DNA from: Acidobacteriota bacterium
GTDB lineage: Bacteria > Acidobacteriota > Terriglobia > Terriglobales > Acidobacteriaceae
Reading direction: 5' to 3'
Length of the DNA: 35,939 bases
Assembly (NCBI GenBank): GCA_021800195.1
Contig: JAJYZE010000001.1
Coordinates: 1-35,939, forward strand
Shown here: piece after piece, positions 1 to 35,939 of the stretch
Layout of the letters: each line of letters starts with the position of its first letter
How positions within the stretch are numbered: position 1 is the stretch's first letter
Translations under genes and position numbers: made by a program
The notes under the pieces: model-generated
The model's input: the letters and a program-made list of their open reading frames with translations, nothing else
Databases searched by the model: none
What the model was told of the DNA's origin: nothing

Positions 1-2
1 CG

Positions 3-1106
3 CTACCCAGTTGGCGTCTGGATCTGGAGCGCGAGATTGATCTGATTGAAGAGGTGGCCAGAGTCCATGGCTACAACCGCTTCGCCAACACGCTGCCGGT
101 CTTCCAAGGCACGGTGCGGGAGCTGGCGCACGCCGCCCAGGAGGCGGCGATTCGCCAGACCCTGCGGGCGTTGGGATACACCGAGGCAGTTGGGAGCACC
201 TTCGTCTCCGCCGAAGAGGCCGAGACGTTTGGCTGCGCCGAACTGGCCGGCGGGGTGGGGGGCGCTGTGGCCATGGGCAATCCGCTCAGCGCCGAGGCCG
301 GCATGCTGCGGCCGTCGTTGGCGCCGGGCATGGCCACCATGCTGGCGCACAACCTGCATCGGGATGTGAGTGTGGTGCGCTTGTTTGAACTGGGCACGGT
401 CTTTACGGGTTCGTCGGCAGAGGTGAAGGAGCGGGTGGGGCTGGCGCTGGGAGCCACGGGAGCAGCCAAGGCTGCTGCGCGTCTCTACAAGTCCGAAGAC
501 GCCCTGTTTTATGAGGTCAAAGGAGCGCTGGAGGCGCTCTTAGGGAGGTTTTCCAGCGCGCAAGGCGCGGGTTCGGTGAGCTTTGACGCCGCCGGTTTGC
601 CGGCCTGGATCGAGCCCGGACGGGGAGCGCGAGTTTGGCTCAAGGGAGCGCTGGTCGCTGTCTTTGGAGAACTAAGCGCGGCCCAGCTCCAGGCGCGCAA
701 GCTGCGCCAGCCCTGCGTGGTGGCCTGCATCGATGCTCAGCGGCTGCTGGAGGACGCTCTGCGCCAGCCGGCGGTCACAGAGCTCTCCCGATTCCAGGCG
801 GTGGAGAGAGATTTTTCCTTCCTGTTTCCGGACGCAGTGACCTGGGCGACGATCGAAGCCGCGCTGCGCGGCCCGGCTGCGCAGCGCGTGGATCCCGCAC
901 AGGAGCTGGCCGAGCTGCGCAGTCTGCGGCCCATAGAGATCTTCCGCGACCCCAATGGTAAGGCCGTTCCGTTGGAATCCTACTCGCTGCTGTTGCGCGC
1001 CGTCTTCCAGTCCAACGAACGCACGTTGGCCGAGCACGAGATTGCTAGCTGGACGGAGTGGGTGGTGGCGCAGTTGAACGCGCTCGGCGGCGTTCAGAGG
1101 GTTTGA
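3..1106 (+). CDS. pheT: Phenylalanine--tRNA ligase beta subunit, 3' part (5' end outside window)
   Basis: The beta subunit of the heterotetrameric PheRS, which charges tRNA-Phe in the cytoplasm together with PheS. The frame is open from the window edge, so the N-terminal tRNA-binding and B3/B4 domains are missing only because the window starts here. The first visible residues include DLIEEVARVHGYNR, the end of the B5 domain. A degenerate synthetase-like core follows. The last ~100 residues (from LSRFQAVERDFSF) are the FDX-ACB anticodon-binding domain that ends PheT proteins. About 367 codons are visible, under half of a normal 670-800 residue PheT. A coiled-coil ORF and zapA follow, a frequent neighbourhood. 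The TGA stop is followed by 266 bp without a clear terminator. Confidence 0.95.
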   Translation, partial: LPSWRLDLEREIDLIEEVARVHGYNRFANTLPVFQGTVRELAHAAQEAAIRQTLRALGYTEAVGSTFVSAEEAETFGCAELAGGVGGAVAMGNPLSAEAGMLRPSLAPGMATMLAHNLHRDVSVVRLFELGTVFTGSSAEVKERVGLALGATGAAKAAARLYKSEDALFYEVKGALEALLGRFSSAQGAGSVSFDAAGLPAWIEPGRGARVWLKGALVAVFGELSAAQLQARKLRQPCVVACIDAQRLLEDALRQPAVTELSRFQAVERDFSFLFPDAVTWATIEAALRGPAAQRVDPAQELAELRSLRPIEIFRDPNGKAVPLESYSLLLRAVFQSNERTLAEHEIASWTEWVVAQLNALGGVQRV

Positions 1107-1372
1107 ACGGTCTCTGGGCCGAGTACGCTCGTCGGCCGCGCCGGCTGTGCGGATCGGCGGCGCTGGGAGCAGAGTGCGAGAAGCATAGGCGCGATTCCGC
1201 GTGCAAGATGGGAGGGCCGGAAAAGGGAACTCATCCAGATACCTCAAGGACGTATTGCGGGAAATCCTCGCCCAGGCATCCTATACTTCCATCAGAGCGC
1301 CGTGGTTTCAGTGCTGCGGCTTCGCGTCCGGCGATGGGTCTGTGCGTCTCCCCCGCGCGGAAGGAGTAGGAG

Positions 1373-1702
1373 ATGGGATCGGCAAGCATCAGCGTCGATG
1401 AGTTTCAGGCTCTGGAGCAGAAGGTGCTTCAGACCGTCGAACTGATCAAGAAAGAACGTGAGGCGAGGTCGGCGGCTGAGGCCGCGCGCACCACCGCGGA
1501 GGCGCAGGTTGCCGCGCTTCGGGCTGAACTGGCGGCCCGTGATCAAGATATCGCCGCACGCGCACAGGAGATTGCTGCTCTGCGCCAGGAGATCTCCGGG
1601 CTGGGTTTTGCCCAGACTCAGATGGAGAGCCTGCTGCGCGAAAGGGAAGCAGTAAGACAGCGCGTGGAGGAGATGCTGGCGCGGATCGAGGAAGTGATCT
1701 AG
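1373..1702 (+). CDS. Small coiled-coil protein (ZapB-like, function unproven)
   Basis: A 109-residue, nearly all-helical, charged protein with no signal peptide or membrane segment. Heptad-like Ala/Leu/Glu/Arg runs extend over residues ~8-105 (for example AEAQVAALRAELAARDQDIA), consistent with one long cytoplasmic coiled coil. A good ribosome binding site (AAGGAG) lies 6 nt before the ATG. It sits between pheT and zapA, 167 bp ahead of zapA. By size, composition and position it could partner ZapA at the division ring as ZapB does in enterobacteria. That is inference from context: coiled coils cannot be assigned by similarity at this level, and a DivIVA/FtsB-like role is also possible. Confidence 0.75.
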   Translation: MGSASISVDEFQALEQKVLQTVELIKKEREARSAAEAARTTAEAQVAALRAELAARDQDIAARAQEIAALRQEISGLGFAQTQMESLLREREAVRQRVEEMLARIEEVI

Positions 1703-1869
1703 CAGGTACTCTGCTGCGGCAGGTCCTTCGCCGCGTCTCCAGACGCCTGGGTTCCTGGCGGGCAACTTGGCTGGAAGGGTATAGAACGGCTGCCGCGGCA
1801 CCAGGCTGGCGAAGCGAGTTTTGAACCGAGCGAAGTTGCGCCGGGGTAGCGAGGGAGTGGGAAGACAAA

Positions 1870-2247
1870 GTGGCCGAGACGCAGTCCAGAGACGAGAGCT
1901 TGCCGGCGCTGTCCGCAGTGCATGCCGGCGTGGTCGTGGATATCTACGATCAGATCTATCAGCTTCGTGGGGTGGATCCGGCCCATATCGCGCATCTGGC
2001 CGCCGTGGTGGATGGCAAGATGCGCGCTGTCTCGGCGCATGGGGCCACGGTGGATTCACTGCGCGTGGCCGTATTGGCGGCGCTGAATCTCGCCGATGAG
2101 TTGGTGACGCTGCAGGCGCGATATGAGGCGTTATGCGCCTCACTGGAGGCCGGTCGTCAGACGGCGGCGGAAGGTGCGGTGCGGTCGCGGGCGGGCTCCC
2201 TGATGGGAATGCTGGACGAGATCCTCGAAGAGCGCAAGGCTGGGTAG
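1870..2247 (+). CDS. zapA: Cell division protein ZapA
   Basis: A 125-residue protein matching the ZapA family, which bundles and cross-links FtsZ filaments at midcell. The core VDIYDQIYQLRGVDPAHIAHL is followed by AAVVDGKMRAVS and a helical region (RVAVLAALNLADELVTLQARYEAL) that forms the coiled-coil dimer/tetramer stalk. Translation starts at GTG 1870, with a purine-rich GAGGGAGTGGGAAG stretch just upstream. The order pheT - coiled-coil ORF - zapA fits the common linkage of zapA with pheT. A putative 6S RNA lies directly downstream, which also recalls the zapA-ssrS linkage in proteobacteria. Confidence 0.88.
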   Translation: MAETQSRDESLPALSAVHAGVVVDIYDQIYQLRGVDPAHIAHLAAVVDGKMRAVSAHGATVDSLRVAVLAALNLADELVTLQARYEALCASLEAGRQTAAEGAVRSRAGSLMGMLDEILEERKAG

Positions 2248-2255
2248 GGCGCCGT

Positions 2256-2456
2256 CCGGCCAGGCGAATCCGCCGGGAAGAAATCAGAGCGCTGCAGGCT
2301 CCATCTGCGCAGAACCCAATGAGCTTGAAGACGGATGGAAGCCAGGTTGGATTTGGCGGGCCGCTCGATGTGACCTCGGCCTGAATGCGGAAGCGCAGCG
2401 TGGCGACAATCTGAGCTGCGCGCTGAGCCGCTCGCCGGATGGATTCGGCCCGCAGC
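2256..2456 (+). ncRNA. ssrS: Candidate 6S RNA (long imperfect hairpin downstream of zapA)
   Basis: The ~200 nt between zapA and the next gene fold into one long interrupted rod. GGCGAATCC...CCGG (2263-2276) pairs with CCGG..GGATTC.GCC (2435-2450). AGCGC/GCAG/CTC (2288-2301) pairs with GAG/CTGC/GCGCT (2413-2424). CTGCGC (2305-2310) pairs with GCGCAG (2393-2398). An asymmetric internal bubble (3 nt against 14 nt) and an apical arm with GGCCG/CGGCC (2359-2363/2377-2381) remain. A rod with a central bubble, and a place right after zapA, are hallmarks of 6S RNA, the RNA that mimics an open promoter and binds sigma-70 RNA polymerase. The asymmetry is not the textbook one, ends and strand are not fixed, and no conserved 6S core sequence was verified. 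Confidence 0.45.
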
Positions 2457-2525
2457 GATGCTGCTGCCTCTCCCGCGGATCTCGACTTGCTCCCCTCCAT
2501 CGTTGTGCGGGATGATGGAGTTCAC

Positions 2526-3650
2526 ATGTCTCTCCCTGAGGAGGCGATCCTCTTGCTCAAGGCGGCTATGTTCTCGCTGGCCATGGTTTTCCTCGCTCCG
2601 GGCGCAGCCGGTGTGTGCCACCCGCAATCGGCCGGCGCAGCCACGAGTTCGCCGGCATCGACGACAGAGCAGCCCTCCAATCCAAAGGTTCTTGCGGAGC
2701 TGCGGCAAGCCTGGCAGTTGGAGCAGCGACAGCAGTCCGCGCTCGCGATCGGCGCGTACAAGAAGGCCAACAAGCTCGCCGGCGGCAGTTGTGTCGCCTG
2801 CCTCTCCGGCCTGTATCGAGCGCAGATGAAGCAGGGAGACTTCAGGGAGGCGATTCGCGCAGCGGCTGCCATGCAGGCTGCGGGAGCGTCGCCGCTGGTA
2901 AAGTCGGTGGCTGCATACAACCAAGGCCGGGCTCTGATGGCCCTGGGCGGCAATCAACCCAAACCTGCGCAGTTGGAGCAGGCGCGCGCCGCCTACAGCG
3001 AGGCGGTCCAGCTCGATCCACAAAACGTCTCGGCACTCTTCAACGAGGGCGAAGTGCTGGCGCGCATGGGCCGGAGGGATGAGGCCCAAAAGGACTTTCG
3101 GCTTTGCCTCAGCACGCTGCGTCCCGGAGATCCGGCTTGGCCGCGGGTGAAGCACTTCGCGGACGACCCCGAGCTGGCGGTCCAGAAGATGGCCCCGGCC
3201 TTTGAGGTCACAGCTCTGAACGGATCCAGGTTCAACCTGGATGCCATGGCCGGCAAGGTGGTTCTGATCGACTTCTGGGCAACCTGGTGCGGCCCCTGCA
3301 ACCAGGATCTGCCGTATTTGAAGAAGATTGCCAGCGAGTTCGCCGGTCAGCCTTTGGTGATGATCAGCGTGAGCCTGGACTCCAATGCGGCAGCCTGGAG
3401 GGAGTTCGTACAGAAGCACGAGATGACCTGGTTGCAGTATCGGGATGCGGACCACCAACTCGCCCGTGAGTTTGGGGTCACCTCCATTCCGCACTACTTC
3501 ACCATCGACTCCGATGGGGTGTTGGCCTCGGAGTCGCTCGGCAGTGGATCCAACCTCGAAGACAGATTGCATGACTTGATTGCCAGGGCGGAACAAGCCG
3601 GCCGGCAGCGGGCCGCCGCCACCGCACCTGCCGCGCCGCAGACGCCTTGA
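2526..3650 (+). CDS. Exported TPR protein with C-terminal TlpA/ResA-like thioredoxin domain
   Basis: Start taken at ATG 2526 (GGAG 5 nt upstream), giving 374 residues; an in-frame ATG at 2439 would begin inside the putative structured RNA. The N-terminus has a hydrophobic segment (AAMFSLAMVFLAPGAAG) acting as signal peptide or anchor. Residues ~55-215 are helical TPR-like repeats (KVLAELRQAWQLEQ; YSEAVQLDPQNVSALFNEGE). The last ~150 residues are a thioredoxin fold with AFEVTALNGSRFNL, the redox motif WCGPC near residue 255, and the cis-proline TSIPHYF. TlpA/ResA-type proteins reduce extracytoplasmic disulfides, for example in cytochrome c maturation; substrate here is unknown. The C-terminal Ala/Pro-rich tail is probably disordered. 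Confidence 0.85.
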   Translation: MSLPEEAILLLKAAMFSLAMVFLAPGAAGVCHPQSAGAATSSPASTTEQPSNPKVLAELRQAWQLEQRQQSALAIGAYKKANKLAGGSCVACLSGLYRAQMKQGDFREAIRAAAAMQAAGASPLVKSVAAYNQGRALMALGGNQPKPAQLEQARAAYSEAVQLDPQNVSALFNEGEVLARMGRRDEAQKDFRLCLSTLRPGDPAWPRVKHFADDPELAVQKMAPAFEVTALNGSRFNLDAMAGKVVLIDFWATWCGPCNQDLPYLKKIASEFAGQPLVMISVSLDSNAAAWREFVQKHEMTWLQYRDADHQLAREFGVTSIPHYFTIDSDGVLASESLGSGSNLEDRLHDLIARAEQAGRQRAAATAPAAPQTP

Positions 3651-3695
3651 CACATCCCGGCGGCCTTTCCGAGCTTCCTTTTTTGCGCTGTCACT

Positions 3696-3815
3696 ATAGT
3701 ATTTTCAGTGTCGATGGGTACACCGGAGAGGGCGTGCAGTGGCGTTTTCATTGGGGGAAGCGCCCATGGAGGTCGAGGCGTCGCGTTACACCTGCACTGA
3801 AAACGCTTTAGCGCA
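3696..3815 (+). repeat. Structured intergenic repeat, copy A
   Basis: About 120 bp between the TPR-thioredoxin gene and hisS, clearly homologous to 22661-22780 (copy B). Both share TTTTCAGTG, GATGGGT, GGCGTTTTCATTGG, CGCCCAT and GTCGAGGC blocks in the same order and spacing. Copy A is bounded by a perfect 9 bp inverted repeat, TTTTCAGTG (3702-3710) and CACTGAAAA (3795-3803). The interior carries a 9 bp hairpin, GGCGTTTTC (3741-3749) with GGAAGCGCC (3756-3764), and a conserved 6 nt loop. It is not a gene: stops and short frames differ between copies. It may be a small MITE/REP-like element or a non-coding RNA. The 315 bp gap (3651-3965) shows nothing else except a weak TAAACT box at 3951, 9 nt before hisS. 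Confidence 0.75.
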
Positions 3816-3965
3816 GCCATCGAGTCGAAGAGCTGCGGCATGCCCAAAATCCTGCTCCTCTGGCGGCGGTGCTGCCGGAACCATTCTCCCGGTTTTGCTA
3901 CGCCCATGCGGGATCCGCGCGTCCCAGCGCAGCAGACTCGCCGGTCGACGTAAACTAAAAGCTCT

Positions 3966-5351
3966 ATGACTGAGAGCAAAAAGGCCCCGGTGCGCGCGGC
4001 GCTCAAGGCAGTGCGTGGCACCCGTGATCTTCTCCCGGACCAAACTCCGCTGTGGAACAACGTGGAGACCACCGCCCGCAACCTCTTCGCCCGCTACGGC
4101 TTCGGCGAGATTCGCACGCCGGTGCTGGAGGCTACCGAACTGTTTGCCCGGGGCGTAGGCGAGGAGACCGACATCGTCAGCAAGGAGATGTTCACCTGGG
4201 AAGATCGCGCCCGTGCCGGCGGCGAAGGCGTCCACGGCCCGGAGTCAAAGGCTCAGTCCCTTACCCTGCGCCCGGAGAATACGGCTGGAGTGGTCCGCGC
4301 CTATATTGAGCATCAGATGGCCCACAGCGGAGCCCTACAAAAGCTCTACTACATTGGCCCGCAGTTTCGCCGCGAGCGTCCGCAGCGAGGCCGCTACCGG
4401 CAGTTCTGGCAGATCGGCGCCGAGGTGATTGGACCGCCATCCTCCGGCTCCGAGTCTCCGTTGCGTGACGCCGAGATTCTGGAGATGCTGGCCGGCTTCC
4501 TGGACAAACTGGGGGTGCGCGGCTGGCGGCTTGAACTTAGCTCGGTGGGCTCCTACCAGGATCGCGTCCGTTACAACGAAATCCTGCGCGCCGCGCTGCA
4601 ACCCATTCGCAGCCGGCTGTGCGGCGACTGCCAGCGCCGCGCCGAGACCAACCCGCTGCGGGTGCTGGATTGCAAGGTTCCTGACGATCAGGCGCTGATC
4701 GGCGCTCTGCCGCAGATCTCCGACCACATCTCCGCCGACTCGCAGACCCACTTCAGCGCAGTACGCGCTGCGCTGGAGGCCTGCGGGGTTCCGTATACCT
4801 TGAACCCGCGGCTGGTGCGCGGCCTGGACTACTACACGCGCACTACGTTCGAGTTCACGGTCAGCACGGGACTTGGCACGCAGAATGCCCTGCTGGGAGG
4901 AGGCCGCTACGATGGCCTGAGCGAGATGCTGGGTGGCCCGCGCTCGCCCGGCATTGGATTCGCCATCGGCGAAGACCGCCTGATCCTGACCCTGCAGGCC
5001 CAGCAGGAAGAGGATGCGAGAGCCTCTGGAGCACCGCCAGGCGAGTTGCTGGACGCCTACATCGCCCCTTTAACCCCGGCCCAGAACGCAACCGCCCTGG
5101 CACTGGCCCGCGAGCTTCGCTGCGCCGGCCTCAGGATTGAGGTGGGCGACGGCTCTTTCAAGCTGCGCAAGTCCTTTGAGATCGCCGACAGCTTGGCCCG
5201 CCACATTGTCCTCCTGGGCGAAGACGAGGCCGGCAGCGGGGTCTTCACTGTGAAAGCCTTCGCCAGCGGAGAGCAAACCAAGATCCCGCGGGCAAGGTTG
5301 GCTGAAGCTTTGCACGGAGTTCAGAGCCGCGGCTCAAACTTCGTACAATAG
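3966..5351 (+). CDS. hisS: Histidine--tRNA ligase
   Basis: A 461-residue class II synthetase that charges tRNA-His. Visible signatures: KAVRGTRDLLPDQTPLW at the N-terminus; TLRPENTAGVVRAY; motif 2 FRRERPQRGRYRQFWQIG; the histidine-binding LVRGLDYYTRTTFEF near residue 285; and motif 3 GGGRYDGLSEMLGG...GIGFAIGEDR. The last ~95 residues are the anticodon-binding (HGTP) domain. Length is slightly above the usual 420-430. No Shine-Dalgarno sequence precedes ATG 3966; a TAAACT box at 3951-3956 would give a very short or absent leader, which is weak evidence only. aspS begins 7 nt after the stop, so the two are almost certainly co-transcribed. Confidence 0.96.
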   Translation: MTESKKAPVRAALKAVRGTRDLLPDQTPLWNNVETTARNLFARYGFGEIRTPVLEATELFARGVGEETDIVSKEMFTWEDRARAGGEGVHGPESKAQSLTLRPENTAGVVRAYIEHQMAHSGALQKLYYIGPQFRRERPQRGRYRQFWQIGAEVIGPPSSGSESPLRDAEILEMLAGFLDKLGVRGWRLELSSVGSYQDRVRYNEILRAALQPIRSRLCGDCQRRAETNPLRVLDCKVPDDQALIGALPQISDHISADSQTHFSAVRAALEACGVPYTLNPRLVRGLDYYTRTTFEFTVSTGLGTQNALLGGGRYDGLSEMLGGPRSPGIGFAIGEDRLILTLQAQQEEDARASGAPPGELLDAYIAPLTPAQNATALALARELRCAGLRIEVGDGSFKLRKSFEIADSLARHIVLLGEDEAGSGVFTVKAFASGEQTKIPRARLAEALHGVQSRGSNFVQ

Positions 5352-5358
5352 AAAGATT

Positions 5359-7215
<1,857 letters not shown>

Positions 7216-7228
7216 GGAGAAAGAGTCC

Positions 7229-7660
7229 ATGCACAACCCCCCGCACTGGCCGGTTCCGGCTCGTTTCCTGGCCGGCGCTCTGATTCTCTACAGCGTCCTG
7301 CTGTGCGCGGTGAGTTGGCACGTCTTTTCCACGACCTTGTTTGAAGGCGCCACCACCGGCCGGGCGGCTGGAGTTTGGGAGGTTGGCCTCTTCGGCGCAT
7401 CCGGCCTGATTGTCTTGATCCTCACCTCTCTCTTTCCTGTCTTGCTTCTGCTTGGACTCTGGAGACCGCGCCTGGCTGGCGCCCTGCTTCTTGCCGGGGC
7501 CGGGACTCTGCTGGCGCTGACCCTGACAGCCTCGCATCGAGTCGAGAGCGCGGCGGCGGGAGTGGTAGGGGCCAGCCTTCTGTTCCTGGGTGTGCCCATG
7601 TTGGGCTCTGCCATCTTGTTCCAGCGGGTCGGCCGGAGGCGCGCAGTGGTGCAGGGTTAG
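7229..7660 (+). CDS. Small integral membrane protein, function unknown
   Basis: Start chosen at ATG 7229, 13 nt after aspS, preceded by GAGGAGAAAGAG; 143 residues. Four hydrophobic segments are visible: FLAGALILYSVLLCAVSW, ASGLIVLILTSLFPVLLLLG, LAGALLLAGAGTLLALTLT and a last one around VVGASLLFLGVPMLGSAILF. Short Arg-rich linkers point to the cytoplasm. No catalytic motif or known family was recognised. It probably belongs to the hisS-aspS transcription unit. Its stop codon overlaps the stop of the opposite-strand rhomboid-like gene (4 bp shared), so the two genes converge without any spacer. Confidence 0.75.
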   Translation: MHNPPHWPVPARFLAGALILYSVLLCAVSWHVFSTTLFEGATTGRAAGVWEVGLFGASGLIVLILTSLFPVLLLLGLWRPRLAGALLLAGAGTLLALTLTASHRVESAAAGVVGASLLFLGVPMLGSAILFQRVGRRRAVVQG

Positions 7661-8496
7661 TTCATCCAGCGCCGGTCACTCGGGTCACGCGGCTTCCCGT
7701 CCGGATCGACATACCGCCCCTCCTCATCGAGGCTTACGTCTCTGCCCTGGTTGCGCATATACACGGCAAACTTGCGGGCAGCGCGGCGCCGCTTCGCCCG
7801 AGAGTATGCATTGCGGGCGGCGAACCAGCGCTCCGCGATTCGGATGCGCAGGCCGCGCCGGGGAGCCAGCTTGAGAAACCCATAGCCCGCACCGGCGTTG
7901 CACAGCGCCGCGAGCGCTCCAAACCGGTCCCCGCCCACCAGCGCCAAGGCAAGGTAGAAGAGAACATAGATGACGGCCAGATACTTGGCCTTGAGCGAGA
8001 ACAGGAAGTTGAACTTCACCTGTTGCTCTGCGTTCAGCACTCCGTAGGCTACCATCACCGCTAGCACCGCGGGCCACATCCCTTGCGTCACGGCGTAGGG
8101 ACCAAGGCCCGGAACTCCCCCACCCAGCAGGCTGAGCAGCACGGCCAACGCACCGCCGGCCGCGGTCGCCACCAGAAAATACTGGCTCAACCATTGCGAG
8201 CCACGATCGTCCTCCAGAGCGGAGGCGAAGAACCACAGGGTGAGCAGCGCAAAGGCCAGACTGAACAGACCGCCCCCAACAAACGGATAGGTGAGCAGTT
8301 GCCACAGCATTCCGGCCGCCACCTGGCCGGGCTGCAGACGGAAGAAGCTCAACAGCAACGGCGTAGAGGGAGGGAGAAACAGAGCCAGGAGCGCGGCCCC
8401 CAGATACTCCACCAGCGCCAGCAGAATGATGCGCCGCGTCACACCTTGAAACGGCGGAAATACCAACGAGACGGGTTGGTTGGATCGAAACGCCAT
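7657..8496 (-). CDS. Rhomboid-like membrane protein lacking catalytic Ser and His
   Basis: Start taken at ATG 8496 (MAFRSNQPVSLVFPP), giving 279 residues. The fold markers of rhomboids are present: an amphipathic WQLLTYPFVGGGLFSLAFALLTLWFF segment (WR-like L1 region), an LEDDRGS turn, and six or so hydrophobic helices. Where active rhomboids carry GxSG before a YG-ending helix, this protein has GMWP (GMWPAVLAVMVAYG). The helix that should carry the catalytic His reads ALCNAGAGYGFLKL. So both dyad residues appear absent, and it is more likely a pseudoprotease (iRhom/derlin-like binder) than an intramembrane protease. The C-terminal ~70 residues are a basic cytoplasmic tail. It is transcribed divergently from the LysW-like gene. 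Confidence 0.78.
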   Translation of the reverse strand: MAFRSNQPVSLVFPPFQGVTRRIILLALVEYLGAALLALFLPPSTPLLLSFFRLQPGQVAAGMLWQLLTYPFVGGGLFSLAFALLTLWFFASALEDDRGSQWLSQYFLVATAAGGALAVLLSLLGGGVPGLGPYAVTQGMWPAVLAVMVAYGVLNAEQQVKFNFLFSLKAKYLAVIYVLFYLALALVGGDRFGALAALCNAGAGYGFLKLAPRRGLRIRIAERWFAARNAYSRAKRRRAARKFAVYMRNQGRDVSLDEEGRYVDPDGKPRDPSDRRWMN

Positions 8497-8693
8497 GAAC
8501 TCTCTATCCTGACCCAGGAAGCAGCTTGTAGGTTCTGCAGAATCCGCTGCCCCCACCCTGCATCTCTCTGGTTGACGTGCCGCCAGTCTACCGCTAGAAC
8601 TAGAAAAGACGAGGGTGAGCCACGCTCCATGGTACTCGCTGCCCCCCGGTCCTGGTCCACCTCGGCTGTGCGCCGAAAAAGAGGAATGTGCTT

Positions 8694-8897
8694 ATGTCAA
8701 TCGTATGCCCGGAATGTGACAACCCCCTGGACATCGATGTCGATGACGTCGAGGAAGGAGAGATCATTCAGTGCGATGAGTGCGGAATCGATCTCGAAGT
8801 CGTCTCCAGCGACCCGTTGGAATTGGCTCCCGTCGATGAGGAGGATTACGGCGATGAGGACGAGGACCTGCCGCTGGATGATGAAGAGGGCGAGTAG
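8694..8897 (+). CDS. LysW-like zinc-ribbon, acidic carrier protein
   Basis: Start at ATG 8694, with AGAGGA 8 nt upstream (the GTG at 8688 is too close to it); 67 residues. CPEC (Cys5, Cys8) and CDEC (Cys27, Cys30) form a zinc ribbon. [16 protein letters not shown] and DPLEL match the LysW pattern. LysW is the amino-group carrier of bacterial lysine biosynthesis by the alpha-aminoadipate route; LysX attaches the substrate to its C-terminal Glu in an EDWGE tail. Here EEDYGD ends at residue 54, about where LysW ends, but an acidic extension follows (LPLDDEEGE), closing in Gly-Glu. No lysX, lysZ or lysY partner is in the window. It may be a carrier for another pathway or a zinc ribbon without carrier function. 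Confidence 0.72.
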
Positions 8898-8898
8898 A

Positions 8899-9426
8899 TT
8901 GATCTTTGCCTTCCAACGTATTTTTGCAAAGAGTCTTGCAAAGAACCCTGGCCCGGACTCTTCGCGAAGCCCTGTCTCCAAAGCGGGACCCCGCCTCCTG
9001 GTCAAGGCGTCCACACCAGCTTTGGTGTTGGCGGTCAGCCTCAGCCTGCCCATTGGCGCTATCCTGCTGGCTGTGCCCGGAGTTGCCCGCGCCCAGAAGA
9101 ACGTTCCGCAGGAGCGGATCCTGGAAGGCAGGGTCGTCAACAAGGACGGCGATCCCATCGCCGGCGCCGTGGTCTATCTCCAGAACTCCGGTTCGGCAGA
9201 GATCAAGACGTATATCGCAGACAATGCTGGTAACTACCGCTTCGGCAACCTCTCCCGCGTGGACGACTACCAGCTTTGGGCCGAGTCCAACGGCGTTCGC
9301 TCCAAATCCCACGGGATCAGCAGCTTCGACGGCTCCAACAAGTTCTATATCGTTCTCAAGGTCAACGTCTCCAAGCCCGTCTCCTTGGACGGCCCCGCGG
9401 TGACCGGCAGCACCGATCTGCCCTGA
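8899..9426 (+). CDS. Secreted protein with carboxypeptidase-regulatory-like domain
   Basis: 175 residues if translation starts at TTG 8899, just after the LysW-like stop, with a GAAGAGGG ribosome site inside that gene. No ATG gives a full signal peptide. A basic N-region and the hydrophobic stretch ALVLAVSLSLPIGAILLAV end in VARAQ, a signal peptidase I-like site near residue 66. The mature part, RILEGRVVNKDGDPIAGAVVYLQ...DNAGNYRFGNL, is a CarboxypepD_reg/Cna-B type beta-sandwich. Such domains are common in acidobacterial envelope proteins and also at the N-terminus of Oar-like TonB receptors. No enzyme domain is attached. Function is unknown; binding or structure is the likeliest role. Probably co-transcribed with the carrier-like gene. 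Confidence 0.75.
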   Translation: MIFAFQRIFAKSLAKNPGPDSSRSPVSKAGPRLLVKASTPALVLAVSLSLPIGAILLAVPGVARAQKNVPQERILEGRVVNKDGDPIAGAVVYLQNSGSAEIKTYIADNAGNYRFGNLSRVDDYQLWAESNGVRSKSHGISSFDGSNKFYIVLKVNVSKPVSLDGPAVTGSTDLP

Positions 9427-9633
9427 TTCTGCCTCGCCCGACGCTCTCCGCTCAAGACTCGCTTCGTCCGTCTTTGCCAGAAACGAGGTCGATTGGCAAG
9501 CGCCAGATGGGATGACGCCAGCTCTCTCTATTCAGCATCCCGGCTACCGGCTCCGCGTGAGAGCGCCAAAGCCAGCCTTCAGGCTCATCGGAACTGGTTG
9601 AGGCGCGGCCGCCGGCGCAGCGAAACCGGATGA

Positions 9634-9667
9634 TTGCGGGCGAATCTTCGGCGAATATAATTCGCCC
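9634..9667 (+). promoter_or_regulatory. Probable leaderless promoter with palindromic operator for the Y-family polymerase
   Basis: A perfect -10 hexamer TATAAT (9656-9661) lies 6 nt before ATG 9668. TTGCGG (9634-9639) lies 16 nt further upstream as a partial -35. Transcription would start at or next to the ATG. A perfect 8 bp inverted repeat, GGGCGAAT (9638-9645) and ATTCGCCC (9660-9667), with an extra GCGAAT between, spans from the -35 edge to the start codon. A repressor bound here would block polymerase. LexA control would be logical for a Y-family polymerase, but the acidobacterial LexA box is not known to me, so the regulator is inferred only. Confidence 0.6.
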
Positions 9668-11035
9668 ATGGGCGCCTCGGCTGCAACGGACCTCTACGGC
9701 TTTCTCCACGTGGACCTCAACAGCTTCTTCGCCTCCGTGGAGCAGCAACTCCATCCCGAGTACCGCAACCAGCCCACCGGGGTGGTTCCAACGATAGCCG
9801 ACACCACCTCTTTGATTGCGGCCAGCTATGAGGCCAAGGCGTTGGGCATCAAGACCGGAACGCGGGTGCTGGATGCCCGACGGATCTGCCCGGAGATCGT
9901 CCTGGTCCACGGCGACCACGCCACCTACGCCGAGTACTCGCATCGAATCGCCGCCGCTGTGGAGCGCGTCTGCCCCGTGGCCCATACCCCCTCGATCGAC
10001 GAGATGGTCTGCCAGCTTCTGGGCCGCGAACGCGAGCCCGCCCGCGCTCGGCAAATCGCCGTGGAGATCAAGCAAGCCATTCGGGAGGACGTGGGCGAGA
10101 CATTGCGCTGCTCAATCGGCTTAGCTCCCAATCGCTACCTGGCCAAGATCGCCAGCGATATGCAGAAGCCCGACGGTCTGGTGGGTCTCCTGCCCAGCGC
10201 CCTGCCCGGCTCGATCGCCCATCTGAAGCTGCGCGACCTTCCCGGCGTCGGCGCCCGCACCGAACTTCGTATGAACGCCAAGGGGGTTCGCACCATGCCC
10301 GAGCTGCTGGCGCTGGATCAGGACTCCATGCACCGGCTCTTTGACTCGGTGTGGGGCGACCGGGTCTACCACTGGCTGCGCGGCAACGATACCGGCGACG
10401 ACGGCGCGCCCATCCCTTCCGCGGTCCAGAAGTCGCTGGGCCACTCGCACGTGCTGGCTCCCGAGCATCGCACCCCGGAGGGCGCGTGGGCCGTAGCCCA
10501 CAAGCTGCTGCACAAGGCGGCCATGCGCCTGCGCATGGAAAAGTTCTTCTGCGGCTCGATGGCCTTGACCATCAAGTACGCTCTCAATCATTCCCAGGCG
10601 GCCAGCCTGGCTGGCCGTCGGTCCGGCAACCCATCCGGCATTCCGTCCGGGAAGGTAAGGGTCAGAAAGCATCTGAGCGGCCTGACCGAGAGCGGATGGG
10701 GGATGGAGGCGCGTTTTCGTCCCTGCCAGGACACCCTCTCTCTGCTGGAAGCCCTGCAGGGCTGCTGGAAGCAGGCGCCCACCGGCAGTGAGCACGCCAA
10801 GCCCTTCTTTGTGGGCATCACCCTCCGCAGCCTGATTCCCGAGGCGGAGATGCAGGGATCGCTCTTTGCAGAGCCCGGCAACCGCAAAGAACTCTCGGCC
10901 ACCATGGACAGGCTCAACCTGAAGTACGGACACACCACGCTGCACTTTGCCGGCATGCTCCCGGCCCGCGACAGCGCCCCCACCCGCATCGCCTTCACCC
11001 AGATTCCGGTGCAGTACGGCCAGGACTACATGTAG
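9668..11035 (+). CDS. Y-family DNA polymerase (DinB/UmuC-like)
   Basis: A 455-residue translesion polymerase. The first metal site is in LHVDLNSFFASVEQQL, the second in TPSIDEM (the SIDE motif). SYEAKALGIKTGT matches the fingers motif but has Lys where most members have Arg (SYEAR). The thumb region is RDLPGVGARTELRMNAKGV, and the last ~200 residues fit the little finger. Retained acidic residues argue against an ImuB-type inactive homologue. It is longer than Pol IV (about 350), with an extended C-terminus and no obvious beta-clamp motif verified. Such enzymes bypass damaged bases and are usually SOS-induced; see the upstream promoter. The last 41 bp overlap the 3' end of the convergent glycosyltransferase gene. 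Confidence 0.88.
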   Translation: MGASAATDLYGFLHVDLNSFFASVEQQLHPEYRNQPTGVVPTIADTTSLIAASYEAKALGIKTGTRVLDARRICPEIVLVHGDHATYAEYSHRIAAAVERVCPVAHTPSIDEMVCQLLGREREPARARQIAVEIKQAIREDVGETLRCSIGLAPNRYLAKIASDMQKPDGLVGLLPSALPGSIAHLKLRDLPGVGARTELRMNAKGVRTMPELLALDQDSMHRLFDSVWGDRVYHWLRGNDTGDDGAPIPSAVQKSLGHSHVLAPEHRTPEGAWAVAHKLLHKAAMRLRMEKFFCGSMALTIKYALNHSQAASLAGRRSGNPSGIPSGKVRVRKHLSGLTESGWGMEARFRPCQDTLSLLEALQGCWKQAPTGSEHAKPFFVGITLRSLIPEAEMQGSLFAEPGNRKELSATMDRLNLKYGHTTLHFAGMLPARDSAPTRIAFTQIPVQYGQDYM

Positions 11036-12272
11036 GACCGCGCCGCCGCCGATAGAGCAGATAGAGAGCGGCCATCGCGAGGAGCCCGGCATAAAACTGC
11101 CCTCGAACCAGGTCAGGGACGGGCAGGTGCAGGTACCCCGCGTGGCGCAGCAGATTGGGAGAGCTGGCGAGAGCCACGATGGACACGAAGAGGCCAAGCA
11201 GCGGATAGGACCTGCGGCCGAGGCATTCGTCAAGCACCAGGATGAGCGGCACGACCAGGATCAGGTAATAGTGGTTCCATGCGATCGGCGCAAAGATCGT
11301 GGTGCCGAGCAGGGCAAGGATCGCGCCATAAGGCGCGGTGCTGCCGTCCGCATGAACCTCAAGCCGGCGGTCAAGGTAAGCGCCCAAGATTGCAGATGCG
11401 ATAGTGAGACCTGAGCAAAGGAACTTGAGCGCGGCGCCAAGTTGAAGCTCTCGAAAGGTGAGTGCCTGGGCCTTCGGAGAGACAAGCCCCATCCACCAGG
11501 CAGCCATGGACTGATTCCCGCCGGCCAGGAGCAGGACGTTAGAGACACGCGCCATGCTATGCAGATAATCGACCGTGGCCGCGCGACCGACGAGGAGCAT
11601 CGTGGAGACGAAGAGAACCACCGAGGCGAGCACGAAGCTGAGCGCCGCCCTTCTCTGTTTCATCAAAAGCCAGTAAAGGACGATCGCGGCCGGCGTAATC
11701 TTGACCTGGGCGGAGATGGCCAGCAGAATCCCGGCCCAGACAGGGCGGTTCAATCTGGCCAGAAGAATCGCAAGTACCGTCAGCAGGACGAAGATTGCGT
11801 GCGTCTGGGTAAGCTCCATCGCCTCGCGGAGGGGATCAGCGCGCACCCAGAGAATGGCCATCAGCAGAACCCACTGCGGCCTGAAAAAACGCGTCGTCCA
11901 ATACCGTCCCGTGACCCAGATCAAGGCCGCGAAACAGAGGGCCAGAGTGACCTTGAAGAGTTCATTGAAGGCGGAAAACTGCATGGAACCGCAGAGCGGC
12001 TGAAGGACGTAGGGCCAGAGAGGCGTCTGAACAAACGGGACAAGCTGGGTGTTTGCACCGCCGATGCTCGCCGCTCGCTGCCACGCCGGGTCTGAGATGA
12101 GGTTGAACGAGGTCTGGTCGTGGGAGTACAGATGGGAAATCTCACCTGCCCTGATAAGCCGACAGCTGACGAAGGAGGCAGTGAGGTCGGTTCCGCTGGA
12201 GCTGTTAATCTTCAGCAGGGCAAGCACAAAGAGCACAAGGACGAGCGCGATCTGCCAAGTGCTCCTCTTCAA
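10995..12272 (-). CDS. Polytopic membrane glycosyltransferase, GT87 (DUF2029)-like
   Basis: A 425-residue multi-span protein. The start is TTG 12272, supported by AAGGAGGG 6 nt upstream. About ten hydrophobic segments are seen, from IALVLVLFVLALL near the N-terminus to YAGLLAMAALYLLYR near the C-terminus. GILLAISAQVKITPAAIVLYWLL and PIAWNHYYLILVVPLILVL resemble the conserved PxK and WNHY motifs of GT87 polyprenyl-phosphate-mannose-dependent transferases, which add sugars on the outer face of the cytoplasmic membrane. The exact donor and acceptor cannot be read from the sequence. It lies 152 bp downstream of another large membrane protein of similar type on the same strand. Its end overlaps the polymerase gene by 41 bp. 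Confidence 0.75.
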   Translation of the reverse strand: MKRSTWQIALVLVLFVLALLKINSSSGTDLTASFVSCRLIRAGEISHLYSHDQTSFNLISDPAWQRAASIGGANTQLVPFVQTPLWPYVLQPLCGSMQFSAFNELFKVTLALCFAALIWVTGRYWTTRFFRPQWVLLMAILWVRADPLREAMELTQTHAIFVLLTVLAILLARLNRPVWAGILLAISAQVKITPAAIVLYWLLMKQRRAALSFVLASVVLFVSTMLLVGRAATVDYLHSMARVSNVLLLAGGNQSMAAWWMGLVSPKAQALTFRELQLGAALKFLCSGLTIASAILGAYLDRRLEVHADGSTAPYGAILALLGTTIFAPIAWNHYYLILVVPLILVLDECLGRRSYPLLGLFVSIVALASSPNLLRHAGYLHLPVPDLVRGQFYAGLLAMAALYLLYRRRRGPTCSPGRTAPESG

Positions 12273-12424
12273 TGAGATCCCTCCTTGGCCCGCTGATCAG
12301 TCTCCGGACTTAAGCTAACGCTGACTCTTGCCCGCGTCTTGTTCCGCAGTTCTCAGCTTCGTTGCCGTCAGCATAGCAAATCAAAGACCGAAGTATGGTC
12401 GACAAAGAGATCGGAGCCTCGGAT

Positions 12425-14104
12425 CTAATGAGATCTGCTTCGGTTGCAGGTCCATGCGTCGTAGATCCCATCCGTTTGGTCAATGCTGTAGTTGGCGAGA
12501 AATGCGCTCCGCAGGCTGTCGGGGAGGACCCAGAGGTCAAAGGGCGCTTGTGCGTGCGGCACCAGCCAGACGTCATCCCTGCAATGCTCCATTCGCCGGA
12601 GAACATCAATCGGAAATGGCAGGAGCCGGGTCTCGAACCGTCCTGTATTGCCCTCAATGGTATAGGGCTGGCCTCGATAAACCAGGATGTAACGCAACTC
12701 CGAGCGGTAGTCCCAAGCGATGGAACCGTAGCCCATCTGGATCGATGAACGATCCCCGTAGATGCTGAGATATCGGTCGATCGCTTGCTGTGCTGCCTCC
12801 AAGCCCTGCGGCATCCGCGACAGCTTGAGTTGCTGCCATGCCCGCGGAAGATTGACGCATGCAAACAGCGCACAGGCCACGGCGATCAGGTAAACAGGAA
12901 CAACCCGATCCCTGTCCGCGGGACCCTTGAAATCTCTGCATGCGATCGCAAGATAAACAACGATGGAGGGCACGATATGCCAAAAATAATGCGGATCGGA
13001 GCCGGCTTTTGACGTCAGCAGCGCAAGCAGGAGGCAAAGCAGAAGAACCAGGAGCTCTGGAAGCCTCGGCCGGAGGCTGCATCCAAACCTGCGCAGGAAA
13101 ACCTCCATCAAGACACAGGGCGCAACCAAAAATAGAGTGAACAGCAGATTCAACCGCAGGCTCCCCGCGGTGAGGCCCTCTGAGCGCATGTAGAAAATCC
13201 ATGCAACATAGTTGTGCAAGGAGATGTTGTGCAGAGCAAACGGCGCCAGCGCGCCGGCGGTCATGATCAGCACCGTGCCTGCCGAGGCGCGCAGCCCGAA
13301 CTTCCGATAGAGAATAAGAAGCGGAAAGAAGATAGCCGAAGCTGCCGTGATCTTGAGATCAACGATCAGGCTCCCCATGATCCCCGTAAGGAAGACGGCG
13401 GCAAGCTCTTCCTCGATGTAGCTGCAAAGGATGGCGAGCGCAGCAAAGAGGATGATCCATATATCCGAGCGCGCTGAGAGCGAGTCTTCCGTATGTTGCA
13501 GGAGAATGCTCAGGGGAAACGTGAGCAGAGCGACGGCTGCGCCCGGTGAGACGAACTTGCGCAGCAGACGATAGAGCGCCGCGCATAGACCAAGATTGGC
13601 GGTGACCACAAAACAACGAATGACCCAGAAGTGTTCCACTCCACCGATCACCAGAGCAAGGCGATAGATGAGAAACGTAACCGGGCCGTACATGAGCGAG
13701 TAGCACGACTCAGGCGACCTCGGTGGTTGATACATGGGCAGCCCGCGAAGCGCCGCTGCCGAGACGCCCAGGATATTGGCTTCGTCCAACTGCATCATGA
13801 AGCAACGCAGGGAGGAAAGGACAATCGCCAGATAGGCGAAGAGGACCAAAAGCCCGGCCCCAAATGCCATGCGACGCAACAGGGCCGAACGGTCTCGCGG
13901 AGGGCCAAGAGAAAGCAGAACGAGGCCAAACCCCGCGAGCAGACACCCTGCCAGGAACCACGCCAGCGGAAGCTCTCTTAAAAACTTCAAGAAGGTCACG
14001 CTTCTATGATACGAACTGGTTGAGACCGACACACCCTCCCGTTCCAACCTGAGCACTCCATTCCGCACGCAAGGCTCCGTTGCAGGTGGCGACGCATGAA
14101 CCAT
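12425..14104 (-). CDS. Large multi-span membrane protein, probable GT-C glycosyltransferase
   Basis: Up to 559 residues; the start is uncertain. ATG 14104 lacks a clear ribosome site, and GTGs at 14032 and 13999 would remove a polar N-terminus and begin close to the first membrane helix (PLAWFLAGCLLAGFGLVLLS). Roughly eleven hydrophobic helices are followed by a soluble C-terminal domain of ~140 residues. An acidic DEANILG motif follows helix 2 (MQLDEANILGVSAAALRG), the position of the catalytic Asp/Glu loop of GT-C enzymes such as ArnT/PMT. No family was pinned down. Same strand as the GT87-like gene 152 bp downstream, so a shared cell-envelope glycosylation role is plausible. Confidence 0.65.
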   Translation of the reverse strand: MVHASPPATEPCVRNGVLRLEREGVSVSTSSYHRSVTFLKFLRELPLAWFLAGCLLAGFGLVLLSLGPPRDRSALLRRMAFGAGLLVLFAYLAIVLSSLRCFMMQLDEANILGVSAAALRGLPMYQPPRSPESCYSLMYGPVTFLIYRLALVIGGVEHFWVIRCFVVTANLGLCAALYRLLRKFVSPGAAVALLTFPLSILLQHTEDSLSARSDIWIILFAALAILCSYIEEELAAVFLTGIMGSLIVDLKITAASAIFFPLLILYRKFGLRASAGTVLIMTAGALAPFALHNISLHNYVAWIFYMRSEGLTAGSLRLNLLFTLFLVAPCVLMEVFLRRFGCSLRPRLPELLVLLLCLLLALLTSKAGSDPHYFWHIVPSIVVYLAIACRDFKGPADRDRVVPVYLIAVACALFACVNLPRAWQQLKLSRMPQGLEAAQQAIDRYLSIYGDRSSIQMGYGSIAWDYRSELRYILVYRGQPYTIEGNTGRFETRLLPFPIDVLRRMEHCRDDVWLVPHAQAPFDLWVLPDSLRSAFLANYSIDQTDGIYDAWTCNRSRSH

Positions 14105-14306
14105 CCGTCGCCGAGGCTGGCCCGGCGCCGCAAGACATCTCGCCGACTAGCCGGAATGCGATCGCTGTGTCAGCATGGACGTTCTCCCGGTTCCTTTCGA
14201 TACTATTATGGAGGCGTGATGAGAGCGAGACCCGGTCCTGCCCGACTCGACGTCGTTGCGACCCGGCAGAGAGGGGACTTCACTGCGAGATGAGGCCTCA
14301 ACGCTG

Positions 14307-15158
14307 ATGAAGGCCGCGAACCCGCCCTACATCGGCCGTCTGGCGCCATCGCCCACCGGGCTGCTCCACCTTGGGCACGCGCGCACTTTCTACATCGCGC
14401 ACCAGCGCGCACGCTCCGCGCACGGCATTCTCTACCTGCGTGACGAAGATCTGGATGGGCAGCGCTCCCGCCCGGAGTTCTCTGCCGCCATGCGCGAAGA
14501 CCTACTCTGGCTTGGCCTGCGCTGGGACGCCGAACTTCGCCAGAGCGAGCGGCTTCCGCTCTACCGCGCGGCTCTCGACCGGCTCCTGGCCGCGGGCCTG
14601 GCTTACCCCTGCACCTGCTCACGGCGCGATCTTGCAGCCGCCACGCAGGCTCCGCATGAAGACTCCGCAGCCGCGCCCGAGGATGACGAGCCGATCTACA
14701 ACAATCGCTGCCGTCCGTCCAAGGCTTCTCCAGCGAACACTTTCGTTTCCGGCCGCAACTACCGCTTCCGCACCCCCGATCGCACGGAAGTCGCCTTCAT
14801 CGACCGTCACGCCGGTCCACAATCCTTCACCACTTCGTTAGACTTCGGCGATTTTCTGATCTGGCGCAAGGCGCCTGACGGCGACGGCTGCGGCCTGCCC
14901 AGCTATCAGCTTGCCTGCGTCGTCGACGACGCCCTTACCGGCATCACCGAGGTGGTTCGGGGCGGCGATCTGCTGAAATCCACCGCGCGCCAGATTCTGC
15001 TGCAGCGGGCTCTCGGTTATCCGACTCCCGGCTACTTCCATTGCGAGCTGTTGCGCGACAACACCGGCGTGCGCCTGGCCAAACGCCACGATGCTTTGGC
15101 TCTGCGTACCCTGCGCACAAGAGGCGTGACGCCAGCTGAGATTCTGGCAATGTTCTGA
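14307..15158 (+). CDS. gluQ: Glutamyl-Q tRNA(Asp) synthetase
   Basis: 283 residues from ATG 14307; the frame is open further upstream but only non-ATG codons precede. This is a truncated GluRS paralogue without an anticodon-binding domain. YIGRLAPSPTGLLHLGHA carries the HIGH-type ATP motif (HLGH). YLRDEDLDGQRSRPE binds the amino acid. CTCSRRDL carries zinc-ligand cysteines, and RLAKRHDALALR replaces the KMSKS motif as in this family. GluQRS attaches glutamate to queuosine at the wobble base of tRNA-Asp, using no tRNA-Glu. It starts divergently from the membrane-transferase gene (202 bp between) and converges on the S9 peptidase gene. Confidence 0.9.
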   Translation: MKAANPPYIGRLAPSPTGLLHLGHARTFYIAHQRARSAHGILYLRDEDLDGQRSRPEFSAAMREDLLWLGLRWDAELRQSERLPLYRAALDRLLAAGLAYPCTCSRRDLAAATQAPHEDSAAAPEDDEPIYNNRCRPSKASPANTFVSGRNYRFRTPDRTEVAFIDRHAGPQSFTTSLDFGDFLIWRKAPDGDGCGLPSYQLACVVDDALTGITEVVRGGDLLKSTARQILLQRALGYPTPGYFHCELLRDNTGVRLAKRHDALALRTLRTRGVTPAEILAMF

Positions 15159-15255
15159 TCCAGCCGCTGCTCAGCCTGGCGGTTCAGCCGGAGCACGGGA
15201 GAATGCGGCAGCTCTCCTCCCTTGCCACTGTAGGCCTTTCCCCTCTGCGCAAGCG

Positions 15256-17679
15256 CTATCTCCCCGTCCTGTAGGCCTTCAAGATCTGGTCGTAGGATGT
15301 GGGCACATAGTCCTTTGGCGGCACTCCCCCAGCCAGGTGCTTCACAAAATAATCCCACCTGCGCCGCATCACATACGGTTCATCCCGCGCATAGCCGTGA
15401 TGCCTGTTGGGCAGCAGGAGCATGTCGAAGTTCTTGTTGGCCTCGATCAGCGCGTTGACCACCAGCAAGGTATTGTTGGGTGGAACGTTGTCGTCCATCG
15501 TGCCATGAACCAGCATCAGGCGGCCCTTCAGGTTGGCCGCATAGTTCTCATTGGCCTGGGCGTTATAGTTGTCGGCGCCATCCGGACCGATGGTCTCCAG
15601 CCCCGCCCAGCGCTCATCCCAGTCATCCTCATACTCCCGTTGGTCGTGGTTGCCGCTCTCAGCCCATCCCACTTTGAAGAAGTCGGGAAAGTGGAACATG
15701 GCGGACACGGTTGCATTGCCTCCGCCGGAGTGTCCGGTGATGCCGACCCGGTTCAGATCGATCCATGCATCGCGCGACGCCAGATCCTTGATCCCAGAGA
15801 CCTGATCCGGGATCGTGTCATCTCCCATCTCCGCCGGGCTGGAGGCGTGGGCGTCGTGGAAGCTCTTGGAACGATGTGGATTGCCCATTCCATCGATGCA
15901 CACTACCACAAAGCCAAGCTCGGCCATGGACTGTAGATCGCCGCGCGCGGCCTCGAATCCTGGCGGTCCAAAGACGGAGCACGAGCCATCCTGCGGCCCG
16001 GGATAGACATAATCAATCACCGGATACTTTTTGGCGGGATCAAAGTCCGTCGGCCGGAAGAGCAATCCGTAGAGCGGCGTCACGCCATCGCGCGCCTTTA
16101 CCTGGATGCGCAGAGGTGGCTTCCAACCCGTGGCCAGTAGCTGGGAAATGTCCTGGTGGGCCAGGGTCACCAGCACGTTGCCGTTCCTTCCATCGCGCAG
16201 CACAGCGGTCTGCGGCGTGCTCACCGTCGAGTACACGTCCACAAAGGTGTTTCCATCGGCAGGCGCCGTGATCTGGTGGGTCGCGTTCTCCGGCGTCAGC
16301 AGCGTCTGCTGCGTGCCGTCCAGATTCACCCGGAAGTAGTTCACGTAGTAGGGATCCTCGCCTGCTACCTTGTTGGTTGCGGTGAACCACATGACGCCGG
16401 CCTTTTCGTCCACGGCTTTGATCGCAGCCACCGGGCCGTCGCCGCTCGTCACCTGGTTGACCAGCGCGCCGCTCTTCAAGTCGTAAAGGTAGTACTGCGC
16501 CCAGTTGCTGCGCTCGCTGGCCCAGAGAAACTCATTGCGACTCCACAACACCTTCCAGTCGGTGGTTGCCTGCCAGCCATAGTAGGTGTCCACATGCTCG
16601 TGATAGATCGGTTTGACCTTTCCTGTGGAGGTGTCGGCCATCTGCACCCACTCATCCTTGTGGTCGCGCGAGGTGGAGACAAACGCCAGCCTGCCGTCAT
16701 CCGGAGAAAACTCCACGTCGTTCCAGCGGCCGTCGCCATCGCAGCTCACGTCATCGCACTCCATGCTGCGATGCTCCAGCGGGGGAGTCTTGAGACGGAC
16801 CACCTTGTCCGTGGCCACGTCGATCACCACCGGCTCGATCAGGGTGACGTCCTTGTCTCCCACCAGAGGATAGCGCCACGCCACCAGCTGGGGATGGCGG
16901 TTGGTGACCGGCACCAGATACATCATCCCGGTCTTGCGCTGGTCCTGTTGAAAGGTGGCAATCTTCTTTGAATCTGCCGACCAGGTGAGAATCGCTCCAT
17001 CGGAGTGCTGCCAGCCGGCGTTGTCCGTAGCATAGCCGAAGTCCGGCACGCCGTCGGTAGTCAGCGGCCTTTCCTGGCCAGTGGCCACCACCCGCACCCA
17101 AAGGTTGTTGTCCCGGATGAACGCCGCCAGCTTGCCGTCGGGAGACAGGTTGGCCTGACCCCTGGGGTAGCGCGCCATGCCGTTGGGCGAGGCTCCGGCC
17201 GGGCTGGCCAGCTTTGGCTCCTGTTGGCAGGTGGTAACCGTCTGATTGCAGTCAAAGACGCCTTCGCTGGTGGTTACGGAGAAGCCACCCGTGGGCAGCT
17301 TCGCAAAGCGCAGAACCCCGAGATGGTTGGCATCCACTGGAGCGGTCTGCTGTGCCGCGTGAGCCAAACGCATCGCCGCGTTGATCGCCGCGGCCAGCTT
17401 GGCATTGTCGAAGGCCAGAGCTACGGTGCGGCTGGCCGGGTCGGCGATTCGATACACCGTTCCCTTCGCTCCGGGGTCGCGATAGAATAGCGTCCCGTCA
17501 GCCATGTAGGCCACCCCACCGATGGTATGGTGCACCAGCTCGTTCACGTTGTAGAACATCCAACGCTCGGCCTGCGCGTAGTCTTGCTTGGTGTACACCT
17601 TTTGCGCTGCCGCGGGCAGGACAGCGCCTGCTCCGGCGGCCAACCAGCCGGCGATCTTCAAATAACGGCAAATTGACAT
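15256..17679 (-). CDS. Secreted S9 family peptidase (dipeptidyl-peptidase IV-like)
   Basis: Start taken at ATG 17679 (MSICRYLKIAGW), 12 nt after AGGAGG; ATG 17691 abuts that site. Length 807 residues. The signal peptide (AGWLAAGAGAVLPAAAQ) points to export. The middle ~480 residues form an 8-bladed beta-propeller (DPPIV_N). The C-terminal alpha/beta-hydrolase domain has the nucleophile motif GITGHSGGGN near residue 650, the acid in VHGTMDDNVP near 725 and the base in LPNRHHGY near 760. Family members remove dipeptides after proline or alanine; GHSGGG instead of GWSYGG leaves exact specificity open. Inverted repeats precede it at 17794-17822, and the icd terminator isolates it from the gene upstream. 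Confidence 0.92.
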   Translation of the reverse strand: MSICRYLKIAGWLAAGAGAVLPAAAQKVYTKQDYAQAERWMFYNVNELVHHTIGGVAYMADGTLFYRDPGAKGTVYRIADPASRTVALAFDNAKLAAAINAAMRLAHAAQQTAPVDANHLGVLRFAKLPTGGFSVTTSEGVFDCNQTVTTCQQEPKLASPAGASPNGMARYPRGQANLSPDGKLAAFIRDNNLWVRVVATGQERPLTTDGVPDFGYATDNAGWQHSDGAILTWSADSKKIATFQQDQRKTGMMYLVPVTNRHPQLVAWRYPLVGDKDVTLIEPVVIDVATDKVVRLKTPPLEHRSMECDDVSCDGDGRWNDVEFSPDDGRLAFVSTSRDHKDEWVQMADTSTGKVKPIYHEHVDTYYGWQATTDWKVLWSRNEFLWASERSNWAQYYLYDLKSGALVNQVTSGDGPVAAIKAVDEKAGVMWFTATNKVAGEDPYYVNYFRVNLDGTQQTLLTPENATHQITAPADGNTFVDVYSTVSTPQTAVLRDGRNGNVLVTLAHQDISQLLATGWKPPLRIQVKARDGVTPLYGLLFRPTDFDPAKKYPVIDYVYPGPQDGSCSVFGPPGFEAARGDLQSMAELGFVVVCIDGMGNPHRSKSFHDAHASSPAEMGDDTIPDQVSGIKDLASRDAWIDLNRVGITGHSGGGNATVSAMFHFPDFFKVGWAESGNHDQREYEDDWDERWAGLETIGPDGADNYNAQANENYAANLKGRLMLVHGTMDDNVPPNNTLLVVNALIEANKNFDMLLLPNRHHGYARDEPYVMRRRWDYFVKHLAGGVPPKDYVPTSYDQILKAYRTGR

Positions 17680-17793
17680 GGCAGGGATCATCCTCCTCGG
17701 AAGGGTCTTTTTATGCACACAACTGTCCCCTCAGCCTATTGCAAAATCGTCCCAGCGGCGAGACCCCGAACGCAGATTCTGGAGGAAGGTCCG

Positions 17794-17822
17794 GGAGGCG
17801 GTCGATTCTCATCGAAGCCTCC
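17794..17822 (-). repeat. Hairpin upstream of the S9 peptidase gene
   Basis: GGAGGC (17794-17799) and GCCTCC (17817-17822) enclose TCGAT-tctc-ATCGA (17802-17815), an 11 bp interrupted stem with a 4 nt loop. It lies between the icd terminator and the peptidase start, 115 nt before ATG 17679. There is no T-tract on either side, so it is not a standard terminator. It could be an operator or a structured leader. Confidence 0.45.
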
Positions 17823-17846
17823 ATCGTAACCAGGATTGTCTTTGGC

Positions 17847-17885
17847 AAAAAAGACGCGCGCCACGGGGTTACCGTGGAGCGCGCG
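17847..17885 (-). terminator. Rho-independent terminator of icd
   Basis: On the - strand, 23 nt after the icd stop, a GC-rich stem forms between CGCGCGCTCCACGG (17885-17872) and CCGTGGCGCGCG (17866-17855). The loop is about 5 nt and one base is unpaired. TC then six Ts (17852-17847) follow directly. This is a textbook intrinsic terminator and indicates that icd and the downstream peptidase gene are separate units. Confidence 0.92.
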
Positions 17886-17907
17886 GTTGCATCGACGGAT
17901 ACCGATG

Positions 17908-19308
17908 TTACATGTTCTCGATCATGCGAGTGGCGAACTGGCTGGTCTTCACCTTTGTCGCACCCTGCATCTGGCGCTCAAAGTCATAGGTGACATACTT
18001 CTGCTCGATCGTCTTGGCCATCGACGACTCGATCAGACGGGCTGCCTCATGCCAGCCCAGGAAGTCGAACATCATCACGCCGGAGAGAATCACCGATCCC
18101 GGGTTGATCACGTCCAGATCCGCATACTTGGGGGCGGTTCCGTGGGTCGCCTCAAAGACCGCATAGCCGTCGCCGATGTTGGCGCCGGGAGCGATGCCCA
18201 GGCCGCCCACCTGAGCCGCCGCCGCGTCGGAGAGATAGTCGCCGTTGAGGTTGGTGGTGGCCAGCACGCTGTACTCGGAGGGACGGGTGACCACCTGCTG
18301 GAAGATCGAATCCGCGATGCGGTCATTCACCATCAGCTTCTTCTTCCACTGGCCGTTGCCGTGGGTGGCTCCGATCTTGGCAATCGCATCCTTCACCTCC
18401 TGCACCACGGAGTCCTGGAACTCCTTGGCCGCAAAGCCAAGACCCGGCTCGATCATCTCTGCATTTTGCTCCGGCGTCAGTTTAGGGTTGGCTTCCAGGT
18501 TGCCCAGGATCCAGCTCTCGCGTTCGGTCACCGTCTCATTGCGGAACTCCTGCGTGGCTACCTCGTAGCCCCACTCGCGGAACGCCCCTTCTGTGAACTT
18601 CTGGATGTTGCCCTTATGCACCAGGGTGACCGTCTTGCGGCCTTCCGCCAGGGCGAACTTGATCGCCGCGCGCACCAGCCGCTTGGATCCTGTCACGGAG
18701 ATCGGCTTGATGCCGACTCCGGAGTCCAGACGAATCTGCTTTTTGCCTCCTTTGAGCATATCGCCGTTGAGGAACTGGATCACCTTGGCCGCCTCCGGCG
18801 TTCCCTGCTGGAACTCGATGCCGGCATAGATGTCCTCCGTATTCTCGCGGAAGAGCACGATGTTCATGAGTTCGGGATGCTTCACCGGACTGGGCACGCC
18901 AGGATAGTACTTCACTGGCCGCACGCACTGGTACAGGTCCATCAACTGCCGCAGGGCCACATTCAGGCTGCGGATGCCGCCACCTACCGGAGTCGTCAGC
19001 GGTCCTTTGATCGAAACCCGAAAGGCTACGGTCGCCTTCACCGTGTCCTCCGGCAGCCAGTTCTTTGTCTGGGCAAAGGCCTTCTCCCCAGCAAGCACCT
19101 CAAACCACCTCACCTTGCGCTTGCCGCCATACGCCTTCTCCACCGCCGCATTGAAGACCCGCTCGGAGGCCTTCCAGATGTCGCGGCCCGTGCCGTCGCC
19201 CTCGATAAAGGGAATAATCGGGTTGTCCGGCACAAGGTACTTCCCGTCCTTGTACTCGATGGCCTGGCCGTCCTGCGGCACAGCAATTCCGTTGTAGCTT
19301 GTCTGCAT
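17908..19308 (-). CDS. icd: Isocitrate dehydrogenase, NADP-dependent
   Basis: 466 residues from ATG 19308 ([15 protein letters not shown]), with AGGA just upstream; the longer open frame starts in non-conserved sequence. It converts isocitrate to 2-oxoglutarate and CO2 in the TCA cycle. The substrate site is [20 protein letters not shown]. The serine of RSLN falls near residue 113, as in the E. coli enzyme, where AceK phosphorylates it. Other family blocks: [40 protein letters not shown]-like [19 protein letters not shown], and [20 protein letters not shown], the cofactor loop. Length slightly exceeds E. coli Icd (416), mostly in the middle (the [10 protein letters not shown] region). A strong terminator follows. 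Confidence 0.95.
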
Positions 19309-19678
19309 GGTTCCTAAACTCCCAGAGGTTTTTCGATCGAGATCAGTGGCTCGCAGCTCGACGTCCCTTTCGCTGCGCACTCCCATCCGCTCCCCATCCT
19401 ACTCCTCAGGTACTCCACTTATCGGATTGGAGCCCGATAAGCGAACGGACGGAGAAGCTTTCGCCGCTGCTTCTTTCGATTCTATCGCTCCACTGCAGGC
19501 CACAGCGCGGCTTGCTCTGCTTGGGTTGCGCTCTCTGGAGCAGGCTCGCGGCCGAAGCGGCCTTCCACCTCAACCATCGGCGCTCAACGCCGGAACTCTT
19601 GCTTCTTGCTTGAGCAGCCGGGAGCAGGTTTGTCTTCCGGCGGCTTTGGCCGGGCCGCTCACCAGACCTGCGAACCGG
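19309..19678 (-). other. 370 bp gap between icd and the GH3 gene, with one inverted repeat
   Basis: No credible gene. It must hold the icd promoter and the end of the GH3 transcript. TTATCGG (19419-19425) and CCGATAA (19434-19440) form a perfect 7 bp inverted repeat with 8 nt between, about 110 nt upstream of the icd start. It may be an operator; no regulator can be named. No clear terminator for the GH3 gene is seen here, since that gene ends at the left edge on the opposite reading direction. Confidence 0.4.
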
Positions 19679-21973
19679 TTACTGGGCCGCCAGCCGCACA
19701 TGGCTCCGCAAGGGAAGATCCGCTGAGGAGCCGCCCACCTCAAGGGTGTACTCCCCAGGCAGACGCTCCCAATCATTCTTCTCCGTTGAGAAGATCTTCA
19801 GATACAGCGGTGAGATGGGCACCGTCACCCTCTGGCTGGCGCCTGCCTCCAGGCTCACCCGCGCAAACCCCACAAGTCTCCGAAACGGTTCGCCGGAACG
19901 AGCCGGCAGCGTTGCGTAGACCTCAGCGATCTCATCTCCGCGGCGAGCCCCGGTGTTCTTCACCGTAAAGCTCACGCTCTGCGCATCGGGAGCCACGCCC
20001 AGAGCCGAGTAAGCAAAGCGGGTATAACTGAGCCCAAATCCAAACGGATACAGCGGCGTCTCCTGCTCCACCTGGAACCACTTGTAACCAACCTTCATAC
20101 CCTCCACGTTGTAATCCACGGTGAAATCCCTGGTCTCTTTGCCCTGCTTGACGCCCGCGCTCATGCCGTTGTTTGCAATCTTCGGGGTCAACCCTGTCAC
20201 CTTCGGATGGGGTAGCTGCGCCTCGCTGGCGGGGAAGGTCACCGGCAGTTTGCCCCAGGCATTCACCCGCCCGTAGAGCGCCGCGGCAATCGCCTGACCC
20301 CCGCCAATGCCCGGGAACCACGCCTCGATGATCCCCTTCACCTGATCCCGCCACGGCATGGTCACCGGCCCGCCCGTCTCCAGCACCACCACCGTGTTGG
20401 GATTGGCCTTGGCCACTGCCTCCACCAGAGCATCCTGATTGCCGGGCAGGCTTAACGAGGGCCGGTCCATACCCTCACTCATCCATTGCGTGACAAACAC
20501 CACAACCACCTTTGCCCGCGCCGCTGCCTGCGCCGCCGGGGCGAGGTTCGTGCCGGGATCAAAGCTGATCTTCACCGCATGCGCTCCACCGCCGGCAAAG
20601 GCATCGATGCCGCAGTTGGCTTGCTGCTCCGCCTGCTGCGTGATGTAGCGCAGCGGCGCAGAGGGGAAGTACACGGGATCTCCCCACTCAGAGCCGCCTG
20701 GCCGCCCTCCCGGCGCGTCCACCTGGCCTGAACCGCCTCCTGAGATGACCCCGAAGTCTGCCTTGCCTCCGATAACGGCAATCGTCCGATCGGCCGCATT
20801 CAAGGGCAGGATGCCGTCCTCATTCTTAAGCAGCACCATGCTGCTCTCCTCGATCTTGCGGGCATCGTTGCGACCCTGGAAGGGATTCACCACGCTGCGC
20901 AGCGGAGGATCATCCACCACCCCGCTCGCAATCATGCTGCGCACAATGCGATGCACCATGTCATCCAGCCGCGCTAGGGGAACCTGTCCATCCTGCACCG
21001 CTCGCTTGAGGGGCGATCCAAAGTACTGGTCCCCAGGCTGCTCCATGTCCAGTCCCGCCAGGGCGGCCTTCACCGTGCTGTGCGTCGCTTCCCAGTCCGA
21101 CAGGACAAATCCCTTGAACCCCCACTGCTTCTTCAGCACATCCGTGAGGGTGTACTGGTTCTCGCAGGCAAAGTCGCCGTTCACCCTGTTGTAGCTACAC
21201 ATCACACCGGCAGGCTGGGCCATCCGAATGGCAATCTGGAACGCCAGCAGATCGGTCTCCTGCATGGCTCGCCGATCGAGCACCGCGTTGTACGTATTTC
21301 GCCCGGTCTCCTGATCGTTGAGCACATAATGCTTGATGTCGCCCATAACATGGTTGGACTGCACCCCCATGGCCAGCTTGCCCACCATGGTTCCGGCCAG
21401 CACTGGATCCTCGCTGGCATATTCGAAGTTGCGCCCATTGCGCGGCTCGCGGATCAGGTCCACGCCTCCGCCGATGGACATGTTGAAGCCCTGAGCGCGC
21501 AGCTCCCGCCCAATCACCGATCCGTAGAGAAACGCCAGCTTGGGATCCCAGCTTGAAGCCATCCCGAGCACGCTGGGCAGCAGCGTGGCGTAGCGGCTGT
21601 CCAAAGCCGCCATGCGTACCCCAACCGCCGAGTCCGCCAGGTTCAGGTTGGGTAGACCCAGGCGCGGAATGCCTGCGATGAATCCCGCGCCGCCGTTGTC
21701 CCCGGGCGGCACATAGGCTCCCGGCCGTAGCGGTCCCCAACCTATGCCATGCACCAATTGGATCTTCTCATCCAGCGTCATCCGGCGAATCATCATGTCG
21801 GCACGCGTGTCGGGATCGAGTGCAGGATTCATCCAGGGCAGGTCGCTTTTGCCGCCGGCCGGTGGTGGAATCGGCTTCGCGGACGACTGAGCTGCGGATG
21901 CTCCCGCCCAGCCCAACCCAACCCATCCGCAGCCTATCGCCAGGCTGATCTTCGCCAACCACATCATGCTCAT
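19679..21973 (-). CDS. Secreted GH3 beta-glucosidase
   Basis: 764 residues from ATG 21973 (AAGGG 7 nt upstream); upstream ATGs lack such a site. The signal peptide is WLAKISLAIGCGWVGLGWAGASAAQ. The N-terminal (alpha/beta)8 domain begins with RMTLDEKIQLVHG and holds the nucleophile in FKGFVLSDWEATH near residue 293. The second domain (SSMVLLKNEDGILPLN...TIAVIGGKAD) and a C-terminal fibronectin type III-like domain (GDEIAEVYATLPARS) complete the usual three-domain layout. GH3 enzymes with this order release glucose or xylose from beta-linked oligosaccharides, in the periplasm if exported. The exact substrate is not readable. A long hairpin lies 170 nt upstream. Confidence 0.92.
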   Translation of the reverse strand: MSMMWLAKISLAIGCGWVGLGWAGASAAQSSAKPIPPPAGGKSDLPWMNPALDPDTRADMMIRRMTLDEKIQLVHGIGWGPLRPGAYVPPGDNGGAGFIAGIPRLGLPNLNLADSAVGVRMAALDSRYATLLPSVLGMASSWDPKLAFLYGSVIGRELRAQGFNMSIGGGVDLIREPRNGRNFEYASEDPVLAGTMVGKLAMGVQSNHVMGDIKHYVLNDQETGRNTYNAVLDRRAMQETDLLAFQIAIRMAQPAGVMCSYNRVNGDFACENQYTLTDVLKKQWGFKGFVLSDWEATHSTVKAALAGLDMEQPGDQYFGSPLKRAVQDGQVPLARLDDMVHRIVRSMIASGVVDDPPLRSVVNPFQGRNDARKIEESSMVLLKNEDGILPLNAADRTIAVIGGKADFGVISGGGSGQVDAPGGRPGGSEWGDPVYFPSAPLRYITQQAEQQANCGIDAFAGGGAHAVKISFDPGTNLAPAAQAAARAKVVVVFVTQWMSEGMDRPSLSLPGNQDALVEAVAKANPNTVVVLETGGPVTMPWRDQVKGIIEAWFPGIGGGQAIAAALYGRVNAWGKLPVTFPASEAQLPHPKVTGLTPKIANNGMSAGVKQGKETRDFTVDYNVEGMKVGYKWFQVEQETPLYPFGFGLSYTRFAYSALGVAPDAQSVSFTVKNTGARRGDEIAEVYATLPARSGEPFRRLVGFARVSLEAGASQRVTVPISPLYLKIFSTEKNDWERLPGEYTLEVGGSSADLPLRSHVRLAAQ

Positions 21974-22140
21974 CCATCTGCCCTTCCCAGGCCACGGTGC
22001 GGCCTTCGCATGTTTCTCTCCACTTGGGACCATCGCCGGCCTCGGCGTTCCCACCTGCCCTCGCTGTCCCCAACCATGCTGCGTCTAGCTTCGGCAGTCC
22101 TAGACAAACGTTGTACTCGTAAAGACTAAATCAAAGCATT

Positions 22141-22186
22141 GGGGAACGATGCTATCGGCGATAAAGTTTATCCGCCGGCGTTCCCC
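22141..22186 (-). repeat. Long two-part hairpin upstream of the GH3 gene
   Basis: GGGGAACG (22141-22148) and CGTTCCCC (22179-22186) form a perfect outer 8 bp stem. Inside, GGCGATAAA (22157-22165) pairs with TTTATCCGCC (22167-22176) with one bulged base. Together this makes a 46 nt near-continuous hairpin. It begins 168 nt upstream of the GH3 start codon, in the transcribed direction. No T-tract follows, so an operator, attenuating leader or cruciform is more likely than a terminator. Confidence 0.5.
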
Positions 22187-23178
22187 TTTGGGCAAATTCT
22201 TCCGCTTTGAGCCCCGGGCGGCTGGCATCAAAGCGCGCGGGGGCAGGCCTGTCATGCCAGACTGAAACGATAGAGAATGGCACAGGAGATGCAGGCTGAG
22301 AATGGCGCGGCGGCTACACACATTCTAGGCTGGATCCCTCGCCGGGTCCGGCCAGGGCATCTTCGGATCAGCTTGCTCTGGCGCCAAACTCTCTCGAATC
22401 GCACGAGGGCGATCCGACGATCCGAACGGCGACGAATCGACCATACTCTTTGCATGAAGATCCTAAGGCAGACGAATGTCTTGATGGCGTGCCAGGGAGC
22501 CTTTGCTTGCGAAAAGGCTTGTCTTGCCGTTCGCGCCAGGGCGCTTCCTCCTTCCCTTGCGCCTTGCCCCAGGCAGAGCGGTGTGCGCTCTTTCGTGCAT
22601 CCTTCGCGCATCATTCGCGCGAGCCTGTTCACCCATCACGGCCCTTCGTACTCTAGCTCTGTAGCATTTTCAGTGTTGATGGGTGTCCTGAAGAGGGCTT
22701 ACAGCGGCGTTTTCATTGGAGAACACGCCCATAGAAGTCGAGGCATTGGGTGCACCTGGGCTGAAACTGCTTTCGCATCCTGGCCCTGCGGTGTTTTCCG
22801 CGAGAAGCGTTTTGTGGAGCCGACCCGACGCAGCCTGGACATAAATCCTCGCCGGTGCGGATGGTGACCGCACCCGGGGACAGAGGGATGCCTTGGCGGA
22901 GTTCCGATCGGACGCGAAAGAATCCTGCGCGGATTCATGTGCCTGATTCCCACCGTCCCCGAACGGATAACCCTTCACCTTCCTGAAAGGCTGCCAGCCG
23001 TCACGGGGGCCTGCCAATCTTTCTCCATAGCTTGAGATCATCGCCGCCCGCGGTGGCTGAGGTCAGCCCGGATAGACCCACGCCCGTACAGGCGCTGGAG
23101 GAGCAGCGCCAGACAGGGTTTGTCCGCAAGGAGCCAAGGAGTGACAGAGCTTCGCTCGATGACTGCCGAAGCGTCAGG
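22187..23178. other. About 1 kb without a credible gene between the GH3 and TonB-receptor genes
   Basis: Short open frames on both strands have no recognisable domain, no ribosome site and mixed composition. The stretch contains repeat copy B (listed separately). It also has a perfect 7 bp hairpin, GGTGCGG (22854-22860) with CCGCACC (22868-22874), without a T-tract. The last ~300 bp follow the 3' end of the TonB-receptor gene. It may be decayed coding DNA, but no protein remnant was recognised. Confidence 0.4.
22661..22780 (+). repeat. Structured intergenic repeat, copy B
   Basis: Diverged second copy of the 3696-3815 element, same orientation in the window. The outer repeat is reduced to TTTCAG (22668-22673) with CTGAAA (22761-22766). 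The inner hairpin is GGCGTTTTC (22706-22714) with GAACACGCC (22721-22729) and loop ATTGGA. Compared with copy A, one stem pair changes from T-G to T-A, the A-copy terminal loop has the same length, and ATGGG/CCCAT is kept in both. One T-C mismatch occurs in this copy. Flanking genes are unrelated to those of copy A and lie on the opposite strand, so it is not the leader of a particular gene family. Confidence 0.75.
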
Positions 23179-26100
23179 CTACCAGAGGATCTTCACTGCC
23201 GCCTGGATCTGACGAGGGGTGTTGGACTGGCCTGAAATCACCCCAAATTGCCCCGAGGACAGCGTCATGTTTGGAAAGCCAAACTGGACTTGATTGAGCA
23301 GGTTAAATGCCTCTGCGCGGAACTCAATGGCGACTCTCCTTGTCGGCTGAAAGCTCTTGAACGCCGAGAAGTCGATGTCATGGTACCCAGGGGCGAGAAC
23401 ATAGGAAAGCGTGCGTGGGGCGTCGCCAAAGGTAAAAGGAGCGGGCTGGGAAAATGCAGCGCTATTCACATACTTCGTCAGCTTGTTGATGACCGCACCG
23501 GGCTCGGAAGCTCTGACGCCGGGCACCACGTTGGGCCGCTCCGTATTGCTGCCTGAATCAGAGGTGTTCTGCGTCCTCGGCGAGAGTGGAAACCCGTCTT
23601 GCTCGGTGGCAATGCCATTGATCTGCCATCCACCCAGCACAGCGTTGAGGCCGCGATTCCATGTGGCTCCAAACCGCCTGCCACGGCCGAACGGAAGGTT
23701 GTAGACTCCGCTGATAACGAAGTTTTGCGACAGATTATCGGATGAGAGCGATCGCTCCCCGTCGGCATTGTAGATATTCTGGATGCCGCCGGTAATATTG
23801 CCCTCATTCTCAATGCCGGAATAATCATCGATCTGCTTGGACCATGTATACGCAACCAACAGGGTGAGACCCTGGGACAGGCGCTTATTCACCTTGAGCT
23901 GGAAAGAGTTGTAGTCCACATAGCCGCTGGTGAGGAAAGATAGATAGACAGCCGTAAACTGCGGGAAGGGAGCCTGCAGATAGCTCTCCGGGATCGTAAC
24001 GCCGTCTTCCGGGCCCGTCTTGATGATGTTGTAAAAGGGATTGGGAACGCTCTGTTGGAGCTGAGTTCCCAGCGCCAAAGAGTTCGTGGTGAGCTGATCT
24101 GTGTTCCAGTCGTTTTCACCTGCCTTGTTGAGGTGTACACCGTGGCTTCCAATGTAGGCAGTATCGACTAAAAAGCCATCTGGCAATTGTCGTTGTACAT
24201 CCAGCTCCCAATTTTCGGTGTAGCCCACGATATTATCTCCGTGGAGCGGATTTTCGAAAGATGTTCCGATACCTGTGAGAGCGCCAAGGCTGCTGCCGAC
24301 AGGCAGGTTAATCCCGGTTGGAAATGGGTTGCTGAGGAAGGTAGAAGGCGTCAATCCATTCACGCTGCCCACGTAACTCGTAGTTGAACTGAAGCCTTCA
24401 TTGCCAACCGTAGCTCCGGCTGCCCTTAGAGATGGCATGTAGTAGATGCCATAGGAAGAACGAACCACCGTATTGGCATCAATCTGGTAAGAGAATCCAA
24501 CCCGCGGATCAAAGTCGAAGTAACGCGGCTTGAACTGCCGCCGGCTCGCTCCATTGACGCCAACGTAATCCACCCCTCCTGTAAGGGATGTCAGCCCAGT
24601 TGCCGCGGCCAGTGGGGTCGCCTCGGTGGGATTGAAGGTCTCCATGCGGTTATAACGTTCTGTACGAGGAATCTCGAGGCTGTAGCGTAAACCTAGATTG
24701 ACGCTCAACTTAGGAAGCGCTTGCCAGTCATCCTGGATGTATGCAGCAAAGTATCGACTGGTCGTGGCAGCATTCTTCGAGTCCACAACATAGATTCCGG
24801 TAGAGCCCAGTCCAAGCAATAAAGAAGCCACCGCATTCCCTGCCGTCTGCGTAGCGACATTTGGGTTTGGGCCTTGGGTGAGAGCCTGCGAAAAGCTGTA
24901 ACTTCCGGTCGGAGCCTGCGTCTCTTCATCATTTGCCTGCAGCCACATCGCTTCTCCGCCAAAGCTGATGAGGTGGTTCTTATATACCTTGCTGTTCCGG
25001 ACCCCGAGATAAAACATGTTGAAGCCGCCGTGCCGGGTCTGGCCGGGCGCAGCATCTCCCAGCGTGTAGTAATTTGCAGGTCCAATACCCGGAAACAGGA
25101 GGTGGGTTGGATTGTTGGAGTCGATATAGCTCGGAAAGCCGAGCTCCTTCACAGGGTCAAAACCTGCACTCAGGGGAGTAAAGTTAACGGCTGATCGCGC
25201 AAATCCAAAAGGGATCTCCATGATGAAGTTGGGTCCAAAATCATGCGTGTAATCGATCGCAGCCGTATTTGCAGTCTGAGGCTCATTCTGGCCCCCTTCA
25301 GCGATGGAATAGGCTTTGGGGAATAATATCGTCGGCGGCTGGTCAAGGGCGCGATGTTCGTAGCTCACGAACATCTGATTATGAGCGTTGATGGTTTCAT
25401 CCACCCGCGAATCGAAAGTATTGATGTTCAGGGTGCTGACGCCCGAAGCAAAGAAGTTGTTTTGTCCTGAAGTGGTGCCAGGCTGGTTTGGAGGCGGATA
25501 GTACTTAAGGATGGCAGCAGCTACCGGATCGATGCGGCTCCCAGGGATGCAGTTGATATCTCCGCCGCAGAACGCCGTGTTCCCGGGCCCTTCGTTATAC
25601 TCGCTGGTGAAGCTCTGGCGAGTGTAAGTGTTGGAGATGGGATTGAGGACTGTGGTTGCCGGATCGTAGATGGTAACCAACTGACCGGACGAGTCGAGGG
25701 TCTGTGAGAAGTCGCCAGCGTCCTCTAAAGCTGTGGGAACGCTGGTAGTGACCTCACTCTCCGTGCCTTGGCGCAGGCCCTCGTAAGAGAAGAGAAAGAA
25801 GGTCTTATCTCGCCCGTCGTATAGCTTCGGGATGAAGACCGGACCAGTGAGACTGATACCGAACTGGCTACGATGGAAGAGCGGAAGCGGCTCATGGGCG
25901 CGATTATTGAAGAATGTGTTGGAATCGAGCGCGGAGTTACGCAGGAACTCATATAGGCTTCCATGGAACTGATTGGTTCCTGACTTCAGAATCACGTTTA
26001 CGATGCCGCTTCCGGTGCGTCCGAACTCGGTGGAGTACGCATTGGCCTGCATCTTGAACTGCTGAACTGCATCTACGGAAGGGAAGACGGAAAAGCCACC

Positions 26101-26799
26101 TATGGGATTGATGATCGGCGGGGATGCCGGAATGCCGTCGATCAGAATGTTGGTGCTGCCAGGACGGCCGCCATCAACCGACATGTTCAGGCTGTTGTAT
26201 TGAAAGCTGACGCCTCCTACGACTCCCGGAACGAGAAACATCAGGGAGAAGACGTTGCGCGCGTTCAGCGGCAGATTCACTACGTCGCGGTTGTTGATTA
26301 CCTGACCTATGGAGGCATCCGTCGTCTGAAGCTGGGTCGCATCGGCAGTGACCTGAACTTGCTGAGACTGAGAGCCGACCTCCATCACCAGGCTGATCGC
26401 GGCCATCTGATTCACGTCCAGATGAATGCCGGTCTGAAGGCTCGTCTTGAAGCCGGGCGCATCCGCCTTCACGGTATAGGGACCGCCAGGCAGCAGGGCG
26501 GGAAAGACAAACCGTCCTTCGCTATTGGTCAGGGCCGTGGTTGAGATGTTCGTGGAAGTGTTCGTGACGGTGACGGTAGCCTTTTGAATCATGGCTCCGG
26601 AGTGGTCCTGAACTGTGCCTTGCAGGGTCGCTGTGACGACCTGGCTGCGAGCGCAAGGAGTTTTCAAGACAATAAGGACGCAGATCGCCAGCGTCAGTGC
26701 CCGGACGGCAAGATGGCGGTACGCGGAACGAGATGACCGAACGGTAAAGCCGTTTCGAACGGGCCATTCCAGGCCAGAGATCGTGAACTTACGAATCAT
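23179..26799 (-). CDS. TonB-dependent receptor, Oar-like, with N-terminal carboxypeptidase-regulatory domain
   Basis: 1206 residues from ATG 26799, with a strong GGAGGA site 5 nt upstream. A long signal region (HLAVRALTLAICVLIVL...CARSQ) is followed by a CarboxypepD_reg domain (residues ~58-140: ATLQGTVQDHSGAMIQKATVTV, NSEGRFVFPALLPGGPYTV). The plug (STNILIDGIPASPP, SVDAVQQFKMQANAYSTEFGRTGSGIVNVILKSG) and a large outer-membrane beta-barrel complete it. The C-terminus, IQAAVKILW, ends in an aromatic residue as in outer-membrane proteins. Acidobacteria encode many such receptors, thought to import oligosaccharides or other large nutrients with TonB energy. The GH3 gene upstream in the window and the sugar genes beyond the IS relics fit that, but the substrate is unknown. 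No SusD-like partner is present. Confidence 0.92.
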   Translation of the reverse strand: MIRKFTISGLEWPVRNGFTVRSSRSAYRHLAVRALTLAICVLIVLKTPCARSQVVTATLQGTVQDHSGAMIQKATVTVTNTSTNISTTALTNSEGRFVFPALLPGGPYTVKADAPGFKTSLQTGIHLDVNQMAAISLVMEVGSQSQQVQVTADATQLQTTDASIGQVINNRDVVNLPLNARNVFSLMFLVPGVVGGVSFQYNSLNMSVDGGRPGSTNILIDGIPASPPIINPIGGFSVFPSVDAVQQFKMQANAYSTEFGRTGSGIVNVILKSGTNQFHGSLYEFLRNSALDSNTFFNNRAHEPLPLFHRSQFGISLTGPVFIPKLYDGRDKTFFLFSYEGLRQGTESEVTTSVPTALEDAGDFSQTLDSSGQLVTIYDPATTVLNPISNTYTRQSFTSEYNEGPGNTAFCGGDINCIPGSRIDPVAAAILKYYPPPNQPGTTSGQNNFFASGVSTLNINTFDSRVDETINAHNQMFVSYEHRALDQPPTILFPKAYSIAEGGQNEPQTANTAAIDYTHDFGPNFIMEIPFGFARSAVNFTPLSAGFDPVKELGFPSYIDSNNPTHLLFPGIGPANYYTLGDAAPGQTRHGGFNMFYLGVRNSKVYKNHLISFGGEAMWLQANDEETQAPTGSYSFSQALTQGPNPNVATQTAGNAVASLLLGLGSTGIYVVDSKNAATTSRYFAAYIQDDWQALPKLSVNLGLRYSLEIPRTERYNRMETFNPTEATPLAAATGLTSLTGGVDYVGVNGASRRQFKPRYFDFDPRVGFSYQIDANTVVRSSYGIYYMPSLRAAGATVGNEGFSSTTSYVGSVNGLTPSTFLSNPFPTGINLPVGSSLGALTGIGTSFENPLHGDNIVGYTENWELDVQRQLPDGFLVDTAYIGSHGVHLNKAGENDWNTDQLTTNSLALGTQLQQSVPNPFYNIIKTGPEDGVTIPESYLQAPFPQFTAVYLSFLTSGYVDYNSFQLKVNKRLSQGLTLLVAYTWSKQIDDYSGIENEGNITGGIQNIYNADGERSLSSDNLSQNFVISGVYNLPFGRGRRFGATWNRGLNAVLGGWQINGIATEQDGFPLSPRTQNTSDSGSNTERPNVVPGVRASEPGAVINKLTKYVNSAAFSQPAPFTFGDAPRTLSYVLAPGYHDIDFSAFKSFQPTRRVAIEFRAEAFNLLNQVQFGFPNMTLSSGQFGVISGQSNTPRQIQAAVKILW

Positions 26800-27490
26800 T
26801 GGTTCCTCCGGAGAAGCTTGTCTGAGTCTTTCGAAAAATGGAGCAGGTGAGAGAGTATGGCTGGGCAGGTCAACGAATGGCGTTCCGTTTCAGGTCACCG
26901 GATTGTCTATTGAACGGCTCGGGCAGAACGGTTGGCTGGTTCCGGAGATCTCCACGATGGCTGCGGTCCAATCAGCTGGAGTCTTCAGCCCGGAACGGTT
27001 TGCAGATCGTGAGATTGTTGCCCCTCGAGCGCGGCGAAGGAGCGTAGATCCCTCGCGTCGGGCCGATCGCACTCCGTCATGAGGTGTTTCCTGTCGCGGG
27101 CCAAGCTGTTCTCTGGAGTGGCAGAGCCAAGCCTCGTGCCATGAACCGCCCGCGCCATGAGTCAGGACTGCGGATCTCTCGCCCGGCATCCCTGCTGGAG
27201 CCGGGACGTCGGCCAGTTCAGGCGGGACAGTGGGAGGGTTGACGATCGTTCTCATCTCGGCCACCGTGCTTCGAACACAAAGCAGATTTAGGACAATGCA
27301 TCCTTGACGGCATCCCGGAGGACGGCTCCTACATGAGCCGCTGGCCCCTGCTACGCCGTTCGTTCCGAAAAGATCCTGGGTCAGAGCGATGCCGGCCAGG
27401 AGCCTCCTCCGATTCCGCCGCGAAGAATGGCCGAAGCCTAGCACCTCTTGAAGTGCTTCGTCAACACGACTTCCGGGACGTGTTATAGCT
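26800..27490. other. Gap between TonB-receptor start and IS relics; no gene seen
   Basis: The 690 bp upstream of the receptor hold no recognisable protein. Open frames on either strand are probably chance in GC-rich DNA. The receptor promoter should lie near 26830-26900 but no convincing -35/-10 pair was found. AGCACCTCTTGAAGTGCT (27440-27457) is an imperfect palindrome (7 of 9 half-site bases) of LacI-operator appearance, too far from the gene to assign. Confidence 0.35.
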
Positions 27491-28105
27491 CATTAGAAAT
27501 GTCCCTTGGTTTTGCCCATTAGAAGTGTCCCCTTTGTGGTTGATGTTTTAGAAGCTCACCTGTGGGGTGTGCATGTGCTGATATGCCCGCTTCCAGGGAT
27601 GGGTTGGTGCTGGTGTCCTGTGTCCGGCCCTAGTGGCGGACACAGGACACGGCGTGAGCTGGCGGGCCGGTCGGTGGTCGATCTACTGGAAGGCCAGCTT
27701 GCGCCCGCGACACAGACAGACCGTCGTCCGCAGCCGGATGTTCGGCCGCCAGCGTCGCCCCGAAGTCCCCATACCGCTCCTCCACACCCTTCAACACAGC
27801 CGAGCGAAACTCCGCACTATGGCCACGGTTCGACACCCGCCCGCACAGCCCATGCTGCAACCCTGCAACGCCGCCTGCGCGATATCGCTTCCACAATCCC
27901 TTGCCCTGACGGTAACTCAACTCCAATAGCTCACACGCCTGCTTCAAACTCAAGCTCCCCGATACCACGCGCCCAAATGCCTCCCCGGGCCACTACTCCA
28001 TATCACTCATCCGCGCCCGTCCCAATCCGCGCCTCCTTCTCTCCTAAGACACTCTCAGAGGGGACTCTTCTATAGTGGGCTCACAAGGGGACACTTCTAA
28101 TGGGC
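27491..28105 (-). mobile_element. Decayed insertion sequence with multiple terminal repeats
   Basis: GCCCATTAGAAGTGTCCCCTT (27514-27534) is matched by its perfect inverse AAGGGGACACTTCTAATGGGC at 28085-28105, a 21 bp terminal inverted repeat around 592 bp. Each end has a second, diverged copy in the same orientation: CATTAGAAATGTCCCTT at 27491 and GAGGGGACTCTTCTATAGTGGGC at 28058. This repeated-end layout resembles transposase-binding sites of several IS families. The interior encodes a broken transposase N-terminus on the - strand. The element is far too short for a full copy and is likely an internally deleted derivative. No target-site duplication was recognised. Confidence 0.8.
27630..28010 (-). 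pseudogene. Transposase N-terminal fragment, ISNCY-like, with in-frame stop
   Basis: Reading from ATG 28010 gives MSDME, a TAG stop (27995-27993), then an uninterrupted frame: RVVSGSLSLKQACELLELSY, RQGKGLWKRYRAGGVAGLQH, GLCGRVSNRGHSAEF, LAAEHPAADDGLSVSR. This is the helix-turn-helix start of a transposase type annotated as ISNCY in acidobacteria. After SVSR the frame runs into unrelated sequence and the DDE catalytic region is missing, so the gene is dead through both a nonsense change and a deletion. Family name is from memory of similar proteins. Confidence 0.78.
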
Positions 28106-28111
28106 TTCAAC

Positions 28112-28136
28112 ACGTCACCACAGCAGGAGGTGACGT
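28112..28136. repeat. Hairpin between the ISNCY-like end and the IS256 fragment
   Basis: ACGTCACC (28112-28119) and GGTGACGT (28129-28136) form an 8 bp perfect stem with a 9 nt loop. It touches the stop codon of the IS256 fragment on the - strand. No T-tract follows; it may be part of the IS256 end or a remnant. Confidence 0.45.
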
Positions 28137-28438
28137 CAAGCGGCAATTGTAAAAGCGCGGAGGGTGGGGTTTTTCCAATCCAGGTTGAATCTGTGGAAGA
28201 TGGAGTAGATGATACGGTCTACGGACTGGACGCTGACGAAACAGACCATAGGTCGGGTACGGCGGCGGACCTCTACAACGCAGCGTTCGATTGTGTTGGT
28301 GGTGCGTAGCTTGCGCCAGAGGTGTTTTGGGAAAGCGAAGAAGGCCAGCAGTTCGGGCAGGTCGCGCTCCAGTTGCCGAACCACGACGCCATAGTGGGTG
28401 CGCCAGCGGCGGCAGAAGGCCCGCGCGGCCAGAGGCCT
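28136..28438 (-). pseudogene. IS256-family transposase, C-terminal fragment
   Basis: The - strand frame reads AFCRRWRTHYGVVVRQLERD, LPELLAFFAFPKHLWRKLRT, TNTIERCVVEVRRRTRPMVC, then VQSVDRIIYSIFHRFNLDW and a stop at 28136. This matches the last ~100 residues of IS256-type mutator transposases, including the conserved TTNxIER block that carries the last catalytic Glu. The N-terminal ~300 residues with both catalytic Asp are gone. The upstream edge is joined directly to an IS3 orfA piece, near 28438. Confidence 0.85.
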
Positions 28439-28439
28439 T

Positions 28440-28610
28440 TGACCCGAACTCGCGCTGCTCGCGCCCCCAGCAGTGCAATACCTTGGGGTTGATCACGCAG
28501 GCCCGCGCCGCTTCGGCCAGTGACGCCCCCGAATCCAGACGGCGTACCGCCGCCGCCTTAAACTCCCGCGTGATCTTCCGTCGATTCAATCCCGTGACAC
28601 AGTTCTCCAC
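28440..28610 (-). pseudogene. IS3-family OrfA transposase, N-terminal fragment
   Basis: MENCVTGLNRRKITREFKAA, AVRRLDSGASLAEAARACVI and NPKVLHCWGREQREFG form the helix-turn-helix of an IS3 OrfA. The reading continues into the IS256 fragment in another frame, producing a chimeric open frame down to 28107 that is not a real protein. OrfA is normally ~90-100 residues, followed by OrfB; both are cut here. The element's end lies at 28637-28661. Confidence 0.8.
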
Positions 28611-28636
28611 TCGCTGAGAAATATGTTTTATTCGCC

Positions 28637-28661
28637 TGTCTCAATTTTGGGGTCCACTTCA
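28637..28661 (-). repeat. Terminal end of the IS3-type relic
   Basis: On the - strand the sequence reads TGAAGTGGACCCCAAAATTG and on to AGACA, typical of IS3-family inverted-repeat ends, 27 nt before the OrfA fragment's start. Directly beyond it lies an interrupted istB reading frame, so this base marks the insertion point. The partner end is missing. Confidence 0.7.
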
Positions 28662-28792
28662 ACTCATGAGCGGCAAGTTGTTTTTGGAAGCGCCGCAGGT
28701 ACTTCTCGTCCCGCGCCTCGATCAACTCGCCAACCGGTGCGGCGGCGGTGATAAGGCCTTGACAGTCGCTTCCGCACAGCCGTACAAACGGT
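28662..28792 (-). pseudogene. IS21-family IstB helper ATPase, internal fragment
   Basis: The - strand frame reads GSDCQGLITAAAPVGELIEA, RDEKYLRRFQKQLAAHE and stops being IstB exactly at the IS3-type end (28661). This corresponds to the stretch between Walker A and Walker B of IstB (compare the family pattern TTAAALVxELxEARDExxLxRxQKQLAxY). Walker A, Walker B and the rest are absent. The 3' part was presumably separated or removed when the IS3 element inserted. Confidence 0.68.
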
Positions 28793-28870
28793 TATCCCGA
28801 GTGCGGAATCAGCAACCCGGAGCGCACCGAGCAGCAGACCTATCTAGGGCAATCAAAGGACACGTTGAAC

Positions 28871-30220
28871 ATGCTGGATCGTCGGAATTTTCTCAAAGCA
28901 GCCAGCCTCGCCACGGCTGAAACTCTGGTGGGGAGCAACCTGCACGCATTAACGCAACCGCAGGATGCAACCTCTAGACCCATCGCAGCCAACGACCACA
29001 TTCAATTTGCACTCATCGGCGCTGGAATCCGTGGGCAGGCCATCACCCAGGTCGCCTTGCAGATCCCCGGAGCCAAGCTCGTCGCCGTCTCAGATACCTA
29101 CCAGGGAAGACGCGACCACAGCAAAGAGCTGTGGGGAAACGATATCTTCACCACTGTGGATTACAAAGAGATCCTAACGCGGAAAGATATTGATGCGGTA
29201 GTCATTGCCACTCCTGACCACTGGCACAAGCAAGTTGCCGTGGACGCCATGCATGCGGGCAAGGATGTCTACTGTGAAAAGCCCATGATCCATCGCTACT
29301 CGGACGGCCCGGAGATGATTGCAGCAGCGCGCGCCACCAATTGCATCCTTCAAATCGGCAGCCAGAGAGTCAGCAACGTCGCCTACATCAAAGCCAAAGA
29401 GCTGCTCGCCGCCGGCGCCATCGGCAAGCTCAACATGGTCACGGCCTGGTGGGACCGCAACTCCGCTCTTGGCGCCTGGGACTATTCCGTCCCCCTGGAT
29501 GCTTCCCCGCAAACCTGTGACTGGCCGCAGTTTTTAGGCACTGCGCCGCAGATCCCCTTCAGCGCAGAGCAGTTCTTCCAATGGCGCAAATGGAAAGCCT
29601 ACGGATCGGGCGTTGCAGGCGATTTGTTTGTGCATCTCTTCAGTGGCACGCATTTCGTAGCCGGAGTCCATGGGCCAACCCGCGCCATGGCTACCGGCGG
29701 ACTCCGCTTCTGGAAAGATGGCCGCAACGTTCCGGATGTCATGGTGGCCTTGTACGACTATCCCGAAGCTTTCAACCTCAATCTGCGCGTCAATTTCGTC
29801 AACGGCGGTTCTGAAAGCGAAGGCCTCATCTTCACCGGCGACGAAGGAACCATGGCAATCTACGGAAACAGCGTCACCCTTAACAGCACGCCACTTCAAA
29901 AGGAGCCCGGCTACACCGTGGAGACCTTCACCTTCGCCATGCAGAAGCAGTTCATTCAGAAGTACCGTGAAATGTATCCGGTCCGGCATCCTATGGGCGC
30001 GCCGCCCATGCGCTCAGAGGTCTACGCGGCGGCCCGCGACTATGACGATGTCTACAGCCATTTCTACAACTTCTTTCACTCCGTCCGCACCCGTCAGCCC
30101 GTGGTAGAAGACGCTGTCTTCGGCTATCGCGCCGCCGGAGCAGCTCTGCTCAGCAATCTCAGCTACTACAGCGGCAAGGTCCAGCATTGGAATCCGGAGA
30201 CCATGCAACTGGAGGCGTAA
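28871..30220 (+). CDS. Tat-exported Gfo/Idh/MocA-family oxidoreductase
   Basis: 449 residues from ATG 28871, preceded by AAAGGA. The twin-arginine signal DRRNFLKAASLATA is in the first 16 residues. A Rossmann NAD(P) site (FALIGAGIRGQA) lies near residue 50 and VIATPDHWHKQVAVDAMHAG with CEKP near residue 120-140, standard for the family; the C-terminal alpha/beta domain follows. Export by Tat in a folded, cofactor-loaded state is usual for acidobacterial and planctomycete members. Some Tat-exported relatives are GH109-like glycosidases that use NAD in catalysis; whether this one is a dehydrogenase or glycosidase cannot be decided by eye. The FG-GAP gene follows 52 bp later. Confidence 0.9.
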   Translation: MLDRRNFLKAASLATAETLVGSNLHALTQPQDATSRPIAANDHIQFALIGAGIRGQAITQVALQIPGAKLVAVSDTYQGRRDHSKELWGNDIFTTVDYKEILTRKDIDAVVIATPDHWHKQVAVDAMHAGKDVYCEKPMIHRYSDGPEMIAAARATNCILQIGSQRVSNVAYIKAKELLAAGAIGKLNMVTAWWDRNSALGAWDYSVPLDASPQTCDWPQFLGTAPQIPFSAEQFFQWRKWKAYGSGVAGDLFVHLFSGTHFVAGVHGPTRAMATGGLRFWKDGRNVPDVMVALYDYPEAFNLNLRVNFVNGGSESEGLIFTGDEGTMAIYGNSVTLNSTPLQKEPGYTVETFTFAMQKQFIQKYREMYPVRHPMGAPPMRSEVYAAARDYDDVYSHFYNFFHSVRTRQPVVEDAVFGYRAAGAALLSNLSYYSGKVQHWNPETMQLEA

Positions 30221-30272
30221 TTCGCTCACCAGACTGCAATACGAAGATCAACAAGAGGATAAGGAGAATGCG

Positions 30273-31640
30273 ATGAAACACCTTGCAGCTTCCATCAGAC
30301 TCAGTCTCCTCGCCATTGCGTTCGGCGGCGCAGCTCCTGTTCATGCGCAAAGAGTAGAGACGCCGCGCTTGACCACTCCCGGCAACGGTCCGTATGGCGT
30401 TCCCCAGGCCACCTTTCTGGTCCATCGCCTGGGCACAGATCACGCCGAAGGCATCACCACCCTGGATATGAACGGGGATGGATACCTGGACCTGCTCAGC
30501 GGAGCCTACTGGTACCAGAACCCTGGGCCCAACGGCGGTGTATGGAAACGGCATCAGTATCGCACCGTCGGCATTCACAATGAATTTGTCTCCGACTCCG
30601 GCGAATGGACCGTCGACGTCAATCACGATGGAGCTCCTGACGTCGTTACCTACGGATGGATCTCCAATGGCATCTGGTGGTATGAAAATCCAAAGAAGCC
30701 CAATGTCATGTGGAAACGCCATTTCATCTGCAACAGTTACGATACGGAAGGCGGATGGATGGGCGACCTGAACGGAGACGGCAAGCCGGATCTGGTGGTG
30801 TCGCACTACAACCACTCTGGCATCATCTGGGTAGATTTCTCCGGACCCCAGCCGGTCTGCCATCGCGTCGGGCTGGACACCAGCCACGACCAGGGCGTCT
30901 CCAATCCAGATGGAATCGTTCATACAGTCTCTCCGGAAAGCCGGGCGCAGGATGGCCACGGGATCGGCATCGCCGATATCAATGGAGACGGCAAGCCGGA
31001 CATCCTCACTCCCTACGGATGGTTTGAAAATATTGACGCCAATCACGACGAGTGGAAGTGGCATCCTGATTGGAACCTCGGCGATGCTGGATTTCCCATC
31101 ATCGGCTATGACGTCAATAACGACGGCAAGATGGACATCATCTATGGTCAAGGCCACAGTTACGGGCTCTTCTGGCTGGAGCAGCAAGGTAGCGGATCCA
31201 ATCGGCATTGGATTCGCCATACCATTGACGAGTCTTTCTCACAAAGCCACGCTCTGGCGATGGCAGACGTTGACGGCGATGGTCAACTGGAGCTGATCAC
31301 CGGCAAGCGCTACCGTGGTCACTCCGGCAACGACCCTGGATCCCACGATCCGTTAGTCGTCTACTACTACAAGATCAATCGCAAAACGGCCAGGTTCACC
31401 CGTTATGCCATCTCGGTCAACGGCACGGCAGGAGTAGGAACGCAGATCATCACTGCAGACTTCGATAAGGATGGCGACCTGGATATCGCAACCGCGGGCA
31501 AGTCCGGCGTGCATTACTTTGAGAATCTGATGATCAATCACGTCCCCAAAGCTGAGCGCGAGAAAGAACTCATCCTCAACCAGAACTGGCCTTTCCCCGG
31601 CGAAGGCGCAGAAGTTCCCCAAGAAGACGGACCCAAATAA
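30273..31640 (+). CDS. Secreted FG-GAP/VCBS repeat beta-propeller protein
   Basis: 455 residues. AAGGAG lies 6 nt before ATG 30273. The signal peptide is LSLLAIAFGGAAPVHAQ. At least seven repeats carry calcium-binding DxNxDGxxD loops: DMNGDGYLD, DVNHDGAPD, DLNGDGKPD, DINGDGKPD, DVNNDGKMD, DVDGDGQLE and DFDKDGDLD, each followed by a strand with WYENP-like or GLFWLEQ-like aromatic motif. This fits one seven-bladed propeller. Such proteins bind ligands or glycans and are often encoded with sugar-degrading enzymes. The 52 bp spacing suggests co-transcription with the Gfo/Idh/MocA gene. No catalytic domain is attached. Confidence 0.9.
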   Translation: MKHLAASIRLSLLAIAFGGAAPVHAQRVETPRLTTPGNGPYGVPQATFLVHRLGTDHAEGITTLDMNGDGYLDLLSGAYWYQNPGPNGGVWKRHQYRTVGIHNEFVSDSGEWTVDVNHDGAPDVVTYGWISNGIWWYENPKKPNVMWKRHFICNSYDTEGGWMGDLNGDGKPDLVVSHYNHSGIIWVDFSGPQPVCHRVGLDTSHDQGVSNPDGIVHTVSPESRAQDGHGIGIADINGDGKPDILTPYGWFENIDANHDEWKWHPDWNLGDAGFPIIGYDVNNDGKMDIIYGQGHSYGLFWLEQQGSGSNRHWIRHTIDESFSQSHALAMADVDGDGQLELITGKRYRGHSGNDPGSHDPLVVYYYKINRKTARFTRYAISVNGTAGVGTQIITADFDKDGDLDIATAGKSGVHYFENLMINHVPKAEREKELILNQNWPFPGEGAEVPQEDGPK

Positions 31641-31689
31641 CAACCCCAGCCCGCGGCCTCAAGCCGCATGCGGGCGCGCGACGCTTCAC

Positions 31690-31924
31690 TCACAACGGGC
31701 GGGTCCGACAGGTTGAAACACTGCTACACGAAGTACGTCCGCAGCACGATCGAGAGACCCACCGGCTGACGACCGCGGCCTGCCTTCGCATAGTGCGGAC
31801 GAACCAGGGCTTCCAGCGCAGACCACGGGACAATGCGCTCCATATCATCAAGAAGCAACTCGCGCCGACTCTTCCGGCCGTACTTCTCAAACGCAGACTG
31901 ACTCGCCAAGCTCTGCTGCTTCAT
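31690..31924 (-). pseudogene. IS5-family transposase, N-terminal fragment with in-frame stop
   Basis: From ATG 31924: MKQQSLASQSAFEKYGRKSR, RELLLDDMERIVPWSALEAL, VRPHYAKAGRGRQPVGLSIV and LRTYFV, then TAG, then QCFNLSDPPV in the same frame. This is the start of an IS5 transposase, whose members continue ...YFLQQWFNLSD. Similarity ends near 31690, so the DDE domain is lost. Sequence GGGAACCTCTGCACAAGTTC ending near 31993 on the - strand looks like the element's terminal end. The rest of 31641-32164 shows only GCGGC/GCCGC hairpin sequence near 31655 and no further gene. Confidence 0.85.
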
Positions 31925-32164
31925 CGCCCCTCACCTCACAGCTGTGAGATTAATCAATCACAGCAAGGTCGCAGAACTTGTGCAGAGGTTCCCTAAGGAA
32001 GATCGACGGCCAAGTCCACCGGCGCCGTCGGAGCGGGCATCCTCTGTGCGAGGCTGCTCCGCGAGAGCAGGATCGAAGCGGAGAGCCAGAGTGAGGACCG
32101 CAGGAGCTTACGTCTCTTCACCGAAGCTGTTCAAGCAGAGGCGCTCTTCAGGATTCGTCGGTAG

Positions 32165-33688
32165 TTAAGCATAGTAGGGCCAATAGGAGATCTGTGGACG
32201 TGGCTCTCCGGCCTGGACCATGCGCTCAATGAGCCGCTCGCGAAGCTGAGCGGTGATCTCCGGCATGGACCGATCTCCGACATAGTGCAGCAGCTCTTTG
32301 GTGGGGCTTCTCTGGTCAAGGCGGCCGGCCAGGTTGAGCAATTGATAGGGGTCGGCACGGTTGTTATAAAGCTGAAAGTCGCGATAGTGGAGGCTGCCCT
32401 GATCCTTTGCTGGACGAGCGTCGGGGGCCAGAGCCACATAAGTCCATTCGGGCGTTCGCAAGGCGCGGGCGGTTTCTGATTCACTGATCTGGACGAGGAC
32501 ATCATTGGGCCAGTCCTCGCGGGCTTGCTCGTCATGTAAGAGGGGGAGGAAGCTCTTGCCCTGCATGGAGGAGGGAATGGGCACACCGACGGCATCCAGA
32601 ATGGTTGGGGTGAGATCGATCATGCTGACGAGTTCGGGAATGAGTTGACGATTGTTGAAGCCGGGGCCCTGGATCATCAAGGGAACGTGGATGGAGCTTT
32701 CATGCGGGCTGCGCTTGTACTCCTGGTTGCGCGTACGGAAGTGGCAGGAATGGTCGCTGGTGAAGATGACAATGGTGTTGTCCTCAAGATTCTGTTCTTT
32801 CAGCGTCTTCATGATGCGCCCGAAGGATTCATCGATGGCTTTGACGTCGCCGTAGTATTTATCCAGCTCGTAGGGCCAGTCCCCCGGGAAGAAGCGCAGA
32901 TCTGGCGGGACATAGGGATTGCGGAATTGTTCGGCATAGCCGTGGGGCGGCGCGAATCCGTATTCATCGCCGCCCCAGGGGCCGTTCTGTTGATGGGGTT
33001 CCAACTGGGCGATGACGAGCAGGAATGGGTCATCGTGCTTCTGCCGGAGGAAGGATTCTGCCTTTTCCGTCAAGAATTCAATGCGATGAGTGTCTTTGCC
33101 GTAAGGCACGGGGTTGCCGTCGTTATCCCAGAAGTGGCTGTCGTAGGGTAGGGTGCTGATCTCCGGGGCATTCGCCGCCAGCCAGTAGCCGGTAAATCCG
33201 CCGCGGTATTGTGGTGGAACGGCACCGGCTCCAACCGGGTTATTGGGCGCGAGATGCCATTTGCCGATGTAATTGGCGGAGTATCCAGCCTTGGTAAGCG
33301 CGGTGGCGATGGTATCGGCGTTGGGGTGGAGGCCTGGACCGTTTTTCCATACTCCGGTAGTGGTGGCGTATTGGCCGGTCATGAGGCAGGAGCGGGAGGG
33401 GGAGCACAGTGGCTGATTGGTGATGAAGTTTTGAAAAACTGTGCCACGGCGATACATGGCATCGAGGTTGGGGGTGCAGTCGGTAGGGTTCTGGCCGGCC
33501 GCGCAGACGAAGTCGTAGCGGAACTGGTCGGAGTGAAACAGAACGATGTTCGGTTTTTTTGCAGGCTTGTCGGAGGGCTGTTGTGCGTCTTGTGCCAATG
33601 CCCGGTCATTGGCACTGCTGGCGAGTGCGAGGCCGGTTGCTCCCGCTCCAAGTTGATGGATGAAGTTTCTCCGTGTGACGGGGTTCAT
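32165..33688 (-). CDS. Tat-exported sulfatase
   Basis: 507 residues from ATG 33688; GGAGG lies 8 nt upstream. The N-terminus has a twin-arginine signal (TRRNFIHQLGAGATGLALA). KPNIVLFHSDQFRYD starts the alkaline phosphatase-like fold. LCSPSRSCLMTGQ near residue 95 is the C-x-P-S-R motif, whose Cys is converted to formylglycine by FGE or anSME. IGKWHLAP, TIVIFTSDHSCHF and the metal Asp/His follow the family order. Substrate (galactan, mucin-like, or aryl sulfate) is unknown. A TATAGT -10-like box lies at 33720-33725, ~30 nt before the start codon, without a good -35. A Tat GH27 gene lies upstream across an 819 bp gap. Confidence 0.92.
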   Translation of the reverse strand: MNPVTRRNFIHQLGAGATGLALASSANDRALAQDAQQPSDKPAKKPNIVLFHSDQFRYDFVCAAGQNPTDCTPNLDAMYRRGTVFQNFITNQPLCSPSRSCLMTGQYATTTGVWKNGPGLHPNADTIATALTKAGYSANYIGKWHLAPNNPVGAGAVPPQYRGGFTGYWLAANAPEISTLPYDSHFWDNDGNPVPYGKDTHRIEFLTEKAESFLRQKHDDPFLLVIAQLEPHQQNGPWGGDEYGFAPPHGYAEQFRNPYVPPDLRFFPGDWPYELDKYYGDVKAIDESFGRIMKTLKEQNLEDNTIVIFTSDHSCHFRTRNQEYKRSPHESSIHVPLMIQGPGFNNRQLIPELVSMIDLTPTILDAVGVPIPSSMQGKSFLPLLHDEQAREDWPNDVLVQISESETARALRTPEWTYVALAPDARPAKDQGSLHYRDFQLYNNRADPYQLLNLAGRLDQRSPTKELLHYVGDRSMPEITAQLRERLIERMVQAGEPRPQISYWPYYA

Positions 33689-34507
33689 GGCAAAGCCTCC
33701 GAATGCTTTCGTCAGATGTACTATATACCTATTGGACGAACGGTCGCGAAGCTCCCAGACCTTTCAGAGATATGGATTCCGTGAGCCCCATCGAGGTTCC
33801 GGCGTTCCATAGAATCCTTCCTGTTTCGGTGAGGTTGGGCACGAGAGCGATGCGTGCATCGCTAAAGCCATTTTGAGGGGACCATCGCTGCTGCTTGCCT
33901 TACCCGGCGTCCGTGCCAATTGCGGACAGAGGATGGTTCGGGCCGCCACTCAAAAGCCGGAAGCTGAGATGATCGTCGCTGAGGAGCCGCACCCGTGGGT
34001 TAGAGTTGGCTCCTTCCATGAGAATAAAATTTTCCGGAAGGGAAATCCTTGGCGTTGATGTTCGCCGCGCTACGGATGATGGCTGCAGGCGAGAGTCGTG
34101 TGATTGCCAAGGCGTCCCTGACTCGGAGACCGGCTTGGACATCCCCTAGGACCGGACGTCTCCTATGTTTGTCAACGAGTTGCCGGCCGGTGACCGCATT
34201 CCCAGGGCGGGTTGCCTCTGCTGTTGTTGCAAGGCGAGCCGGCAGGCTCCCGTCGAAACCGCGAGAATACTGGGTTAAGTCCATGTCTAGATTTCCCAGA
34301 GATGGAGCAATCGTGAAAACCGGGCCGCTTTCGACGACTTGCGTGGACGTGCGCGAGTGGCCGAAAGCAGCCGTGATCACGGGATCGGCTTGAGTTTTCC
34401 TTTGGAAGAAGACTGAACCGGCTTCCACGGAACGGATGCACAAATCGCTTTTTGCGGGATCATCGTCTCTCAGTCTGCCCCTCAATCTTTTCCTGAGTGC
34501 TGCCTGC
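33689..34507. other. 819 bp between the sulfatase and GH27 genes, no gene recognised
   Basis: Several open frames cross this stretch on both strands, one of them up to 244 codons on the - strand overlapping the GH27 gene. None has a signal peptide, a ribosome site or a known motif, and the overlap with a solid gene argues against the long one. Base composition is similar to the neighbours. It could be decayed coding DNA separating two members of one sugar cluster. The sulfatase promoter probably lies at its left end. Confidence 0.4.
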
Positions 34508-35740
34508 TTAGGTTTTTGACAGACGCAACAGAACGACGCCCCAGGATGGCACCCAGGCAGAATGGGAATCTCGAATGATTCCAATTTCCTGGTGAGTCCA
34601 TAGATCGCGCGCCTTGGCCGGCCCGGTCCATCCCAGATCAGTGAGTTCAAACCGGATAGGGGTGTTCCAGGTGAGGCGGTTGAAGAGCCCCACGGCCAAG
34701 TCACCGCCCGAGAGTGGTTTCGCCCAAAGTTCAACAGGACCTTTCTGCCAGACGCGGTCGCCCTGTTTGCCCAGCGGATCCTGGTTGACGGCGATCACCT
34801 CGCGGTTCATAAGAATCCTTCTGGTTGGCTCGGTCATTTTGGTGAGGTCGGTGCTGGCGAGCAAGGGAGCAGCGAGAATCGCCCAAAGGCTCATCTGGGT
34901 CATCTCACCGTTGGGCGACATGCCGCCGTTGCCGACCTGAAGCATGTCTGGATCGTTCCAGCGGCCGGGGCCGGCGTACTTTGATAGTCCGGCCTGAGAG
35001 AAGCCGACTTCGGCCATGGTAATGTAGTCGGGCCGGATGTCGTGCGAGGTCCGCCAAAGATTGCCGCCAACTTCCGCGCCCCACTCCCAAACGTAGTCGA
35101 TTCCGTACTGGCAAAGGCTATAGACGATGGGACGGCCAGTTTTCAGCAGTGCCCGGTGCATCCTGGCATAGGCCTGCTTCATGAGTTCAAACTGTTTCGC
35201 CGGATCGTTCGGGGCATCGTGAAGCATGATCTTGCGGAAAGTGCACAGGTCGTACTTCAGGAAGTCGACTCCCCAGGAGGCAAACGTCTCGGCATCCTGC
35301 TCTTCATGGCCATAGCTGGCAGGGTCGCCGCCACAGGTGAACGGGCCGGGGCCCGAATACATCCCGAACTTTAATCCTCTTGCGTGGATATAGTCGGACA
35401 GACCTTTGATATCCGGGAATCTCTCGTTCGGTTGGAGAACGCCATTGGCGTCGCGCTTGCCCTGCCAGCTTCCATCAATGTTGACGTAGTTGTAGCCGGC
35501 ATCGCGCATTCCGCTGGACACCATGACATCCGCGGCTGCCCGCACATCCTCCTGAGTGACGTTGCGGCGGAAGCAGTACCAGCTGTTCCAACCCATGGGA
35601 GGTGTGGGCGCCAGAGCGGCAGGCTTTGGCGTATCATTCTCGGCGCTCAAGGCCGGTGGCGTGAGCGATGCCACGGTCATGCCGAGCGCGGTGGCGCCGG
35701 TGCCTTTCAGGAAAGATCTGCGATTCCATCTATTGCCCAA
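34508..35740 (-). CDS. Tat-exported GH27 alpha-galactosidase
   Basis: 410 residues from TTG 35740, chosen because AAGGGAG lies 7 nt upstream and no in-frame ATG precedes the twin-arginine signal NRRSFLKGTGATALGM. The mature enzyme begins LAPTPPMGWNSWYCF, the GH27/GH36-D start. The nucleophile Asp is in VDFLKYDLC near residue 163 and the acid/base Asp in PGRWNDPDMLQVGNGG near 261. WGVVLLRLSKT closes the C-terminal beta-sandwich. It releases terminal alpha-galactose from galactosides (or alpha-N-acetylgalactosamine in some members). The folded, Tat-borne export matches the sulfatase and Gfo/Idh/MocA proteins nearby. Confidence 0.94.
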   Translation of the reverse strand: MGNRWNRRSFLKGTGATALGMTVASLTPPALSAENDTPKPAALAPTPPMGWNSWYCFRRNVTQEDVRAAADVMVSSGMRDAGYNYVNIDGSWQGKRDANGVLQPNERFPDIKGLSDYIHARGLKFGMYSGPGPFTCGGDPASYGHEEQDAETFASWGVDFLKYDLCTFRKIMLHDAPNDPAKQFELMKQAYARMHRALLKTGRPIVYSLCQYGIDYVWEWGAEVGGNLWRTSHDIRPDYITMAEVGFSQAGLSKYAGPGRWNDPDMLQVGNGGMSPNGEMTQMSLWAILAAPLLASTDLTKMTEPTRRILMNREVIAVNQDPLGKQGDRVWQKGPVELWAKPLSGGDLAVGLFNRLTWNTPIRFELTDLGWTGPAKARDLWTHQEIGIIRDSHSAWVPSWGVVLLRLSKT

Positions 35741-35939
35741 GAGGCAACTCCCTTGGCAGCGGTCATGAAAGATGGCGCGGAGCGCTGCCTCCGTTGAGAT
35801 GTTTGTGCCGGCTGATGCAGATGCACACCAATAGATCCAGTTGTTGGATCCCAGTGCGGCAGCGTCATCCTCGGAGCCTGCCGCTCCTGAGCGACAGGCG
35901 ATTCGACTGCAAAGTCAATCGCCACTTCCTACCGCACGG

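Follow-up and report, generated by a model that had tools for sequence, protein, structure and literature searches.

A dispersed miniature element of the Acidobacteriaceae with IS630-like ends, TA flanks and frequent placement at stop codons

Introduction

The window analysed here, a stretch of 35,939 nucleotides from a soil bacterium of the family Acidobacteriaceae, carries a structured intergenic sequence near 3.7 kb and a diverged relative of it near 22.7 kb. A sequence-only reading had proposed that the two are copies either of a dispersed small mobile element (MITE- or REP-like) or of a non-coding RNA family, possibly of the Acido-1/Acido-Lenti-1 type. The question raised by this locus is therefore which of these the sequence belongs to, and how it came to lie beside unrelated genes. 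The analysis points to a new family of MITE that is very probably moved in trans by transposases of the IS630 (Tc1/mariner) type.

Copies A and B of the window

The two copies are real, being 78% identical across approximately 113 bp with an identical order of blocks in pairwise alignment. Their exact edges were taken from the family alignment, which places copy A at 3697-3808 and copy B at 22662-22772, both on the plus strand; the edges first suggested were off by a few bases. Copy A is a member of subfamily A with 96% identity to the subfamily consensus, as seen from genome search and alignment, and copy B belongs to subfamily B. A TA lies to the left of copy A (3695-3696) and another to its right (3809-3810), both established by comparison of empty and filled sites, while the flanks of copy B have decayed to TG (22660-22661) and TC (22773-22774). 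The neighbouring genes are indeed unrelated, as had been remarked: copy A has a redoxin/TPR protein and HisS beside it, and copy B has GH3 together with a beta-barrel protein of the outer membrane.

Copy A begins with a left terminal inverted repeat, TAGTATTTTCAGTGT (3697-3711, plus strand), and ends with the right one, reverse complement AAGCGTTTTCAGTGC (3794-3808, minus strand). The outer inverted repeat noticed in the window is thus genuine but is longer in the family, at 14-17 bp, and is perfect in the families of Granulicella mallensis and of genome G021. Between the ends lies an inner palindrome with the family consensus GGCGTTTTC-ATTGGG-GAAAACGCC. In copy A it reads GGCGTTTTC-ATTGGG-GGAAGCGCC (3741-3764), two A-to-G changes having produced T-G pairs, and in copy B it reads GGCGTTTTC-ATTGGA-GAACACGCC (22706-22729) with one T-C mismatch. 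The inner 9-bp hairpin therefore exists in the family, but neither window copy has its perfect form, and the supposed pairing-preserving change from T-G to T-A is decay from the consensus rather than compensation. Nor does the pair ATGGG/CCCAT, found in both window copies, hold in general, as the left side of many copies reads CTGGG or ACGGG.

Copy number and distribution

The search for further copies in the same genome and its relatives found many. The assembly to which the window belongs (G000; 3.02 Mb in 392 contigs, 88.8% complete) contains 61 distinct copies of the approximately 112-bp element as determined by extraction and alignment, a DNA search with the element giving at least 40 matches and a left-end pattern occurring at 63 places versus none for the reversed control, far more than chance would give. 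These copies form two main subfamilies, of which A and B each represent one. With this length and copy number and with no conserved gene inside, the element has the size and content of a MITE. Every frame of the consensus appears open, and a coding function was therefore considered; uniform decay of the copies, together with indels that shift the frame, makes it seem unlikely.

Matches were obtained in 15 of 41 genomes of relatives, every one of the same GTDB genus. A census with a pattern for the inner core found the element in 14 of the 28 genomes of the genus, including 145 copies in G011, the closest relative of G000 (67% complete), and the class-wide census found it in 8 of 399 genomes, all of one family and three genera, with a maximum of 174 copies. 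Many sister species are without it, and genomes free of the element were also free of the inner core in this census. The distribution is thus patchy and shows bursts, from 0 to about 170 copies per genome within one acidobacterial family.

An exact scan of genome contigs for the inner core gave 39 stretches, with hosts including Granulicella, Terriglobus albidus, Bryocella elongata, MAGs of Acidobacteriaceae and one MAG labelled Pseudomonadota. The contig of the last is probably mis-binned, given that a Granulicella MAG carries the same element with the same flanks (L115, L124). In Terriglobus albidus a head-to-tail pair of copies has its starts approximately 115 bp apart (L123:1808-2040), and in G. 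mallensis X5P3 a copy (L199; contig C29 near 10460) sits within the loop of an apparent intrinsic terminator, AAAGACCTCGG...CCGAGGTCTTTT. A literature search, with subscription papers mostly outside its reach, found no description of the element.

Insertion sites

The flanks of G000 copies were joined with the element removed and one TA kept, and were then searched against G011, where they match continuous sites. Eight orthologous empty sites were recognised in G011 and one in G002, with copy A of the window among the insertions so resolved. Five of the sites in G011 consist of a single TA (L085, L070, L072, L082 and that of copy A, L061/L149, which reads TCAC-TA-GCGCAGCC), and a sixth was found in the comparison of G. 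mallensis X5P3 with G002 (L204/L267, GTG-TA-GC). Each of these six shows a lone TA when empty and, when filled, is bordered on both sides by TA or a variant of it with one decayed base, as fits TA duplication. Two further empty sites are not TA, namely GA at L069 and TG at L084 (compared with L145 and L157); here the filled site keeps that dinucleotide on the left and has TA on the right, a pattern that simple target duplication does not predict. In G. mallensis X5P3 a number of copies are near-identical, and movement there has therefore probably been recent.

Placement at stop codons

Many copies lie exactly at the ends of genes. In G000, 24 of 58 right edges (approximately 40%) fall on the stop of an ORF that is 100 codons or longer and runs towards the element; for left edges the count is 9 of 59 (Fisher p 0.002). 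The background in the window, with the two strands counted together, is 61 of 717 TAs, or about 4% per strand, and against this the excess at right edges has a binomial p of 4e-18 per strand; when only TAs in a YTAR context are used, p is 1e-5. The rebuilt stop is made from the TA of the target and an A of the element, for example CGC-TAA-AGCG, while one copy yields TAG. Eight of ten tested genes ended by the element match Pfam families, and the genes so ended include those for SRP54, UppS (undecaprenyl diphosphate synthase), an Obg-type GTPase, Lgt and MarC. The left end of the element in G000 reads TAT, which would destroy a stop, and selection after insertion would on that account explain why right edges are favoured over left ones. 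The supply of stop codons by repeats is not new in kind, as GTAG REPs (PMC3733652) and BOX elements (PMC3049150) already do so.

Terminal repeats and IS630 transposons

Two-ORF IS630 elements of the genus and family, approximately 1.03 kb in length with an HTH ORF and a DDE ORF, have ends that match those of the element. Scored against a profile of the element's ends, none of 5,995 TA-flanked control sites exceeded 7.7, whereas IS630 ends from the same family scored up to 19.3 and several exceeded 14. The left end of such an insertion sequence, GAGCATTTCTCCTGAAGGTGTATAGT (L304), can be set alongside the right end of the element, GAGCATTTCTCCTGTAGGTGTAGACC (L110), and an IS right end, GAGCATTTTCACAGTTGCTATAG (L316), alongside the element's left end, GAGCATTTTCACTGTTGCTGG (L109). 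Both share the same asymmetry, the left end of the element resembling the IS right end (GTTnCTG) and its right end the IS left end (GGTGTA). The variants of the ends also agree, with CTCCTG, CACTG and CCCTG types in the element and CTCCT, CACAG and CCCTA types in IS630.

In the 88.8% complete assembly G000 no intact IS630 with matching ends (AGCATTTTCAGTG) was found, and the IS630 fragments there have other ends. The complete genome G002 has intact-looking copies of the element, yet no match to the IS630 DDE domain (DDE_3). An autonomous parent with identical ends was sought by pattern in G002 and G023 and discarded as a candidate, as the search gave mostly pairs about 100 bp apart and no element of about 1 kb. 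In G002 an ORF of 423 amino acids lies on the opposite strand between two copies that are 1.45 kb apart (L189:1864-3135). There is also a copy of another family with GACCATTTTCCC ends in G011 (contig C258, L187:1283-1420), which lies directly at the TA bordering the end of an IS630 transposon whose transposase ends in ...LALYGLQ.

Alternative explanations

The argument for a structured non-coding RNA family, spread by duplication and with its outer stem and inner hairpin kept for the function of the RNA, comes from comparison between families. The covariation test gave a strong signal in the outer stem, with nine pairs changed on both sides (28 cells, 0 of 500 shuffles), and among 20 members chosen independently of the core conservation is highest in the inner hairpin, with an identity of 0.886 versus 0.79 for the outer ends, 0.635 for the inner ends and 0.57-0.65 for the spacers. 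The covariation of the terminal stem, however, coincides with matching variants at IS630 ends and is explained by them, and the inner hairpin shows no double-sided change. Within copies the core has mutation values of 0.029 and 0.021 as against 0.022 and 0.030 for spacers, differences which are not significant (Fisher p 0.24 and 0.20). Mismatches of the G-T and A-C kinds occur in similar numbers (12 versus 8), so that wobble-type pairs show no clear strand bias. Folding energies are ordinary, with z-scores of -0.9 and +0.6 on the plus strand and -2.2 and -0.1 on the minus strand, the weak -2.2 being that of copy A. No Rfam covariance model reached its gathering score in the window and none matched the copy A region even at E<=10, so that the suggested kinship with Acido-1/Acido-Lenti-1 type RNAs is not supported. 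With a core that mutates like the spacers, no wobble bias, no Rfam match and ordinary folding, individual copies look like neutral relics; the RNA reading is not supported and is considered highly improbable, the element-free genomes also lacking the core altogether. For the latter reason the inner palindrome was likewise ruled out as an operator of the host.

A conserved inner hairpin within a long inverted repeat, together with the position of right ends at stop codons, would also suit a domesticated MITE kept as a 3'-end signal for mRNA protection or attenuation, since the 3' untranslated region would then start with the minus strand of the element. Against this, the copies bear no sign of purifying selection, the distribution is patchy with many sister species lacking the element, and no T-run of an intrinsic terminator follows the hairpin, so that such a role seems unlikely. 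The remaining possibility, a REP/REPIN-like element moved by RAYT (a Y1 tyrosine transposase) without target duplication, would make the right TA the element's own, and would accommodate the two empty sites that are not TA; Y1 transposases are present in 26 of the 28 genomes of the genus, and GTAG REPs are likewise suppliers of TAG stops. Those genes are, however, near-ubiquitous in the genus regardless of the element and occur where it is absent, none of 30 fetched Y1 loci had the element in the flanks scanned, and neither end has a REP palindrome, whereas both match IS630 down to their variants. The genus moreover has another, conventional palindromic repeat which would fit RAYT better, its link to the Y1 genes being presumed. 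This short repeat, GTGCCCGACATCTCGG...GAGATGTGGGT, was noticed in the flank of L073 (joined-flank query 675-730), recurs in all four relatives searched, and looks like the RAYT-type REP of the genus, unrelated to the element. The REP-like part of the original proposal was accordingly set aside as very unlikely, while its MITE-like part is borne out by the number of copies in the genome, by the empty sites and flanking TAs, and by the resemblance of the ends to IS630.

Proposed mode of spread

As a MITE moved by IS630, the element would depend on a transposase made elsewhere, which would recognise its ends, excise it and paste it into a TA, duplicating that TA. Insertion of IS630 at TA is established, with a reported preference for CTAG, and the transposase of ISY100 alone duplicates TA in vitro (PMC2170065 and references in it). 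Within these GC-rich genomes, TA dinucleotides that have the preferred (C/T)TA(G/A) context often belong to a stop codon, and many insertions therefore occur at gene ends. There the element's own A following the right-hand duplicated TA rebuilds a TAA stop, which would allow such insertions to be tolerated and kept. Once inserted, the copies decay neutrally, and the subfamilies would descend from a small number of active sources.

Comparison with known elements

The closest described analogue is RUP of Streptococcus pneumoniae, which is 107 bp in length, has about 100 copies and a TA target, and possesses terminal repeats like those of IS630-Spn1, movement in trans having been proposed for it as it is here (PMC2229807, PMC3049150). 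BOX of the same organism is similar in that many copies lie at the extreme 3' end of a gene and encode its stop codon, but it is modular in structure and is described as less similar to the ends of another insertion sequence, ISSpn2 (PMC3049150). GTAG REPs and REPINs are also dispersed near gene ends, where REP termini often supply a TAG stop, but these are palindromes of 20-40 bp that start with GTAG and are moved by Y1 enzymes, neither of which applies to the element (PMC3733652). RUP itself belongs to an unrelated organism and has a reported terminal repeat of 9 bp versus 14-17 bp, and the accessible part of its description mentions neither a conserved inner hairpin nor switching of ends between species.

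Nezha, which we take to be of the ISY100/IS630 type, comes from another phylum and, by description, differs in sequence. Correia/NEMIS and ERIC have Neisseria and enterobacteria as hosts and to our knowledge no sequence relation to the element. Nezha and other Tc1/mariner-type MITEs of cyanobacteria share with the element that they are short, non-autonomous and bacterial (as cited in PMC3733652), while Correia/NEMIS and ERIC are dispersed sequences of about 100-155 bp with terminal repeats and a terminal TA (PMC2229807).

Significance of the inner hairpin and of the family

The greater conservation of the inner hairpin than of the ends between families is unusual for a MITE, the interior of which is expected to drift. 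Given the neutral decay of individual copies, what is constrained is probably the mobility of the source copies. A tentative extension is that one MITE lineage with a kept inner hairpin has possibly switched its ends repeatedly, tracking different IS630 transposases across the Acidobacteriaceae, with the hairpin perhaps needed for mobility (for example as a site for a host factor or the transposase) and not for a function of the host.

A suspected RNA family thus turns out to be a mobile DNA element whose stem covariation is also present between transposon ends, and covariation counts on elements with inverted repeats should be checked against the ends of insertion sequences before an RNA is claimed. 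The element also illustrates clearly how, in bacteria, an insertion can hit a stop codon exactly and restore it. Its families form a natural series with a retained interior and with ends that resemble those of different IS630 transposases, making the specificity of these transposases testable.
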